In this document: in pieces, positions 1 to 64,000 of the stretch
Layout of the letters: the number at the start of each line of letters is the position of its first letter
Position numbering within the stretch: position 1 is the first letter of the stretch
Source: Alphaproteobacteria bacterium
GTDB lineage: Bacteria; Pseudomonadota; Alphaproteobacteria; DSM-16000; Inquilinaceae
Direction of reading: 5' to 3'
Length of the DNA: 64,000 nucleotides
NCBI GenBank assembly: GCA_028284045.1
Contig: JANQSN010000057.1
Span: forward strand, 1-64,000
Translations under genes and position numbers: made by a program
The notes under the pieces: model-generated
The model's database searches: none
Told to the model about the DNA's origin: nothing
Seen by the model: the letters and a program-made list of their open reading frames with translations, nothing else

Positions 1-517
1 CCCGGCCATTGCCGAAGCCGCTGACCGCGTCCACCACGATCACCGCCTTGTCCGGGACCAGCGACGGGTTCTGAAACCCGTCGTCGAGGATGATCAGGCC
101 CGCGCCCGCGGCGACCGCCGCCGCCGCCCCGCTCGCCCGCCGGCGCGCCACCCAGGTCGGTGCGGCGCGCGCCAGCAACAGGGCCTCGTCGCCGACATCG
201 CCCGCGTCGTGCCGGCCGGGGTCGACGCGGACCGGCCCGGCCAGCCGCCCGCCATAGCCGCGCAGCAGCAGATGGGGGCGAAGCTGGCGGGCCGCTGCCG
301 CCCGCGCCAAGGACAGGACCACCGGCGTCTTGCCGCTGCCGCCGGCCACCAGATTGCCGACGCACAGCATGGGAACGCCCGCGCGGACCCCGCGCGTGCG
401 GGCTCGGCGCAGCCGGCCGGCCAGGTCGAACGCCGCCGCGGCCGGCAGCAGCGCCAGCGACGCCGCGCGGCCCACAGCGCCGCCGCCGCCGGCCCGCCAG
501 AAATCGGGCGCCTTCAT
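1..517 (-). CDS. lpxK: Tetraacyldisaccharide 4'-kinase LpxK, partial
   Basis: The first 172 residues of LpxK are visible; the rest lies beyond the left edge. LpxK phosphorylates the 4' position of the lipid A disaccharide at the inner membrane. The P-loop GGSGKT is at residues 59-64, preceded by VGNL, and the family motif DDGFQ is present near the cut. The N-terminus has a hydrophobic stretch (about residues 15-35), as usual for this membrane-associated kinase. Its ATG overlaps the waaA stop in an ATGA, so the two genes are translationally coupled, a common alphaproteobacterial order. Confidence 0.93.
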   Translation of the reverse strand, partial: MKAPDFWRAGGGGAVGRAASLALLPAAAAFDLAGRLRRARTRGVRAGVPMLCVGNLVAGGSGKTPVVLSLARAAAARQLRPHLLLRGYGGRLAGPVRVDPGRHDAGDVGDEALLLARAAPTWVARRRASGAAAAVAAGAGLIILDDGFQNPSLVPDKAVIVVDAVSGFGNGR

Positions 518-1827
518 GCCGCCTGGCCGCAGGCCCGCCGCACCAGGGGATCGAGCGCCGCCACGACCCGCTCCAGCGTCGCCCGGTGCCGCCGGGCGAC
601 GGCCGCCGCGCGCGCGACCTGCTGGGCACGGGCCGTCTCGTCGGTCATCAGCCGCTCCACCGCCGCCGCCAGCTCCGCCGCGGAGGTCACGCGGACCGCC
701 GCCGCCTCCGCCACCAAGGCATCGGCCATGTCGTCGAAGGTCTCCATATGCGGGCCGAAGACGATGGCGCAGGCAAGCTGTGCCGGCTCCACCGGATTGT
801 GGCCGCCATGCGCCACCAGCGAGCCGCCGACGAAGACCACCGGCGCCAGGCGGAACAGCGTCCCCATCTCGCCCATGGTGTCGGCGATGTAGGCGGCAAC
901 CGCCGTGTCCGGCAACGCCCCCTGGCTGCGCCGCGCCGCCGTCAGCCCGGCGGCGGTCCAATGGTCGGCGACCTCTGCCCCGCGGCCGGGGTGACGCGGG
1001 GCGACCACGGTCAGGAGTCCCGGCCACGCCGCCGCCAGATGGCGATGGGCCTCGATCACCGCGGCATCCTCGCCCGCATGGGTGCTGGCCGCCAGCCAGA
1101 CCGGACGCCCGGCCCCCGCGGCCGACAGCCGGGCGAGCGCCGCCTCGTCCACCGGCGGCGGGTCGCTGGAGTTCTTCAGATTGCCGACCGGCCCGACGCC
1201 CGCCGCGCCGAGGCTGCGGAACCGCGCCGCGCTGGCCTCGTTCCACGGCAAGATCGCCTGGAAGGTGGCCAAGAGCGGCCGCACCAGCCACGGCACGCGC
1301 CGCCAATTGGCATAAGATCGGGCCGACATGCGGGCATTGACCAGGGCCGCCGGCACCCCCCGGCGCCGGAGCGCGTCCAGCATCGTCGGCCACAGCTCCG
1401 ATTCCACCCAGAGCACCAGATCGGGCCGCCAGGCATCGAGGAACCGGTCGACGAAGCAGGGCCGGTCGAGCGGCACGAACTGATGCACCGCCCGGTCGGG
1501 CAGCCGGTCGGCCATCAGCCGGGCGGACGTCACGGTGCCGGTGGTCAGCACAACGGAGAGATCGGCATGCTCGGCGATCAGTCGGGCGATCAGCCGCTCC
1601 ACCGACAGGGCCTCGCCGACGCTGGCGGCATGCACCCAGCAAACCCGGCCCGGCGGCCGGCTGTGGCCGGCGATCCCCGCCCGCTCCGGCCGCCGGGCGG
1701 CATCCTCCTTGCCTGCGCGGGTACGCCGATCGAGCTGGCGCTCCACCAGCCAGCCCCCCAGCGCCCAGGCGGCCTGGTAGCCGCCCAACGCCACGCGATA
1801 GGCGATCACCGGACGGACCAGCGCCAT
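514..1827 (-). CDS. waaA: 3-deoxy-D-manno-octulosonic acid (Kdo) transferase WaaA
   Basis: A 437-aa GT-B fold enzyme that transfers Kdo from CMP-Kdo to the lipid A precursor. The N-terminus (about residues 5-30) is a membrane anchor. The motif HAASVGE at 66-72 includes the proposed catalytic Glu72. Further motifs are TTGTVTSA and ESELWP in the acceptor domain, and a C-terminal half with GGSLVAHGGHNPVEPA typical of the CMP-Kdo-binding domain. Length is normal for the family. It overlaps lpxK by 4 bp downstream and lies 22 bp downstream of the glycosyltransferase gene, so all are probably co-transcribed. Confidence 0.95.
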   Translation of the reverse strand: MALVRPVIAYRVALGGYQAAWALGGWLVERQLDRRTRAGKEDAARRPERAGIAGHSRPPGRVCWVHAASVGEALSVERLIARLIAEHADLSVVLTTGTVTSARLMADRLPDRAVHQFVPLDRPCFVDRFLDAWRPDLVLWVESELWPTMLDALRRRGVPAALVNARMSARSYANWRRVPWLVRPLLATFQAILPWNEASAARFRSLGAAGVGPVGNLKNSSDPPPVDEAALARLSAAGAGRPVWLAASTHAGEDAAVIEAHRHLAAAWPGLLTVVAPRHPGRGAEVADHWTAAGLTAARRSQGALPDTAVAAYIADTMGEMGTLFRLAPVVFVGGSLVAHGGHNPVEPAQLACAIVFGPHMETFDDMADALVAEAAAVRVTSAAELAAAVERLMTDETARAQQVARAAAVARRHRATLERVVAALDPLVRRACGQAA

Positions 1828-1849
1828 CCTTCGGGCCGGCGGCCGGCCA

Positions 1850-2950
1850 TCAGGCGGCGACCCGGAGATGGGACACGAACTCGTCGGCCGACCGGTCCCA
1901 GGAGAAGGTCAAGGCATGCTCGCGGCAGGCCTCGCGCGAACCGCCATCCAAGGCCCGTTCCACGGCCCGGCGGAGATCCTCGTCCAGCGCGCCGACATCC
2001 GGGCGCGTGACGATATCCAGCGGTCCCTGGACCGGATAGGCGGCCACCGGCACGCCGCAGGCCAGTGCTTCAAGCTGCACCAGCCCGAAGGTCTCGGTGC
2101 GCGACGGGAAGACGAACACATCCGCCGAGGCATAGTGGCGAACCAGCTCCTCGCCATGTTTGGCGCCGACGAACACGGCCTCCGGATAGCGCCGCTCGAA
2201 ACTCGCGCGCTGCGGGCCGTCGCCGACCACCAGCTTGGTGCCCGGCAGGGAAAGCTTCAGGAAGTCCTCCAGGCTCTTCTCCACCGCGACGCGGCCGACG
2301 AACAGCGAGATCGGCCGGGGCAGATCCAGCGTGTCGCGGTCCACCGGGCGGAACAGATCGGTGTCGACGGCGCGCCGCCAGCGCACGAGCTGACGAAAAC
2401 CGCGGCGCGCCAGGATGTCCTCCATGGTCTGGGTGGAGATCATGGTCGCCGCCGCCGCGCCGTGAAACCGCCGCAGGAACCAGAAGGTCCAGCTTCGCGG
2501 CAGCCCGAAGCGCAAGGCGAGATAATCGGGAAAGAAGGTGTGGAACGAGGTGGTGAACGCCCGCCCCTGGCGCCGGCAATAGGCCCGCGCGGCCTGGCCC
2601 AGCGGCCCTTCCGTGGCGATGTGGACGGCCTCCGCGCCGAAGCTCTCGATGGCGCGCGCCACCCCGGCCCGCGCGCCCTTCCACACCAGGCGGATCTCCG
2701 GATAGGTCGGACAGGGGATGGTGGAGAACCGGTCGGGACCCAGCACCTCCACCGTATGGCCGCGCTGGCGCAGCCGCTCCGCCGTCGTGTTGAGGGTGCG
2801 CACCACCCCGTTGACCTGCGGGAACCAGGCGTCCGACACGATCAGGATTCGCAGCGGGTCGCCCGCCGCTGCCGCCGCCAGCGCCGCGTCGGCGGCATCC
2901 TCGGCGGCCCTGTCACCGGCTGCGCCGCCCTGGTCCGCGTCGGAGAGCAT
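1850..2950 (-). CDS. GT4-family glycosyltransferase
   Basis: A 366-aa retaining glycosyltransferase of the GT4 (alpha-mannosyltransferase-like) type. The N-terminal domain begins LRILIVSDAWFPQVNGVVRT, the usual acceptor-side start. The C-terminal donor site includes LFVGRVAVEKSLEDF, VFPSRTETFGLV and LEALACGVPVAA, the last being the E-x7-E type region. The ATG at 2950 is chosen because longer in-frame extensions run through the upstream phosphoesterase gene. An Ala-rich low-complexity stretch fills about residues 8-28. It lies 26 bp after the LpxH-like gene; the two probably act in membrane glycolipid or LPS synthesis. The donor sugar cannot be told from sequence. Confidence 0.85.
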   Translation of the reverse strand: MLSDADQGGAAGDRAAEDAADAALAAAAAGDPLRILIVSDAWFPQVNGVVRTLNTTAERLRQRGHTVEVLGPDRFSTIPCPTYPEIRLVWKGARAGVARAIESFGAEAVHIATEGPLGQAARAYCRRQGRAFTTSFHTFFPDYLALRFGLPRSWTFWFLRRFHGAAAATMISTQTMEDILARRGFRQLVRWRRAVDTDLFRPVDRDTLDLPRPISLFVGRVAVEKSLEDFLKLSLPGTKLVVGDGPQRASFERRYPEAVFVGAKHGEELVRHYASADVFVFPSRTETFGLVQLEALACGVPVAAYPVQGPLDIVTRPDVGALDEDLRRAVERALDGGSREACREHALTFSWDRSADEFVSHLRVAA

Positions 2951-2976
2951 CCGGCTGTTCAAGTCGGCGGCCCCGC

Positions 2977-3789
2977 TTACGCCGCCGCTTGGCCGCGCCC
3001 GGCGGTGGTCAGTACCGGGGCCGGCGCGTCCGCCGCCAGGATGTCGGTCCATTTGAGGATCTCCAACTGGCCCGACGGATGCTCCACCAGCGCCGTACAG
3101 CTTTCCACCCAGTCGCCGTCGTTGATGTAGAGGACGCCGTCCATCTCCTTCATCGAGGCGGTGTGGACATGGCCGCAGATGACGCCGTCGACGTTGCGGC
3201 GCCGCGCCTCCTCCGACAGGACGTTCTCGAACCGACCCACGAATTCCACCGCGGACTTCACCTTGTGCTTCAGGAACGCGGAGAGCGACCAATAGCCCCG
3301 GCCGAATCGCCGACGCACGGCGTTCACCCAGGTGTTGGTGCCCAGCAACAGCACATAGGCCGTATCGCCGATATACGCCAGCCACTTCGCGTATCGCACG
3401 ACGACATCGAACTGGTCGCCATGGATCACCAACAGCCGGCGTCCGTCGGCCGTCTCGTGCACGCAGTCTTCCATGACCTCCACGCCGCCGAAGGTCAGGC
3501 CGACGAATTGGCGCACCCCTTCGTCGTGATTGCCCGGCAGGTAGATGACCCGCGTGCCCTTGCGCGCCTTGCGCAACAGCTTCTGCACCACGTCGTTGTG
3601 CGCCTGCGGCCAGTACCAATGGCGCTTCAGGCGCCAGCCGTCGAAGATGTCGCCCACCAGATAGAGGGTTTCGCTCTCCGTCCGGCGCAGGAACTCCAAC
3701 AGATAGTCGGCTTTGCTAGCCTTGGTGCCGAGATGCACATCGGATACCCAGATCGCCCGGAAGCGCCGGACGTCGTCCTCATCGGCCAT
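2977..3789 (-). CDS. LpxH-like UDP-2,3-diacylglucosamine diphosphatase family phosphoesterase
   Basis: A 270-aa calcineurin-type metallophosphoesterase. All metal-binding motifs are visible: SDVHLG (16-21), GDIFDGW (46-52), GNHDE (86-90), VIHGDQFD and GHVHTA. The sequence resembles the COG2908 group that includes LpxH and LpxH2, which hydrolyse UDP-2,3-diacylglucosamine to lipid X. The distance from the edge-cut lpxK and the partnership with a GT4 gene leave open a role in another nucleotide-lipid step. The start ATG lies 18 bp downstream (in transcript sense) of a four-copy tandem repeat. Confidence 0.8.
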   Translation of the reverse strand: MADEDDVRRFRAIWVSDVHLGTKASKADYLLEFLRRTESETLYLVGDIFDGWRLKRHWYWPQAHNDVVQKLLRKARKGTRVIYLPGNHDEGVRQFVGLTFGGVEVMEDCVHETADGRRLLVIHGDQFDVVVRYAKWLAYIGDTAYVLLLGTNTWVNAVRRRFGRGYWSLSAFLKHKVKSAVEFVGRFENVLSEEARRRNVDGVICGHVHTASMKEMDGVLYINDGDWVESCTALVEHPSGQLEILKWTDILAADAPAPVLTTAGRGQAAA

Positions 3790-3806
3790 TCCTGCTCTCC
3801 TGGCGG

Positions 3807-3870
3807 GCGGTCGCGCAGCGACGCGGTCGCGCAGCGACGCGGTCGCGTGGCGACGCGGTCGCGTGGCGAC
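3807..3870. repeat. Four-copy 16-bp tandem repeat
   Basis: Four head-to-tail 16-bp units without gaps: two copies of GCGGTCGCGCAGCGAC (3807-3838), then two of GCGGTCGCGTGGCGAC (3839-3870). Units within each pair are identical; the pairs differ at two adjacent positions. The array sits in the gap between the divergent phosphoesterase and lipid kinase genes, so it would lie in the 5' leader or promoter of one or both. The AB-type arrangement suggests duplication of single units followed by divergence. Confidence 0.95.
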
Positions 3871-3955
3871 TCCTGCCTATACCGGTCGGCCGGGGCGAAC
3901 ACAATTACACATCTGTGACGATCGTCCGCGGCCGCTTGGCAGCGCCGGTGTTTCG

Positions 3956-4990
3956 GTGTTATCGGCGGTTTCGGTCGCAGTATGGCGCGGTTGCGCATCG
4001 GCACCGACGCGGGCTGCCAAGGCCATCTTCCGCGATCCTCATCCAGGGTCTGAGTCGCTGCGCCGATTTCTCGTCATTCACAATCCGATCTCGGGCGGCC
4101 GCCGCGGCGATGGCCTGGACCGGGCGGTCGGCGCGCTGCGGGCGGGCGGCGCGACGGTGGAGGTCGTGCGCACCGAGGCGCCCGGCCATGCCGAAGCACT
4201 GGCCGCGGAGGCCGATGGCGGCCTGGATGCGGTGGTTGCCGCCGGCGGCGACGGCACCGCGCACGAGGTCGCCAACGGCCTGTTGGCCCGGCCGAGCCCG
4301 CTGCCGCTGGGCGTGCTGCCGCTCGGCACCGCGAACTGCCTGGCGCGCGAGCTGGGCCTCGCTCGCCCGCCCGCACAGGCTGCCAGCCGCCTGCTGCACG
4401 CGCCGGTGCGCACCCTGCATCCGGGCGCGGTGGAGATCGGCGGGCGAACGCGCCATTTCTTGGCGATGCTCGGCACCGGCTTCGATGCACGGGTCGTCGC
4501 CCGCCTGGACGGGCGGTTGAAGCGACGCATCGGCGCAACGGCGTATGTCGTTGACTCGCTTCGACTATGGGCCAGAGGGCCAGTGACCCCCGTCGCCGTG
4601 TCGCTGGACGGCATGCCGGCGGAGGCCGGTCAGGCCGTGATCATGAATGGCCGCTACTACGGCGGCTGGATGCGCTTCGCCCCGACATCGACGGTGTTCC
4701 GGCCGCAGCTCTATGCCTGCCTGTTCACCGCGACCGACCGGCCGCGGGTCTTGCGGTATTGCGCGTGGAGCGCGGCCAACCGCCTACTGCGGCTGCCGGA
4801 CTACCAGGTGGTGCCGGCCCGCACCATCACCGTCTCGCCGACCCAGGAGGCGGAGGCGGAGCCGGTGCAGGCGGACGGCGAGCCGATCGGCCATCTGCCG
4901 GTGACCATCCGCGCCGCCACGCGCTCCCTACCCGTCTTGGTGGGCGACGATCCGCAGCGCCAGCGCTATGGCCCCCGCCCGGTTGCCTGA
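3956..4990 (+). CDS. Diacylglycerol kinase family protein (lipid kinase)
   Basis: A DAGK-catalytic-domain protein. The core runs from FLVIHNPISGG through the ATP-binding GGDGTAHEV and PLGTANCLARELG, then a C-terminal beta-sandwich with a QADGEP element typical of the fold. Such enzymes phosphorylate diacylglycerol, sphingosine-like or related lipids; substrate is not predictable here. The start is uncertain: there is no ATG close to the domain, and GTG at 3956 is the nearest in-frame start I found, giving 344 aa with about 35 residues before the conserved core. Divergent from the LpxH-like gene. Confidence 0.78.
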   Translation: MLSAVSVAVWRGCASAPTRAAKAIFRDPHPGSESLRRFLVIHNPISGGRRGDGLDRAVGALRAGGATVEVVRTEAPGHAEALAAEADGGLDAVVAAGGDGTAHEVANGLLARPSPLPLGVLPLGTANCLARELGLARPPAQAASRLLHAPVRTLHPGAVEIGGRTRHFLAMLGTGFDARVVARLDGRLKRRIGATAYVVDSLRLWARGPVTPVAVSLDGMPAEAGQAVIMNGRYYGGWMRFAPTSTVFRPQLYACLFTATDRPRVLRYCAWSAANRLLRLPDYQVVPARTITVSPTQEAEAEPVQADGEPIGHLPVTIRAATRSLPVLVGDDPQRQRYGPRPVA

Positions 4991-5007
4991 TCGCGCGCGG
5001 GCGGCGA

Positions 5008-6396
5008 TCACAGCCCGGCCACGGTCATCGGCTCGATCACCACGGTCGGAGCATCCACGCCGGTGCGGTGGACGAGGTCGCTGGCCGGCACCAGGCAGGC
5101 GAACATGTCCGCCAGATTGCCGGCGATGGTGACCTCGCTGACCGCGTGGTCGAGCTGGCCGTCACGGATCAGGAAGCCGCTGGCGCCGCGGCTGTAGTCA
5201 CCGGTGATGGTGTTGACCCCCATGCCCATGAGCTGGGTCACGTAGAGCCCGTGGGAGATCCCGCCGATCAGCGCTTCGGGCGTCGCCGATCCGGGCTCCA
5301 GATACAGGTTGGTGGGTGCGGGCTGCGGCGGCGACGACGTGCCGCGGCTGGCATGGCCGGTGGAGCTGAGGCCGAGCTGGGCGGCGGCGCGCAGATCGAG
5401 CAGCCAGGTCTGAAGACGGCCATCCTCGATCAGCGCGCGCGGCCCGTTGGCCAACCCCTCGCCGTCGAACGGCTTGGACCGGTGCCCGCGCCGGCGGCGC
5501 GGATCGTCGACGATCCGGATCCCCGGCCGGAAGACCGCCGCCCCCATCTTGTCCTTCAGGAAGCTGGTGCCGCGGGCGATCGCCGAGCCGCTGATGGCCC
5601 CCGCCAGATGGCGCAAGAGGCCGCCGGAGACCCGCGGATCGAACACGACGGGCAACCGGGCGCTGGCGATCTTCTGCGCGCCCAGGCGGCGCACCGCCCG
5701 CTCCCCGGCCGTGCGGCCGATGGTGGCGGCGGGCTCCAGGTCTTCGCCGTAGACAGCCATGGAGAAGTCGTAGTCCGTCTCCATGGCACCGTCGCGCTCC
5801 GCGATGACGGAGGCGGACAGGCTGCCGCTGGTCACCGCATAGCCGCCGGCAAAGCCGTTGCTGGCCACCATGAAGATTGCCGACCGGCTCCACGCCGCCT
5901 CCGCGCCTTCGGAATTGGTCACGCCGACGACGTCCAGGGCGGCTTCCTCCGCCGTGCGGGCCTGGGCCATCAGCTCTGCCGTCGACCGCTCCACCGGGTC
6001 GGCGAGATCGAGATCCGGCCAATCCGTCGCCAGGGCGGCGGGGTCGGCGAGCCCGCAATAGGGGTCCTCCGGCACCGCCCGGGCCATGGCGACCGCGCGC
6101 TCCACCAGTTCCACCAGCGCTGCCGGGCTGCGGTCGGAGGACGACACCATCGCCATCCGCCGGCCGACGAAGACGCGCAACCCGAGATCGGTGCCCTCGG
6201 CGCGTTCCAGGCGCTCCGTCCGGCCGAGGCGGCAGGCCGCGGAGACCGACACCCCTTCCACCGCCAGGGCGTCCGCGGCATCGGCACCGGCGCGGCGGGC
6301 ATCGGCCACCAGATCGCCGAGCAGGCCGGCCACGCGGCCGGTATCGTCGCCGATTGCGGCGCCGGCCGTCTGTGCTTCGCTCATCGCTTGCGTCAC
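5008..6396 (-). CDS. pmbA: TldD/PmbA family protein PmbA (TldE)
   Basis: A 462-aa PmbA homologue, the non-catalytic partner of the TldD metalloprotease that matures modified peptides and degrades some antitoxins. Diagnostic segments are GLRVFVGRRMAMVSSSD near the N-terminus, VVFDPRVSGGLLRHLAGAI in the middle, and GLYVTQLMGMGVNTITGDYS followed by SEVTIAGNL near the end. As expected for PmbA, no HExxxH zinc site is seen. Its start overlaps the stop of the upstream MFS gene in an ATGA. Confidence 0.92.
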   Translation of the reverse strand: MTQAMSEAQTAGAAIGDDTGRVAGLLGDLVADARRAGADAADALAVEGVSVSAACRLGRTERLERAEGTDLGLRVFVGRRMAMVSSSDRSPAALVELVERAVAMARAVPEDPYCGLADPAALATDWPDLDLADPVERSTAELMAQARTAEEAALDVVGVTNSEGAEAAWSRSAIFMVASNGFAGGYAVTSGSLSASVIAERDGAMETDYDFSMAVYGEDLEPAATIGRTAGERAVRRLGAQKIASARLPVVFDPRVSGGLLRHLAGAISGSAIARGTSFLKDKMGAAVFRPGIRIVDDPRRRRGHRSKPFDGEGLANGPRALIEDGRLQTWLLDLRAAAQLGLSSTGHASRGTSSPPQPAPTNLYLEPGSATPEALIGGISHGLYVTQLMGMGVNTITGDYSRGASGFLIRDGQLDHAVSEVTIAGNLADMFACLVPASDLVHRTGVDAPTVVIEPMTVAGL

Positions 6397-7655
6397 CTCA
6401 CCCTGTTGCCCGCGCCGTGCGGCGTCATCACCCAGGCGACCGCGGCCAGGGCCGTCGTCGCCAGCATCACCAAGGCCAGCGGAAGCTGGCTAGTGGCGTC
6501 GGCGACCAACAGGCCGACGACGACGCTGGCCAGCGCGCCGGTCGCCATCTGCGCGCAGCCCGACAAGCCGCTCGCGGTTCCGGCCAGGTCCGGGCGCACG
6601 CTGATCGCCCCGGCCAGCCCGTTGGGCAAGCTGAGGCCGTTGCCGAAGCCGAACAGCACCATCGGCGCGAACACCGCCCAGGCGGTGACCACGCCGCCCC
6701 AGGCCAGCGCGACCATGATCACCGTGCCGACGCCCGACACGGCGATGCCGGTGATGATCATTCGGTCGATGCCCAGCCGTTCCGACAGCCGCCCAGCGGT
6801 GAAGTTGCCGGACATATACCCGACGGCGCTGAGCATGAAGAACAGCCCGTAATCCGCCTGCGTGCGGCCCATGATCTCGATCACGACATGCGGCGCGCCG
6901 CCCAGAAAGCCGAAGAACCCGGCCGAGGTGAAGGCGGTCTGCGCCGTATAGCCGCGGAAGGACGGCAGCACCAGCAAAGACCGGTAGAGCCCGAGCAGCC
7001 GGCCCAGGCCCGGCAACGCCACGGGCTGCGCCAGCGTCTCGTGCAGCCCGCCATAGGCGAACAGAACCACCACCACCCCGGCGGCCGCGACGAACACGAA
7101 GCCGGCCCACCAGCCGATCCACAGATCGAGATGGCCGCCGATCACCGGCGCCAGCATCGGCGCCACCACCATCGCCATGGTGACATAGGCGATCATGCTG
7201 GCGGAGCGTTCGCGGCCGTGGACGTCGCGGATGATGGCGCGTGCCAGCACCATGCCGGCGCAGGAGCCCACTCCCTGGCCGAGCCGGCCGAGGATCAGCC
7301 ACGCGATATCCGATGCTACGGCACAGACCAGGCTGGAGACGACGAACAGCACCAGCCCACTCAGCAGCACCGGCCGGCGCCCGAACCGGTCGCTGAGCGG
7401 CCCGTAGACGAGCTGGGAGGCCGCGAAGCCCACCAAATACAAGGTCAGGCTGAGCTGCACCGTGTCGTAGCCGACGGCGAAGGTGTCGGCGATCCCCGGC
7501 ATCGACGGCATGAAGAGGTTGAGCGCCAGCGGCCCCAGGGCCGTGACGGCCACCAACAGCGCGATATGCGGTGCGCGCATCGGTCCGGCGACGGTGGTGT
7601 CGGATCCGCCGCGGTCCAGCGAACCGGCGCTCACGTCAGGGCTGCGAAGGGTCAT
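6393..7655 (-). CDS. Bcr/CflA-type MFS multidrug exporter
   Basis: A 420-aa inner-membrane transporter with 12 predicted hydrophobic segments. The loop 2-3 signature YGPLSDRFGRRPVLLSG and the LGRLGQGVGSCAGMVLARA segment place it in the Bcr/CflA drug:H+ antiporter subfamily. The chosen ATG at 7655 follows a GAGG-type ribosome site; an in-frame start 20 codons upstream is possible. Co-transcribed with pmbA (4-bp overlap). Substrate cannot be inferred. Confidence 0.88.
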   Translation of the reverse strand: MTLRSPDVSAGSLDRGGSDTTVAGPMRAPHIALLVAVTALGPLALNLFMPSMPGIADTFAVGYDTVQLSLTLYLVGFAASQLVYGPLSDRFGRRPVLLSGLVLFVVSSLVCAVASDIAWLILGRLGQGVGSCAGMVLARAIIRDVHGRERSASMIAYVTMAMVVAPMLAPVIGGHLDLWIGWWAGFVFVAAAGVVVVLFAYGGLHETLAQPVALPGLGRLLGLYRSLLVLPSFRGYTAQTAFTSAGFFGFLGGAPHVVIEIMGRTQADYGLFFMLSAVGYMSGNFTAGRLSERLGIDRMIITGIAVSGVGTVIMVALAWGGVVTAWAVFAPMVLFGFGNGLSLPNGLAGAISVRPDLAGTASGLSGCAQMATGALASVVVGLLVADATSQLPLALVMLATTALAAVAWVMTPHGAGNRVR

Positions 7656-7869
7656 GTCGCCTCGATAGGGATGCCCAGGGACACCTGGGCCGCCACGCTG
7701 CCATGGCAAGGGCAAGAACGGGATGCCGTCGGACGGCTATCGGCCTCGTTGCGGCGCTGGTGTTGCCGCTGGCCAGGTGGCCGCTGGCGCTGGGCGCCGG
7801 CTGGCTGATCGCGTCGCGCGGGCGCGTGCTGGGGCGGATCTGGTACCGGCTGACGGACCGATCCGGGTC

Positions 7870-8112
7870 TCACGATCGCCGCGCGGAGACGACCGCCAGC
7901 ACGCCGGCGGTCACCAGAGTTGCCGCGCCTGCGCCGACCGCCCCCCACAGCATCGCCGTCGGCAGGGTGTCCATGACGCCGCCCGGCCGCACCACCGGCG
8001 AGGCGGCGAGATAGCCGAAGGTGACCAGGCAGAAGCCGGCGAGGAAGACCCGGCCGGCCCAGTCCCGGACCCACCCCCAGTCCACCCGTCCGGCGTTGGG
8101 CTGCTTCGCCAT
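7870..8112 (-). CDS. Small two-helix membrane protein, unknown function
   Basis: An 80-aa hypothetical protein. After a basic/polar start (MAKQPNAGRVDWGWVRDWAG) it has two hydrophobic segments, at about residues 20-37 and 50-74, and a short basic tail. It starts 14 bp downstream of the gshA stop on the same strand, so it is probably co-transcribed with gshA. No family is recognised; the call rests on composition, spacing and the hydrophobic pattern. The 214 bp between this gene and the MFS gene hold nothing I can support. Confidence 0.55.
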   Translation of the reverse strand: MAKQPNAGRVDWGWVRDWAGRVFLAGFCLVTFGYLAASPVVRPGGVMDTLPTAMLWGAVGAGAATLVTAGVLAVVSARRS

Positions 8113-8125
8113 CCCCTTGCCGCCC

Positions 8126-9490
8126 CTAATAGGCGTAGTGGGTGAAGATCGGGTCGACCGAACGCCCCCACTCGTCCTCATAGCGGGCGAGCTTGCGTTC
8201 CGCCGGGGTGAACCCGCTCTCGGCGATGTCGGACAGCGCGGCGACGAAGTGGCTCTCGTCGTTGCCCAGGGTGTCGAGACGGCCGCGCCGCTCCAACCCC
8301 CGCCGGGCGATCGCCAGCACGTCCAGCGCCAGGGCGCCGACGGTGCGGCCGCGCCACGGCGTCGCCAGGCCGGTCCGCGGCACGGCGGTGCGCAGATAGT
8401 CCCGCTCGTCCGCCGTCCAGTCGGCCACCAGGTCGGCGGCGTCGCTGAGCGACTGATCGTCATAGATCAGCCCCACCCACAAGGCCGGCAACGCACAGAG
8501 CCGCCGCCACGGGCCGGCATCGGCGCCGCGCATCTCCAAGAAACGCTTCAGCCGGACCTCCGGGAACACCGTGGTCAGGTGATCGACCCAGTCGCTCATC
8601 GTCGGCCGCTCGCCCGGCAGCCCGGGCAGCCGTCCGGCCAGGAAGTCGCGGAAGGACTGCCCGGCGACATCGACATACCGGCCGTCGCGCCGCACGAAAT
8701 ACATCGGCACGTCCAGCACATAGTCGACATAGCGCTCGAACCCGAAGCCGGGCTCGAAGACGAAGGGCAGCGTGCCCGACCGGTCGGGGTCGGTATCGGT
8801 CCAGACATGGCTACGGAAGCTGAGCTGGCCGCTCGGCCGGCCTTCGACGAAGGGGCTGTTGGCGAACAAGGCTGTCGCGACGGGCTGCAGCGCCAGGCCG
8901 ACGCGCAGCTTGGTGACCATGTCCGCCTCGTCGGCGAAGTCGAGATTGACCTGGACCGTGCAGGTCCGGGTCATCATGTCCAGGCCCATGCTGCCGCGGG
9001 TCGGCATATAGCCGCGCATGATCTTGTAGCGGCCCTTGGGCATCCAGGGGATGTCCTCGCGCCGCCACTTGGGATGGAAGCCGAGCCCGATCATGCCGAG
9101 GCCCAGCTCGCCCGCCACCTCGCGCACCTGGGCGAGGTGGCGATGAACCTCGTCGCAGGTCTGGTGAATGGTGCTGAGCGGCGCGCCGGACAGCTCGAAC
9201 TGCCCGCCCGGCTCCAGCGTCACGGAGCAGCCGGTGGCGTCCTGCAGCGCGATGATGTTCTCGCCTTCGTAGACCGGCTGCCAGCCGAAGCGCAGCATGC
9301 GGCGCAGCAGCTCGCCGATGCCCTGCGGCCCTTCATAGCGGGCCGGGGTCAGGTCTTGCGTGTGGAAGATGAACTTCTCGTGCTCGGTGCCGATGCGCCA
9401 GTCGGCGGGCGGCTTGGCACCGGCCGCCAGATAGTCCACCAACGCCTGAACATCGGCGATCGGCTCCGCCGCCGCCTCGGTGACCGCCAT
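8126..9490 (-). CDS. gshA: Glutamate-cysteine ligase (plant/alphaproteobacterial type)
   Basis: A 454-aa enzyme making gamma-glutamylcysteine, the first step of glutathione synthesis. It belongs to the GCS2/plant-like class: [11 protein letters not shown] near residue 33, [39 protein letters not shown] and [10 protein letters not shown] are all characteristic. Full length. The start ATG at 9490 is 21 bp after the rsmE stop on the same strand. Confidence 0.95.
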
Positions 9491-9511
9491 GGATCGACAC
9501 TCGCCTCTAGA

Positions 9512-10282
9512 TCAGAAAGGGGCGTCGGCTGCCGGTTCCGTCCGGCCGTCCGCCCAATCGCCTGCCACTGCCTGCCAGCAGGCGAGTGCGGCGATCGCCG
9601 CCGTTTCCGCCCGCAGAACACGCGGGCCCAAATGACAGAGGTGAGCAAAGTCAAGTTTCCGAAGGGCGTCAAGTTCCTCTGGGGAAAAGCCGCCTTCCGG
9701 TCCGATCAACAATGCCGCGGGTCGGCCGGCCAGCGCGGCGGCGACGGTCGTCAGCGGCGGTGCCGCCCCGCGCTCGGCGCAGACGATCAGGGATCGTTCC
9801 GCCGGCCAGTCGGTCAGCCGCTCCGCCAGGCCCACGGGTTCGTCCACCGCCGGCACCGTGAGCCGACCGCATTGCTCGGCCGCCTCCACCGCCTGCACGC
9901 GCAGCCGGCCGATACTGAGCCGGGGCATGTCGGTGAACCGCGTCGTGACGGGGATCAGGCGGGTACACCCCAGCTCGGTCGCCTTGCCGGCGATCAGGTC
10001 GAGGGGGCCGCGCTTGACCAGCGCGAAGCACAGCCAAGGTGACGCCGCCGGCGGGGGCTGCGGCCGGGTCCGCCGGTCGAGCCGGGCGCTGCCGCCGCGC
10101 CCGGACAGCCCCTCCAACCGCGCCAGCCACTCCCCGTCATGGCCGTTGAAGACCCGCACCGGATCGCCCGGCCGCCGGCGCAGGACATGGGCGAGATAGT
10201 GCGTCTGGCCGCCGGTCAGCGCCACCGTCTGGCCGGCCGCAAGGCCCGCCGCGTCGACGAACAGCCGCGGCGGTCCGGCCAT
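9512..10282 (-). CDS. rsmE: 16S rRNA (uracil-1498-N3)-methyltransferase RsmE
   Basis: A 256-aa SPOUT-class methyltransferase that methylates U1498 of 16S rRNA. Visible elements are a PUA-like N-terminal part with THYLAHVLRRRPGD (27-40), EAAEQCGR (133-140), and the knot motif GPEGGFSPEE (194-203), which binds SAM. Normal length. Followed closely by gshA on the same strand. Confidence 0.95.
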   Translation of the reverse strand: MAGPPRLFVDAAGLAAGQTVALTGGQTHYLAHVLRRRPGDPVRVFNGHDGEWLARLEGLSGRGGSARLDRRTRPQPPPAASPWLCFALVKRGPLDLIAGKATELGCTRLIPVTTRFTDMPRLSIGRLRVQAVEAAEQCGRLTVPAVDEPVGLAERLTDWPAERSLIVCAERGAAPPLTTVAAALAGRPAALLIGPEGGFSPEELDALRKLDFAHLCHLGPRVLRAETAAIAALACWQAVAGDWADGRTEPAADAPF

Positions 10283-10306
10283 GGCGGGACGCGAGCGGCC
10301 GCGCCG

Positions 10307-10954
10307 TCAGCCGAGCGCGTCGACCGAACTGACGATATGCGTAACCACGCCGTAGTCGCGCGCCTCTTCCGCCGACATCCAGAAATTCCGGTCGGTGTCG
10401 CGCGCCACCTTCTCCAGGTCCTGGCCGGTCCTGTCGGCAATGGTGCGGTTGATGCGCTCGCGCATCTTGATGATCTCGTTGGCCTCGATATCGATATCGA
10501 CGGCCGGCCCGCGCACCCCGCCCATCGGCTGATGCAACAGGAAGCGCGTGTTGGGCAGGCAGTAGCGATCCTCCCGCGCCGCGCCCAGGAAGATATGCGC
10601 CGCCGCACTGGCCACCCAGCCGGTGCCGATCACCTGCACCTTGGGCGTGACGAAGCCGATCAGGTCGTGGATCGTGTCGCCGCTTTCCACGTGGCCGCCC
10701 GGCGAGTTGATGACCAGCCGGATCGGGTCGTCACCGGCGGCGGCAAGCGCCAGAAGCTGTGCGGAGATCTCCCGCGACAGCCGATCGTTGATCGACCCGA
10801 ACAGCAGGATGGTGCGCGCCTTGAACAGCCGCTCGCCGACGCCGGCGTCCGGGCGGCGGCGCGACGCCTTCTCCCCGTCCTCCTCTTCATCCTCGTCTTC
10901 GTCGTCGGCGAGATGCGTCAGCGCGTAGGTGGGATCGATCACGGGCGGCACCAT
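10307..10954 (-). CDS. ClpP-family serine protease with acidic N-terminal extension
   Basis: A 215-aa ClpP homologue. The catalytic triad is intact: Ser116 in GWVASAAAHIF, His141 in LLHQPMGG, Asp188 in DTDRNFW. It lacks the usual ClpP propeptide and instead has about 40 N-terminal residues with an Asp/Glu-rich block (17-26, ADDEDEDEEED) followed by a basic patch. No clpX or clpA lies beside it, so it is probably a second, divergent ClpP rather than the housekeeping copy. ATG at 10954 chosen; an upstream start 19 codons earlier exists but has no clear advantage. Confidence 0.87.
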   Translation of the reverse strand: MVPPVIDPTYALTHLADDEDEDEEEDGEKASRRRPDAGVGERLFKARTILLFGSINDRLSREISAQLLALAAAGDDPIRLVINSPGGHVESGDTIHDLIGFVTPKVQVIGTGWVASAAAHIFLGAAREDRYCLPNTRFLLHQPMGGVRGPAVDIDIEANEIIKMRERINRTIADRTGQDLEKVARDTDRNFWMSAEEARDYGVVTHIVSSVDALG

Positions 10955-11007
10955 TGGTTGAGTGTCTGAGGCGGTGAACCTTGAGATGCGGGCTGTCAGG
11001 GCCCGCC

Positions 11008-12006
11008 TCAAGCCCCAGGCCTCAGGAAGTCGTCGATATAGTCCTGTACCACCCGATCGAGGCTTTCATCCATAGGCAGTCCAAGCGCGCGGGCGCGCGC
11101 CGCGTCCGCCCGGCGCGCCCAGCCGGCGACGATCGCCATGATATGCGGATCCGGCCGGTCGATGATCCGGCCCGGAACGATGCCGTTGGCGGCTGCCACG
11201 CGCGCCAGCGCGGCGGCCATTTCGTCCACCGAATAGGCGACGCTGGGCAGATTGACGGCCCGGTCGTCGCCCAGCGCGTCCGAGGTCGCCTCGTGCAGCG
11301 CGATCAGGCAGGCGACGGTGGCGCGGTAGCCCAGCATCGGCAGCGCGGTGTCGCGCGGCACCGGCAGGATGCAGTCTTGGCCCGACAGGGGCTCGCGGAA
11401 GACGCCGGACACGAAGCTGGAGGCCGCCGCATTGGGCGCGCCCGGGCGCACGAAGATGGTCGGCAGCCGCGCGGTCCGGCCGTCCAGGAAGCCTTTTCGC
11501 GTGTAGTCGTTGACCAGCAATTCCAGGATCGTCTTGGTGATGCCGTAGGTGGTGGTCGCGGTCTGCTTGGTGGCGTCGGTCACCGCCTCGCCCATCACCG
11601 CGCCGCCGAACACGGCGATCGAGCTGGCGGCGACCAGGCGTGGGCAACCGGCCCGGGCGCGCAACGCTTCCAGGACGTTCCGGCCGCCGTCGACATTCAC
11701 CCGCATCGCCAGGTCGAAGTCCTGCTCGCCATGGCCACTGACGATGGAGGCGAGGTGGAAGACCGCGATGTCGTCCCGGTCGACCACGGAGGCGACCGTC
11801 GCGGCATCGGCGATATCGCCGGTGACGATGGTCACCCGGTCGTCGAGCCCGTCCGGACGCGCCGCCGGCGCCACCGCGTCGAACAGCGTGATCGCATCGA
11901 TCGGCGCCGTGTCTCCGGCCGGGCCGGTCAGCGCCCCGCGCGCCACCAGCGACCGGGCGAGATTGAGGCCGATGAAACCCGTTCCACCGGTGATCACCAC
12001 CTTCAT
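11008..12006 (-). CDS. NAD-dependent epimerase/dehydratase, D-erythronate dehydrogenase-like
   Basis: A 332-aa extended SDR protein. The Rossmann motif GGTGFIG is at 7-13 and the YxxxK catalytic pair is Tyr154/Lys158 (YGITK). The overall pattern, including VFHLASIVSGHGE and RLPTIFVRPGAPNAAASSF, resembles DenD, the D-erythronate dehydrogenase of four-carbon acid sugar catabolism, but no denB or otn/lgn neighbours are present, so the substrate is tentative. The ATG at 12006 gives the normal family length. About 220 bp without a gene separates it from the hydratase gene upstream. Confidence 0.78.
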   Translation of the reverse strand: MKVVITGGTGFIGLNLARSLVARGALTGPAGDTAPIDAITLFDAVAPAARPDGLDDRVTIVTGDIADAATVASVVDRDDIAVFHLASIVSGHGEQDFDLAMRVNVDGGRNVLEALRARAGCPRLVAASSIAVFGGAVMGEAVTDATKQTATTTYGITKTILELLVNDYTRKGFLDGRTARLPTIFVRPGAPNAAASSFVSGVFREPLSGQDCILPVPRDTALPMLGYRATVACLIALHEATSDALGDDRAVNLPSVAYSVDEMAAALARVAAANGIVPGRIIDRPDPHIMAIVAGWARRADAARARALGLPMDESLDRVVQDYIDDFLRPGA

Positions 12007-12224
12007 GGCTTGGACCGCTCCCTCAGGATGTCTTCTTGTCGATCCGGCGCGCGCCGCCCCATGGGCGACGGCCGCTGCGCAGCGCTTTCTCATGCCCGCC
12101 GGACGGGGCGACCATAGCCGCCCTGGCGTTCGAGCGCAAAGCACCGGCATCCGACGCCGCGCGCCGGGCATTTTGTGAAAACGGTGCCGCGATCGAGAGG
12201 CGGTATCGCGGCGCTGCGCAGCGA

Positions 12225-12998
12225 TCAGCTAAAGCGAAGGGCCGCCGGCGCCAATCCGTCCAGCACCACCGTCACCTCGGCGTCGCGGGCGACCCAGCGG
12301 GTCTCCACGATGCTGCCGGTCAGAACGACGGCACCGGCCCTCAGGCCCTGGCCGAATCGGGCCCGGTTGTCGGCCAGCCAGACAAGCGCATCCAGCGGAT
12401 GGCCGAGCACCGCCGCCCCGCACCCCGACCCCACCGGCTGACCGTCGATCTCCAGCCGGCCGGCAATCCGGTCGAGGGCGAGGCCGCGCCAGTCGGTGCA
12501 AGGGAGCCCGAGGACCGCCGCCGCCTGGAAGAAGTCGTCGGCGACCAGCGTCCAGGTGTCGAGCGCGCGGAAATCGGCATAGCGGTCGTCGACGACCTCG
12601 ATCGCGGCCATCACCGCGCCGACCGCCGCCGCGACGCGCGCCCGGCTGAACGGCGCCTCCGCCGCCGGCAGATCGGCGTCCAGCCGCACCGCCAGCTCGC
12701 ATTCCACCCCCGGACGGACAAAGTCGGCGTGGTCGAGCACCACACCCGATTCATGGATTGCTGGACCGGCGACCGCGCCGGCGCAGGGGTGGTCGATGCC
12801 CAGGAATGCCTGCATCACCGGTGTGGTGCACCCGATCTTCCAGCCGGCCGGCGCGATACCCGGCCAGCGGCGCGCGAAGGACGCCGCCTGAAGCCGATAG
12901 GCCGCGGCCTCGTCCGACGGACCGGTGCCCGCGTCGAACCCACCCCACGGACGCCCTGCGAGCCGGGCGGCGGCCAGGACCGCCGCAGGATCGCTCAC
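12225..12998 (-). CDS. 2-keto-4-pentenoate hydratase family protein
   Basis: A 257-aa member of the MhpD/FAH-like hydratase-decarboxylase family. Supporting segments are GWKIGCTTPVMQAFLGIDHP, a C-terminal VVLTGSIVET element and the metal-binding acidic region VECELAVRL. Such enzymes hydrate 2-hydroxypenta-2,4-dienoate in meta-cleavage pathways, but family members also act on other beta-keto acids. No other meta-cleavage genes are present, so the substrate is open. Transcribed 22 bp after usg on the same strand. Confidence 0.8.
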   Translation of the reverse strand: MSDPAAVLAAARLAGRPWGGFDAGTGPSDEAAAYRLQAASFARRWPGIAPAGWKIGCTTPVMQAFLGIDHPCAGAVAGPAIHESGVVLDHADFVRPGVECELAVRLDADLPAAEAPFSRARVAAAVGAVMAAIEVVDDRYADFRALDTWTLVADDFFQAAAVLGLPCTDWRGLALDRIAGRLEIDGQPVGSGCGAAVLGHPLDALVWLADNRARFGQGLRAGAVVLTGSIVETRWVARDAEVTVVLDGLAPAALRFS

Positions 12999-13020
12999 CC
13001 CCGTCCCCCCGCGTGGCGGG

Positions 13021-13284
13021 TCAGTTGAGGGTCACGGAGACGCCGACATGCTGGAAGGTCACCGGCTTGATCAGCGACCCGGCGGCGACGGTCACCGAAT
13101 GCAACGGGCCTTCGATCTCGCGCTGCCAGAAGTCCAGGAACCGCCGCAGGCCCGGCAGATCGGGTACCAGGTCCAGCTTCTGCCACAAGAAGGTCTGCAG
13201 GACGCCCGGGTGATCGGGCATGTGATAGAGAATATGGGCGGTGGTCAGCCGATAGCCCCGAAGCTGAAGCGCCAAGTCGTCCAT
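13021..13284 (-). CDS. usg: Usg family protein
   Basis: An 87-aa protein of the Usg family (named from its place near trpF in Caulobacter), nearly restricted to alphaproteobacteria; function unknown. The typical pattern is clear: LRGYRLTTAHILYHMPDHPG, then LRRFLDFWQREIEGPLHSV. The ATG at 13284 gives the normal family size; a longer in-frame reading upstream has no conserved sequence. Here it is not next to trp genes. Confidence 0.88.
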   Translation of the reverse strand: MDDLALQLRGYRLTTAHILYHMPDHPGVLQTFLWQKLDLVPDLPGLRRFLDFWQREIEGPLHSVTVAAGSLIKPVTFQHVGVSVTLN

Positions 13285-13616
13285 GGTCCCCAACCCTCCG
13301 ATAAGCGACACCCCGGCACCCGTGGCTGTTCGCCAATCTACCCCGGGTCCCTGGTCCGGGGGGTGCCGTTCGGGTAAGACATGGAAAGATTGTCCGCCTG
13401 TTGGTGCCCGATTCCTTCTATATGCCATTGCCTGCTAACGCATCGTTACCAAGCGTTCGTCGCCCCGCAAGAGGATTTCCGTATTATCAGCATGTTAGCA
13501 GTCGATACCGGGCGCTGCCGATAATGCCGCATCCCGCTGGCCGAGCTTGGGAGCCGGATGCTAGGAAGAGGTCTCGCAAGCCCCTCACCCTTCTGCCCTG
13601 CCGGAGTTCCTGCGCC
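13285..13616. other. 332-bp divergent intergenic region between usg and groES
   Basis: No gene is seen. The region must carry the promoters of usg (leftward) and groES (rightward). Base composition drops near 13400-13510. A 9-base string TTAGCAGTC at 13495-13503 matches the left half of the CIRCE element (TTAGCACTC) at 8 of 9 positions, but the right half nine bases later matches poorly, so HrcA control is not supported. Confidence 0.6.
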
Positions 13617-13904
13617 ATGCCGTTTCGCCCCCTGCACGACCGCATCCTGGTCCGCCGCATCGAGAGCGACGATAAGACGTCGGGCGGAATCATCATCCCC
13701 GATACCGCCAAGGAGAAGCCGCAGGAGGGCGAGGTGCTCGCCGTCGGCCCCGGGGCACGCAATGACCAGGGCGCCGTGGCGGCCTTGGACGTTTCGGTGG
13801 GCGACCGGGTGCTGTTCGGCAAGTGGTCGGGCAGCGAGGTGCGGATCGACGGCGAAGACCTGCTGATCATGAAGGAAAGCGACGTTCTCGGCGTGATCGG
13901 CTGA
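13617..13904 (+). CDS. groES: Co-chaperonin GroES, no adjacent groEL
   Basis: A 95-aa GroES (Hsp10), the lid of the GroEL chaperonin. The sequence is complete and canonical: [11 protein letters not shown] at the start, the mobile loop [18 protein letters not shown] (about 19-36), [24 protein letters not shown] and a [14 protein letters not shown] ending. Unusually there is no groEL downstream: the next gene is rsmD on the opposite strand, 12 bp away. It is therefore either a second groES or a split groES/groEL arrangement. Confidence 0.95.
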
Positions 13905-14469
13905 TCCCTCGCCGTCCTACGCCGCCCGGCTGAGCACCACGATGTGGGTGTCGCCGTAGCGGCGGTCGATGACCGTCTGGAACCCGTCCGGGGCCGGCGC
14001 CGCCTCACGCCGGGGCAGCTCCACCACCAGCACCGCCGCGCGGCCGATCCAGCCCGCACGGTCTAGCGCCGCGGTCGCCGGGGCGGCCAGCCCGCGGCCA
14101 TAGGGCGGGTCCAGCAGCACCAGATCGGCCGGCACGCTTGTCGCCGGTGGTGGCCGCAGTGCGTCCGACCGCCGCACGCTGGCCCGCGCCGACAGGTCGA
14201 GGGCGGCGAGGCTCTGCCGCAGCCCGTCGAGATGGCGCGGATCGGTCTCGAAGAACGTGGCGTGGTCGGCGCCGCGCGACAGCGCCTCGATGCCCAGCGC
14301 GCCCGACCCGGCAAAGGCGTCCAGGACCTGCGCGAACGGCCATCCGTCCGCGCCGGGCGCGATCGCGGCGGGCCAGTCGTGATGCGTCAGGATGTCGAAC
14401 AGGGCTGCCCGCACCTTCGCGGCGGTCGGCCGCACGCCGCGGCCCGCCGGCACGCCGATCGGGCGGCCC

Positions 14470-15246
<777 letters not shown>

Positions 15247-15321
15247 TGTCTTGTCTCCGGGATTGTCTTGGGCCCGCCTTGCGGCTTGACGGCCGCTTTG
15301 CCGGCCCCGCATCGTCGCGCC

Positions 15322-15930
15322 ATGGACGACGCCACCGGCCAGCCGACGACGACGGACGCGCAGTATATGGCCCGCGCGCTGGACCTTGCCAGCCAGGCGG
15401 CGGCGCGCGGCGAGGTGCCGGTGGGCGCCGTCCTGGTCGACCGGTCGAGCGGTCGCATCCTGGCCGAAGCCGGCAACGAGACCGAGGCCGCCGCCGACCC
15501 CACGGCGCATGCGGAGATGCTGGCGATCCGCCGGGCCGCCGCTGCATCCGGCCGCCCGCGCCTGCCCGGCACGACGCTCTATGTCACACTGGAGCCGTGC
15601 ACCCAGTGCGCCGGCGCCATCAGCTTCGCGCGGATCGACCGGCTGGTGTTCGCTGCGGTCGATCCGAAGGGTGGCGCGGTGGTCAGCGGCGTGCGGTTCT
15701 TCGAGCAGCCGACCTGCCATCACCGACCGGTGGTCGAGCGGTTCGACGATGCCGGCCGCGCCGCGGAGCTGCTGCGCGGCTTCTTCCGCCCCCGGCGCCG
15801 ACGCGCCGGGGGCGATGATCCGCCACCTGACGACGCGCGACCGGGCGCCCGACCTGCCGCTCGATCGGTGACGACGTCTCAGCTGGCGCTGCCAGCCGAG
15901 GCGTCTGCCGCCGATCCATCCTCCGCATAG
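15322..15930 (+). CDS. tadA: tRNA-specific adenosine deaminase TadA
   Basis: A 202-aa cytidine-deaminase-fold enzyme that converts A34 to inosine in tRNA-Arg(ACG). Zinc ligands and proton shuttle are visible: HAEM with His63 and Glu65, and PCTQC with Cys93 and Cys96. The domain is complete by about residue 155. The remaining 45 residues are Arg/Pro/Ala-rich with no known domain, and their coding sequence overlaps the convergent response-regulator gene by 52 bp. Divergent from the pseudouridine synthase, as in many alphaproteobacteria. Confidence 0.93.
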   Translation: MDDATGQPTTTDAQYMARALDLASQAAARGEVPVGAVLVDRSSGRILAEAGNETEAAADPTAHAEMLAIRRAAAASGRPRLPGTTLYVTLEPCTQCAGAISFARIDRLVFAAVDPKGGAVVSGVRFFEQPTCHHRPVVERFDDAGRAAELLRGFFRPRRRRAGGDDPPPDDARPGARPAARSVTTSQLALPAEASAADPSSA

Positions 15931-16655
15931 TCGAAGGTGACGGGCACGGCGAAGACATAGCCCGCACCGCGCACCGTCTTGATGATCCGCGGCGGCTTCT
16001 GCTGGCGTTCCAGCTTCTGGCGCAAGGCGACGATCAGCACGTCGATGCTGCGGTCGAAGGGATGGCGATCGCGGCCCGAAACGATGTCGAGAAGCTGGTC
16101 GCGGCTCAACACCCGCTTCGCCCGGCGGACCAGCGCGCACAGCAAGCGATGCTCCGCCGCGGTCAGGCTGACGTCCTCGCCGTCCGGATCGATCAGCGTG
16201 GGTACCTCCAGATCCAGCGACCAGCCTTCGAACTGCGCACGCACCGGCTCCGCATCGGCGTCCTCGCCCGGGCGGCGCGTGCCGCCGATGGCGCGGCGGC
16301 GCAGGACGCTGCGCAGCCGGGCGAGCAACTCCCGCTCGTCGAACGGCTTGGCGAGATAGTCGTCGGCCCCGACCTCCAGCCCGACGATGCGGTCGACGAC
16401 ATCGCCCTTGGCGGTCAGCATGATGATGCCGATATCCGACTTCGCCCTCAGGTTCCGGGCGATCTCCAACCCGTCCTCGCCCGGCAGGATGAGGTCGAGC
16501 ACGACCACGTCGGGCGGGTCGCTGCGAACCAGCCGATCGAGGTCGAGACCCGTCTCCGCCGTGCTGACCCGATACCCCTGGCGCCCCAGATAGCGCTCCA
16601 ACAGGGCCAGCACCCGCGGATCGTCGTCGACTACGGCGACGTGCACTTCCTGCAT
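15879..16655 (-). CDS. OmpR-family two-component response regulator
   Basis: A 258-aa regulator. The receiver domain has acidic residues at 10-12, the phosphoacceptor Asp54 (VVLDLILPG), Thr81 and Lys103 (AKPFDE). The C-terminal winged helix includes LTAAEHRLLCALV, DQLLDIVSGRDRHPFDRSIDV and IKTVRGAGYVF. The ATG at 16655 is chosen as the start nearest the first beta strand. A sensorless histidine kinase is transcribed divergently 200 bp away and is the likely partner by position. Confidence 0.92.
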   Translation of the reverse strand: MQEVHVAVVDDDPRVLALLERYLGRQGYRVSTAETGLDLDRLVRSDPPDVVVLDLILPGEDGLEIARNLRAKSDIGIIMLTAKGDVVDRIVGLEVGADDYLAKPFDERELLARLRSVLRRRAIGGTRRPGEDADAEPVRAQFEGWSLDLEVPTLIDPDGEDVSLTAAEHRLLCALVRRAKRVLSRDQLLDIVSGRDRHPFDRSIDVLIVALRQKLERQQKPPRIIKTVRGAGYVFAVPVTFDYAEDGSAADASAGSAS

Positions 16656-16856
16656 CTCAGACCCGTATCTGTCTCCAGAAGCCCAGATTGGCCGGACCTC
16701 ATAGATCAAGCGTTAATGCCCGAACCGACAATACTGTTCTTGGCGACAACGGCAACGACAGTGGACAATCGGCGGGCGACGCTGGCAGCCCAGGTGTGAT
16801 GCGTTCCGCCGAAGCGGCCAGCGTCGACGAGACCGCCGATTGAGGAGACGCGGCCC

Positions 16857-17630
16857 GTGGCGACCCGCGCGGAGGATCCGCCGCCCGACGGCGCAGACAC
16901 CCCGACCGCAGACGGGGATGCCGTCGCCCGGGCCATCGCCCAGGTCTGCGGTGGGTTGGCGCACGGATTCAGCAACCAACTCACGATATTGCGCGGCAAT
17001 CTTCACCTCCTGTCCGTAGACCCGTCGATCCGCGCAGACCCCGAGCGGGCCGAACTGGTCGCGGCGATCCAGTCGGCAGCCGACGAATTCGCGCTGACCG
17101 TGCGCGGCTTGGCCCTGGTCGCCGGGTCGGCGACCCCGACCACGCGCTCGATCGACCTCAACGCCCTGATCCGCCGCCAGACGGAGCGAATCGCCGCCTT
17201 CCTCGGCCGACGTATCGAGATACGACTGACACTGGCCGATGGTTTACCGCCCGTGGCCGTCGACCCGACGGATCTTCAGTCCGCCCTGCAGGCGCTGGCG
17301 CTGAACGCCCGAGAGGCGATCGCCGGCCATGGCCTGCTGGCCATCACGACCCGGCTGTGCACTGACGACGACGATACGGCGGCGGTGCCGCAGGCCTGTA
17401 TCGATGTCGCCGACAGTGGGCGGGGCATGACGGCGGAAGAGCTTGCCGCGCTGACGCGCCTGCCCGTCTCGGCGCAACGGCACCGCAAATCGGCGGGTCT
17501 CGGGCTCACCATCGTTTATCGCGCCGTGGAAGGGGCCGGCGGCCGGGTCCATCTGGCCTCCGTCCCCGGCGAAGGCACGACGGTGACCTTGTCGCTGCCC
17601 CCCGCCGCGACGCTGCGGGATCCGGCCTGA
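16857..17630 (+). CDS. Soluble histidine kinase lacking a sensor domain
   Basis: A 257-aa protein made only of a dimerisation/phosphoacceptor part and an HATPase domain. The H-box is GLAHGFSNQLTILRGNL with His36; it resembles the AHDFNNxL boxes of hybrid kinases. The N-box is ALNAREAI, the G1 box DVADSGRGMT, and the G2 box SAGLGLTIVYRAVEGAGG. No transmembrane, PAS or receiver domain is visible; the first 22 residues are Asp/Pro-rich. The start is GTG preceded by GAGGAGA. Divergent from the OmpR-type regulator and 13 bp from the convergent PP2C gene. Confidence 0.85.
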   Translation: MATRAEDPPPDGADTPTADGDAVARAIAQVCGGLAHGFSNQLTILRGNLHLLSVDPSIRADPERAELVAAIQSAADEFALTVRGLALVAGSATPTTRSIDLNALIRRQTERIAAFLGRRIEIRLTLADGLPPVAVDPTDLQSALQALALNAREAIAGHGLLAITTRLCTDDDDTAAVPQACIDVADSGRGMTAEELAALTRLPVSAQRHRKSAGLGLTIVYRAVEGAGGRVHLASVPGEGTTVTLSLPPAATLRDPA

Positions 17631-17643
17631 CCCGCAAGGGGTG

Positions 17644-18375
17644 CTACCCCGACCGGCAATCGGCCACCACGACCGTGACGTTGTCGTGGCCGCCCCGGTC
17701 GAGGGCGAGGCCGATCAGGATGTCGCACACGGCAGCGGGCGGCGTGCCCGCCGCCAACACCGCCGCGATCTCGTCGTCTTCCAGCATCTGGGTCAGCCCG
17801 TCGCTGCACAAAAGCAGGCGATGGCCAGGGGGAAACGCCACCGACCGGCACTCCACGGACAGCGTCGGACGGATCCCCAGCGCCCGCGTGACGATGTGGG
17901 ACTGCGGATGGTGGCGCGCCGCCGTCGGGCTGATTTCGCCCTGGTCGATCAACTCTTGGACACGGGAGTGATCGTGCGACACCGGCGAAAGACGGTCTTC
18001 GCCCCACAGATAGGCGCGGCTGTCGCCGGCCCACAGGCAGGCGAGCTGCCCGTCCGTGGCCAGACCGACCACCGCCGTGCTGCCGATCGTGCCGCCGCGG
18101 CTCCCCGCCTCGTCGATCAGGTCCCGGTGGACGGTCTGCAAGGCCGCCTCGACGGCCGCCGCACGCTGATCCGGCGGCCCGGTCAGCGCGTCGGCGGCCG
18201 CCGCCAGGGCCGCGGCGATCGCCTGGGCGGCGACGTCGCCGGCGGTCAGGCCACCCATGCCGTCGGCGACCGCCCACAGGCCGCTGTCTGGCCGTGCGAC
18301 CCAGGCATCCTCATTGCGATCCCGCACACAACCGACATGGCTGGCGCCGGCACTCTCGAACACCGTCGGGTGCAT
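17644..18375 (-). CDS. PP2C-type serine/threonine protein phosphatase
   Basis: A 243-aa PPM/PP2C phosphatase of the Stp1/PrpC type that dephosphorylates Ser/Thr-phosphorylated proteins using two metals. Metal motifs are VRDRNEDA (17-24) and VADGMGG (36-42), followed by GDSRAYLW, CSDGLTQML and GGHDNVTVVV. ATG at 18375 follows AAGGAGG at good spacing. No Ser/Thr kinase gene is adjacent. It converges with the histidine kinase gene and is divergent from the TSUP gene. Confidence 0.92.
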   Translation of the reverse strand: MHPTVFESAGASHVGCVRDRNEDAWVARPDSGLWAVADGMGGLTAGDVAAQAIAAALAAAADALTGPPDQRAAAVEAALQTVHRDLIDEAGSRGGTIGSTAVVGLATDGQLACLWAGDSRAYLWGEDRLSPVSHDHSRVQELIDQGEISPTAARHHPQSHIVTRALGIRPTLSVECRSVAFPPGHRLLLCSDGLTQMLEDDEIAAVLAAGTPPAAVCDILIGLALDRGGHDNVTVVVADCRSG

Positions 18376-18490
18376 GGGCCCGCCCTCCTTAGTCCCATGA
18401 TGATCCGGGGGTGTTGAGCTTGCGGCAGGCCGGCCGGCAAGGCTATGCCCGATCGACGCCGCCCGCTCCCGCGCCTCGGACATCGCCCCC

Positions 18491-19234
18491 TTGCCAGACA
18501 CCTTTTTGCCCCTCCTGGACGGCCGACTCTACGGCGCCGTCGCGGCCGTAATGGCGGCCGGCCTGGCGCGCGGCTTCTCCGGGTTCGGCGCGGCCATGGT
18601 GATCATGCCGACCCTGGGCGGGCTCTACAGCCCCGTCGTCGCCTTCGTCGTCTTGACCCTGGTCGACGCCGTGGCGCCGCTGCCCCTGTTGGCCGACGCC
18701 ATGCGGCGGTGCCGCTGGCGCGACATCGCCTGGCTGCTGCTGCCCTACGGGGCGATGCTGCAGATCGGCATCGCCATCCTGGCGTCCGGCGACCCGCTGA
18801 GCCTGCGCCTGGCGACCGTGGCGATCATTCTGGTGGCCGTCGCCGCGATCGCGTCCGGCTGGCGCTACCACCGCCGCCCACGCCCCGTGGAGACCGTGGC
18901 GATCGGTGGCGTCGCCGGCCTGACCGGCGGCGCCACCGGCATCGGGGGACCGCCGGTGATCCTGTTCTGGCTGGGCGGGCAGGACGATGGCCCGGTGGTG
19001 CGGGCGAACGTGATCGTCTTCTTCTTCCTGACCTCGATCTTCTCCATCGCGACGCTGCTCAGCCGCGACCTGCTGACGGCGGAGGCGACGACGCTGGCGC
19101 TAGTCTTGATGCCGGCTTACGCGCTGGCAATCCTATCCGGTGCGGTATTGTATCGGCGGACCCGGGCGGCCCTGTTCCGGCGGATCGTGCTGGCGCTGGT
19201 GGCCTTGGTCGCCGTCGCCAGCCTCGCGTTGTAG
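18491..19234 (+). CDS. TSUP (TauE/SafE) family membrane permease
   Basis: A 247-aa protein with about eight hydrophobic segments in two homologous halves. The first half has GFSGFGAAMVIMPTLGGLY and the second GLTGGATGIGGPPVILFWL, the paired Gly-rich motifs of the family. TSUP proteins move sulfite, sulfonates or other organic anions. The start is TTG at 18491; no in-frame ATG lies nearer. Nothing nearby indicates the substrate. Confidence 0.85.
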   Translation: MPDTFLPLLDGRLYGAVAAVMAAGLARGFSGFGAAMVIMPTLGGLYSPVVAFVVLTLVDAVAPLPLLADAMRRCRWRDIAWLLLPYGAMLQIGIAILASGDPLSLRLATVAIILVAVAAIASGWRYHRRPRPVETVAIGGVAGLTGGATGIGGPPVILFWLGGQDDGPVVRANVIVFFFLTSIFSIATLLSRDLLTAEATTLALVLMPAYALAILSGAVLYRRTRAALFRRIVLALVALVAVASLAL

Positions 19235-19331
19235 GCGAGGCTGGCGCGGGTGGACATCGCACGGCGCGGCTTGGCGGCCCGCAACGACCGGACCATATAG
19301 ACCCTGTCTATTCGAGCCTTTGGAGAGTGGC

Positions 19332-21173
19332 ATGACGGAAAAGGCCAGCGCCATCGACGCCCAGCCGATCGCCGGCGGGACGGAGGATCTCGGCAGCCTT
19401 CCGGAATGGGACCTCAGCCATCTCTATGCCGGACCGGACGACGCGCAGCTCGCCGCCGACCTGGACGGGGCGGAGCAGACCGCACGGCAGTTCGGCCAGA
19501 AACTTGCCGGCGCCATCGCCACGCTGGACGGGGACGCGCTCGCCGCCGCGATCGCCCGCTACGAGACGATCGACGAAACGCTCAGCCGGGTGATGAGCTA
19601 CGCCTATCTGGTCTATGCCGCCGACGTCGCCGACTCGGCGCGCGGGCGGTTCCTGCAATCCTGTCAGGAACGAGTCACCCAGATCTCCAGCCACCTGTTG
19701 TTCTTCACCTTGGAGATGAACCGGCTGGACCAAACCCATGTCGACGAACGGGTGGCGGAGTCTGCCGCGCTGAAGCGCTACGCGCCGTGGCTGCGCGATA
19801 TCCGGGCCACGGCACCGCATCAGCTCTCCGACGAGCTGGAGCGGCTGTTGCACGAGAAGGCGGTCGCCGGCCGCAGCGCCTGGGTCCGGCTGTTCGACGA
19901 GACCATCGCCAGCCTGCGCTTTCCGGTCGGCGAGGAGACGTTGACGCTGTCGGAGACGCTGAACTGCCTGACCGACCGCGACGGGACGCGGCGCAGCGCC
20001 GCGGCCCAGGCGGTCAGCGGCGTGTTGAAGAACCAGGAACGGCTGTTCTCGCTGATCACCAACACGCTGGCGAAGGACAAGCAGATCGAGGACGGCTGGC
20101 GCCGCTTCGAGCGGCCGTGGTCGGCGCGCAACCTGGCCAACCATGTCGAGGACGCGGTGGTCGATGCGCTGCTGACCGCGGTGCGCGCCGCCTATCCGCG
20201 GCTGTCGCACCGCTACTACGCGCTGAAGGCGCGGTGGTTCGGCGGCGAGCGCCTGGCCTTCTGGGACCGCAATGCGCCGCTGCCGGACGACGATGACCAG
20301 ACCATCACCTGGGGCGAGGCGGAGCGGATCGTGCTAGGCGCCTATGGGCGGTTCTCGCCCGACCTCGCCGATATCGGCCGGCGGTTCTTCCGCGAAGGCT
20401 GGATCGACGCACCGGTCCGGCCGGGCAAGGCGCCGGGCGCCTTCTCCCACGCCACGGTGCCCAGCGTGCATCCCTACATCCTGCTGAACTACCACGGCAA
20501 ATCGCGCGACGTGATGACGCTGGCGCATGAGCTGGGCCACGGCGTGCACCAGGTGCTGGCAGCCGGGCAAGGCCATCTGTTGTCCGACACGCCGCTGACG
20601 CTGGCGGAGACGGCCAGCGTGTTCGGCGAGATGCTGACCTTCCGCGCTCTGCTCGACCAGGAGAGCGATCCGCGCCGGCGCCGCGCGCTGCTCGCCGCCA
20701 AGGTCGAGGACATGCTGAACACCGTGGTGCGGCAGATCGCCTTCTTCGACTTCGAGCGCCAGGTCCATGTCGAACGGCGCGACGGCGAGCTGTCGGCGGA
20801 AAGGCTCGGCGAGATCTGGATGGGCGTGCAGCGCGAGAGCCTGGGCCCGGCGCTGTCCTTCGACGAGGGTTATGCCGGCTGGTGGGCCTATATCCCGCAC
20901 TTCATCCACTCGCCGTTCTATGTCTATGCCTATGCCTTCGGCGACTGCCTGGTAAACTCCCTCTACGCGCTCTATCTCAGGGCGGAGGGCGGCTTCGCCG
21001 AGCGCTACATCGACATGTTGCGCGCCGGCGGCAGCAAGCGGCACAAGGAGTTGCTTGCACCGTTCGGGCTGGACGCGACGGATCCCGGCTTCTGGGACAA
21101 CGGGCTGACGGTCATCGCCGGTCTGATCGAAGAGCTGGAGACGCTCGACCGACAGGCCGGCGCGAGCGCTTGA
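19332..21173 (+). CDS. pepF: Oligoendopeptidase F (M3 family)
   Basis: A 613-aa zinc metallopeptidase that cleaves short peptides in the cytoplasm. The zinc motif HELGH is at 399-403 (LAHELGHGVH), with the third ligand region ETASVFGEML about 27 residues later. The N-terminal helical domain and a C-terminal FIHSPFYVYAYAFG segment match the PepF/M3 group. ATG at 19332 follows GGAGAG. The next gene starts 44 bp downstream and is likely co-transcribed. Confidence 0.93.
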   Translation: MTEKASAIDAQPIAGGTEDLGSLPEWDLSHLYAGPDDAQLAADLDGAEQTARQFGQKLAGAIATLDGDALAAAIARYETIDETLSRVMSYAYLVYAADVADSARGRFLQSCQERVTQISSHLLFFTLEMNRLDQTHVDERVAESAALKRYAPWLRDIRATAPHQLSDELERLLHEKAVAGRSAWVRLFDETIASLRFPVGEETLTLSETLNCLTDRDGTRRSAAAQAVSGVLKNQERLFSLITNTLAKDKQIEDGWRRFERPWSARNLANHVEDAVVDALLTAVRAAYPRLSHRYYALKARWFGGERLAFWDRNAPLPDDDDQTITWGEAERIVLGAYGRFSPDLADIGRRFFREGWIDAPVRPGKAPGAFSHATVPSVHPYILLNYHGKSRDVMTLAHELGHGVHQVLAAGQGHLLSDTPLTLAETASVFGEMLTFRALLDQESDPRRRRALLAAKVEDMLNTVVRQIAFFDFERQVHVERRDGELSAERLGEIWMGVQRESLGPALSFDEGYAGWWAYIPHFIHSPFYVYAYAFGDCLVNSLYALYLRAEGGFAERYIDMLRAGGSKRHKELLAPFGLDATDPGFWDNGLTVIAGLIEELETLDRQAGASA

Positions 21174-21217
21174 CGGATACACTCCCAAACGACGGCTCGA
21201 AGGGCCGAGGGCGGACC

Positions 21218-22573
21218 ATGGCGGCGGAAGAGAACAGCCTCGGCGGTCGGTTGCGTCGCTATGCCCGGGTCTCCGGGTCGATGAGCGGGCTGGCGGCGCG
21301 CATGGCCGGCGAACGCTATCTCGGCATCAAGTATGAGCGCGAGAAGCATGCCGCCGACCTGAAGGAGGCGCTGGGCGGCCTGCGCGGACCGCTGGTGAAG
21401 GTGGCGCAGATGCTGGCCACCATCCCGGAGGCGATTCCCCAGGAATATGTCAGCGAGCTGCAGCAGCTTCAGTCCAACGCGCCCCCGATGGGCTGGGTGT
21501 TCGTGCGCCGGCGCATGGCGGCGGAGCTCGGCACGGCGTGGCAGGGCCAGTTCGCCAGCTTCGAGCGGGAGGCCGCCGCCGCCGCCTCCCTGGGCCAGGT
21601 GCACAAGGCGGTGCACCATGACGGCCGGCTGCTAGCCTGCAAGCTGCAATACCCGAACATGCAGTCGGCGGTGGAGGCCGACCTCAATCAGCTTCGGGTG
21701 ATCCTCTCGCTGTTCGAGCGCTACGACAAGGCGATCTCGACCCGCCAGATCCATACCGAGATCTCCGCCCGCCTGCGCGAGGAGTTGGACTACAATCTGG
21801 AAGGCCGCCATTGCGAGCTGTACCGAGCCATGCTCGCCGACGAGGCCGGGGTGCATGTCCCGACCGTGGTGGACGACCTGTCGACCGGCCGCCTCTTGAC
21901 CTCGACCTGGCTGGAAGGCCAGCCGATCCTGCAGATCGACGAAGACGATATCGAACGGCGCAATCAGGTCGCGATGAACCTGTTCCGGGCGTGGTACGTG
22001 CCGCTCTACTACTACGGCGTGATCCATGGCGACCCGCATCTCGGCAACTATTCCGCCCGGCCGGATCACAGCCTGAACCTGCTGGACTTCGGCTGCGTGC
22101 GGGTGTTCCCGCCCTCCTTCATCAGCGGCGTCATCGAGCTCTACCGCGCCCTGCAGACCGACGACCGGGACCGTGCGGCGCATGCCTACGGCATCTGGGG
22201 CTTCCGCAACCTGACCAACGAACTGGTGGACGTGCTAACGGTCTGGGCGCGCTTCCTCTATGCCCCGGTGCTGGACGACAAGGTGCGCCCCATCGGCGAG
22301 ACCAACAACGGCGTGTTCGGCCGCGAGATCGCCGCGGGCGTGCATGCCCGGCTGAAGGAGGTCGGCGGCGTGGAGGTGCCGCGCGAGTTCGTCTTCATGG
22401 ACCGGGCGGCGCTGGGCCTCGGCTCGGTATTCATCCATCTGAAGGCGGAGATCAACTGGTACCGCCTGTTCAACGAGCTGATCGCCGATTTCGATCTCGA
22501 CGCCCTGTCCCGGCGCCAGGCAGAGATGCTGCAGCGCCACGACGTGCCGCTCGCCCCGCCCTACGCCGCCTGA
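21218..22573 (+). CDS. ABC1/UbiB-family atypical protein kinase
   Basis: A 451-aa ADCK/UbiB-like kinase. The family signature KxGQ appears as KVAQM in GPLVKVAQMLATIP; the Ala-rich nucleotide loop is AAAAASLGQVHKA. The catalytic HGDPHLGN begins at residue 270 and LLDFGCVRVF supplies the DFG. There is no C-terminal transmembrane pair as in true UbiB, so this is one of the soluble paralogues whose role in quinone or lipid homeostasis is not established. Confidence 0.87.
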   Translation: MAAEENSLGGRLRRYARVSGSMSGLAARMAGERYLGIKYEREKHAADLKEALGGLRGPLVKVAQMLATIPEAIPQEYVSELQQLQSNAPPMGWVFVRRRMAAELGTAWQGQFASFEREAAAAASLGQVHKAVHHDGRLLACKLQYPNMQSAVEADLNQLRVILSLFERYDKAISTRQIHTEISARLREELDYNLEGRHCELYRAMLADEAGVHVPTVVDDLSTGRLLTSTWLEGQPILQIDEDDIERRNQVAMNLFRAWYVPLYYYGVIHGDPHLGNYSARPDHSLNLLDFGCVRVFPPSFISGVIELYRALQTDDRDRAAHAYGIWGFRNLTNELVDVLTVWARFLYAPVLDDKVRPIGETNNGVFGREIAAGVHARLKEVGGVEVPREFVFMDRAALGLGSVFIHLKAEINWYRLFNELIADFDLDALSRRQAEMLQRHDVPLAPPYAA

Positions 22574-22713
22574 CGGTCCGGCCCCCACCGGCAGGGCTCA
22601 ACGCCGCCTCGACATTTGCGCCGCCGCGCCTTCATGGTAGTCAGCCCATCACCGCCCGCGGCCGGCCAGCGCCGCCGGCGCACAACAACAAGGCGTCAGG
22701 AAGGTGCCGGGGC

Positions 22714-24261
22714 ATGGGCGACTGGACCGGCGGGTACGTCACCGCCATCGACTACAGCGTCAACTTCCAGGACTTTCTGTCGCCGACGCTGTTGCGCACC
22801 GTCGCCCTGCTGAACGGTCTGGAACCGGGCCCGCTGCCGGAGCGCTACACCTATTGCGAGCTGGGCTGCGGCCACGGCACGACGCTGATCACGCTGGCGG
22901 CGACCAATCCCGACGGCGACTTCCACGGCATCGACTTCATGCCGGAGCATGTCGTCTCCGCGCGGGCGCTGGCCGCCGACGGCGGGGTTGAGAACGTCGC
23001 CTTCCACGAGGTCAGTTTCGCCGACGCCGCAGCGGGACGCGGGCCGGACCTGCCGGTCTTCGACTTCATCGTGCTGCACGGCGTCTACACCTGGGTTTCC
23101 CCGGACAACCGCGCCGCGATCCGCCGGTTCATCAACGACCGGCTGAAGCCCGGCGGCATCGTCTATGTCGGCTTCAACGCCCTGCCCGGCTGGATGGACG
23201 GGCTGGTGATCCAGAAGCTCTTGAAGATGCTGGCGGATCGCCATTGGGGGCCGCCGGAGGCGCGGATCGAGGCGGCGCTGGGTCAGCTCGAAGGCCTCGC
23301 CGACGCCGCCCCCCACGCGCTGCGCGACAGCCGGACCTTCGACTCGATCAAGGAGCTGGCACACGCCGGCCGCTTCGCCTATCTGGCGCACGAGTACCTG
23401 ACCGATCATTGGGAGCCGATGTACTTCCTGGACGTCGCCCAGGATATGGCCGATGCGCGGCTGACCTATGCCGGCACCTGCTACATGCTGGACAACTTCA
23501 ACAATCTGTCGCTGACCGACAGCCAACGCGCCCTGGTCGACCAGCTTCCGACCCCGGCGGTGCGCGAGACGGTCAAGGACTACTGCGTCAACAGCCGATT
23601 CCGCCGGGATGTCTTCGTGCGCGGGGCGCGCCGGCTGACCCCGGCGCATCGCGACGACCGGCTGCGGTCGCTGCGCCTGGCGCTGAAGGTGCCGACCGCC
23701 GGGATCCGGCTGCGCATCAAGGTCCCGGTCGGCGAGGCGACGTTGAACGAGCGGGCGTACCGGCCGATCTTCACGCGCCTCGCCGCGGGTGCTTGCACCG
23801 TCGACCAGCTTCTGGCCCTGCCGGAGATCAAGGACGGTGCCACCCTGAGCGCGGGTGAGCTGGTGGGCATGCTGATCGGCTCGCAGCAGGTCGAACCGAC
23901 ACCGCCGGCGGAGGGCCTGGCCAACCGGGCAGCAGTGCGGGCGCTCAACCGCAAGGTGGCCGAGCGGGCGTGGTACGAGGACGACGGCAGCCGCTGGGCG
24001 CTGGCCGCGCCGGGCCTGGCCAATGGCTGGGTCAGCGACACGATCGAGCGGCTGATCTATCTCGCCCTGACCTCCGGCATCGCGGCGGAGGCGGACCCCT
24101 TGGCGCGCTTCCTCGCCGGCCCCGTGCAGGCGCGCGGCTACCGCGTGGTGGCGGGCACCGCCGAGCCCGACGAGGCGACGCTGACCGCGCATCTGACCCA
24201 GACGGCGCAGCGGTTCGTGGAACGCACGCTACCGCTCTGGCGGCGTCTCGATATCCTGTGA
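22714..24261 (+). CDS. Class I SAM methyltransferase with methyltransferase regulatory domain
   Basis: A 515-aa protein. The SAM site is ELGCGHGTTLITLA (49-62), followed by the GIDFMPEHV acidic strand and FDFIVLHGVYTWV. A middle regulatory domain (about residues 215-300, with YLAHEYLTDHWEPMYF) and a C-terminal winged-helix-like part follow, the arrangement seen in bacterial protein-lysine methyltransferases of the PKMT type, first studied in rickettsial outer-membrane-protein methylation. The target here is unknown. Stands alone between an ABC1 kinase and a convergent amidase gene. Confidence 0.8.
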   Translation: MGDWTGGYVTAIDYSVNFQDFLSPTLLRTVALLNGLEPGPLPERYTYCELGCGHGTTLITLAATNPDGDFHGIDFMPEHVVSARALAADGGVENVAFHEVSFADAAAGRGPDLPVFDFIVLHGVYTWVSPDNRAAIRRFINDRLKPGGIVYVGFNALPGWMDGLVIQKLLKMLADRHWGPPEARIEAALGQLEGLADAAPHALRDSRTFDSIKELAHAGRFAYLAHEYLTDHWEPMYFLDVAQDMADARLTYAGTCYMLDNFNNLSLTDSQRALVDQLPTPAVRETVKDYCVNSRFRRDVFVRGARRLTPAHRDDRLRSLRLALKVPTAGIRLRIKVPVGEATLNERAYRPIFTRLAAGACTVDQLLALPEIKDGATLSAGELVGMLIGSQQVEPTPPAEGLANRAAVRALNRKVAERAWYEDDGSRWALAAPGLANGWVSDTIERLIYLALTSGIAAEADPLARFLAGPVQARGYRVVAGTAEPDEATLTAHLTQTAQRFVERTLPLWRRLDIL

Positions 24262-24280
24262 GCGGGGCCGCGGGCGCCGG

Positions 24281-25150
24281 TCAATCGGTAGCACCATGGC
24301 CCAGCAGGTCGCCGTAGAGGTCCGGGCGGCGGTCGCGGAAGACGCCCCAGGCCGCGCGCTGGCGGGCGATGGCGGCGAGATCGACCTCGGCCAGGATCGT
24401 CGATTCCCGGTCGGCCGGCGCCTCTGCGAGGATCTCGCCCGTCGGGCCGGCGATGAACGAGGTGCCGTAGAAGGTCTGCCGGAAGCTCGTGCCCGCCTCC
24501 ACCCCGACGCGGTTGGCCGCCACCAGCGGTAAGAGATTGGCCGCCGCGTGGCCCTGCATCACGCGCCGCCAGTGGTCGCGGCTATCCAGCACCGGGTCCT
24601 GCGGTTCGCTGCCGATGGCCGTCGGGTAGATCAGCAGCTCTGCCCCGCGCAACGCCAGGACGCGCGCCGCCTCCGGGAACCACTGGTCCCAGCAGACCGC
24701 CGCCCCGATCCGGCCGAACCGGCTGGCCGCGACGCGGAACCCGCTATCGCCCGGCGTGAAGTAGAACTTCTCCTGATAGCCGGGCCCGTCCGGGATGTGG
24801 GACTTGCGGTAGTGCGTCAGACGCCGGCCGTCGGCGTCGAACACCACCAGGCTGTTGAAGAAGGTCGTCGCCGTGCGCTCGAAGAAGCTGATCGGCAGGA
24901 CGACGCCCAGGCGGCCCGCAAGCTCGGCGAAGCGATCGAGCAGCGGGCTTGCGCCCACCGTTTCGGCCGAGTCGAACCAACCGGCGTCCTGGTCCTTGCA
25001 GAAATAGGGTGTCTGGAACAACTCCGGCAGCACGATCACCTGGGCACCGTCGCGGGCCGCGGCGGCGACTCGGTCGGCCGCCTTGGCGATATTGGCGGCG
25101 CGATCGGGCGCGCAGCTCATCTGTATCGCGGCAATACAGGTTTTCGGCAT
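24281..25150 (-). CDS. aguB: N-carbamoylputrescine amidase
   Basis: A 289-aa nitrilase-superfamily enzyme that hydrolyses N-carbamoylputrescine to putrescine in the arginine decarboxylase/agmatine route. The catalytic triad is Glu43 (LPELFQTPYF), Lys116 (YRKSHIPDGPGY) and Cys153 (VCWDQWFPEAAR); these contexts are diagnostic of AguB. ATG at 25150 gives the family length. No agmatine deiminase gene is adjacent. Converges with the methyltransferase gene with a 19-bp gap. Confidence 0.93.
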   Translation of the reverse strand: MPKTCIAAIQMSCAPDRAANIAKAADRVAAAARDGAQVIVLPELFQTPYFCKDQDAGWFDSAETVGASPLLDRFAELAGRLGVVLPISFFERTATTFFNSLVVFDADGRRLTHYRKSHIPDGPGYQEKFYFTPGDSGFRVAASRFGRIGAAVCWDQWFPEAARVLALRGAELLIYPTAIGSEPQDPVLDSRDHWRRVMQGHAAANLLPLVAANRVGVEAGTSFRQTFYGTSFIAGPTGEILAEAPADRESTILAEVDLAAIARQRAAWGVFRDRRPDLYGDLLGHGATD

Positions 25151-25705
25151 CGATGAATTCACCTCCCGCTTCGTGCGTATGCGATTCGAATACTGTAAAT
25201 CTGATTGGCTATACGGCTCCCTGGAATCGCTCCAAATACTGGGTGCTGCCAAAATGCGGCTCGGCCCTGTTCACGGCCGGAATGGTAAACCACATGATGT
25301 CAGCGCTTCCAATTCATTGGGCGACCGAACAATCGCGTCCCGTACTTCGCCTGACGCATGGCTGCCCCGCCCCGATCGCTTAATTAATTTGCATATGAAG
25401 CAAATTGGTCTACAGTGGAATGGTGTAGGAGTTTCGTAACCGGAGGTTGGCCACACCGACGCGCAACGGACCGCAAACGGTCGAAAGGGCCGGCTGAAAG
25501 CCGGGCCGGCGTCGGCAACCGATGCTCCATAACACTCACCCTGGTCGGGTGCGGCGCGGAACTCCGGAGGTCGCCTCGTGCGACAGGTCCCGAACATCGG
25601 GCCCCGTCGCGCGCGGGCCGATAGGCATGGCCGTCGGCCGGCAGCGCCTCCGCCCGACCGCCGGAAACCGCGGGGTCGCGGGATTCCGGGACGAAAGATG
25701 ATCCG
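25151..25705. other. 555-bp intergenic region, partly low-GC, upstream of marR
   Basis: No convincing gene. From about 25150 to 25440 the GC content is visibly lower than in the surrounding sequence. The region holds a near-palindromic operator-like site at 25386-25406. From 25440 onward it becomes GC-rich again and contains a perfect hairpin CCGGCT-GAA-AGCCGG at 25490-25504, inside a larger set of complementary GC stretches. If marR is transcribed from near 25420, this would be a structured leader of about 280 nt. I do not recognise a known riboswitch class. Confidence 0.6.
25386..25406. promoter_or_regulatory. MarR-type inverted repeat operator candidate
   Basis: A perfect inverted repeat, AATTTGC - 7 nt (ATATGAA) - GCAAATT, in an AT-rich island 300 bp upstream of a marR gene. 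Size and composition match MarR-family operators of the TTGCATATGCAA kind. Autoregulation of the downstream MarR is the simplest inference; it is also placed to act on the divergent aguB gene. Confidence 0.5.
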
Positions 25706-26203
25706 ATGCTCAAGAGAGACGACAGACCGACCCCGACCGTCATCGACGACGATGACGCAGGGGCGAGCGCGGACACCAGCCACTATGGCATCGCCCATCT
25801 GCTGCGCGACGCGCAGCGTGCCATGTCGCGGGCGCTGGCGATCCGCATTTCTGCCTACGGTGTATCGATCGGGCAATGGTACTTCCTGCGCGCCCTTTGG
25901 GAGCAGGACGGCCTGACTCAGCGCGAGCTCAGTCATCGAGTCGGCATGATGGAGCCGACCACCGTCACTGCCCTGAACGGCATGGAGAAGAAGGGCCTAG
26001 TCGAGCGCGTACGCAATCCGCGAGACCGGCGGAAGATGAACATCTATCTGACCGCCAAGGGCTTGTCGCTGAAAGACAAGCTCATGCCCTGCGAGGACGA
26101 GGTCAATCGCCTGGCGATCGAGGGGCTGGGCGACGAGCACGCGGAACGCCTGCGCGAAGACCTTCGCCACGTCCTGCAACGCATGGCGGACGCCGGCGAC
26201 TGA
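25706..26203 (+). CDS. MarR-family transcriptional regulator
   Basis: A 165-aa winged-helix regulator. The DNA-binding part is LTQRELSHRVGMMEPTTVTA, followed by the wing LVERVRNPRDRRKMNIYLTAKG. An acidic N-terminal tail (DDDDAGASAD) of about 25 residues precedes the dimerisation helix. It sits directly upstream of, and in the same direction as, the light-harvesting genes, with a 13-bp stem-loop and a separate promoter between them, so it is probably an independent transcript. Whether it controls the antenna genes is unknown. Confidence 0.88.
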   Translation: MLKRDDRPTPTVIDDDDAGASADTSHYGIAHLLRDAQRAMSRALAIRISAYGVSIGQWYFLRALWEQDGLTQRELSHRVGMMEPTTVTALNGMEKKGLVERVRNPRDRRKMNIYLTAKGLSLKDKLMPCEDEVNRLAIEGLGDEHAERLREDLRHVLQRMADAGD

Positions 26204-26255
26204 CGACCGGACGGTCGCCACCGCCTCGCGCGACCGCGGGCCGGCGACGGCATCC

Positions 26256-26297
26256 CTCGCTCAGACAGATGCGATCCGTCGGGTCTGTCTGAGCGAG
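26256..26297 (+). terminator. Perfect 13-bp stem-loop after marR
   Basis: CTCGCTCAGACAG at 26256-26268 and its exact complement at 26285-26297, with a 16-nt loop, 52 bp after the marR stop. There is no T-run directly after the stem, so intrinsic termination is uncertain; a Rho-dependent end, an mRNA-stabilising hairpin, or a DNA-binding site are alternatives. Confidence 0.5.
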
Positions 26298-26412
26298 CGT
26301 TGCGCGGACATTTCCCCCTCTTCCTCGGGTTCGGCGACGTCCGTCGACCAGAACCTCAGGACCGCCGTCGATCGCTGATCGGCGACCGCGGAGGGGTACC
26401 CTTTGCCGCAAC

Positions 26413-26430
26413 TGTCAATTTTACGTGACA
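26413..26430. promoter_or_regulatory. PpsR/CrtJ-type operator, TGT-N12-ACA
   Basis: TGTCAATTTTACGTGACA fits the established PpsR/CrtJ consensus TGT-N12-ACA exactly, with the outer five bases perfectly palindromic (TGTCA/TGACA). It ends 20 bp before the -35 box of the pucB1 promoter. PpsR/CrtJ represses antenna and pigment genes aerobically in purple bacteria, so the likely role is oxygen and light control of this operon. Confidence 0.75.
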
Positions 26431-26450
26431 CTTCCCTGCGTCATGATGTC

Positions 26451-26479
26451 TTGACATTCGGCTTCCTTTCACTAAGAAT
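26451..26479 (+). promoter_or_regulatory. Sigma70-like promoter of pucB1
   Basis: A consensus -35 box TTGACA at 26451-26456, a 17-nt spacer, and a -10 box AAGAAT at 26474-26479, in a locally AT-richer stretch. Predicted start near 26487, giving a leader of about 65-70 nt to the pucB1 GTG. Confidence 0.6.
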
Positions 26480-26553
26480 CCTAAGGTCCCCTGCAGTCCT
26501 CTCCGCGATGGAGCAGGCCGGGCGGCGACCCGGACGCAACTTAGGAGAACTCC

Positions 26554-26718
26554 GTGGCAACAGATCTGGACGATCCGGACCGGGTATGGCCCACCGGACT
26601 GACCATCCGGGAATCGGAAGAGATCCATAAGCACATCATCGACGGTGCGCGGGTTTTCTTCGCGATCGCCCTCTTCGCACATTTTCTGGCATTCGCCTTC
26701 TCACCTTGGGGCGGATAG
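26554..26718 (+). CDS. pucB: LH2-type light-harvesting protein, beta chain (copy 1)
   Basis: A 54-aa single-span bacteriochlorophyll-binding protein of the peripheral antenna. The family pattern is clear: [20 protein letters not shown], then the transmembrane helix with His43 in FAHFLAF, the B850-type bacteriochlorophyll ligand, and a PWGG end. It aligns without gaps to LH2 beta chains over the helix and retains the Arg in GARVF that contacts B800 in known structures. Start is GTG with AGGAGA 5 nt upstream. It differs from copy 2 at only five positions (9, 24, 28, 44, 47). Confidence 0.93.
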
Positions 26719-26728
26719 GAGGTAAGTC

Positions 26729-26875
26729 ATGAATCAAGGCCGTATCTGGTGCGTCGTGAACCCGACGGTGGGTCTTCCGCTGTTCCTGGGTGGCGTCGCG
26801 CTGATCTCGCTGATCGTGCATTTCTCGGTTCTGGGCAACACGGAGTGGATGGCGGCCTTCTTCCAAGGCGGCTGA
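26729..26875 (+). CDS. pucA: LH2-type light-harvesting protein, alpha chain (copy 1)
   Basis: A 48-aa antenna alpha chain, 10 bp after pucB1 with a perfect AGGAGG site. The start [12 protein letters not shown] is the LH2 alpha signature; Met1 is the B800 ligand in known LH2. His31 (LIVHF) is the B850-type ligand. An ungapped alignment to the Rhodoblastus (Rps.) acidophilus alpha chain puts Phe44-Phe45 at the positions of Tyr44 and Trp45, whose hydrogen bonds tune absorption to 850 nm. The protein ends at Gly48, without the usual C-terminal extension. Confidence 0.93.
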
Positions 26876-26882
26876 TTCCCAA

Positions 26883-26941
26883 CCGATCGTCCCGGAGACG
26901 ACTGCCGATCGGGGGGGGCGGGACCCTAGCCATGCTCCCCC
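26883..26941 (+). promoter_or_regulatory. Hairpins following pucA1 (mRNA processing or stability element)
   Basis: CCGATCG (26883-26889) pairs with CGATCGG (26906-26912). An overlapping G8 run (26911-26918) can pair with CCCCC at 26937-26941. The same two-part arrangement follows pucA2. In purple bacteria a hairpin after the antenna genes stabilises the short pucBA/pufBA mRNA and reduces read-through, which is the likely role here. Confidence 0.6.
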
Positions 26942-27007
26942 ACTACCTCTGTGGCCGGACGACAGCCACGGACCAACGCCGGAGCGCTGGAACGCGGGAG
27001 CGCTAGC

Positions 27008-27733
27008 ATGACACTGATCGTTCGGGTGTACGCGGCCGAGAAGAAGGCCCGCGACGCCGCGGCGAAGCTGAAAGCCGAGGGCTACAGCGAGGACAAGATC
27101 CTCCTGATGGCACCGAAGGCCGACGCGGACCCTGGCGAAGCGGTTGCCGCTGCGGTCGCGAGCGGACATCTGCCGAGCAACTACGCCATCATGGCGACCG
27201 ACAACCTGAAGGAAGGCCGATCCGTCGTCGCGATCGACCCGCCCTTCGGCGCCGGTCTTGGCGCGACCGAGGTTCTGGACAGCTTCGGCCCCGTCAAGGA
27301 GGACAAGGCGCCGGACACGACCTACCAGTCGACCTACACCACCGAAGGCATCGGCCTTCCGCTGCTGTGGAATGGCAAGAGTTGGTTCGCCGGCCTGTTC
27401 GGCGGCGAGCTGAGCAACTCTGCGCCGCGCGCCAAGCTGTCGGACGATCCGACGCCGCTGTCCTCCCGTTTGGGCATGACGGTGCTGAAGGAAGACAAGA
27501 AGGATCGGACGCACAGCTACGGCCAGCCGCTGCTGACGTCGAAGCAGTACATCCTGGGCGAGCCGAAACTGACGTCCGAGGCGGCGCCGTTCTCGGCCCG
27601 CATCGGGATGAAGCTTCTCACCGAGAAGAAGGAAGGTGAATGGACGACCGACAGCTTCGGCAACAAGCTGCTGTCGTCGGACCCGGCGCCGCTGTCCAGC
27701 GCGATGGGAATGACCGTCCTGACCAAGGAGTGA
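27008..27733 (+). CDS. Unknown protein encoded between two pucBA pairs; three C-terminal repeats
   Basis: A 241-aa soluble protein with no signal peptide or membrane segment. Residues 1-96 look like one alpha/beta domain: a strand TLIVRVYA, a helix with AAAKLKAEGYSEDKI, a second strand, then GRSVVAIDPPFGAG followed by EVLDSFGP. This weakly resembles the general-stress YflT/GS17M fold (my inference, not a firm match). The second half has three copies of a motif KL-x(3-4)-(D/A)PxSSxxGMxxL at about 143-161, 187-205 and 220-239. Those copies are separated by charged linkers. Codon use matches its neighbours. It begins 132 bp after pucA1 and ends 69 bp before pucB2, so it is cotranscribed with the antenna genes. 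A role in LH2 assembly, spectral form or antenna regulation is plausible but unproven. Confidence 0.85.
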   Translation: MTLIVRVYAAEKKARDAAAKLKAEGYSEDKILLMAPKADADPGEAVAAAVASGHLPSNYAIMATDNLKEGRSVVAIDPPFGAGLGATEVLDSFGPVKEDKAPDTTYQSTYTTEGIGLPLLWNGKSWFAGLFGGELSNSAPRAKLSDDPTPLSSRLGMTVLKEDKKDRTHSYGQPLLTSKQYILGEPKLTSEAAPFSARIGMKLLTEKKEGEWTTDSFGNKLLSSDPAPLSSAMGMTVLTKE

Positions 27734-27802
27734 GCTCAGGATCCCGAGTAACGGTTTAGGGATCCCGGCATCACGCGTACGGGTACAACTGGAGAGAAAG
27801 CC

Positions 27803-27967
27803 ATGGCAACTGACTTGGACGACCCCAACCGGGTGTGGCCCACCGGCCTGACCATTCGGGAGTCGGAAGAACTGCACAAGCACGTCATCGACGGTGCGCG
27901 TGTCTTCTTCGCGATCGCCCTGTTCGCCCATCTGCTGGCGCTTGCCTTCTCGCCCTGGGGCGGATGA
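27803..27967 (+). CDS. pucB: LH2-type light-harvesting protein, beta chain (copy 2)
   Basis: A 54-aa LH2 beta chain nearly identical to copy 1: five substitutions (D9N, I24L, I28V, F44L, F47L), the last two flanking the bacteriochlorophyll ligand His43. ATG start with GGAGAG upstream. The gap between the unknown gene and this start (69 bp) contains GGATCCCG twice, 16 bp apart, but no clear promoter, so it is probably read from the pucB1 promoter or by partial read-through. Confidence 0.93.
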
Positions 27968-28000
27968 GCAAGGGTTAGGCAGAGATCAAGGAGATAGGTC

Positions 28001-28147
28001 ATGAATCAAGGCCGAATCTGGTGTGTCGTGAACCCGACCGTCGGGCTTCCGCTGTTCCTGGGCGGCGTGGCGGCGATCTCGCTGATCGTCCACTTCGCCG
28101 TCATGGGCAACACGGACTGGGTGGCGCGCTTCTTCCAAGGCGGCTGA
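28001..28147 (+). CDS. pucA: LH2-type light-harvesting protein, alpha chain (copy 2)
   Basis: A 48-aa alpha chain differing from copy 1 at six positions (25, 33, 35, 39, 41, 43). His31 and the Met1 start motif MNQGRIW are kept, and Phe44-Phe45 are again found in place of Tyr-Trp. Ala43 of copy 1 is Arg43 here, right beside the tuning residues. ATG preceded by AAGGAGA. Both copies therefore predict the same kind of blue-shifted pigment ring. Confidence 0.93.
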
Positions 28148-28158
28148 TACCCAGGCAG

Positions 28159-28212
28159 CCTGATCTTAGGTAACTGCTGATCAGGGGGGGCGGGCTGACC
28201 ACGCCCTCCCCC
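28159..28212 (+). promoter_or_regulatory. Hairpins following pucA2 (same design as after pucA1)
   Basis: CCTGATC (28159-28165) pairs with GATCAGG (28179-28185). An overlapping G7 run plus CGGG (28184-28194) can pair with CGCCCTCCCCC ending at 28212. The stem sequences differ from those after pucA1 while the architecture is kept, which argues for selection on RNA structure. Confidence 0.6.
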
Positions 28213-28248
28213 TTCATCCCTCCGACGATTTGCAGGTTCGATCGACAC

Positions 28249-29679
28249 GTGGTCCGGGTAGCGAAGCGACTGACCAAGGCGTGGGTCTCATTGGGTCCGC
28301 GCTATTTGCCGTTCGCCGACGTCGCTACGGCGGACCTGCCTTTGAGCCGCTTGCTGCGGCTTTCGCTGTTTCAGGTCTCCGTCGGCATGGCGCTGGTGCT
28401 GCTGGTCGGCACGCTGAACCGCGTCATGATCGTCGAGCTGGACGTGCCGGCCTCGATCGTCGGCGTGATGATCGCCCTGCCGCTGGTCTTCGCGCCGTTC
28501 CGGGCGCTGATCGGCTTCCGCTCCGACACCCATCGCTGCGAGCTGGGCTGGCGGCGCGTGCCTTTCATCTGGAAGGGCACGCTGATGCAGTTCGGCGGCT
28601 TCGCCTTCATGCCGTTCGCGATCCTCGTGCTGGCGGGTCAAGGCCATGCGGCGACCCTGCCGGTGTGGATCGGCCAGCTCAGCGCGGCGGCGGCCTTCCT
28701 TTTGGTCGGTGCGGGCGTGCACACCGTCCAGACCGTCGGGCTGGCGCTGGCCACCGACCTGACGCCGCCGGAGTCCCACCCGAAGGTGGTGGGCCTGATG
28801 TATGTCATGCTGCTGGTCGGCATGATCGCCAGCGCGCTGATCTTCGGCTGGGCGCTGACCGACTTCTCGCCGGGCCGGCTGATCCAGGTGATCCAGGGCG
28901 CCGCCGTCGCCACCGTCGCCTTGAACGTGGTGGCGCTGTGGAAGCAGGAAACGCGCCGCCCGCCGCGCGGCGCCGCCCCCGCCGCCGCCCCAGATCCGAC
29001 CTTCCGGGAAAGCTGGGCCACTTTCTGCGCCGGCTCCTCGGCCATCCGCCGGCTGGTGATCGTCGGCCTCGGCACCATGGCCTTCGGCATGGCCGACATC
29101 CTGCTGGAGCCCTATGGCGGCCAGGTGCTTAGTCTTGGCGTCTCATCGACGACCAAGTTGACGGCGCTGTTCGCCTTCGGCGGCCTGATCGGGTTCGCCT
29201 ACGCCTCCTTCGCGCTCGGCCGCGGTGGCGATGCCTACCGCATGGCGCAGACCGGCGCCGTGCTTGGCCTGCCCGCCTTCGCGCTGGTCATCCTGGCGGC
29301 CCCGCTCGACCAGGTCGGGCTGTTCCTGGCCGGCAACGTCCTGATCGGCTTCAGCGCCGCGCTGTTCAGCCATGGCACGCTGACCGCGACCATGAACCGG
29401 GCGCCGAAGTCCCAGGCCGGCCTGGCGCTCGGCGCCTGGGGCGCGGTGCAGGCCACCGCGGCCGGCGTCGGCATGGCGTTGAGCGGGGTCATTCGCGACC
29501 TGGTGAACGCGGCGCTGGGCGCCGTGGAGCAGGTCTGGGGCGTGGCGGCCAGCGCTGCCGGCTACATCACGGTCTACTCGCTGGAAATCGTGTTGCTGGT
29601 GGTGACCATCGCCGCCACCCTGCCGCTGATCCGGCGCCGACCGGCGACCTCGCCGCGCGCCGTCGACGAAACCGGCTGA
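28249..29679 (+). CDS. pucC: PucC/LhaA-family light-harvesting complex assembly protein
   Basis: A 476-aa MFS-like (BCH family) membrane protein with about 12 hydrophobic segments, required for LH2 assembly and thought to deliver bacteriochlorophyll to antenna subunits. Segments typical of PucC/LhaA are LLRLSLFQVSVGMALVLLVG, LNRVMIVELDVPASIVG, FIWKGTLMQFGGFAFMPFA and ADILLEPYGGQVL. The GTG at 28249 is the first start; internal starts are possible. It lies 101 bp after pucA2, behind the hairpins, so its expression is probably lower than that of the structural genes. Confidence 0.93.
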   Translation: MVRVAKRLTKAWVSLGPRYLPFADVATADLPLSRLLRLSLFQVSVGMALVLLVGTLNRVMIVELDVPASIVGVMIALPLVFAPFRALIGFRSDTHRCELGWRRVPFIWKGTLMQFGGFAFMPFAILVLAGQGHAATLPVWIGQLSAAAAFLLVGAGVHTVQTVGLALATDLTPPESHPKVVGLMYVMLLVGMIASALIFGWALTDFSPGRLIQVIQGAAVATVALNVVALWKQETRRPPRGAAPAAAPDPTFRESWATFCAGSSAIRRLVIVGLGTMAFGMADILLEPYGGQVLSLGVSSTTKLTALFAFGGLIGFAYASFALGRGGDAYRMAQTGAVLGLPAFALVILAAPLDQVGLFLAGNVLIGFSAALFSHGTLTATMNRAPKSQAGLALGAWGAVQATAAGVGMALSGVIRDLVNAALGAVEQVWGVAASAAGYITVYSLEIVLLVVTIAATLPLIRRRPATSPRAVDETG

Positions 29680-29689
29680 GGTTCCGCCC

Positions 29690-30196
29690 ATGGCCCAGCG
29701 CCCGATCCTCCAATATCCCGATCCCCGGCTTCGCGAGCGATCGGCCCCGGTCACCGCCTTCGACGCCGGGCTTGAGCAGCTTGTCGACGACCTGTTGGAC
29801 ACGCTGTTCGCCACCGACGCGATCGGCCTCAGCGCACCGCAGATCGACGACCGGCGCCGCGTGCTGGTGACCGACCCGACGGCGGAACGGACCGACCCGC
29901 AGATCTACGTCAATCCGGAGATCACCGGCCGGGCGATGCCTGGGATCGTCGAGGAAAGCTGCCTGTCCCTGCCCGGCGTCGTCGGCAACGTCATCCGCCG
30001 CACGCGCGTCCGCGTCCGCGCCCAGGACCGCGCCGGTGCGCCGTTCGAGCGGGAGCTGGAGGGCATGGCCGCCGTCTCGCTGCAGCACGAGATCGACCAT
30101 CTCGACGGCAAGCTGTTCATCGACCGCCTGTCGCCGATCCGCCGGCTGCTGTTCTTTGCCAGCCAGAAGGCCAAGGCCCGCCGCGCCACCGGCTGA
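29690..30196 (+). CDS. def: Peptide deformylase, divergent second-copy type
   Basis: A 168-aa metalloenzyme removing the formyl group from nascent N-terminal Met. Motif 2 is E89-S-C91-LS and motif 3 is QHEIDHLDG with His133, Glu134 and His137, so metal ligands and the catalytic Glu are present. Motif 1 reads AIGLSAPQ instead of GxGxAAPQ, and motif 2 has Ser for the usual Gly, so it is divergent. No fmt gene is adjacent, as there would be for the housekeeping copy. It starts 10 bp after pucC on the same strand and is almost certainly cotranscribed with it. Confidence 0.88.
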   Translation: MAQRPILQYPDPRLRERSAPVTAFDAGLEQLVDDLLDTLFATDAIGLSAPQIDDRRRVLVTDPTAERTDPQIYVNPEITGRAMPGIVEESCLSLPGVVGNVIRRTRVRVRAQDRAGAPFERELEGMAAVSLQHEIDHLDGKLFIDRLSPIRRLLFFASQKAKARRATG

Positions 30197-30234
30197 CTGG
30201 CCCCGTTCGTACCCTCCGTTGCCCTCCAAGAATC

Positions 30235-30432
30235 GTCATAGCCGGGCTTGATCCACGGCTGTCCGATTGAGCGAACCTGGCCGAGGAAAGCGGTCGAATC
30301 CGCAACCCTTAGCCGTCATGCCCGCACTTGATGCGGGCATCTACGGGCCGCCAGCGGCACCGTCGCTCGCAATGACTGTGCGACAGCGACAGCGGCGAGC
30401 CGTGGATGGCCGGGTCAAGCCCGGCCATGACG
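30235..30432. repeat. REP-like palindromic intergenic repeats
   Basis: Two perfect 9-bp-arm hairpins with 5-nt loops: ATGCCCGCA-CTTGA-TGCGGGCAT (30318-30340) and ATGGCCGGG-TCAAG-CCCGGCCAT (30406-30428). The loops are reverse complements, so the two units are inverted relative to each other, bounded by CGTCATG (30314) and CATGACG (to 30432). A third, imperfect relative with CCGGGCTTGATCCACGG starts near 30235. This is the kind of short dispersed palindrome common in alphaproteobacterial intergenic DNA. No gene lies in 30197-30490. Confidence 0.8.
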
Positions 30433-30490
30433 ATCTTTGGAGGACGATCAAAGGTGCGGTTGGCCAATCCGGGCGCGCCCGCAGACGCTC

Positions 30491-31261
30491 CTACACGCTG
30501 AGGCCGAGCGGTGATAGGCGGGCCGCCATATCCTCCCGCCACCGAGTTAGCAGGTCCGCATTCCGCATCCGGCTGAGACCGAACCGGCGGAGCAAGTCGA
30601 ACCGTGCACCGTCGGTGCCGCCGAAGGTCGCGGCGACGCGCGGCGACCAATAGGCGACCGAGGCCTGCGCCGCGCCCGCCCCGATGTCGGCCACGATGCG
30701 CTTCAGCCCCTCCTCGCCCAGCGCCGCGTGGCGCGTCTCGGCGGGCAGGATCTCGCGGAAGGCATCAGCCAGCGGTTGGTAGGATCCCTCTGCCGCCTCG
30801 GTGAGCTGCACCACCGTCGCGCGCCCCATCAGCACGTTCATTGCGACGGCGTCCACCCATCCCTCGATCGGGTAGTGGAAGACGCTGAGTCGCCGGTCGC
30901 CACCCTGGCGCGCGGCACCGATATCCGCGTCGCGGGCCAGGCGCGCCGTCCAGGGCAAGTGCTGGGCGTAGCGGCCGATGTCGACACCGAATTCGCCCAT
31001 CACCGCCAGGACGCGCCCGGCATGGGCGAATTTCTCCGCGGTGATCTGCGCCGCGGCGATCCGCGCCGCGATGCCGGGGGCGGTGTTGATCACATCGGCG
31101 AAGCCGGAGGCGCCGGCCATCTCGCTGTCGACGAAGCGGGCCATGATCCGCAACAGCTCTGCGCGGTAGCGCGGCGGTGCGTTTTCCGGCGCCGACAGCT
31201 TGCCGCCGGCGCTCAGATAGTCCTCCACGGCCATGGTGTCGTCGGCGCCGTCACTGGTCAT
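30491..31261 (-). CDS. Additional PaaA/PaaC-family (phenylacetate oxygenase-like) protein
   Basis: A 256-aa protein of the ferritin-like phenylacetic acid catabolic family. Helical segments with EKFAHAGRVLAVMGEFG and EILPAETRHAALGEEGL carry Glu/His pairs spaced like diiron ligands. The true PaaA and PaaC are encoded upstream in the same operon, so this is a sixth component. Its start overlaps the end of paaE by 11 bp, which ties its translation to the epoxidase genes. It could be an alternative structural subunit or an accessory factor; the role is not established. Confidence 0.7.
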   Translation of the reverse strand: MTSDGADDTMAVEDYLSAGGKLSAPENAPPRYRAELLRIMARFVDSEMAGASGFADVINTAPGIAARIAAAQITAEKFAHAGRVLAVMGEFGVDIGRYAQHLPWTARLARDADIGAARQGGDRRLSVFHYPIEGWVDAVAMNVLMGRATVVQLTEAAEGSYQPLADAFREILPAETRHAALGEEGLKRIVADIGAGAAQASVAYWSPRVAATFGGTDGARFDLLRRFGLSRMRNADLLTRWREDMAARLSPLGLSV

Positions 31262-32327
31262 AGGACACCACCAGCGTGTCGGAGAGCGGGTAGCTCTGGC
31301 AGGTCAGGACATAGCCGCGGTCGACCTCGTAGTCCTCCAGCGCGAAATTGGCCTGCATCTCCACTTCGCCCTCCAGGACGCGCGCGCGGCAGGTCGAGCA
31401 GACCCCGGCCTTGCAGGCAAACGGTGCGTCCAGGTCCGCCGCCAACGCCGCCTCCAGCACGGATTGCCCGGACTTCGGCATGGGGACCGTGCGCGTCGCC
31501 CCGTCGAGGGTGATGGTCGCCGTCGTCTCCGCCCCGGCGCCCGCCCCGTTGGTCGCCGCGGGCGGCCGCTTGGCCCGGCCCGGCTGGCCGCTGGCGAACA
31601 GCTCGAATTTGATGCGCTCGGCCGGTATGCCATGCGCCTTCAAGGCCTCCGCGACGCCCAGCATCATCGGCTCCGGACCGCAGATGAAGGCGAGATCGGC
31701 GTCGGCGACATCGACCCAATGGGCGAACAGCGCCTCGCATTTCTCGCGGTCGACCCGGCCGGTGAACAGGTCGATGTCCTGGGCCTCCGCCTCGACGATG
31801 TGCAGGACCGACAGCCGGCCGAGATAGGTGTTCTTCAGGTCCTCCAGCTCCTCGCGGAACATGATGGAGGCGACGGTGCGGTTGCCGTAGACCAGGGTGA
31901 CGGTCGATCGCGGCTCCGCCTTCAGCACGGTCTTCAGGATGCCCAGCACCGGGGTGATGCCGCTGCCGCCGGCGAACAGCAGGTAGCTGCGCGCGGCCTC
32001 GGGGGCCAACGGCGCATGGAAATTGCCCATGGGCGCCATGGCCTCCAGCGCCATGCCCGGCTCCAGCGCTTGGTTCGCCCAGGTGGAGAAGGCGCCGCCG
32101 TCGACCCGCTTGATGCCGACGCGCAAGGCCGGCTCGTCGACGCCGGCGCAGATGGAGTAGGAGCGGCGCAGTTCCTCCCCGTCGAAGTCCCGGCGGAAGG
32201 TGAGGTACTGGCCTTGAATGAAGCGGAACGCGTCCTCTTCGCCGGCCGGCGGCTCCAACGTCACCACGACGGCATCGCGGGTCTCGCGCTGCACGTCGCG
32301 CACCGAGAGCCGATAGAACCGTGCCAT
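31251..32327 (-). CDS. paaE: 1,2-phenylacetyl-CoA epoxidase, reductase subunit PaaE
   Basis: A 358-aa electron-transfer subunit passing NADPH electrons to the PaaAC diiron centre. The N-terminal FAD part has LRRSYSICAG and the NAD part LLFAGGSGITPVLGILKTV. The C-terminal plant-type 2Fe-2S domain has ACKAGVCSTCRARV (C-x4-C-x2-C) and a fourth Cys in YVLTCQSYP. Full length. Transcribed after paaD with a 56-bp gap and overlapping the following paa-family gene. Confidence 0.95.
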   Translation of the reverse strand: MARFYRLSVRDVQRETRDAVVVTLEPPAGEEDAFRFIQGQYLTFRRDFDGEELRRSYSICAGVDEPALRVGIKRVDGGAFSTWANQALEPGMALEAMAPMGNFHAPLAPEAARSYLLFAGGSGITPVLGILKTVLKAEPRSTVTLVYGNRTVASIMFREELEDLKNTYLGRLSVLHIVEAEAQDIDLFTGRVDREKCEALFAHWVDVADADLAFICGPEPMMLGVAEALKAHGIPAERIKFELFASGQPGRAKRPPAATNGAGAGAETTATITLDGATRTVPMPKSGQSVLEAALAADLDAPFACKAGVCSTCRARVLEGEVEMQANFALEDYEVDRGYVLTCQSYPLSDTLVVSYDQ

Positions 32328-32383
32328 CCCGTCTGTCCCCTCCCCCTAGCCAGGCCAGCACACCCCAGGCGTGCGGCTCGGCG

Positions 32384-32917
32384 TCAGATGCACTTGAAGT
32401 AGTCGAACGGCTCCGCGCAGGCGTCGCATACCCAGCTCGCCTTGCACGGGGTGGAGCCGAACTGGCTGACCCGCCGGGTCTCGACCGACCCACAGCGCGG
32501 GCACGCGATCTCCGGCGTCACCAGCGCGCCGACGCCGCAGGCCGCGGTGCCCTCCACCGGCGGCGCGATGCCGTAGGCGCGCAGCTTCTCCCGGCCCTTG
32601 TCGCTGATCCAGGCGGTGGTCCAGGCGGGTGCGAGGCGCTTGACCAGACGCACATCCGTGATCCCGCGCGCGGCCAGGGCGGCGACGATGTCGAGATTGA
32701 TGACGGTGGTCGCCGGACAGCCGGAATAGGTCGGCGTCACCGTCACCGCCAACCCCTCCTCGGTCCAGGCGACGTCGCGGATGATGCCGAGATCGACCAG
32801 CGAGATCACCGGAATCTCCGGATCCGGCACCTCGTCCAGCCAGGTCCAGATCTCCGCCTCCGTCGGCCGCGGCGCGGTCTGGCCGGCGGCTGGAGTACAG
32901 ACCGTCGTCGTCACCAT
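32384..32917 (-). CDS. paaD: Phenylacetate-CoA oxygenase maturation protein PaaD
   Basis: A 177-aa protein with an N-terminal MIP18/DUF59 domain (WLDEVPDPEIPVISLVDLGII, TPTYSGCPATTVI) and a C-terminal four-cysteine zinc-ribbon (CPRCG about residue 139, then CKASWVCDAC). PaaD is needed for assembly of the PaaABCE epoxidase, probably by Fe-S or metal delivery. Overlaps the paaC stop by 7 bp. Confidence 0.93.
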   Translation of the reverse strand: MVTTTVCTPAAGQTAPRPTEAEIWTWLDEVPDPEIPVISLVDLGIIRDVAWTEEGLAVTVTPTYSGCPATTVINLDIVAALAARGITDVRLVKRLAPAWTTAWISDKGREKLRAYGIAPPVEGTAACGVGALVTPEIACPRCGSVETRRVSQFGSTPCKASWVCDACAEPFDYFKCI

Positions 32918-33660
32918 CTCGCCCCCGGATAGGCGCGCTGCAGGAACTGCATATCCGCCAGCACATAGCCCAGCGCCTCGGTATGCACGCCCGTCTTGCC
33001 GCCCTTCTGGACATGGGTGGAGGCCGGGCGGGCGAGCGTCGCCTGCGCCAGGACACGGGCCAGATCACCCTCCCAGAGCGGCTGGACGCTGCCGAGCGGC
33101 GGGCCGATGCCGGCCGCCGCCAGGTCCGCGTCGACTTGGTCTTCCAAAAACATCTCGCCCGTATAAGGCCACAGCGCGTCCAGCGCGGCCTGCATCCGTT
33201 GATGGCTCTCCGCCGTGCCGTCGCCGAGGCGGATGACCAAGTCGGCGCTGCGCTGGAGGTGGTAGGAGACCTCCTTCAGCGCCTTCTGGGCGATCGCGGC
33301 GACCCGCTCGTCCGCCGAGCGCTGGAGCGCACCAAGCGTGTGGAAGTGCCACAGGTCGAACAGAAATCCGCGCACCAGGGTGTGCGCCATATCGGTATTG
33401 GGGCGCTCCACCAGCAAGAGGTTACGGAACTCCCGGCTATCGCGCAGATAGGCTAGGTCGTCGGCGGAGCGCCCGCGGCCCTCCAGCTCGCCCGCCAGCC
33501 CCAGCCACATCTGGGTCTGGCCGATCAGGTCCAGCGCCGTGTTGGCGAGCGCGATATCCTCCTCGATCGCCGGGGCATGCCCGCACCATTCCGACACGCG
33601 ATGGCCGAGGATCAGGCAGCTATCGCCCATCCTCAGCGCGTATTCGAACAGCGGTCCCAT
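32911..33660 (-). CDS. paaC: 1,2-phenylacetyl-CoA epoxidase subunit PaaC
   Basis: A 249-aa structural subunit that pairs with PaaA in the epoxidase. Typical sequence includes GHRVSEWCGHAPAIEEDIAL, DLIGQTQMWL, AYLRDSREFRNLLLVE and KEVSYHLQRSADLVIRLGDG. It lies between paaB (3 bp gap) and paaD (7-bp overlap). Confidence 0.94.
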   Translation of the reverse strand: MGPLFEYALRMGDSCLILGHRVSEWCGHAPAIEEDIALANTALDLIGQTQMWLGLAGELEGRGRSADDLAYLRDSREFRNLLLVERPNTDMAHTLVRGFLFDLWHFHTLGALQRSADERVAAIAQKALKEVSYHLQRSADLVIRLGDGTAESHQRMQAALDALWPYTGEMFLEDQVDADLAAAGIGPPLGSVQPLWEGDLARVLAQATLARPASTHVQKGGKTGVHTEALGYVLADMQFLQRAYPGARW

Positions 33661-33663
33661 GGC

Positions 33664-33948
33664 CTACATGTGCCCCACGTCTTCCGGGATGTCGTAGAAG
33701 GTGGGGTGGCGGTAGACCTTGCTGTTGGAGGGCTCGAACAGCGGGCCCTTCTCGCCGGGGGCGCTGGCGGTGATGTGCCGCGCCTCGACCACCCAGATGC
33801 TGATGCCCTCATTGCGTCGCGTGTAGACGTCGCGGGCATGGTGCACCGCCATTTCCGCGTCCGGCGCGTGCAGGCTGCCGACATGGCGGTGCGACAGGCC
33901 GTGCTGGCCGCGGATGAAGACCTCCCAGAGGGGCCATTCCTTGGACAT
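33664..33948 (-). CDS. paaB: 1,2-phenylacetyl-CoA epoxidase subunit PaaB
   Basis: A 94-aa bridging subunit of the epoxidase. The sequence EWPLWEVFIRGQHGLSHRHVG and DAEMAVHHARDVYTRRNEG matches PaaB. It starts with ATG at 33948, 54 bp after paaA, and is followed by paaC after 3 bp. Confidence 0.95.
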   Translation of the reverse strand: MSKEWPLWEVFIRGQHGLSHRHVGSLHAPDAEMAVHHARDVYTRRNEGISIWVVEARHITASAPGEKGPLFEPSNSKVYRHPTFYDIPEDVGHM

Positions 33949-34002
33949 GCGTTTCTCCTCTCCCGCGCCGGGCGTCCCGCGGTCGGGCGGCGCGTCCGTG
34001 TC

Positions 34003-34992
34003 CTATTCCGCCGCAACCCGCGCCGCCGCCTTGTCGGCATAGGCGCTCAAGCCGTCACGCACCCAGGCGCCGTCCTCCCACGCCTTGACGCGGGCTTCCA
34101 TGCGCTCGGCATTGCAGGGGCCGTTGCCCTTCAGGACCTCGTGGAACTCCGTCCAGTCGATCTCGCCGAAGTCGTGGCCGCCCTTTTCCTCGTTCCATTT
34201 CAGGTCGGGATCGGGAATGGCGAGGCCGATGAACGCGGCCTGCGGTGCGGTCTGGTCGACGAATTTCTGGCGCAGCTCGTCGTTGGTGTTCTGCTTGATC
34301 TTCCAAGCCATCGACTGCGCGGAATGGACGGAATCTGCGTCCGGCGGGCCGAACATCATCAAGGACGGCCACCACCAGCGGTCCAGCGCATCCTGGGCCA
34401 TCGCCTTCTGGGCCGCGCTGCCCTGGCACAGCTTCATCATGATGTCGTAGCCCTGGCGCTGGTGGAAACTCTCCTCCTTGCAGATACGGATCATGGCACG
34501 CGAATAGGGGCCGTAGCTGCAGCGCTGCAGCGGCACCTGGTTCATGATCGCCGCGCCATCGACCAGCCAACCGATCGCCCCAATATCCGCCCAAGTCAGC
34601 GTCGGGTAGTTGAAGATGGAGGAATACTTGGCCTTGCCGCTGTGGAGCTGCTCAATCAGCGCGTCGCGCGACACGCCCAGCGTCTCTGCCGCGCAGTAGA
34701 GGTAGAGGCCGTGCCCGGCCTCGTCCTGCACCTTGGCCAGCAGAATCGCCTTGCGCTCAAGCGTCGGGGCGCGGGTGATCCAGTTGCCTTCGGGAAGCTG
34801 GCCGACGATCTCGGAATGCGCGTGCTGGCTGATCTGCCGTATGAGGGTTTTCCGGTAACCCTCTGGCATCCAATCCTTCGGTTCGATCTTCTGGTCGTCG
34901 TCGATCCGCTCCTGGAAGCGGCGTTCCTGGGGGTCCATCTCCTCCAGCGACTTCACCTTGTCGGCGTCGGTCTTGACCAGTTGAGCGTACAT
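34003..34992 (-). CDS. paaA: 1,2-phenylacetyl-CoA epoxidase catalytic subunit PaaA
   Basis: A 329-aa diiron subunit that epoxidises phenylacetyl-CoA. Iron-ligand helices are seen in [14 protein letters not shown] (E-x2-H) and [14 protein letters not shown] (E-x2-H). [20 protein letters not shown] near residue 45 is strongly conserved. ATG at 34992 matches the family start MYAQLV; a 12-codon upstream extension is not conserved. First gene of the epoxidase block, 46 bp after paaJ. Confidence 0.96.
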
Positions 34993-35038
34993 TCGCGTCT
35001 CCCTCGAATGCGATCCGCACGAAACCAAGCGTTCTCAA

Positions 35039-36244
35039 TCAGACCCGTTCCAGGATCAGGGCGATCCCCTGCCCGACGCCGATGCACATAGTGCACAAAG
35101 CGTAGCGTCCCTGGCGGCGGGCCAGCTCGTAGGCTGCGGTGGTGACCAGGCGCGCGCCACTCATGCCCAAGGGATGGCCCATGGCGATGGCGCCGCCATT
35201 GGGATTGACGTGCTCGGCATCGTCGGGAAGCCCGAGCTGGCGCAGCACCGCCAATGCCTGCGCGGCGAAGGCCTCGTTCAGCTCCACCACATCCATCTGG
35301 CCGATCGCCAGGCCGGCGCGGGCCAGCGCCTTCTCTGCCGCCGGGGCCGGGCCGATGCCCATAATGCGCGGCGCGACCCCGGCCGCCGCCATCGCCACGA
35401 CGCGCGCCAGCGGCGTCAGCCCGTGGCGCGCGGCGGCGTCTGCGGAGGCCACGATCAGCGCGCAGGCGCCGTCATTGACGCCGGAGGCGTTGCCGGCGGT
35501 CACCGACAAGTCCGGCCCGTTCACGCCCTTCAGCTTCGCCAGCGTGTCGGCGGTCGTGCCGGGTCGGGGATGCTCGTCCACCGACACGATGACGGGGTCG
35601 CCCTTGCGCTGGGGGATCGTCACCGGCGCGATCTCGCGGTCGAACCGCCCGGCGGCCTGCGCGGCGGCCCAGCGGGCCTGGCTGCGTGCGGCGAAGGCGT
35701 CCTGGTCGGCGCGGTCGACCTGGAAGTCGGCCGCCACATTGTCTGCCGTCTCCGGCATGGAGTCGGTGCCGTAGCGTGCCTTCATCGCAGGATTGACGAA
35801 GCGCCAACCGATGGTGGTGTCGTAGACGGCCTGGGTGCGGCTGAACGCGCTCTCCGCCTTGGCCAAGACGAAGGGGGCACGCGACATGCTCTCCACGCCG
35901 CCGGCCAGCACGAAGTCGCAATCCCCGGCGCGAATCGACCGGGCAGCCAGGCCGACCGCGTCCATGCCGGAGCCGCACAGCCGGTTCACCGTAGTCCCCG
36001 GCGTGGCGACCGGCAGGCCCGCCAGCAGGGCCGCCATGCGGGCGACATTGCGGTTGTCCTCGCCCGCCTGGTTGGCACAGCCGTAGATCAGGTCGTCGAC
36101 TGCCGCCCAGTCCGCCCCGGGATTGCGATCGACCAGCGCAGCCAAAGGTGCTGCGGCCAGGTCGTCCGCCCGAACCGACGCCAGCGCCCCGCCATACCGC
36201 CCGATGGGCGTGCGGACCGCATCGCAGATGAAGGCGTCTGCCAC
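35039..36244 (-). CDS. paaJ: 3-oxoadipyl-CoA thiolase PaaJ/PcaF
   Basis: A 401-aa thiolase that splits 3-oxoadipyl-CoA to succinyl-CoA and acetyl-CoA at the end of the phenylacetate pathway. The nucleophile is Cys in NRLCGSGMDAV; the other active-site groups are NEAFAAQALAV, GHPLGMSGARL and CIGVGQGIAL. GRYGGALASVRADDL near the N-terminus is typical of the oxoadipyl-CoA group. Probably the first gene of paaJ-ABCDE. Confidence 0.94.
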   Translation of the reverse strand: MADAFICDAVRTPIGRYGGALASVRADDLAAAPLAALVDRNPGADWAAVDDLIYGCANQAGEDNRNVARMAALLAGLPVATPGTTVNRLCGSGMDAVGLAARSIRAGDCDFVLAGGVESMSRAPFVLAKAESAFSRTQAVYDTTIGWRFVNPAMKARYGTDSMPETADNVAADFQVDRADQDAFAARSQARWAAAQAAGRFDREIAPVTIPQRKGDPVIVSVDEHPRPGTTADTLAKLKGVNGPDLSVTAGNASGVNDGACALIVASADAAARHGLTPLARVVAMAAAGVAPRIMGIGPAPAAEKALARAGLAIGQMDVVELNEAFAAQALAVLRQLGLPDDAEHVNPNGGAIAMGHPLGMSGARLVTTAAYELARRQGRYALCTMCIGVGQGIALILERV

Positions 36245-36342
36245 CGATTCCCGCCCCTTCGTCCTGGCCTCAGCGGTTGCGGCCGTTGTCCGGCGCCCGG
36301 CTGATTATTCGTTGACCTCTGGGTCGACTATAGCGCGTTGCG

Positions 36343-36377
36343 TCACAGAGAAAAGAAAATCTTCCGATTCTGTGTGA
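36343..36377. promoter_or_regulatory. Inverted repeat upstream of paaJ (PaaX operator candidate)
   Basis: TCACAGAGAA - 15 nt - TTCTGTGTGA, arms complementary at 9 of 10 positions, in an AT-rich island between paaX and paaJ. The site lies about 100 bp upstream of the paaJ start and 19 bp downstream of the paaX stop. Given the adjacent PaaX gene it is a good candidate for repression released by phenylacetyl-CoA. Confidence 0.5.
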
Positions 36378-36395
36378 TGTTTCCCAGGCCGACCC

Positions 36396-37238
36396 TCACG
36401 CGGCGTCGCGGAAATGGCTGAGAACATGGTGTTCGGCGACCGGTGTCAGCCGGTCGTAGCAGGCGCGGAACAGAACCCGGGCGGCGTCGCCGGCCCAGTC
36501 GGCGGGTACGGCACCCGGCGGCAGCCGCGGGTCGCGCAGCGCGATGCGCCGGAAGTCGTGGACCAGCAGCAGGCGGGCCACCACGCTCTCCGCCCCGCCC
36601 AGCGCGTGGCCGTCCGCCAATGCGGCGGCCAGCGGGCCGAACCGGTCGGCAAAGGCGGCGTAGTCCGCCGACAGGGTGGCCAGATCCCAAAGGGTCGACG
36701 CCCAGTCCGCCAAGGCGCCCTCGCCCAAGGGCTCCGGCACCCCGGCCACGACGACGGCACGCCGCCCGCCGCCCAGCAGGGCGCGGACCTCCGCCCGGCA
36801 ATCGCCCGGCTTCACCACCAGGCCGCCGCCCATGGGCGCGAAGCCGCGCCCCGACAGCGGGCCCAGAGCATCCGCGGCCTCGGCATCGAGATGCACGAAG
36901 GTCCACGGGTCCCCCGGCGGCGCGCAGGCAGGGCCGTAGATCGCGTCGGCCGCCGCCCGGAACTCCGCCGCCGCCCAGTCGGTCAACTGGTAGAAGCTAC
37001 GGCGGCCCAGCCGGCGGCTGGTCAGGCGTCCAGCCTCCACCAGCCGGGAGATCGCCGTGCGCGACTGGCTCTCGTTGATGCCGACGACGCGGCAGGCTTC
37101 AATGACGTTGCCGATCCACACGGATCGGCCGCGCGGCAGGATCACGTCGCCATAGAAGGTGACGATGAAGGATCCGGCGCGCAGCGCGCGCCGGGCGGCG
37201 AAATCCCCGATCAGCCGGGTCAGAACCGGTGCGGTCAT
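36396..37238 (-). CDS. paaX: Phenylacetate-responsive repressor PaaX
   Basis: A 280-aa PaaX-type regulator, which in E. coli represses paa genes until phenylacetyl-CoA binds. The N-terminal winged helix includes FIVTFYGDVILPRG and GINESQSRTAISRLVEAGRLTSRR. A middle domain (YxLT...AAEFRAAADAIYGP) and a C-terminal RRIALRDPRLPPGAVPADW segment complete the family pattern. ATG at 37238 chosen; a GTG/ATG further upstream adds non-conserved residues. Confidence 0.93.
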   Translation of the reverse strand: MTAPVLTRLIGDFAARRALRAGSFIVTFYGDVILPRGRSVWIGNVIEACRVVGINESQSRTAISRLVEAGRLTSRRLGRRSFYQLTDWAAAEFRAAADAIYGPACAPPGDPWTFVHLDAEAADALGPLSGRGFAPMGGGLVVKPGDCRAEVRALLGGGRRAVVVAGVPEPLGEGALADWASTLWDLATLSADYAAFADRFGPLAAALADGHALGGAESVVARLLLVHDFRRIALRDPRLPPGAVPADWAGDAARVLFRACYDRLTPVAEHHVLSHFRDAA

Positions 37239-37309
37239 CCGCGCGATCCTAACCGCACCGCCCCCGCATGGGGAACGGTCCGGCATGACGAAAGGAACGG
37301 TTCCAGGCC

Positions 37310-37927
37310 ATGGCGCAGGTCTATGCCTATGACGGCATTCGCCCGGTGATCGACCCGGCGGCGTTCGTGCACCCGGCGGCCGTGGTCGTCGGCGACGTGA
37401 TCGTCGGTGCCCATTGCTATGTCGGCCCCTGTGCAGTGCTGCGCGGCGATTTCGGCCGGATCGTGCTGGAGCGGGGCTCCAACCTCCAGGAGACCTGCGT
37501 GGTCCACGCCTTCCCGAACCTGGAAACGGTGGTGGAAGAGGACGGCCATATCGGCCACGGCGCGGTGCTGCATGGCTGCCGGATCGGCCGCAACGCCATG
37601 GTCGGCATGAATGCGGTGGTGATGGACGGCGCGGTGATCGGCGAGAACTGCATCGTCGGCGCGCTGGCCTTCGTCAAGGCGAAGGCGGCAATCCCGGCCG
37701 GCAGCCTGGTGATGGGTGTCCCGGCGACGGTCGTGCGTCCGCTGCGCGCCGACGAGATCGACTGGAAGCGGCGCGGCACGGCCATTTACCAGCGCCTGGC
37801 CGTGGAGGCACGCGAAAAGCTGGTGGCGACCACGGCGCTGGAGGCGCCGGAGCCCGACCGCCGGCGGGTCGTCGCGCCGGACTATGATCCGCTGTTCGTG
37901 GAGCGGCTGAAGACGGGCGGCGACTGA
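37310..37927 (+). CDS. paaY: PaaY, gamma-carbonic-anhydrase-like thioesterase
   Basis: A 205-aa left-handed beta-helix hexapeptide protein. In E. coli PaaY is a thioesterase that removes dead-end CoA adducts (2-hydroxycyclohepta-trienecarbonyl-CoA) from the pathway. Start AQVYAYDGIRPVIDPAAFVH is characteristic; GPCAVLRGDFGRI and HIGHGAVLHGC supply the zinc His residues. Divergent from paaX; its 3' end overlaps the convergent TetR gene by 46 bp. Confidence 0.93.
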   Translation: MAQVYAYDGIRPVIDPAAFVHPAAVVVGDVIVGAHCYVGPCAVLRGDFGRIVLERGSNLQETCVVHAFPNLETVVEEDGHIGHGAVLHGCRIGRNAMVGMNAVVMDGAVIGENCIVGALAFVKAKAAIPAGSLVMGVPATVVRPLRADEIDWKRRGTAIYQRLAVEAREKLVATTALEAPEPDRRRVVAPDYDPLFVERLKTGGD

Positions 37928-38538
37928 TCTACGGCCGGCAGGTCCTGAAAAGACCGGACACCGTCCAGCAGCATGCGGGTGATCAGGTCGGCGAGCGTCT
38001 CGCGCGACATCGGCCCGTCCTCGCGGAACCACATGTAGACCCAGTTCATCATGCCGAACAGTGACATGGTCACCGGCATGAGCTGCGGCCGGTTATGGTT
38101 CAGTGCCGGGTTCACCGCCGCGATGACGCCCGAGAAGCGGCGGACGATCGACCGCTCGATCTCGCGCAGCGCTTCCACCCGGTCCGGCGGCAGAGTGCGG
38201 ATGGCGTCGAGCTGCACCTGATGCTGCTCGTCGCTGTCGCGATAGTGGTGCAACGTCGTGTAGACGAGGCGATGCAACCGCTGCGTCGGCGCCAGGGTCG
38301 GATCGTCCGCGGCGGCGACCGAGGCTTCCAGGCTCTCCAAGTAACTGTACAGGATGTCGAAAACCAGCTCTTCCTTGTTCGTATAATAATGATACAGAAG
38401 CGCCTTGGAGACCCCGCATTTCAGAGCAATCAACGACATCGACGCCCGCTCGACACCGCGGTCGGCGATCACGCCGGCGGATTGACGCAAGATCGCCAGG
38501 CGTTTGTCATCATAGTCTAGGGCGCGTGTCCGAGCCAT
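37882..38538 (-). CDS. TetR-family transcriptional regulator
   Basis: A 218-aa regulator. The HTH is SLIALKCGVSKALLYHYYTNKEELV at about residues 35-59, preceded by the usual first helix. The C-terminal ligand domain is of the CoA-ester-responsive size. Located between paaY and a phasin gene; likely to control paa or acyl-CoA metabolism, in the manner of TetR-type PaaR of betaproteobacteria. The last 46 bp overlap paaY tail to tail. Confidence 0.87.
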   Translation of the reverse strand: MARTRALDYDDKRLAILRQSAGVIADRGVERASMSLIALKCGVSKALLYHYYTNKEELVFDILYSYLESLEASVAAADDPTLAPTQRLHRLVYTTLHHYRDSDEQHQVQLDAIRTLPPDRVEALREIERSIVRRFSGVIAAVNPALNHNRPQLMPVTMSLFGMMNWVYMWFREDGPMSRETLADLITRMLLDGVRSFQDLPAVDQSPPVFSRSTNSGS

Positions 38539-38725
38539 TGTGGCGTTTTACTCGAAGTTCAACCGATACAAAGGATACTGATTGTCGCGGTATAGCACAA
38601 TCGGTTGCTCCTGCAAGGCAACATCGCGAAGACCAGCAGATCGGTGGCAGGTCGGCGGCGAGAGCCCGCGTCGCAGGGCTGGGTCGCGCAATCCGCCTGT
38701 TGCTCCGATCCCCCGATGTCGGTTA

Positions 38726-38742
38726 TGCTGCACTGCAGCATA
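38726..38742. promoter_or_regulatory. PhaR operator candidate upstream of the phasin gene
   Basis: ATGCTGCA-C-TGCAGCAT is a perfect palindrome and contains CTGC-N3-GCAG, the consensus reported for PhaR of Paracoccus. It lies 41 bp before the phasin ATG, overlapping the expected promoter. PhaR represses phasin genes until PHA granules titrate it away. Confidence 0.7.
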
Positions 38743-38782
38743 CACTGCCATATAGATGTGTCCTACCTCTTGGGGAATCGTC

Positions 38783-39136
38783 ATGAACGACAAGATTTTC
38801 GGCGCTTTCGGGGATCAGTATTCCTCGATGCTGATGCCGTCGCAGGAACTCGGCAAGCTCGCCATCGCCAAGATGGAGCAGCTTGTGGCGCTGCAGCTCG
38901 CCAGCATGCGCGACTATGCCGACCTGAACCTCGATCAGATCAAGGCCGCCGCGGCGATAAGCGGACCCGACGATCTGAAGGACTACTTTCAAAAGCAGCA
39001 GGAATTCCTGAAGACCGTCGCCGAAAAGATGGCCGGCGACGCCCAAGCGGTCGCCGCGCTGGGCAAGGAATTCGCCGAGGAAGCGCAGAAGATCGCGTTC
39101 AGCGGCGTGACGGCTGCCGCCAAGGGTCGCAAATAG
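38783..39136 (+). CDS. phaP: Phasin family protein
   Basis: A 117-aa helical protein of the alphaproteobacterial phasin type, which coats polyhydroxyalkanoate granules. Pattern: ELGKLAIAKMEQLVALQLAS, YADLNLDQIKAAAAI, DLKDYFQKQQEFLKTVAEKM and a Lys-rich end. It has no signal peptide. ATG at 38783 follows a weak ribosome site. A PhaR-type operator precedes it, which supports the granule role. Confidence 0.88.
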   Translation: MNDKIFGAFGDQYSSMLMPSQELGKLAIAKMEQLVALQLASMRDYADLNLDQIKAAAAISGPDDLKDYFQKQQEFLKTVAEKMAGDAQAVAALGKEFAEEAQKIAFSGVTAAAKGRK

Positions 39137-39160
39137 CGGCCGGCCTGCGCGCGGTCGACA

Positions 39161-39191
39161 CCCGGGGCCGGCGCCACTACCCAGCCCCGGG
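39161..39191 (+). terminator. Stem-loop after the phasin gene
   Basis: CCCGGGGC (39161-39168) and GCCCCGGG (39184-39191) form a perfect 8-bp GC stem with a 15-nt loop, 25 bp after the phasin stop. There is no T-run, so it may act with Rho or as an mRNA 3' end. Confidence 0.5.
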
Positions 39192-39255
39192 TCCGACCTG
39201 CGCCCCGGCCTGAGCGGTTGTTGTCGCGGCGCGTCGGGGTCCCTACAGTCGCGCC

Positions 39256-39723
39256 ATGGATGATGGTCGCCACGAACCCGACACTGCCGATCAGGGTATT
39301 GCCGATCAGGACATCGCCGGGTCGAACCTGCGCCAGCTTCTGCTGAAGCGCTCGCATTGGTTCGAAGATCGGGTGGTGGACGCCGCCGACCGGTACGGCT
39401 ACGGCTTCGTGACGCCGGCCATGAACCGGCTGTTCGCGCATATGCCGCGCGAGCCGATCAGCATCTCGGCGCTGGCGCGACGGCTGGCCGTCAGTCGCCA
39501 GGCGGTCCACCAGACGGTTGCGGAAGCGTGCCGGCGCGGCATTCTGGAGCTGGTGGCGCACGACAGCGACGCGCGGCTGCGCAAGGTGCGCTTCACCCGC
39601 AAGGGCCAGTCGATGAAGCGCAGCGCCGCGCTGGCGGTGCAGGAGATCGAGGCGGACCTGGAACGCCGTCTGGGCGCCGACGACTTCGCCGCCCTGCGCC
39701 GGATCCTTGAGCGGCCCTGGTAG
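39256..39723 (+). CDS. MarR-like winged-helix regulator
   Basis: A 155-aa regulator with HTH ISISALARRLAVSRQAVHQTVAEA at about residues 73-96 and wing LVAHDSDARLRKVRFTRKG. The N-terminal 25 residues are Asp-rich. It converges on the fadJ-like gene with a 2-bp gap. Target unknown; its position between the phasin and beta-oxidation genes suggests acyl-CoA or PHA-related control, by inference only. Confidence 0.8.
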   Translation: MDDGRHEPDTADQGIADQDIAGSNLRQLLLKRSHWFEDRVVDAADRYGYGFVTPAMNRLFAHMPREPISISALARRLAVSRQAVHQTVAEACRRGILELVAHDSDARLRKVRFTRKGQSMKRSAALAVQEIEADLERRLGADDFAALRRILERPW

Positions 39724-39725
39724 GG

Positions 39726-41684
39726 CTATCGCCCCGGCCCGGCCGTCTCACCCCAGAACATCAACCCGCCGCGCCAGCGCGGAAAACCGAAGCCGTGGAC
39801 CTCCACGAGGTCGATGGCGTCGGGCGTCGCGGCGATGCCCTCGGCCAGGATCTGCCGCCCCTCCTCCACCATCGGGCCGAGGACCAGCCGCTGGATCGCC
39901 GCGCGGTCGAGCGGCGTGCGCGCCGTACCGGCCTTCGCCGCCTCCTCGTCGATGATCTCGGCCACCGCATCGGACGGGCGCGGCGTGCGGTCCCCGGCCG
40001 CGTAGTCGTACCAGCCGCCCCCGGCCTTCTGGCCGAGGCGCTCAGCGGCGACCAGGCGGTCGGCGACCGGCGCGAACACCGCCTGCCCGCGCGCGCGGTT
40101 GGCCGCGCGCATCGCCGCGGCGATGTCGAGGCCCGCCAGGTCCTGCATCTCGAACGGCCCCATCGGCATGCCGAAGGCGCGCATGGCGCCGTCGACATCC
40201 GCCGGGCCGGCGCCTTGCAGCAGCAGCCGCTCCGCCGCCTGGCGGAAGACCTTCAAGATGCGGTTGCCGATGAAGCCGTCGCAGACCCCGGACAGGACGG
40301 GCGTCTTGCCCAGCCGCCGGGCCAGCGCCCAGGCGGTCGCCAGCGTGCCATCCGACGTGCCGTCGGTGCGCACCACCTCCAAGAGCTTCATCACCTGGGC
40401 CGGGCTGAAGAAATGCAGGCCCACCACGGCGTCGGGCCGCCGGGTCGCCGCGGCGATCGCGTTGGGGTCGATATAGGAGGTGTTGGTGGCCAGGACCGCG
40501 CCCGGCTTGCACGCCGCATCCAGCCGTTCGAAGACCGCGCGCTTGACCGCCAGGTCTTCGAACACCGCCTCCACCACAACATCGGCGGATCCGAGATCCG
40601 CCGCCGCCAGCGTGCCCGTCAGATTGGCCCAGCGGGCCGCACGGTCGGCCGCGGTCAGCCTACCGCGCTTGACCGAGGCGTCGAGGGTGCCGGCGACCAC
40701 CGACAGTCCGCGGTCGAGGGCGGCCTGATCGCGCTCCAGCAGCGTGACCGGTATCCCGGCGTCCAGGAACGCAACCGCGATGCCGGCCCCCATGGTGCCG
40801 CCGCCGACGACGCCCGCGGCGTCCAGCGGCCCCGGCTCGGCATCGACCGGCGCCTTCAAGGCAGCCCGCTCGGCGAAGAAGACGTGGCGCAGCGCCCGCG
40901 ACTCGACCGTGCCGCGGAGGCGCAGATGGGTCTGGCGTTCCGCGGCAAGCGCGGCGTCGGCCGGCCCGTTGACGGCCGCGTGCATCGATTCCAGCGCCAG
41001 AGCCGGGGCTGCCTGCCCGCGGTGCTTCTTCTCCGAGGCCACGCGATGACCCTGCCAAGCCGCCGTGCCGGGATCCGCCGGCGCCGGACGGTCAAGCGTT
41101 CGTAGCGGCAGCGGGCCCGCCAGCGCCGCGTCCAGAAAAGCGATCGCGCCCGCCTCCAGGTCGCCGTCCAGCACGGCGTCGAGCAGGCCGGCGTCGCGTG
41201 CCGCGTCGGCCGATACCGGCGCGCCCAGGCTGGCCATCCGCGCGGCCATGTCCAGCGCCACCAGCCGGGGCAGCCGCACCGTGCCGCCCGCGCCCGGGAT
41301 CAGGCCGAGCGTCACCTCCGGCAGGCCGAGCCGCGTGCCCCGTGCGGCGACCCGCCAGCGGCAGCCCAGCGCCAGTTCCAGCCCGCCGCCCAGCGCGGCC
41401 CCATGCATCGCCGCCAGCCACGGCTTGGCGGCCGCCTCGATGCCCGCGACGACCTCCGGCAGATGCGGCGGTTCCGGCGCGCGGTCGAACTCCGTCACAT
41501 CGCCGCCGGCGACGAAGGTCCGCCCCCGCCCCATCAGGATCGCGGCGCGCAAGGCGGGGTCCCCGTCGACCCGGGCCACCGCGTCCATCAGGCCGGCGCG
41601 GACGGCGCGCGAGGTCGCGTTCACCGGCGGATTGTCGATCACCACCAGCGCGACATCGCCGCGCGGCTGGACCGTCACGGGCAT
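39726..41684 (-). CDS. Bifunctional enoyl-CoA hydratase/3-hydroxyacyl-CoA dehydrogenase (FadB/FadJ-like)
   Basis: A 652-aa multifunctional beta-oxidation enzyme. The N-terminal hydratase/isomerase domain (about 1-190) has GAALGGGLELALGC and LPEVTLGLIPGAGGTVRLPR. The NAD domain begins VVGGGTMGAGIAVAFLDAG (about 290), followed by NTSYIDPNAIA, LHFFSPAQVMKLLE and two C-terminal 3HCDH domains ending in VEVHGFGFPRWRGG. ATG at 41684 follows GGGAGA. In this operon it can supply the PaaF and PaaH steps, for which no separate genes are present. Confidence 0.92.
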   Translation of the reverse strand: MPVTVQPRGDVALVVIDNPPVNATSRAVRAGLMDAVARVDGDPALRAAILMGRGRTFVAGGDVTEFDRAPEPPHLPEVVAGIEAAAKPWLAAMHGAALGGGLELALGCRWRVAARGTRLGLPEVTLGLIPGAGGTVRLPRLVALDMAARMASLGAPVSADAARDAGLLDAVLDGDLEAGAIAFLDAALAGPLPLRTLDRPAPADPGTAAWQGHRVASEKKHRGQAAPALALESMHAAVNGPADAALAAERQTHLRLRGTVESRALRHVFFAERAALKAPVDAEPGPLDAAGVVGGGTMGAGIAVAFLDAGIPVTLLERDQAALDRGLSVVAGTLDASVKRGRLTAADRAARWANLTGTLAAADLGSADVVVEAVFEDLAVKRAVFERLDAACKPGAVLATNTSYIDPNAIAAATRRPDAVVGLHFFSPAQVMKLLEVVRTDGTSDGTLATAWALARRLGKTPVLSGVCDGFIGNRILKVFRQAAERLLLQGAGPADVDGAMRAFGMPMGPFEMQDLAGLDIAAAMRAANRARGQAVFAPVADRLVAAERLGQKAGGGWYDYAAGDRTPRPSDAVAEIIDEEAAKAGTARTPLDRAAIQRLVLGPMVEEGRQILAEGIAATPDAIDLVEVHGFGFPRWRGGLMFWGETAGPGR

Positions 41685-41712
41685 CGTCTCGTCTCCCGGC
41701 ATCGACGGCAGG

Positions 41713-42414
41713 TCACAGGCCGAGATAGGCCTTGCGGATTCGCGGATCGGAGATCAACTCGCCGGCCGGCCCCGCCATGGTGATCTGGCCGACCTCCATG
41801 ACATAGCCGCGGTCGGCGATGCTCAGCGCGGCAAAGGCGTTCTGCTCCACCAACAGCAAGGTGACGCCGACCGAGCGCAGCGACTTCACCGCCTCCAGCA
41901 CCTGGGTGACCAGGATCGGCGCCAGACCCATGCTCGGCTCGTCGAGCAGCAGGCATTTCGGCCGGCTCATCAGCGCCCGGGCGATCGCCAGCATCTGTTG
42001 CTGGCCGCCGGACAGGCTGCCGGCGATTTGATCGCGCTTTTCCTTCAGGACCGGGAACATGTCGAAGGCCGCGTCCCGATCCTTCTCGTAGCGGTCGTCG
42101 TCATGCACATACGCGCCGAGGCGGAGATTGTCCTCCACGCTCAAGGTGGTGAAGATCTGGCGGCCTTCCGGCGTCTGGGCGAGCCCGCGGGCGACCCGGC
42201 GGTGCGCCGGCATCTTGGTGATGGTCTGGCCGGCGAACTCCACCGTGCCGGCCGACGCCGGCTGCACGCCCGACAGGCAGCGCAGCAGGGTCGACTTGCC
42301 CGCACCATTGGCACCGATGACCGTGACGATCTCGCCGTCTTCGACGTCGAGGTCGATGCCGCACAGCGCCTCGATCCGGCCGTAGCGGCTGCGCAGGTTC
42401 CTAACCGACAGCAT
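41713..42414 (-). CDS. livF: Branched-chain amino acid-type ABC transporter ATPase LivF
   Basis: A 233-aa ATP-binding subunit. Walker A is GANGAGKSTLLR, the signature LSGGQQQMLAIARAL, and Walker B LLLDEPSMGLAP. It overlaps livG by 14 bp. Last gene of the livKHMGF set; the fadJ-like gene follows after 28 bp. Confidence 0.94.
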   Translation of the reverse strand: MLSVRNLRSRYGRIEALCGIDLDVEDGEIVTVIGANGAGKSTLLRCLSGVQPASAGTVEFAGQTITKMPAHRRVARGLAQTPEGRQIFTTLSVEDNLRLGAYVHDDDRYEKDRDAAFDMFPVLKEKRDQIAGSLSGGQQQMLAIARALMSRPKCLLLDEPSMGLAPILVTQVLEAVKSLRSVGVTLLLVEQNAFAALSIADRGYVMEVGQITMAGPAGELISDPRIRKAYLGL

Positions 42415-43183
42415 GCGCTTCGTCCGCCTGGGTCCCGAGATAGGCTTCGATCACCCGCGGGTCTTGCGACACCTTGCCGGGCGGCCCCTCGGCGATCTTC
42501 ACACCGTGATCCAAAACAACGACATGGCTGGAGATCTTCATCACCAGCTTCATGTCATGCTCGACCAGGAGGATGGCGACGCCCTCACCCGCGATCTCCG
42601 CGATCAGGCGGTCGATCTCCGCCGTCTCCACCGCGTTGCAGCCGGCCGCCGGCTCGTCGAGCAGCAAGAACCGCGGGTTCGCCGCCAGGGCCCGCGCGAT
42701 CTCCAGACGCTTCAATGCGCCATAGGGCAGCGCGGAGGCCTCCATCTGGGCGATCTGATCCAGCCCCACCCGCGCCAGGAGCGCATGCGCGATCTCCTGG
42801 GTCTCCGCCGTGCGGCGGCGCGAGTCCGGCAGGTTGAACAGATCGGCCAGCACCGAGCCCTTCTCCGCCAGATGGCGGCCGGCCATGACGTTCTCCAGCG
42901 CCGTCATCTGCAGATAGACCTGCAGGTTCTGGAAGGTGCGCGACAGGCCGCGGGCCGCCAGGCGATGGGGCGCCATGCCTGTGACATCCTCGCCATCGAG
43001 GGTCACCCGGCCGTCGGTCGGCTGGTAGAGGCCGGAGATCATGTTGAACAGCGTGGTCTTGCCCGCACCGTTGGGGCCGATCACGGAGACGATCTCGCCG
43101 GGCTTGGCGGCGAAGCTGACGGCATCGACCGCGCGGATGCCGCCGAAGCTGATGCCGAGGCCTTGGACGTCGAGGAGGCCCAT
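42401..43183 (-). CDS. livG: Branched-chain amino acid-type ABC transporter ATPase LivG
   Basis: A 260-aa ATP-binding subunit with Walker A GPNGAGKTTLFNMISG and Walker B FLLLDEPAAG. The signature motif reads LPYGALKRLEIARAL, the LPYG form usual in LivG proteins. The C-terminal extension IEAYLG is the LivG hallmark. ATG at 43183 is 1 bp after the livM stop. Confidence 0.94.
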   Translation of the reverse strand: MGLLDVQGLGISFGGIRAVDAVSFAAKPGEIVSVIGPNGAGKTTLFNMISGLYQPTDGRVTLDGEDVTGMAPHRLAARGLSRTFQNLQVYLQMTALENVMAGRHLAEKGSVLADLFNLPDSRRRTAETQEIAHALLARVGLDQIAQMEASALPYGALKRLEIARALAANPRFLLLDEPAAGCNAVETAEIDRLIAEIAGEGVAILLVEHDMKLVMKISSHVVVLDHGVKIAEGPPGKVSQDPRVIEAYLGTQADEAHAVG

Positions 43184-43184
43184 C

Positions 43185-44138
43185 TCAGCGCACCCGCCGG
43201 AACAGCTTGGCAAGGCTGGGGAACAGCCCGGCCGGCATGAAGACCATGACGACCATCATGATCAGGCCGAGCATCATGTGCTCATACTCCTTGAAGACGG
43301 TCAGCGCCTGCGGCAGGGCGGTCAACACCGCCGCGCCGAAGATGGCGCCCAGGACCGTGCCGGCACCGCCCAGCACCGTCATCGTGACCCACTGAATGGA
43401 ATGCAGGAACCCGGCGACGTCCGGCGTCACGAACCCGTTCAAGAGGGCCTGCAGCGAGCCCGCCAGCGAGGCATAGACCGCGGAGATGACGAACGCCGTC
43501 AGCTTGTAGCGCGCCACGTCGACGCCGAGGGTGCCGGCGGCGACCTCGCTGTCGTGCAGCGAGCGCAGCGCCCGCCCGGTCGGGCTGGTGAACAGGTTCA
43601 AGGCCAGGTACGCGCCGATCAGCAGCACCACGCCCATGAACCAATACCAGACCTGCGAGGTGTTGAGGCCGAGCCCCAGCGCGTCGGACAGGGCGCGCAA
43701 GCCCAGCCGCTCCACCGACATGCCGTCCGGCCCGCCGGTAAGCTGCGCCTCGTTGTTCAGCACCAGATAGACCAGGATGCCGAAGCCGAGCGTGGCGACG
43801 GCCAGGTAGTAGCCCTTCAGCCGCAAGACCGGCCGGCCGATCAGGAAGGCCAGCCCCGCCGACAGGATCGCCCCGGCGATCAGGCCGAAGACTGGATGCA
43901 CGCCCAGATGGATCGGGATCAGGGCCGCGGCATACCCGCCGATGCCGGCGAAACCGGCATGGCCCAGGCTGATCTGGCCGGCATAGCCGAACAGGATCAC
44001 CAGCCCGGTGACCGCCAGGCCGTTTATCAGGATCAGCGCGCCGACGCGGTAGTAGAAGGAGCTGGGGAACGCCAGCGGTGCCAGCGCGATGATCACCGCG
44101 AGCGCGATCAGCGCCCAAGCCTTGCCCGACAACCGCAT
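43185..44138 (-). CDS. livM: Branched-chain amino acid-type ABC transporter permease LivM
   Basis: A 317-aa inner-membrane permease with about nine hydrophobic segments. ISLGHAGFAGIGGYAAAL and the cytoplasmic GRALRSLHDSEVAAGTLGVDVARYK (EAA-like loop, split here for brevity) are typical of LivM. Shares one base with the stop of livH. Confidence 0.93.
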   Translation of the reverse strand: MRLSGKAWALIALAVIIALAPLAFPSSFYYRVGALILINGLAVTGLVILFGYAGQISLGHAGFAGIGGYAAALIPIHLGVHPVFGLIAGAILSAGLAFLIGRPVLRLKGYYLAVATLGFGILVYLVLNNEAQLTGGPDGMSVERLGLRALSDALGLGLNTSQVWYWFMGVVLLIGAYLALNLFTSPTGRALRSLHDSEVAAGTLGVDVARYKLTAFVISAVYASLAGSLQALLNGFVTPDVAGFLHSIQWVTMTVLGGAGTVLGAIFGAAVLTALPQALTVFKEYEHMMLGLIMMVVMVFMPAGLFPSLAKLFRRVR

Positions 44139-45010
44139 CAGACCCGCTCCACCGAGCGCGGGCCGAAGAGGCCGCTGGGCATGACGAACAGAACGATGAG
44201 AATGACGATGAAGGCGACGGCGTCCTTGTACTCAGAGGACAGGTAGCCCGCCGTCATCGCCTCGATCAGGCCGAGCAGCAGCCCGCCGACGATCGCGCCG
44301 ACCGGCGACCCCATGCCGCCCAGCATCGCCGCGGCGAAGCCCTTCAGCGCCATGCCGACACCGACATCGTAGGCGACCAGCGTGATCGGCGTGGCCAGCA
44401 CCCCGGCCAGCGCGCCGATCGCCGCCGACAGGCCGAAGCTCAATGTCATCATGGAGTTGGTGTTGATGCCCACCAGCTTCGCCGCCAGGCGGTTGTTGGC
44501 GGTGGCCATCACCGCCTTGCCGACGATCGAGCGGGTCAGAAAGAGATAGAGGCCGACCAGCACCGCCGCCCCGCCACCCAGCACCCACAGGCCCTGCGGC
44601 AGGATCGTCGCGCCGAACACCGCGATCGGATCCTCGCCGGTGAAGGCGGGGAAGCGGTGGATCTGCTTGTCGAAGACGATGCCGGCCAGGCCGCGCAGGA
44701 AGATCGACGCGCCGATCGTGATGACGATCAGCGAGATCACCGATGCCCCGCGCGCCGGCTCGATCGCCAGCTTGTTAAGCAGGATCCCGACGATCGCGGC
44801 GACCACGATCGCCGTCGGCGCGGCCAGCCAGAGCGGCGTGCCGGCGGCGAACAGGAAGGCCGTGACCATGCCGCCGATCATCACGAACTCGCCCTGGGCG
44901 AAGTTCACGACGGTGGAGGCGTTGTAGATCAGCGTGAACCCCAGGGCGATCAGCGCATAGACGGCGCCGACAGTCGTCCCGGAGAGGACGTATTGCAGGA
45001 ACTCGGACAT
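44138..45010 (-). CDS. livH: Branched-chain amino acid-type ABC transporter permease LivH
   Basis: A 290-aa permease starting SEFLQYVLSGTTVGAVYALI, followed by NFAQGEFVMIGGM and the EAA-like loop VMATANNRLAAKLVGINT. It lies 102 bp after livK, whose gap contains no strong terminator; a step-down in expression between binding protein and permease is usual in such operons. Confidence 0.93.
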   Translation of the reverse strand: MSEFLQYVLSGTTVGAVYALIALGFTLIYNASTVVNFAQGEFVMIGGMVTAFLFAAGTPLWLAAPTAIVVAAIVGILLNKLAIEPARGASVISLIVITIGASIFLRGLAGIVFDKQIHRFPAFTGEDPIAVFGATILPQGLWVLGGGAAVLVGLYLFLTRSIVGKAVMATANNRLAAKLVGINTNSMMTLSFGLSAAIGALAGVLATPITLVAYDVGVGMALKGFAAAMLGGMGSPVGAIVGGLLLGLIEAMTAGYLSSEYKDAVAFIVILIVLFVMPSGLFGPRSVERV

Positions 45011-45112
45011 CGTCGGCTCCAGCGCGACCCCTGAGAGGACGGGGGCGCCAGGGGGAAAGCCGGGGGCCGGCGGCCAAGCGCCGACCCCGGTGTTTCAACC
45101 CGTTGCTCGGGA

Positions 45113-46252
45113 TTACTCGACCAGCGTCCAGTCGCCGTCGACAATCTCAAGCATTCGGAAAGCCGAGAGATCGAGCCCCATATGGTCCTCCGGAGACATG
45201 TTGAACTCCCCGGTCACACCGACCCACCCGGTGGTCGCCTCGATGGCCTGACGGATCGCCTCGCCATCCGTCGACCCGGCGGTCTCGATCGCGCTGACCA
45301 TGATCCAGAACGCATCATGGGCGTAGCCGCCGAAGGTCGAGACCGGCTCGTCGAAATGCCCCTCGAAGGCGTCGCGATAGGCGGTCACCACATCGTGCTG
45401 GGGATCGTCCTCCGCCAACAGATCGACGATCAGCGTCGCCGAGCCGGGCAGCCGCACGCCGTTCGCTGACTCGCCCGCCAGCTCGATGAACGCGTCCGAC
45501 GCCACGCCGTGGGACTGGTAGAGCGGCAGCTCGATGCCGAGCTGGGCGAAGTTGCGGGTGACGATGGCCGGCCCCTGGCCGAAGCCCGGATTGACCACCG
45601 CTTCGATGCCGTCGGTCGCCGCGATGCTGGTAAGCTGCGGCGTCATGTCGGAATCGCGGGGTGCGTAGGTCTCGTCGGCCAGCACCTCGATGCCGAAGTC
45701 GCCGGCAACGTCGAGGCACTGCTCGCGCATCGAGCTGCCGAACCCGCCCTGGCCGGAGATCAGGCCGATCTGCGACAGGCCACGGGCGTTGAGGTCCGTG
45801 AAGATCTTCTCGCACGCCATCCGGTCGGTGTGCGGCGTCTTGAAGACCCACGGGTTGACCGGGTTGATGATCGACACCGCGCCGGCCAGCGAGATGAAGG
45901 GGATGCCCGCTTCCTCGAAGACCGGGGCGACCGCCAGGGTCACGCCGGTGGTCGACCCGCCGATCACGGCGATCACCTCGTCGTCCTCGACCAGTCGGGT
46001 GGCCAGCGTGCGGGCCTGGTTGGCGTCGCCGCCGTCGTCGTAGTGGATCAGGGCGATCTCTTCGCCGTTGATGCCGCCGGCGGCATTCACCTCCTCCACC
46101 AGCATCTCCAGCGTCTTGAGCTCCGGATCGCCCAAGAAGGAGGCCGGGCCGGTCACCGACAGGACCGAACCGATGCGGATTTCCGCCAGAGCCGGATCGG
46201 CGGCCAGCAGGAGCAATCCGCCGGCCACCACGGTCTTACTAAACAAGCGCAT
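45113..46252 (-). CDS. livK: Periplasmic substrate-binding protein, LivK family
   Basis: A 379-aa binding protein. The signal peptide is MRLFSKTVVAGGLLLLAADPALA with cleavage before EIRIGS (split here only as needed). The mature part has IRIGSVLSVTGPASFLGDP, MLVEEVNAAGGINGEEI, and GGSTTGVTLAVAPVFEEAGI, the type I fold of the family. ATG at 46252 follows GGGGAGA; the two ATGs just upstream lack one. Ligand unknown: the operon context with paaN suggests an aromatic acid rather than a branched-chain amino acid. Confidence 0.92.
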   Translation of the reverse strand: MRLFSKTVVAGGLLLLAADPALAEIRIGSVLSVTGPASFLGDPELKTLEMLVEEVNAAGGINGEEIALIHYDDGGDANQARTLATRLVEDDEVIAVIGGSTTGVTLAVAPVFEEAGIPFISLAGAVSIINPVNPWVFKTPHTDRMACEKIFTDLNARGLSQIGLISGQGGFGSSMREQCLDVAGDFGIEVLADETYAPRDSDMTPQLTSIAATDGIEAVVNPGFGQGPAIVTRNFAQLGIELPLYQSHGVASDAFIELAGESANGVRLPGSATLIVDLLAEDDPQHDVVTAYRDAFEGHFDEPVSTFGGYAHDAFWIMVSAIETAGSTDGEAIRQAIEATTGWVGVTGEFNMSPEDHMGLDLSAFRMLEIVDGDWTLVE

Positions 46253-46314
46253 TCGACGTCTCCCCATCATTATTTTGTACTTGTTGGATTCTTCTTGGAT
46301 TTTTTCCCTGGTCG

Positions 46315-47973
46315 TTACGCGGCGAGCCTCCGGGCTGCCGCGACACGGAAGCGGCTGGCGACGAACGCCAGATCGGTGAAGCAGGCGTTCGCGGCAGGGT
46401 TGGCCCCGGTCGCGTGATAGTCGCTGAACGCCGCACTCTGGTTGACGTAGATGTCACCGACAAGATTGAAGGACAGGTTGGCGCCGACGCCGGCGAACCC
46501 GTCCTCCGCGGCTTGCAGGAAGGCCGGATCGGTGCCGTAGACCGCTGCGGTGATCGCGCCGCGGTTACGCACCCCGGTGATCGCCCGGGCGAGCCCGTCG
46601 GCCGCGGAATCGACGGCGACGACGAAGGCGATCGGGCCGAACTGCTCCTCGCCATGGGCGTCGGACGAAGCGGCATCGGTCGCCAGCACCAGCGGCGTCG
46701 CCGTTCGGGCACCGTCCATGCCCTCGATCGGCCCGGAGGCGCGCACCACCCGGCCGAGCGCCCCGGCGGCGGCGATCCGCTTGACCGTGTCCTCCGACGC
46801 CAGCGCCCCGCACACGGCGGCCGCGCGCCCCGGATCCGACAGGAGCCGATCGATCGACGCGGCGATGGCGCCCGCCACCTCATCGAAGCTCTTGTGGCCA
46901 TCGTCGGTCTCGATGCCGCCACGCGGCACGTAGAGCGCCTGCGGGGCGGTGCACATCTGCCCGCTGTACAGCGCCAGCGAGAAGGCCAGATTGGCGCACA
47001 TCCCGCGGAAATTGTCGGTGCCGGCGATGACCGCGGGGTTGACGCCCGCCTCTTCGGAGAACACCGCCGCCGATCCGGCATTCGCCCGGACCCAGGCGCC
47101 GAACGTGCTCGACCCCGTATAGTCGATCAGCGCGATCTCCGGATTGCCGACGAAGGACTTGGCGAGCGTGCCGCCGGGCGCTTCCGCCGCCAGCAGGACG
47201 GCGTTGGGGTCGAGCCCCTGCTCCGCCAGCACCTCGCGGATCACCCGGACGGTGACGGCCAGCGGCAGGATCGCCGACGGGTGCGGCTTGACGATCACCG
47301 GATTGCCGGTGGCCAGGCTGGCGAACAGCCCGGGATAGGAATTCCAGGTCGGGAAGGTGTTGCAGCCGATCACCAGGCCGATGCCGCGCGGCACCACGCG
47401 CCAGCGCTTCTCCATGGCGATCGTCGTGCCCTTGCCGGCGGGCTTCGACCAGCTTGCCGTGGCCGGTGTCCGGCTCATCGCCTCCCAGGCATAGGCCACC
47501 GCCTCCAGCCCGCGGTCCTGCGCATGCGGGCCGCCGGCCTGGAAGGCCATGGGGAAGCCCTGGCCGGTGGTCTTCATGACGGCGTTGGCGATCTCGAAGC
47601 TGCGGGCGTTCAGCCGCTTCAGCGCCTCCAGACAGACACCGACCCAGGCTTGCGGCCCGGCCGCCGCCCAAGGCGCCGTCGCGGCCTTGGCAGCCGCGAT
47701 CAGGCTGTCGGCCGACGCGGCCGGATAGCCGACCGCCAGCGCGCCGCCATAGGGCGAGACCTCCTCGCCCACCGTGCCCGCGCCCGGATGACCGGCCAGG
47801 TCGAAAGGCTGTCCGAGATACGACTCATAGGCGGCCTGGCCGTCGGCCTTGGCCGTCTCACCATAGATCTTGCCGCTCGGCATCTCCGGGAACGCGGACC
47901 AGTAGTCGCGCGACCGCGTCGCTGCGACCGCCTTGTCAAGCAGGTCCCGATGCGTCTCGAACAGGGATGTCAT
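46315..47973 (-). CDS. paaN: Phenylacetate degradation aldehyde dehydrogenase PaaN
   Basis: A 552-aa ALDH-superfamily enzyme of the PaaN type. The catalytic Cys is in LYSGQMCTAPQALYVP; SEEAGVNPAVIAGTDNF and GCNTFPTWNSYPGL are typical. It oxidises the ring-opened semialdehyde-CoA, the role of the N-terminal domain of PaaZ. Unlike PaaZ there is no C-terminal MaoC hydratase domain. ATG at 47973 follows GGGAGG. It is the first gene of a minus-strand operon with the liv genes, and divergent from paaG. Confidence 0.92.
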   Translation of the reverse strand: MTSLFETHRDLLDKAVAATRSRDYWSAFPEMPSGKIYGETAKADGQAAYESYLGQPFDLAGHPGAGTVGEEVSPYGGALAVGYPAASADSLIAAAKAATAPWAAAGPQAWVGVCLEALKRLNARSFEIANAVMKTTGQGFPMAFQAGGPHAQDRGLEAVAYAWEAMSRTPATASWSKPAGKGTTIAMEKRWRVVPRGIGLVIGCNTFPTWNSYPGLFASLATGNPVIVKPHPSAILPLAVTVRVIREVLAEQGLDPNAVLLAAEAPGGTLAKSFVGNPEIALIDYTGSSTFGAWVRANAGSAAVFSEEAGVNPAVIAGTDNFRGMCANLAFSLALYSGQMCTAPQALYVPRGGIETDDGHKSFDEVAGAIAASIDRLLSDPGRAAAVCGALASEDTVKRIAAAGALGRVVRASGPIEGMDGARTATPLVLATDAASSDAHGEEQFGPIAFVVAVDSAADGLARAITGVRNRGAITAAVYGTDPAFLQAAEDGFAGVGANLSFNLVGDIYVNQSAAFSDYHATGANPAANACFTDLAFVASRFRVAAARRLAA

Positions 47974-48042
47974 CTGTCCTCCCGGCGGTTTTGTGAGCAT
48001 CGATCCGATTTTGGCCTCGGGCGATGCGGTGTATGATTGACC

Positions 48043-48054
48043 GACCGGCCGGTC
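48043..48054. promoter_or_regulatory. Palindrome in the paaN-paaG divergent promoter region
   Basis: GACCGGCCGGTC is a perfect 12-bp palindrome in the 153-bp gap between the divergent paaN and paaG starts, preceded by TTGACC. TetR-type repressors of acyl-CoA genes often bind such sites, and a TetR gene lies in the same cluster, but the assignment is inference. Confidence 0.4.
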
Positions 48055-48126
48055 TCTGCAAGAACTTTCAAGAGACGCCGCTTTCGGGGAATGATCTTGC
48101 GCACGGACCCTGTTCGAGAGGACGCG

Positions 48127-48924
48127 ATGCCCGAAACGCCACCCCTGCTGGTGGAGACCGTCGATGGCGTGTGTGCGCTGACGCTGAACCGCCCCGACAA
48201 GCTGAACGCCTTCAACGACCGCTTGGGCACAGATTTGCAGGACGCGCTGGACCGCGCGGCCACCGATGGGGCGATCCGCGCGGTGCTGTTGACCGGCGCG
48301 GGCCGTGCCTTTTGCGCGGGCCAGGATCTCGGCGACCGCGATCCGGCGACGATGACCGAGGCTCCGGACCTCGGCGCGACGTTGGAGCGCACCTACAACC
48401 CGATCATCCGGCGCATCCGCGCCCTGGAAAAGCCGGTGGTCTGCGCCGTCAACGGCGTGGCGGCCGGGGCCGGCGCCAATCTGGCGCTGGCCTGCGACAT
48501 CGTGATCGCGGCGCAGTCCGCCCGGTTCATCCAGGCCTTCGCGAAGATCGGCCTGGTGCCCGATTCCGGCGGAAGCTGGTTCCTGCCCCGGCTGATCGGC
48601 GAGGCGCGGGCCAAGGCGCTGGCCATGACGGCAGCCCCTCTGGGGGCCGACACCGCGGCGGAGTGGGGCCTGATCTGGAAGGCCGTCCCCGACGCTGCTC
48701 TGACGGACGAAGCAACGGCCTTGGCGCGCAGCTTGGCCGAGGGCCCGACCCAGGCCTACGGCATGATGAAGCGGGCGATCCAGGCCGCCGCCGACCAGCC
48801 GCTCGACGCGCATCTCGACCTCGAACGCGACCTGCAGCGCGCCGCCGGGCGGACCGCGGACTATGCCGAAGGGGTATCGGCCTTCCTGGAGAAGCGCCCG
48901 GCGCGGTTTGGCGGTGGCGGATGA
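48127..48924 (+). CDS. paaG: Ring-1,2-epoxyphenylacetyl-CoA isomerase PaaG
   Basis: A 265-aa crotonase-fold enzyme that converts the ring epoxide to oxepin-CoA. GAGRAFCAGQDLGDRD and GVAAGAGANLALACDIV form the oxyanion hole, and FAKIGLVPDSGGSWFLPRLIG includes the Asp used by PaaG. The C-terminal GVSAFLEKRPARFGG is typical. ATG at 48127 matches family starts; an in-frame ATG 12 codons upstream is less likely. Stop overlaps the paaI start (ATGA). Confidence 0.93.
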   Translation: MPETPPLLVETVDGVCALTLNRPDKLNAFNDRLGTDLQDALDRAATDGAIRAVLLTGAGRAFCAGQDLGDRDPATMTEAPDLGATLERTYNPIIRRIRALEKPVVCAVNGVAAGAGANLALACDIVIAAQSARFIQAFAKIGLVPDSGGSWFLPRLIGEARAKALAMTAAPLGADTAAEWGLIWKAVPDAALTDEATALARSLAEGPTQAYGMMKRAIQAAADQPLDAHLDLERDLQRAAGRTADYAEGVSAFLEKRPARFGGGG

Positions 48925-49397
48925 CCGCCGCGGCACGCCCCGACGGCGACGCGCAGGCCCTGGCGCGGGCCTGCGCGCGCGAGATGTGGGACGACGACAA
49001 CGCCTCGCAGAACCTCGGCATGCAGATCGAGGCGGTGGGACCCGGCACGGCCACGCTGTCCATGGAGATCACCGCGTTCATGACCAACGGCCACGGCGAC
49101 GGGCATGGCGGCTACACCTTCCTGCTGGCCGACAGTGCCTTCGCCTTCGCCTGCAACAGCTACGACCAGCGCACCGTGGCGCAGCACTGCTCGATCACCT
49201 TCATCGCCCCGGTCGGGCTGGGGGATCGGCTGACGGCAACGGCGCGCGAGATCCAGCGAGAGGGACGCAACGGCATCTACGATATCCGCGTCACCAACCA
49301 GCGAGGCGAGACCGTCGCGGAGTTCCGCGGCCACTCGCGCACCATCCAGGGGAGATTGTTGCCGGAGGCGACCGCAGACGTCGATCCCGGCCGTTGA
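48921..49397 (+). CDS. paaI: Hydroxyphenylacetyl-CoA thioesterase PaaI
   Basis: A 158-aa hotdog-fold thioesterase that clears aberrant phenylacetate-derived CoA esters. NGHGDGHGGYTFLLADSAFAFA carries the family's catalytic Asp region (shown in part as NGHGDGHGGYTFLLADS), and CSITFIAPVGLGDRLTA follows. Start overlaps paaG by 4 bp; paaK starts 13 bp downstream, so paaGIK is an operon. Confidence 0.93.
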   Translation: MTAAARPDGDAQALARACAREMWDDDNASQNLGMQIEAVGPGTATLSMEITAFMTNGHGDGHGGYTFLLADSAFAFACNSYDQRTVAQHCSITFIAPVGLGDRLTATAREIQREGRNGIYDIRVTNQRGETVAEFRGHSRTIQGRLLPEATADVDPGR

Positions 49398-49410
49398 GGA
49401 GGAGAACCCA

Positions 49411-50727
49411 ATGGAAGCCTATGCGCCCCGTCAGGTGGGTCTCGATCCGATCGAGACCGCATCGCGCGACGAGATCGCGGCCGTACAGCTTGAGCGGCTG
49501 AAATGGACGCTCAACCACGCCTATGACAATTCGCCGTTCTACCGCCGGCAGTTCAAGACCGCGGGCGTCCACCCCGACGACCTGACCTCGCTGTCGGACC
49601 TGGCGAAGTTCCCGTTCACGGTGAAGCAGGACCTGCGGGACAACTACCCCTTCAGCATGTTCGCCGTGCCGACGGAGCAGGTGGCGCGCGTGCATGCCTC
49701 CAGCGGCACCACCGGCAAGCCCACCGTGGTCGGCTACACCAAGGCCGATATCGACATGTGGGCCGGCTGCGTCGCGCGGTCGATCTGGGCGTCGGGCGGC
49801 CGGCCGGGCGACAAGGTGCAGGTCGCCTATGGCTACGGCCTGTTCACCGGCGGGCTCGGCGCCCATTACGGGGCGGAGCGGCTGGGCTGCACCGTGATCC
49901 CGATGAGCGGCGGCCAGACCGAAAAGCAGGTCCAGCTCATCCAGGACTTCCGGCCCCGGGTGATCATGGTCACCCCGTCCTATGTGCTGAACATCGCCGA
50001 CGAGCTGGATCGGGCCGGCGTCGAGCCCGGCGCCTGCTCGCTGAAGATCGGCATCTTCGGGGCGGAGCCGTGGACCGCGGAGATGCGCGCGGAGATCGAA
50101 CGCCGCCTCGGCATCGACGCGGTGGACATCTACGGCCTGTCGGAGGTGATCGGCCCGGGCGTCGCCAATGAATGCGTCGAGACGAAGGACGGGCCGGTGA
50201 TCTGGGAGGATCACTTCTACCCGGAGATCATCGACCCCGACACCGGCGAGGTGCTGCCGGACGGGGAGTTCGGCGAGCTGGTGTTCACCTCCCTGACCAA
50301 GGAGGCGCTGCCGATCATCCGCTACCGCACCCGCGATCTGACCCGCTTGCTGCCGCCGACCTCCCGCTCGATGCGGCGCATCGGCAAGATCACCGGGCGG
50401 TCGGACGACATGCTGATCATCCGCGGCGTCAACGTCTTCCCGACCCAGGTCGAGGAGTTGGTCCTGAAGATGCCCGACCTCGCCGGGATCTATCAGCTCG
50501 AAGTCCGGCGCGACGGCCATCTCGACAAGCTGGACGTCAATGTCGAGCTGCGCCCGCAGGTCACCGACGACGACCACGGCAAGGCGACCGCCCTGGCGGC
50601 GGAGCTTCAGCACCAGATCAAGGCGCTGATCGGCGTGTCGAGCAAGGTCAACGTGCTGGAGCCGGAATCGATCGAACGGTCGCTGGGCAAGGCGAAACGG
50701 GTGATCGACCACCGCCCGAAGGGATGA
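49411..50727 (+). CDS. paaK: Phenylacetate-CoA ligase PaaK
   Basis: A 438-aa adenylate-forming enzyme activating phenylacetate to phenylacetyl-CoA, the entry step of the pathway. The P-loop is ASSGTTGKPTVVGYT; FGAEPWTAEMR, DIYGLSEVIGPGVA and YRTRDLTRLLPP are the other adenylation motifs, and the C-terminal domain has DDMLIIRGVNVFPTQ with a late catalytic Lys in GKAKRVIDHRP. GAGGAGAA precedes the ATG. Confidence 0.96.
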   Translation: MEAYAPRQVGLDPIETASRDEIAAVQLERLKWTLNHAYDNSPFYRRQFKTAGVHPDDLTSLSDLAKFPFTVKQDLRDNYPFSMFAVPTEQVARVHASSGTTGKPTVVGYTKADIDMWAGCVARSIWASGGRPGDKVQVAYGYGLFTGGLGAHYGAERLGCTVIPMSGGQTEKQVQLIQDFRPRVIMVTPSYVLNIADELDRAGVEPGACSLKIGIFGAEPWTAEMRAEIERRLGIDAVDIYGLSEVIGPGVANECVETKDGPVIWEDHFYPEIIDPDTGEVLPDGEFGELVFTSLTKEALPIIRYRTRDLTRLLPPTSRSMRRIGKITGRSDDMLIIRGVNVFPTQVEELVLKMPDLAGIYQLEVRRDGHLDKLDVNVELRPQVTDDDHGKATALAAELQHQIKALIGVSSKVNVLEPESIERSLGKAKRVIDHRPKG

Positions 50728-50810
50728 CGGCGCGGGGCCGACGGCTGTCCTGACGGCACCGCCGCCGGCCCTGCCCCGCCGCCGAGCCACGCCAACCAAG
50801 GTTTGAACAC

Positions 50811-52640
50811 ATGGCCAAGGGCACCCAGGACGCAAGCGTCCCCGAACAGACCGCAGGCGTCCACCAACAGATCGCAGACAACCTGCGCAGCTATCAGAAC
50901 GCCGCCCAGGGGCTGGTCGACGCGCTGACCCAGATGTCGCCGCCGGGCTGGCCCGCCGACAAGCTGAACGAGAGCGCCCACGCCGTCGGCGAGGTCGTCG
51001 ACTATCAGTACATCTCCGGCCTGCAGCAGCTCGCCGCCTCGCAGATCAGCGACTTCGCCTCGGCAGCCCAGAGCGTGATGACGCTGATGTTCCAGCAGCC
51101 GGAGGTCGCCTATCAGAAGATCACCGGTTTCTGGGCGGAACAGTTCCGGATCCTCACCGGCACTTCCGCCGTGGCACCGGCCAAGGGCGATCACCGCTTC
51201 GACGACGAGACCTGGTCCACCAACCCCTTCTACAGGCAGGCGATGCAGACGCATCTGTCGGTGCGCAACTGCCTGGAGGACTGGGTGGATGCCCTGCCGG
51301 TGGAGCACAAGGAGGCGGAACGCCTGCGCTTCACGGTGTCGGTCCTGACCGACGCCCTGGCACCGTCGAACTGGCCGACCAATCCGGCGGCGCTGAAGCG
51401 CTATGTGGAGACCCAGGGCGAAAGCGCGCTCAAGGGCTTGCGCAACTTCGTCGACGACCTGGTCCACAACGGCGGCATGCCGTCCATGGTCAAGCGCGGC
51501 GCGCTGAAGGTCGGCGAGGATCTCGCCAACACGCCGGGCAAGGTGGTCTACCGGTCGGAGGTCTTCGAGCTGCTGCAATACGCGCCGATGACCGAGGAGG
51601 TGCACGCCCGGCCCTTCCTGATGGTGCCGCCGCAGATCAACCGGTTCTACTTCTACGATCTGTCGCCGAAGAAGAGCCTGATCCGCTTCGCCGTGGAGAG
51701 CGGCCTGCAGGTCTTCACGCTGAGTTGGCGCAATCCCTCCGAAGAGCACCGCGACTGGAACTTCGACACCTATATCAGGGCGATCGAGGAGGCGATCGAC
51801 GTGATCTCGGAGATCACCGGCTCGCCCGACTGCAACATCGAAGGCGGCTGCGTCGCCGGCATGGCCGTCATCGGCGTGCTGGCGGCGCAAGCGGGGCGGC
51901 GCAAGCGCAAGGTCAAGTCCGCCACCTTGATGGTCACCATGCTGGACACCGGCGTGGAGACCCAGCTCGGCGCCATCGGCGCCCCGGCGATGCTGGAGAT
52001 GGCGCAGATCAACTCCGCGAAGAAGGGGGTGATGGAAGGATCCGAAATGGGCCGGATCTTCGCCATGCTGCGCCCCAACGACCTGATCTGGAGCTACTGG
52101 GTCAACAACTACCTGCTGGGCAACGACCCGCCGACCTTCGACGTCTTGGCCTGGAATGCCGACACCTCGCGCATGGCGGCGGGCCTGCATCTCGACATCC
52201 TCGACGTCGTCAAGAACAACGCGCTGATCCGCGGCACCTTCAAGGTGCACGGCAAGCCGATCAAGCTCGGCGCCATCGATTGCGACCAGTTCTGGATGGC
52301 CGGTTCCGCCGACCACATCACGCCCTGGCAGGCCTGCTACGCGTCCGCACAGCGGCTCGGCGGCAAACGCGAATTCGTGCTGAGCGACGGCGGCCACATC
52401 CAGAGCATGGTGTCCTCGCCGCGCAATCCGAAGGCGAAGTTCCATGCCGGCGGCGATCCGACCGGCAGCGCGGAGGACTGGTTGGCGAGCGCCACCGAAC
52501 ACACCGCGAGCTGGTGGCTGCACTGGCGCGCCTGGATCACCGAGCGTGCCGGCGAATTGCGGCCCGCTCCCACCACCCTCGGCAGCCAGCAGCATCCGCC
52601 GCTGGCCGACGCCCCCGGAACCTACGTGTTCGAACAATGA
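50811..52640 (+). CDS. phaC: Polyhydroxyalkanoate synthase, class II-like
   Basis: A 609-aa PHA synthase that polymerises (R)-3-hydroxyacyl-CoA on granules. The triad is Cys347, Asp501 (AGSADHITPW) and His529 (DGGHIQSM). RPNDLIWSYWVNNYLLGNDP and SWWLHWRAWITERAG with an end APGTYVFEQ match Pseudomonas-type class II (medium-chain) synthases more than class I. The nucleophile box is GGCVAG: Ala349 replaces the first Gly of the canonical GxCxGG. The gene lies 83 bp after paaK on the same strand and its stop overlaps the depolymerase start (ATGA). Confidence 0.92.
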   Translation: MAKGTQDASVPEQTAGVHQQIADNLRSYQNAAQGLVDALTQMSPPGWPADKLNESAHAVGEVVDYQYISGLQQLAASQISDFASAAQSVMTLMFQQPEVAYQKITGFWAEQFRILTGTSAVAPAKGDHRFDDETWSTNPFYRQAMQTHLSVRNCLEDWVDALPVEHKEAERLRFTVSVLTDALAPSNWPTNPAALKRYVETQGESALKGLRNFVDDLVHNGGMPSMVKRGALKVGEDLANTPGKVVYRSEVFELLQYAPMTEEVHARPFLMVPPQINRFYFYDLSPKKSLIRFAVESGLQVFTLSWRNPSEEHRDWNFDTYIRAIEEAIDVISEITGSPDCNIEGGCVAGMAVIGVLAAQAGRRKRKVKSATLMVTMLDTGVETQLGAIGAPAMLEMAQINSAKKGVMEGSEMGRIFAMLRPNDLIWSYWVNNYLLGNDPPTFDVLAWNADTSRMAAGLHLDILDVVKNNALIRGTFKVHGKPIKLGAIDCDQFWMAGSADHITPWQACYASAQRLGGKREFVLSDGGHIQSMVSSPRNPKAKFHAGGDPTGSAEDWLASATEHTASWWLHWRAWITERAGELRPAPTTLGSQQHPPLADAPGTYVFEQ

Positions 52641-53512
52641 CCCACGCACTGGCAACCGACATGGCATCCACCAATCCGACGCGGGGTCCTGGCACCGCAC
52701 TCCGCATCGAGATGATCGATGCCAACGGCATGCGGCTGCGCACCGGTTTCAGGGCCGGCGCCCCGGAACGGCCGCCGCTGATCCTCTTGAACGGGATCGG
52801 CGCCAAGCTGGAGGCGCTCAGCCTCTTCATCGATGCGCTGAACCCGGAGATCGGCGTCATCATCTTCGACATCCCCGGCGTCGGGGGGTCGCCGCGGCCG
52901 TCCCAACCCTTCCGCATGGCCGACCTGGCGGAGACCATGGCCGACCTGCTGGACCAGTGCGGCCACCCCCAAGCGGATGTCTTCGGCGTCTCCTGGGGCG
53001 GCGCGCTGGCGCAGCAGTTCGCCTATACCTGCCCCGACCATTGCCGGCGGCTGATCCTGGGCTCGACCGCGCCCAGCTCGATGACCATCCCGCGCAGGCC
53101 GATGGCGATGATGACGATGATGAATCCGATGCGGTTCGCGCAGAAGGACTTCGTCGCCAACAACGCCATGCGGATGTATGGCGGGCAGCTTCGCGACAAC
53201 CCGGAGGTGCTGGGCGGCCTGGGCGATCACCTGGCCGGCGGGACGGAGTCGGTGGGCGCCATCATGTTCCAGATGATGGCGCTGATGGGCTGGACCAGCC
53301 TGCATTTCCTGCACCGACTGCAGCAGCCCACGCTGGTGATCGCCGGCACGGACGATCCGATCGTCTCGCCCTCGCATGCCCGCACCATCGCCAACCGGAT
53401 CCCCAAGGCGCGCCTGGAGCTGGTGGACTGCGGCCATCTGTTCGTCCTCACCCTCGCCGACCAGATCGCGGCGATGGTCGACGACTTCCTGCGTGCGGAG
53501 GACGGCGTGTGA
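52637..53512 (+). CDS. phaZ: Intracellular PHA depolymerase-like alpha/beta hydrolase
   Basis: A 291-aa hydrolase resembling the medium-chain PHA depolymerase PhaZ of Pseudomonas. The lipase box is FGVSWGGALAQQFAY; LLNGIGAKLEAL provides the oxyanion region; the catalytic Asp and His are in AGTDDPIVSP and VDCGHLFVLT. It overlaps phaC by 4 bp, the same phaC-phaZ order found in pseudomonads. The start used is ATG at 52637; an internal Met at residue 9 is an alternative. Confidence 0.88.
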   Translation: MTHALATDMASTNPTRGPGTALRIEMIDANGMRLRTGFRAGAPERPPLILLNGIGAKLEALSLFIDALNPEIGVIIFDIPGVGGSPRPSQPFRMADLAETMADLLDQCGHPQADVFGVSWGGALAQQFAYTCPDHCRRLILGSTAPSSMTIPRRPMAMMTMMNPMRFAQKDFVANNAMRMYGGQLRDNPEVLGGLGDHLAGGTESVGAIMFQMMALMGWTSLHFLHRLQQPTLVIAGTDDPIVSPSHARTIANRIPKARLELVDCGHLFVLTLADQIAAMVDDFLRAEDGV

Positions 53513-54366
53513 CGCCCGCCAACGCCGCACCGGACGGCGAGCGCCGGATCCGGGTCGACGATATCGAGATCCACTGCCAGACGGCCGGCGACGGCCCGCC
53601 GCTGTTGCTGATCCATGGACTCGGCGCCAGCGCTCGGGACTGGGGACCGCAGATCGGCTTCTTCCGCGCGTCCTACCGGGTGATCGCCTTCGATCTGCGC
53701 GGCCATGGCCGCACGTCCCGGCCGCGCGACGGCTACAGCATCGAACGCTTCGCCCAGGACACCGCCGGCCTGTTGCGCGCGCTGGAAACGGGACCCGTGC
53801 ATGTCGTGGGCATCTCGCTGGGCGGCATGATCGCCTTCCAGCTCGCCGTGGACGCGCCGGATCTGGTGCGCAGCCTGACCATCGTCAACAGCGGCCCGGC
53901 GGTGCCGGCGGGGACGTTCAAGCAGCGCCTGCCGCTCTATATCCGGCTGGTCTATATCCGCCTGCTGGGCCTGCGCCGCATGGCGGTGGCGATCGCCAAG
54001 CGCCTGTTCCCCGCCCCGGACCACGAGGCGCTGCGCCAGAGCTTCGTGGACAGCGTCGCCAGCAACGACAAGCGCTGCTACCTCGCTTCGCTGCGCGCGA
54101 TCTTCGCCGGGTGGAGCGTCGCCGACCGCCTCGGCCAGATCACCTGCCCGGTGCTGGCGGTCGCGGCCGACCAGGACTACACGCCCGTTGCGCTGAAGCA
54201 GGCCTATGTCGACCGGCTGCCCAATGCGCGCCTGGACGTGATCCCCGACTCCCGGCACGCCGTGCCGATGGAAAAACCCGGCGAATTCAACGCCCTGCTC
54301 TCACAGTTCCTGTCCTCACCGGCGGCCGACCTCGACACGCGAGGGGCCACGCCCGAGGCCCATTAG
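53509..54366 (+). CDS. Alpha/beta-fold hydrolase
   Basis: A 285-aa hydrolase with LLLIHGLGASARDWG, FDLRGHGRTSRP, the nucleophile box GISLGGMIAFQLA, and a C-terminal catalytic region PDSRHAVPMEKPGEF. GTG start overlaps the stop of phaZ. It could be a second oligomer/polyester hydrolase or a lactonase; sequence alone does not decide. Confidence 0.85.
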   Translation: MTPANAAPDGERRIRVDDIEIHCQTAGDGPPLLLIHGLGASARDWGPQIGFFRASYRVIAFDLRGHGRTSRPRDGYSIERFAQDTAGLLRALETGPVHVVGISLGGMIAFQLAVDAPDLVRSLTIVNSGPAVPAGTFKQRLPLYIRLVYIRLLGLRRMAVAIAKRLFPAPDHEALRQSFVDSVASNDKRCYLASLRAIFAGWSVADRLGQITCPVLAVAADQDYTPVALKQAYVDRLPNARLDVIPDSRHAVPMEKPGEFNALLSQFLSSPAADLDTRGATPEAH

Positions 54367-54376
54367 GAGAGATATC

Positions 54377-55267
54377 GTGATCGAAATCGGCAACATCCGG
54401 CTGCAGAGCCCGCTGTTCCTGGCCGCAGGCTGCGCCAAACACCCGGACGGGGCGCGCAAGATCCTCGCCTCGCCGTCGGCGGCGCTGGTGGTGGGTAGCG
54501 TCACCGCCGCGCCCTTCGGCGTCGACGACGGCGACATCCTGTGGTGCGACGGCGCCCGGTCGGTCACCGGCTACGGCTTCCCCAATGCCGGGATGGATGT
54601 GTGGGAGCCGGACCTGGCCGACCTCGCCGCCGCCGCGCGCGAGGCCGGCAAGCCCCTGGTGGTCAACGTCGCCGGCAGCGATGTCGACGACTATCTGAGG
54701 CTCTCCGAGCGTGCCTTCGCCGCCGGCGCGGCGGTGGTGGAGTTCAATCTCGGCTGGCCCTGCCTGTTGAGCCCGCGGCTGGTGCGCCACGCCTTCTCCG
54801 ACGATCCCGCCGCGGTGGCGGATCTGCTGCGGGGCGCCGCCGCGCGGTTCGCCGGGAAAGGCGGCGAGCTATGGCTGAAATTCTCGCCGATGCAGCCGAC
54901 CGTGCTGGAAGGCATGGTCTCTGCGATCGATGCCAACGGCGATGCGCCGGTGACCGCGGTCGTCTGCTGTGCGCCCTATCCAAAAACCCTGTTCCTGGAA
55001 CCCGACGGCGGATCGGTGGTCGGCAGCGACTCGTTCGGCCAGATGGGCGGCGAGGTGCTGCGCCCCATCGCGCTCGGCCAGGTGCGGCAGTTCCGCGCCA
55101 TGCTGCCCGCCCATATCGCCGTCATCGGCCTCGGCGGCGTGTCGATCCGCGATCATGTCGACCAGTACCTCGCCATGGGCGCCAGCGCCGTCGGCCTGAC
55201 CACCGCCTATCAGATCGGGGGCGCGGAGATCTTCGACTACCTGTTCGGGCCGGAGATGGCCGTCTAG
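54377..55267 (+). CDS. Dihydroorotate dehydrogenase-like FMN protein of unknown substrate
   Basis: A 296-aa TIM-barrel protein of the PyrD (class 1) superfamily. It starts IEIGNIRLQSPLFLAAGCAK, and FMN-phosphate-binding sequence is seen in IAVIGLGGVSIRDHVDQYL and GASAVGLTTAYQIGG. The active-site loop that reads N-x-S-C-P-N in true enzymes is NLGWPCLL here, so the catalytic Cys is replaced by Trp and Asn by Cys. With this change and its place between a hydrolase and beta-oxidation genes, a pyrimidine role is unlikely; the reaction is unknown. Starts 10 bp after the hydrolase gene. Confidence 0.8.
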   Translation: MIEIGNIRLQSPLFLAAGCAKHPDGARKILASPSAALVVGSVTAAPFGVDDGDILWCDGARSVTGYGFPNAGMDVWEPDLADLAAAAREAGKPLVVNVAGSDVDDYLRLSERAFAAGAAVVEFNLGWPCLLSPRLVRHAFSDDPAAVADLLRGAAARFAGKGGELWLKFSPMQPTVLEGMVSAIDANGDAPVTAVVCCAPYPKTLFLEPDGGSVVGSDSFGQMGGEVLRPIALGQVRQFRAMLPAHIAVIGLGGVSIRDHVDQYLAMGASAVGLTTAYQIGGAEIFDYLFGPEMAV

Positions 55268-55312
55268 CACCAAGCCAAGAAGACCAAGACCGAGAAGGAA
55301 CGACGGCAAGCG

Positions 55313-57742
55313 ATGGACACGATCACCGATCCAGCCGTGACGGCACCAGGGAGGAAATCGATGGGCTCAGGGGGTTTGGTTCGCAAGGCCGCGGTGCTGG
55401 GCACCGGCGTGATGGGACCGCGCATCGCCGCCCATCTCGCCAATGCGGATGTGCCGGTGGTCCTGTTCGGCATGTCGCCGGCCAGCGGCATTCCGGGCGC
55501 GGACCCCGTCCAGGCGCTGGAAACGCTCAAGAAGACCGACCGCGGCGCCTTCGTCAGCCGGGAGCGCGGTGCCTATGTCGACACCGCGACCTATGAGGAC
55601 GACCTCGACCAGCTCGCCAGCTGCGACCTGATCATCGAGGCGATCGCCGAGGACTGGAACGCCAAGCAGGACCTGTACACCAAGATCGCACCGCATATCC
55701 GCGCCGATGCGATCGTCGCCTCCAACACCTCCGGCCTGTCGATCACCAAGCTTGCCGGCCTGCTGCCGGACGCGTTGCGCCCCCATTTCTGCGGCGTCCA
55801 TTTCTTCAACCCGCCGCGCATGATGGCGCTGATCGAGCTGATCCCGGGGGCGGCGACGGACCCGGCGATGCTCGACCGGCTGGAGTCCTGGCTGGTCACC
55901 CGCCTGGGCAAGAGCATCGTGCGCGCCAAGGACACCCAGAGCTTCATCGCCAACCGGGTCGGCCTGTTCTCCATCCTCGCCATCATGCACCACACGCAAG
56001 CGCTGGGCCTGGGGCTCGACGAGGCGGACGCGTTGACCGGGACCCTGATCAACCGTCCGAAGACCGCCACCTTCCGCACCGCCGATATGATCGGCCTGGA
56101 CACGCTGGCCACGGTGACGGACGTGCAGCACCGCACGCTGCCGGACGATCCGTGGCGGGCGCATTTCCGGTCGCCGGACTGGTTCGCCGGCCTGATCGCC
56201 AAGGGCGCGCTGGGCCTGAAGACCAAGGGCGGCGTCTACCGCCGGGTCGGCAAGGCGATCGAGGTGGTGGATATCGCGTCCGGCGACTATCGCCCGTCGG
56301 GCACCCCGGCGTCCGATGCGGTCACGGCGATCATGCGCACCCGCGACCCCGTGGAGCGGTTCGCCAAGCTGCGGGCCAGCGACGACAAGCACGCGCAGTT
56401 CGTCTGGGCGGTGCTGCGCGACCTCTTCCACTACTGCGCCTATCACCTGGGCGACATCGCCGACAGCGTGCGCGAGGTCGACTTCGCCATGCGCTGGGGC
56501 TGGGGCTGGTCGACCGGCCCGTTCGAGACCTGGCAGGCCGGGGGCTGGACGGCTCTGGCCGATGCCATCCAACAGGACATCGATGCGGGTAAGGCGATGG
56601 CCTCGGTGCCGCTGCCGGCTTGGGCGACGGCGCGCGACGGCGTCTATCAGGACGGCGGCGCCTATTCGCCGGCCCAAGATGCGCCGGTCGGCCGCTCGAC
56701 CCTGCCGGTTTACCAGCGCCAGCTCTTCCCCGACGCGGTCGCCGGCGAGAGGTTCGACGAGGGCGAGACGCTGCACGAAACCGCCAGCGTAAGGCTATGG
56801 CGGCTGCCCAAGATCGATCCGGGCATCGCGCTGTTGTCCTTCAAGAGCAAGATGCACTCGCTGGAAAAGGGCGTGGTCGACGGCATCCACGAGGCGGTGG
56901 CCCTGGCCGAGGCCGACTTCGACGGGTTGGTGGTCTGGCACAAGCCGCCCTTCGGCGTCGGCGCCAATCTGGCCGAGTTGCTCGACTTCGTCCGCGCCGG
57001 GGACTGGGCCTCGGTCGAGGCGGCGGTTGCCCATTTCCAGGGCGCCACCAAGGCGCTGCGCCATGCCCAGGTGCCGACGGTCGCGGCGGTCGACGGCATG
57101 GCCTTCGGCGGCGGGGCGGAGGTCGCCATGCACGCCGCCCACCGCGTGCTCGGGCTGGAATGCGCCATCGGGCTTGTCGAGGCCGGCGTCGGCCTGATCC
57201 CGGCGGGCGGCGGCTGCAAGGAGATGGTGCGCCGCGCGTCGGAGCTGGCCCGGATGCGCCCGCAGCGGGACCCCTGGGAAGACATCCAGAAGGCCTTCCG
57301 CAACATCATCCGCGGCGCCACCTCCCGCGGCGCGGTGCATGCCCAGGGGATGGGCTACGCCCTGCCCGGCGACACCGTGCGCTTCAACCCGCACGAGGTG
57401 CCGTACGTGGCCATCAAGACCGCGCGGAGCCTGGCCGATGCCGGCTACGTCCCGCCGCTGCCGGGGCGCGGCATCAAGGTCGTCGGCGCACCGGGCCGCG
57501 CCACCTTGCGCATGGAGCTGGTGAACCTGCGCGACGGCGGGTTCATGAGCGCGCACGACTACCTCGTCTCCGACACCGCGGCGATGGTGCTGTGCGGCGG
57601 CGACGTCGATCCGGGCACGCTGGTCGACGAGGACTGGCTGTTGGGCCTGGAGCGCCGGCAGTTCGTCGCGCTGACCCAGACCGAACCGACCCAGCAGCGC
57701 ATGGCGCATATGCTGGAAACCGGCAAGCCGCTGCGCAACTGA
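55313..57742 (+). CDS. 3-hydroxyacyl-CoA dehydrogenase/enoyl-CoA hydratase (FadN-like)
   Basis: An 809-aa multifunctional enzyme with dehydrogenase first and hydratase last, the order of FadN-type rather than FadB/FadJ proteins. The NAD motif is VLGTGVMGPRIAAHLANA (about 26-43), followed by SNTSGLSITKLAGLLP, GVHFFNPPRMMALIELIPG and 3HCDH domains. The crotonase part has VDGMAFGGGAEVAMHAAHR and EAGVGLIPAGGGCKEMVRRA. GAAGGAAC lies shortly before the ATG; a second ATG 17 codons in (MGSGGLV) could be the true start. Confidence 0.92.
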   Translation: MDTITDPAVTAPGRKSMGSGGLVRKAAVLGTGVMGPRIAAHLANADVPVVLFGMSPASGIPGADPVQALETLKKTDRGAFVSRERGAYVDTATYEDDLDQLASCDLIIEAIAEDWNAKQDLYTKIAPHIRADAIVASNTSGLSITKLAGLLPDALRPHFCGVHFFNPPRMMALIELIPGAATDPAMLDRLESWLVTRLGKSIVRAKDTQSFIANRVGLFSILAIMHHTQALGLGLDEADALTGTLINRPKTATFRTADMIGLDTLATVTDVQHRTLPDDPWRAHFRSPDWFAGLIAKGALGLKTKGGVYRRVGKAIEVVDIASGDYRPSGTPASDAVTAIMRTRDPVERFAKLRASDDKHAQFVWAVLRDLFHYCAYHLGDIADSVREVDFAMRWGWGWSTGPFETWQAGGWTALADAIQQDIDAGKAMASVPLPAWATARDGVYQDGGAYSPAQDAPVGRSTLPVYQRQLFPDAVAGERFDEGETLHETASVRLWRLPKIDPGIALLSFKSKMHSLEKGVVDGIHEAVALAEADFDGLVVWHKPPFGVGANLAELLDFVRAGDWASVEAAVAHFQGATKALRHAQVPTVAAVDGMAFGGGAEVAMHAAHRVLGLECAIGLVEAGVGLIPAGGGCKEMVRRASELARMRPQRDPWEDIQKAFRNIIRGATSRGAVHAQGMGYALPGDTVRFNPHEVPYVAIKTARSLADAGYVPPLPGRGIKVVGAPGRATLRMELVNLRDGGFMSAHDYLVSDTAAMVLCGGDVDPGTLVDEDWLLGLERRQFVALTQTEPTQQRMAHMLETGKPLRN

Positions 57743-57768
57743 CCGGACAAGATCGAAGAGGACGCGAA

Positions 57769-58965
57769 ATGACCAGGCAGGTTCAAGACGCCTATATCGT
57801 CGCCGCCGCCCGGCTGCCGATCGGCCGGCGCAACGGCTACTACAAGACCACCCGGCCGGACGACATGCTGGCCCACGCGATCAAGACCATCCTGGCGCAG
57901 GTGCCGGAGATCGACCCCGCGCTGATCGGCGACGTGGTCGGCGGCTGCGCCCTGCCGGAGGCGGAGCAAGGACTGAACGTCACCCGCATGGGCGCGATGA
58001 TGGCCGGGCTGCCGGCCAGCGTGCCGGGGGTGCAGGTCAACCGCTTCTGCTCGTCGGGCCTGCAGGCCGTGGCGATGGCGGCCGACCGCATCCGCACCGG
58101 CGACGAGGACATCATGATCGGCTGCGGCACGGAGACCATGAGCATGGTCACCATGCTGGGCAACAAGGTGGTGCTGAACCCGGCGATCTATGACAACCCC
58201 CGGACCTTCGGCATGGCCATGGGCATGGGCCTGACGGCGGAGAATGTCGCGGAGCGCTGGGAGGTCTCCCGCGACGACCAGGACGCGTTTGCGCTGGAGT
58301 CGCACCGCCGCGCCGTCGCCGGCATCCAGAACGGATCGTTCCAGGCCGAGACGGCCGCCTATCCGGTGACGACGCGCACCGCCGACCTGGCCAGCGGCGA
58401 GGTCCGGGAGGCCGAGCGCATCGTCAAGGACGACGAAGGCGCGCGCCCCGACATCAACCTGGAGAAGCTGGCCAAGCTGCGCCCCGTCTTCGCCGCCAAC
58501 GGCTCGGTGACCGCCGGCAATGCCTCGCAGATGTCCGACGGCGCGGGTGCCGTCCTGATGGTGTCGGAGAAGGTGCTGAAGCAGCACAACCTGACGCCGC
58601 TCGCCCGCTTCGTTAGCTTCGCGGTGAAGGGCGTGCCGCCGGAGATCATGGGCATCGGCCCGATCGAGGCGATCCCGGCCGCGCTCGGCAAGGCCGGGCT
58701 GAAGCAGGACGATCTGGATTGGATCGAGCTGAACGAGGCGTTCGCCGCCCAGGCGCTGGCGGTGATCCGCACCTGCGGCCTCGACCCCGCCAAGGTCAAT
58801 CCGCTGGGCGGTGCGATCGCCACCGGTCACCCGCTGGGCGCAACCGGGGCGGTGAAGTCCGCCACTGTGGTTCACGCCTTGAAGCGGGAGAACCTGAAAT
58901 ACGGCATGGTGACGATGTGCATCGGCCACGGCATGGGTGCGGCCGGGATCTTCGAAGCGGCGTGA
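57769..58965 (+). CDS. Acetyl-CoA acyltransferase (thiolase), FadA-like
   Basis: A 398-aa thiolase partner of the FadN-like enzyme. The nucleophile is Cys in NRFCSSGLQAVAMAAD; NEAFAAQALAVIR and GHPLGATGAVKSATVVH carry the other catalytic groups. The last motif is CIGHGMGAAG, with His where most thiolases have Gly. ATG at 57769 has GAGGA upstream, 26 bp after the previous stop. A strong stem-loop follows. Confidence 0.93.
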   Translation: MTRQVQDAYIVAAARLPIGRRNGYYKTTRPDDMLAHAIKTILAQVPEIDPALIGDVVGGCALPEAEQGLNVTRMGAMMAGLPASVPGVQVNRFCSSGLQAVAMAADRIRTGDEDIMIGCGTETMSMVTMLGNKVVLNPAIYDNPRTFGMAMGMGLTAENVAERWEVSRDDQDAFALESHRRAVAGIQNGSFQAETAAYPVTTRTADLASGEVREAERIVKDDEGARPDINLEKLAKLRPVFAANGSVTAGNASQMSDGAGAVLMVSEKVLKQHNLTPLARFVSFAVKGVPPEIMGIGPIEAIPAALGKAGLKQDDLDWIELNEAFAAQALAVIRTCGLDPAKVNPLGGAIATGHPLGATGAVKSATVVHALKRENLKYGMVTMCIGHGMGAAGIFEAA

Positions 58966-58975
58966 TAGCCGCGGC

Positions 58976-59002
58976 GCGGGGAGGGGTTGGCCCCCTCCCC
59001 GC
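58976..59002. terminator. Bidirectional GC-rich terminator hairpin
   Basis: GCGGGGAGGGG (58976-58986), 5-nt loop, and CCCCTCCCCGC (58992-59002): an 11-bp perfect stem in the 46-bp gap between the convergent thiolase and maoC genes. There is no T-run on either side, but placement and strength suggest transcription stop for both. Confidence 0.7.
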
Positions 59003-59011
59003 CGCCCCGCG

Positions 59012-59473
59012 TCACCAGACCAGCGCCAGCGACTCCAGGGTCAGCGCCGGCTTGTCGGCGCCTTCGATCTCCATCGTGTTCTGGGTGCGCAGCAGGACGC
59101 GGCCCTTGCCGCGGTCTTCCACCGCCGCCAGCGTGGCGCGCATGCGGACCCGCGATCCGGCCGGGACCGGCGACAGGAAGCGCAGATTGTCCAGGCCGAA
59201 ATTGATCGCCTGGCCGGCGTCTTCCGGGATCACGCCGATCTCCGTCTGCATCGGCGCCAACAGCGCCAGCGTCAGATAGCCATGCGCGATGGTGCCGCCG
59301 AACGGCCCTTCGCGGGTCGCCCGCGCCACATCCACATGGATCCACTGGTCGTCGCCGGTGCAGCGGGCGAACGCATCGATCCGGTCCTGGTCGATCAGGT
59401 GCCAGTCGGACGTGCCGAGCTCCTGCCCGACGAAATCGTTCACGGTCTTCAGGCCGTAGCCGGCGATGGCCAT
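59012..59473 (-). CDS. MaoC-type enoyl-CoA hydratase (PhaJ-like)
   Basis: A 153-aa hotdog-fold (R)-specific hydratase. The catalytic Asp/His region is CTGDDQWIHVD and the hydratase motif FGGTIAHGYLTLALLAP. Such enzymes make (R)-3-hydroxyacyl-CoA from enoyl-CoA, the precursor of PHA, which fits the neighbouring phaC. It could also supply the hydratase activity missing from PaaN. It lies 34 bp after the acyl-CoA ligase gene on the same strand. Confidence 0.87.
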   Translation of the reverse strand: MAIAGYGLKTVNDFVGQELGTSDWHLIDQDRIDAFARCTGDDQWIHVDVARATREGPFGGTIAHGYLTLALLAPMQTEIGVIPEDAGQAINFGLDNLRFLSPVPAGSRVRMRATLAAVEDRGKGRVLLRTQNTMEIEGADKPALTLESLALVW

Positions 59474-59507
59474 CGTCTGGTCTCTCCAGGGCTTGGAAAA
59501 CGGGGGT

Positions 59508-61130
59508 TCAACCGGGCGTCTTCGACACCCAGTCGTGGAACATCTCGCGCAGCTTGGTCTTCTGGAACTTGCCCGTAGACGTGCGCGGCAGGGCTTCGAT
59601 GAAGGCGAAGTCGTCGGGAAGCTGCCATTTGGCGAAGCGCGGCGCGATGAAGCCGCGCAGGTCCTCGCCGGTCACCGCCTCGCCCGGACGGGTGACGACC
59701 ACGGCCAAGGGCCGTTCGTCCCATCGCGGGTGCTTCACCGCGATCACCGCAGCCTCCGCCACAGCCGGATGGCCCATGATCGCGTTTTCCAGGTCGACGG
59801 AGCTGATCCACTCGCCACCCGACTTCACCAGGTCCTTGGTGCGGTCGGCGATGCGCATGTAGCCCTCGCCGTCGATGGTGGCGACGTCGCCGGTGCGGAA
59901 CCAGCCGTCGGCGGTCAGCTTTTCCGCGTCGTCGGGCTGGTTGTGGTAGCCGCGGGTGACGATCGGCCCGCGCACCTGCAGCTCCCCCACCGAGGTCCCG
60001 TCCCAGGGCTGCGGCCCGTCCTCGCCCATGATGCGCAGCTCCATCAGCGGGATCGGCAGGCCCTGGCGGGCGCGGATCTCGTATTGCTGCGCCGGCGGCA
60101 GGTCGATGTGCTCCGGCTTCAGCCACGACAGGGTGCCGACCGGCGTCAGCTCCGTCATGCCCCAGCCATGCTTGATCGCCAGGCCGTGGTCCTCCAGCGC
60201 GCCGATCAGCGTCGGCGCCGCCGCCGAACCGCCGACCATCATCCGCATGCCGCGGCGCAGGCGCCACCGGTCGGGTTCCCGGTCCAGCGCCTGCTGGATC
60301 GCCATCCAGATAGTCGGCACGCCGAGCGCGAGCGTGGTCTGCTCCGCCTGCATGATGTCCAGCAGGTCTTCCACGCCCATATGCGGGCCCGGCAGCGACA
60401 GGCTGCACCCGACCATGGCGCCGGCGAACGGGATCCCCCACGCGTTGACGTGGAACATCGGCGTGACGATGAAGACGCTGTCGTGCACCGAGAGGTCGAG
60501 GCAGTCCGGCAGCGCTACCGACAGCGCGTGCAGCACGATCGCCCTGTGGGAATGCACCACGCCCTTCGGCCGGCCGACGGTGCCGGAGGTGTAGCACATG
60601 CCGGCGGGCGCGTTTTCGTCCAGGTCGGGATAGCGGAAGTCGCCGGCGTCCTCGGCGATGAACGCCTCATAGTCCTCATAGCCGTCGGGCACCGCCGCAC
60701 CGCTGGTCGGCACCACGATCACCCGGTCGACGGTCACCAGCGGCCGGACCTTCTCCCACAGCGGCAGCAGGACATCGTCGACCAGCACGATCCGGTCGCC
60801 GGCATCGGCGATGATGAAGGCGATATCCTCCGGGGACAGCCGGAGGTTCAGCGTATGCAGGACGCCCCCAGCCACCGGAATGCCGAAATAGGCCTCCATA
60901 TGCCAGGTGCTGTTCCACATCAGCGTGCCGACCGGGGTGCCGGGCGTGACGCCGGCGCGGGTCAGCGCCGCGGCGAGGCGGCGCGCCCGATCGTAGAGCG
61001 CGGCATAGGTGGTGCGGGTGATCGACTTGTCGGGCAGGCGCGAGACGATCTCGCGGGTGGGGAAATAGAGCCGGCACCGCTCCAGCAGATGGCTGACGTT
61101 GAGCGGAGTCCGCATCATCGTGGACTGCAC
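59508..61130 (-). CDS. Fatty-acid/medium-chain acyl-CoA ligase
   Basis: A 540-aa adenylate-forming ligase. The P-loop is CYTSGTVGRPKGVVHSH, followed by WGMTELTPVGTLSW, DGWFRTGDVATIDGEGYMRI and the late Lys in TSTGKFQKTKLRE. The family makes fatty acyl-CoA; chain length is not predictable. GTG at 61130 is used since it follows GGAGGG at 7 nt; an ATG pair four to five codons later is an alternative. Cotranscribed with the MaoC gene. Confidence 0.9.
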   Translation of the reverse strand: MQSTMMRTPLNVSHLLERCRLYFPTREIVSRLPDKSITRTTYAALYDRARRLAAALTRAGVTPGTPVGTLMWNSTWHMEAYFGIPVAGGVLHTLNLRLSPEDIAFIIADAGDRIVLVDDVLLPLWEKVRPLVTVDRVIVVPTSGAAVPDGYEDYEAFIAEDAGDFRYPDLDENAPAGMCYTSGTVGRPKGVVHSHRAIVLHALSVALPDCLDLSVHDSVFIVTPMFHVNAWGIPFAGAMVGCSLSLPGPHMGVEDLLDIMQAEQTTLALGVPTIWMAIQQALDREPDRWRLRRGMRMMVGGSAAAPTLIGALEDHGLAIKHGWGMTELTPVGTLSWLKPEHIDLPPAQQYEIRARQGLPIPLMELRIMGEDGPQPWDGTSVGELQVRGPIVTRGYHNQPDDAEKLTADGWFRTGDVATIDGEGYMRIADRTKDLVKSGGEWISSVDLENAIMGHPAVAEAAVIAVKHPRWDERPLAVVVTRPGEAVTGEDLRGFIAPRFAKWQLPDDFAFIEALPRTSTGKFQKTKLREMFHDWVSKTPG

Positions 61131-61204
61131 GTCCGGTCCCTCCCCGCCATTCGAAGTTCATGTTGAACGTGATCCGCTCAACCTTCGAACATTTCTAAAG
61201 AATT

Positions 61205-61226
61205 TTCGTCAAGCTATCTTGACGAA
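61205..61226. promoter_or_regulatory. Perfect inverted repeat upstream of the acyl-CoA ligase
   Basis: TTCGTCAAG - CTAT - CTTGACGAA, 9-bp perfect arms, in a locally AT-rich island about 75 bp upstream of the ligase start. It resembles a regulator operator; on the minus strand the TTGACG arm could also serve as a -35 box. A second set of related strings, TTCGAAG and CTTCGAA, flanks 61151-61190. Confidence 0.5.
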
Positions 61227-61312
61227 CAAGGCTTGTCAACGGCCGCCCGACGATCAAACGAGGGTTCGGGCAGCGCTTTTCTCTGAGCCCCGGTAGACGG
61301 TGCAGACGCCGC

Positions 61313-62263
61313 TCACGGACCTCTCCGGCCTACGTCCCGAACCGATGGGTCCACCGGTCCCGGCGGCCCGCGCTCAACCCACGCCGACACGATCTCCCGC
61401 AACCGCGCGTCGAACGGCCTTTCCGGAACGAAGCCGACCTCGTCGCGCAGCCGCAGAACGCTGGCCACGGTCGCCGAAGAGCCTTCGTCCGGCTCGCCGT
61501 CCGGCGATGTGTAGAGGTCCGGCCGCCCAGCCGCGTCGGCGACGGTCCTGCAAATCGAGTCCAGCGATCGCCCCTCGCCGCTGGCGATGTTGACCGGTCC
61601 TTCGACCCGGCTGCCGGCCAGGGCGGCCATGGCCGCCCCGGCATCCCGGACATCCATGTAGTCGATGCGATTCCAGGGGTGCCGGCAGGAAATGGGGGCG
61701 CCCTTCAGCACCGCGGCGATCTGCGCCGGTATGAAGCGCACGGGCGGCTCGTCGGCCCCGACCATGTAGAAGAACCGGCCCCACGCGGCCGAGTAGCCGC
61801 GCTGGGCCGCATCGGCGCGCAGGATCTGGCCGAGCGAAAGCTTGGCCGTGCCATAGAGCGATCCGGGCGCCAACGCAGACCGCCCCTCCACAAGCGGCCG
61901 GTCGCTCGGCGCGTACTCGGCGCACGTGCCCGCCATGACGACCCGTTCGCCGCCGGCGCGCACGAAGGCATCGAGCAGGTCGAGGCTGCGGCCGACCCAC
62001 CGCAGGTTGGCCGGCGATGTCCAGAACGCACCGTGGGTCACGTCCCACGCCAGGTGGAGCAGATGGGTCGGCCGCACGCGGCGGATGACGTCCTCCCCAG
62101 CCCCAGCGGCCAGCAGATCGGCCGCATGACCGACCGCACCGAGCGCCACGGCCCGATCCGGGTTGCGGCAGGCCGCGTGGACTTCGAAGCCCTGGTCGAT
62201 CAACGGTCCGACGACGCACCGGCCGACAAACCCCGTCGCCCCGGTCAGGAGGATCCGTTTCAA
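61313..62263 (-). CDS. NAD-dependent epimerase/dehydratase, LPS sugar pathway
   Basis: A 316-aa extended SDR enzyme: Rossmann motif TGATGFVG near the N-terminus and YGTAK as the YxxxK pair, with HLAWDVTHGAFW and GTCAEYAPSDRPL as substrate-side segments. Start is a TTG whose last two bases begin the TGA of the upstream epimerase gene, giving tight coupling. In this cluster it probably reduces or epimerises a CDP-4-keto-6-deoxyhexose to the final sugar donor. Confidence 0.8.
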   Translation of the reverse strand: MKRILLTGATGFVGRCVVGPLIDQGFEVHAACRNPDRAVALGAVGHAADLLAAGAGEDVIRRVRPTHLLHLAWDVTHGAFWTSPANLRWVGRSLDLLDAFVRAGGERVVMAGTCAEYAPSDRPLVEGRSALAPGSLYGTAKLSLGQILRADAAQRGYSAAWGRFFYMVGADEPPVRFIPAQIAAVLKGAPISCRHPWNRIDYMDVRDAGAAMAALAGSRVEGPVNIASGEGRSLDSICRTVADAAGRPDLYTSPDGEPDEGSSATVASVLRLRDEVGFVPERPFDARLREIVSAWVERGPPGPVDPSVRDVGRRGP

Positions 62264-62790
62264 GGAACGAAGGCCGGCGCGTTGCGATCCTTGTCCGACA
62301 GGATCGGGTCGCCGATCGGCCAGTCGATGGCGAACGCCGGGTCGTTCCATCGCATCGATTGGCCGTGCGCCGGGCTGTACGAGGCGCCCATGAAGTAGAG
62401 GACTTCCGTGTCGTCCTCCAGGGTCTGCAGCCCGTGGGCAAAGCCGCCGGGAATGTAGAGCGCCCGGCCGTTCCCGGCCGACAGTTCGACGCCGAACCAG
62501 CGGCAATAGGTCGGCGAGTCCGGCCGGACATCCACCGCCACGTCGAAGATCCGGCCGCGCAGGCACTGGATGACCTTGGTCTCCTCATGCGGCGCCGTTT
62601 GCAGGTGGAGGCCCCGAAGGGTCCCTTTCGCCGCGCTTCTCGACAGGTTTATCTGCGGCAGCCGACTGTTGAGGCCGGCCCTGGAGAACGCGTCCTCGCA
62701 ATAGAGGCGGCAAAACGAACCGCGATGATCGCCGTGCGGCTCGTGTTCGATCAGCCGCAGTCCGTCGAGAGGCGTTTGGGTGAACTTCAC
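62260..62790 (-). CDS. rfbC: dTDP-4-dehydrorhamnose 3,5-epimerase-like protein
   Basis: A 176-aa RmlC/RfbC-family cupin epimerase. Key segments are DHRGSFCRLYC, the catalytic His region GTLRGLHLQ, VIQCLRGRIFDVAVD, YIPGGFAHGLQTL and RWNDPAFAIDWP. GTG at 62790 gives the usual VKFTQTPLDG start; TTG two codons upstream is possible. It sits between a CDP-glucose dehydratase and an SDR gene, without rmlA, rmlB or rmlD, so it may act on a CDP- rather than dTDP-linked 4-keto sugar. Confidence 0.87.
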   Translation of the reverse strand: MKFTQTPLDGLRLIEHEPHGDHRGSFCRLYCEDAFSRAGLNSRLPQINLSRSAAKGTLRGLHLQTAPHEETKVIQCLRGRIFDVAVDVRPDSPTYCRWFGVELSAGNGRALYIPGGFAHGLQTLEDDTEVLYFMGASYSPAHGQSMRWNDPAFAIDWPIGDPILSDKDRNAPAFVP

Positions 62791-62827
62791 GGGCAACCCC
62801 CGCCGTCTGTTCGTGTCGGTGCGGTCG

Positions 62828-63970
62828 TCAGGTGGCCGATGTCACCGCGGTGTCGAGAAAATGGGACAGGACGGTGTCGATCTGTCGTTCGGTCAGCGCG
62901 CGCATGTCCGCCGGGCCGGCCCCCCGCGCGTGGGCCCGGTACCATTCGGCGATCCAGCAAACCGCCTGATCGAGCGGCACAAGCGTGTCCCACCCCAGTT
63001 GGTCCCGGGCCTTTTCGCTATCCAGGTTCAGCAAGTTGGTCTCCTTGCGCCAATCGGCGTCGGGCGCCGGCCGCCAGCGGACGCCATCGCCCCAGGCGCC
63101 GACGAACTGGTCCATGGCCTGGCGGACGGAGATGAAGGACCCGGCGGGCGGCCCGAAATTCCAAGCAGCGCAATAGGGCGACTCCGGTCCGCCGGCCGCG
63201 ACCGCTTCCGCCAGGGTCAGATACCCGATCAGGGCGTCCAGCACATGCTGCCAGGGCCGAACATGCTCCGGGTTGCGCAGTTGGACGTCGTCGCCTTTGG
63301 CGAACGCCCGGACCGCATCGGGGATAAGCCGGTCTTCCGACCAGTCGCCGCCGCCGATCACGTTGCCCGACCGGGCGGTTGCGATGGCGAAGGTGCGGCC
63401 CTCCGACCACGCCTTCTTCGAGAAACTCTGCCGATAGCTGGCCGAGACCAGCTCGGCGCACGCTTTCGACGCGCTGTACGGATCGACTCCGCCGAGCCGA
63501 TCGGTCTCGGCGTAGACAACCTGCCCGTCGATCATCTCGTAGACCTTGTCGGTCGTGACGTGGATGAACGCCTTGACGCTGTCCAGGGTCCGGCAGGCCT
63601 CAAGCAGGTTCACCGTCCCCATGACGTTGATGTCGATGGTGTCGGCGGGAATGCGGTAGGACCGCCGGACCAGCGGCTGCGCAGCCATGTGAAAGACGAT
63701 CTCGGGCTCGAACGCGCGAACGCGGTTGGTCAACGTGCCCCTGTCGCGGATTTCCGCGAACCCGCTGCCGCAGAGCCCGGCCGCGCCGATAGCCTCGTAC
63801 ATGTTGGGAACGGTGTCCGGGGCCAGGCTGTAGCCTTCGACCTCGGCCCCCAGCCTGCGCAGAAGCGTGGTGAGCCAGCTTCCCTTGAAGCCCGAGTGAC
63901 CCGTCAGGAAGACGCGCCGGCCACGCCAGAAACCCCCGCTGATGCCGTGGAAGGGTCTCGTGCCGCTCAT
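62828..63970 (-). CDS. rfbG: CDP-glucose 4,6-dehydratase
   Basis: A 380-aa SDR enzyme converting CDP-glucose to CDP-4-keto-6-deoxyglucose. The NAD motif is FLTGHSGFKGSWL, the form specific to this enzyme; HMAAQPLVRRSY, VTTDKVYEM and YSASK follow, then RSGNVIGGGDWSEDRLIPD. ATG at 63970; the preceding gene ends 4 bp upstream. Confidence 0.93.
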   Translation of the reverse strand: MSGTRPFHGISGGFWRGRRVFLTGHSGFKGSWLTTLLRRLGAEVEGYSLAPDTVPNMYEAIGAAGLCGSGFAEIRDRGTLTNRVRAFEPEIVFHMAAQPLVRRSYRIPADTIDINVMGTVNLLEACRTLDSVKAFIHVTTDKVYEMIDGQVVYAETDRLGGVDPYSASKACAELVSASYRQSFSKKAWSEGRTFAIATARSGNVIGGGDWSEDRLIPDAVRAFAKGDDVQLRNPEHVRPWQHVLDALIGYLTLAEAVAAGGPESPYCAAWNFGPPAGSFISVRQAMDQFVGAWGDGVRWRPAPDADWRKETNLLNLDSEKARDQLGWDTLVPLDQAVCWIAEWYRAHARGAGPADMRALTERQIDTVLSHFLDTAVTSAT

Positions 63971-63974
63971 GGAC

Positions 63975-64000
63975 TCACCAAGTCTTCCAAGGAGCGGCGC
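63975..64000 (-). CDS. rfbF: Glucose-1-phosphate cytidylyltransferase, last residues only
   Basis: Only the last seven codons and the TGA are in the window. Reading back from the stop at 63975 gives ..APWKTW, the usual end of RfbF proteins (GKAPWKxW). RfbF makes CDP-glucose, the substrate of the neighbouring dehydratase, and normally precedes it. The call rests on this short end plus context. Confidence 0.6.

Follow-up and report, generated by a model that had tools for sequence, protein, structure and literature searches.

The LH2 complex is the textbook two-subunit antenna. In the window analyzed here, the whole 64,000-nucleotide stretch at positions 1 to 64,000 of contig JANQSN010000057.1 from an alphaproteobacterium of the Inquilinaceae, a gene for a 241-amino acid protein is embedded among the LH2 genes, which raises the question of whether this antenna includes a third component and, if so, of what kind.

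The puc operon and its additional gene

All genes of the operon are on the + strand, in the order pucB1-pucA1-[241-aa ORF]-pucB2-pucA2-pucC, as determined by ORF and protein family search of the window, and the ORF is separated from the antenna genes by gaps of 132 nt on the 5' side and 69 nt on the 3' side. The sequence-only reading of this DNA had placed the ORF between two complete pucBA pairs, in the same direction and with short gaps, and both the coordinates and the PF00556 matches agree with this description.

26413-26430, + strand: TGT-N12-ACA palindrome, PpsR/CrtJ type, 20 nt upstream of the promoter, before the first pucB
26451-26479, + strand: sigma-70-like promoter TTGACA-17-AAGAAT, before the first pucB (pattern scan)
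26554-26718, + strand: pucB1, LH2 beta subunit (PF00556, E 1.7e-7)
26729-26875, + strand: pucA1, LH2 alpha subunit (PF00556, E 3.4e-12)
27008-27733, + strand: repeat protein, proposed gamma-like LH2 belt subunit, 241 aa, ATG start
27803-27967, + strand: pucB2, LH2 beta subunit (PF00556, E 1.5e-7, genome scan)
28001-28147, + strand: pucA2, LH2 alpha subunit (PF00556, E 2.9e-11, genome scan)
28249-29679, + strand: pucC, LH2 assembly protein, major facilitator type (PF03209, E 1.4e-148)

The sigma-70-like promoter is the only one in the region 26200-28400, compared with 0.3 expected; with five TGT-N12-ACA sites across the window against 3.4 expected, the palindrome at 26413-26430 is notable by its position only. 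Given the single promoter-like site and the lack of terminator-like sites on the + strand between the genes of the operon, the whole operon, the repeat protein gene included, is likely to be expressed as one transcript. An mRNA-stabilizing hairpin after pucA1 is not claimed, the predicted folding of this gap being no better than that of shuffled sequences (z 0.45). An in-frame GTG at 26951 would lengthen the repeat protein by 19 amino acids, but the alignment of homologues favors the ATG at 27008. Duplication debris between two pucBA pairs was considered as well and rejected: the frame is open and the N-terminal domain of the protein is conserved across phyla.

Several other features of the locus and the genome can be pointed out. 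Both PucA proteins (26729-26875 and 28001-28147) contain Phe-Phe at positions 44/45, the pattern tied to 800-820 nm (LH3-type) absorption (PMC5374385), and the antenna of the window may be B800-820 instead of B800-850. A gene for an HpaR-like regulator of the MarR family (25706-26203) directly precedes the puc operon and shares its strand. A single LHC-type antenna match is located outside the puf and puc operons of this genome, at G000:C24:155993-156097.

Domain architecture of the repeat protein

The protein combines a predicted compact N-terminal domain with a C-terminal half that consists largely of short repeats.

27008-27310, + strand: soluble alpha/beta N-terminal domain, residues 1-101 (AlphaFold2 mean pLDDT 91)
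27326-27373, + strand: repeat unit 1, Gly116, TTEGIGLPLL (motif scan 9.6 bits)
27446-27493, + strand: repeat unit 2, Gly156, DPTPLSSRLGMTVL (motif scan 22.5 bits)
27494-27541, + strand: repeat unit 3, Gly172, THSYGQPLLTS (motif scan 10.7 bits)
27530-27577, + strand: weak extra unit, Gly184, YILGEPKLTS, 12 residues past unit 3 (simple pattern; under the motif-scan threshold)
27578-27625, + strand: repeat unit 4, Gly200, EAAPFSARIGMKLL (motif scan 24.4 bits)
27632-27679, + strand: repeat unit 5, Gly218, TDSFGNKLLSS (motif scan 15.9 bits)
27680-27727, + strand: repeat unit 6, Gly234, DPAPLSSAMGMTVL (motif scan 24.0 bits)

An alpha/beta N-terminal domain had been proposed at residues 1-96, and the AlphaFold2 model of residues 1-101 alone bears this out, with the order beta-alpha-beta-alpha-alpha-beta-alpha; in the full-chain model, the pLDDT is 93-98 in most blocks of this domain. 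Foldseek comparison of the domain with PDB yields no match with an E-value below 0.001, the best names being NDPK/PII-like, and these non-significant resemblances were left unused for function. In Pfam, YflT (PF11181) alone is matched by the protein from the window (E 0.27; 12.2 bits compared with the gathering cut-off of 26.2), and the matches among other family members are weak too (best E 0.0074-0.0088). The domain is similar to YflT, also known as general stress protein 17M, in size and start (IVRVYxxEKKARDAAxxLKAEG) but falls under the Pfam cut-off, and we know of no antenna link or C-terminal repeats in YflT. There is no match to the LHC antenna model PF00556, and a transmembrane subunit was rejected because a long hydrophobic stretch is absent, as judged by eye.

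Three C-terminal copies of a repeat motif had been discerned originally; the motif scan raises this number to six clear units and one weak unit, mostly 16 residues apart in the family, compared with 0.11 units in each shuffled protein. The spacings in the protein from the window are 40, 16, 28, 18 and 16 residues, the weak unit being left aside. The consensus across 41 relatives is NPAPLSSxFG[LM]PLLSK, with 113 cases of a spacing of exactly 16 residues and 14 of the next commonest one, 25; the relatives usually contain seven units in a 25-16-16-16-16-16 layout. Within the units, the Gly is conserved in 87%, the Pro at +2 in 52% and the Leu at +4 in 89%, and Ser or Thr occurs at positions -4 to -1 relative to the Gly in 220 of the 229 units. 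Two groups depart from this layout: the members from Rhodobacterales have units of 25-26 residues, and some of those from Gammaproteobacteria are long, their ten or eleven units being split between two sets. Four of the Rhodobacterales proteins (L144, L145, L146 and L149) are ∼340-350 amino acids long and consist of ∼7-9 near-identical units of ∼25 residues (HARMANWPIPLLSRRKPWDRFAFPR). The AlphaFold2 pLDDT of the C-terminal half is mostly below 50, that is, this part of the protein is predicted to be disordered, as expected for a chain that takes up its fold only when bound to a partner.

An unnamed protein family linked to LH2 genes

Single-sequence searches of Pfam, NCBIfam and PDB with the protein from the window gave nothing significant, profiles A5 and A6 produced only chance matches in PDB, and a plasmid collection contained no family match. 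The repeat protein nevertheless belongs to a large family that is unnamed in these three databases. Relatives, collected by protein profile alone and regardless of the neighbor genes, were found in four genomes of the order-level set (including that of the window, where the gene is present in a single copy), in more genomes of the class and in many Rhodobacterales. By record title, the hosts are Alpha- and Gammaproteobacteria, Gemmatimonadales, Longimicrobiales and two ‘Myxococcota' metagenome-assembled genomes (MAGs). The latter (L034, JANQFK010000077.1, and L039, JANQRO010000018.1) carry a complete pucBA-gene-pucC operon, which reflects either gene transfer or wrong binning.

A majority of homologues in non-phototrophs or at a distance from antenna genes would have spoken against a tie to the antenna; this was tested for and did not occur. 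Among the 34 relatives in GTDB genome contigs, 31 are on the same strand as, and within 1.3 kb of, pucBA or pucC. As for the other three, L041 and L042 reach the ends of their contigs; L057, at or near a contig end, is the second copy in a genome where the other copy (L048) sits in a puc operon. The gene order is pucBA-gene-pucC in the relatives of the window, gene-pucBA-pucC in most Gammaproteobacteria, and pucBAC-gene in Rhodobacterales, Hyphomicrobium and Neomegalonema; in L015 and L016, the family gene is divergent to pucBA. One gammaproteobacterial MAG has a tandem pair of family genes upstream of pucBA (L046, 5373-7035). Repeat-only relatives that lack the N-terminal domain (L115-L120) are present in three genomes, G720, G762 and G688, several per genome; one in each (L116, L118 and L120) adjoins pucBA in the opposite direction, and L115, L117 and L119 have no puc genes nearby.

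In Rhodobacter capsulatus, the puc operon (pucBACDE) encodes two non-pigment proteins, PucD and PucE, downstream of pucC. The family members from Rhodobacterales, Hyphomicrobium and Neomegalonema occupy a similar position, unlike the gene in the window, which precedes pucC and lies between two pucBA pairs. PucD and PucE may be members of this family. The best match of Rba. capsulatus PucA in the sampled genomes shows 63% identity.

The link to LH2 extends to the presence of the gene across genomes, sampled as an even draw and not as all species. In the order to which the window belongs, PF00556 antenna genes are found in 4 of 17 genomes, and the repeat gene in the same four. LH2-type PucA is encoded in 44 of the 332 Rhodobacterales genomes, and 39 of these 44 have the family gene (36 by profile and three, G428, G451 and G600, by operon reading). 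The Fisher test on the 36 profile-detected genomes gives p ∼1e-26, to be read alongside up to 19 Rhodobacterales with a family match but no LH2-type PucA match. The five genomes with LH2-type PucA and no family gene are G501, G671, G698, G709 and G736, and in all of these except G698, PucA has a long Ala/Pro/Glu-rich extension. An LH2 with such an extended PucA that needs no gamma-like chain would agree with the LH2 of Rba. sphaeroides, which has no gamma (PMC9618040).

Comparison with the LH2 gamma subunit

The sequence-only reading knew of no described puc operon with such a member. The arrangement recurs in Alphaproteobacteria, Gammaproteobacteria and Gemmatimonadota MAGs, and a repeat-built LH2 subunit has been described, namely gamma of Rhodopseudomonas palustris (RPA1495; PDB 7zcu, 7zdi, 7ze3 and 7ze8), found by BLASTp in Rhodopseudomonas only (PMC9618040). 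No curated family covers the repeat protein, and the gamma paper of 2022 has no relatives beyond this one genus (PMC9618040). Gamma comprises six repeats of ‘EYKGHSGHPLIKQEG', with one Ser in each ligating the Mg of a bacteriochlorophyll, and runs in the experimental structure as an extended ribbon round six of the nine alpha/beta pairs (PMC9618040). In the same organism, the hypothetical gene RPA3011, which adjoins pucBAd, is co-induced in low light (PMC6879726).

In PDB, the gamma sequence repeats every 16 residues exactly, with six units of SGxPLIL, and the protein from the window shares with it the tandem 16-residue units, the G-x-P-L-[LI] core, a serine close by, a similar unit number (six in gamma, six or seven here) and repeats without expected secondary structure. 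There are differences too. Gamma, with 97 residues, is repeat-only, as are the relatives from G720, G762 and G688, whereas the protein from the window and most relatives add a domain of ∼100 residues. When the units are aligned on GxPL, the ligand Ser of gamma at -1 corresponds to Phe/Leu in the family, where Ser is at -4/-3, and the sequence outside the core differs (EYKGYSGEPLILKQEG in gamma compared with NPAPLSSxFGLPLLSK). LH2 is the partner of gamma by structure and, by gene position, the probable partner of the protein from the window.

Among 177,635 PDB sequences, LH2 gamma is the sole match of the family repeat consensus (E 4e-6), but a profile of the natural C-terminal repeats does not match gamma even at E 10. 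Permuted-column gammas do no worse than the real one in 52 of 3000 cases with the pure consensus, 156 of 3000 with the profile and 5% with the position matrix, compared with 2 of 3000 when two natural members, L027 and L035, are the queries. The reverse search with gamma in 682 genomes gave four weak matches, one of which (genome G003, E 0.0065) falls in the repeats of a family member; this match is supporting only because the other three, with similar E-values, are unrelated repetitive ORFs. Given that the natural sequences miss gamma and the permutation p is ∼0.02-0.05, homology is unproven and common descent is not established; the family and gamma share their period, their G-x-P-L core and their antenna context.

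A probable gamma-like belt subunit and the competing explanations

Among the three roles offered by the sequence-only reading, the best fit is a linker whose repeats bind LH2, whereas nothing beyond a generic alpha/beta fold speaks for the sensor. The repeat protein is probably an accessory LH2 subunit, a gamma-like belt to which a soluble N-terminal domain has been added. This reading draws on the observed operon position, on the period and number of the units, on the co-occurrence with LH2 and on the predicted order of the N-terminal and disorder of the C-terminal half, whereas LH2 binding, the path of the ribbon, pigment binding and the membrane side are inferred. It would be produced together with alpha and beta from the common operon, and its C-terminal half, without a fold of its own, would become an extended ribbon along the LH2 ring. 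With one 16-residue unit per alpha/beta pair, a single chain would span ∼6-7 pairs, each unit being held in place by the hydrophobic P-L-x-x-x-[FL]-G-[LM]-P-L-L stretch, and the Ser/Thr just ahead of the Gly would contact either alpha/beta or a bound pigment through hydrogen bonds or Mg ligation. These residues may ligate extra bacteriochlorophyll, as in gamma; of all steps, we are least sure of this pigment binding and put it forward tentatively. The N-terminal domain would remain at the cytoplasmic face and serve there as an anchor or an oligomerizing module. The units of 25-26 residues in Rhodobacterales and the gammaproteobacterial members with ten or eleven units count against the belt, so that one unit per alpha/beta pair is not simply true. 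The gamma subunit of LH1 (Blastochloris viridis type) is likewise an extra subunit packing on a light-harvesting ring but consists of many copies of a separate polypeptide (PMC10214105), in contrast to the single long repeat chain encoded here among LH2 genes.

The main competitor is an assembly factor that acts alongside PucC. Its repeats would keep several alpha/beta pairs aligned, or hand over bacteriochlorophyll, during the insertion of these pairs by PucC; the protein would then leave the finished ring, and the number of repeats would serve as a ruler of ring size. The gene adjoins pucC in nearly every genome, either between pucBA and pucC or directly after pucC, the protein is apparently soluble, and the repeats appear fit for binding several identical partners. 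However, gamma, the nearest repeat protein with a solved structure, remains in the mature complex (PMC9618040), and the family gene is absent from Cereibacter-type genomes, in which LH2 and pucC genes are present. We consider this role unlikely.

More improbable still is an organizer of the membrane, with the repeats connecting LH2 rings to each other or to RC-LH1 and the N-terminal domain oligomerizing to cross-link them: the predicted compact alpha/beta domain has a weak likeness to oligomeric PII/ACT/NDPK-type folds, and the long gammaproteobacterial versions carry their units in two sets, but these fold matches are not significant and there is no sign of partners other than LH2. The most doubtful reading of all is a regulator or stress protein, in which a YflT/PII-like domain would sense stress or a small molecule and adjust the antenna, its output being delivered by the repeats. 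The weak YflT matches among members and a PII-like fold match with a probability of 0.9 (TM-score of 0.53-0.56 of target only) are set against a score under the YflT cut-off in the protein from the window, no conserved ligand-binding signature found and members that consist of repeats alone.

Implications for LH2

If the repeat protein is indeed a gamma-like belt subunit, a regular component of LH2 would have been overlooked, its gene being a third one beside pucBA/pucC in 39 of the 44 sampled Rhodobacterales with LH2 as well as in Gammaproteobacteria and Gemmatimonadota MAGs, probably because the most-studied LH2 models (Rba. sphaeroides) lack the family gene. If PucD and PucE are members, part of the family has already been seen under those names. 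It is conceivable, though we hold it with considerable reservation, that most LH2 outside the Rba. sphaeroides group consists of alpha, beta and a ring-wrapping repeat chain with extra bacteriochlorophylls, in which case gamma would be one end of a family that spans at least two phyla, with a soluble cytoplasmic domain fused on in most members. The family gene also makes ring size, the number of B800 pigments and the assembly of LH2 testable through the removal of a single gene.
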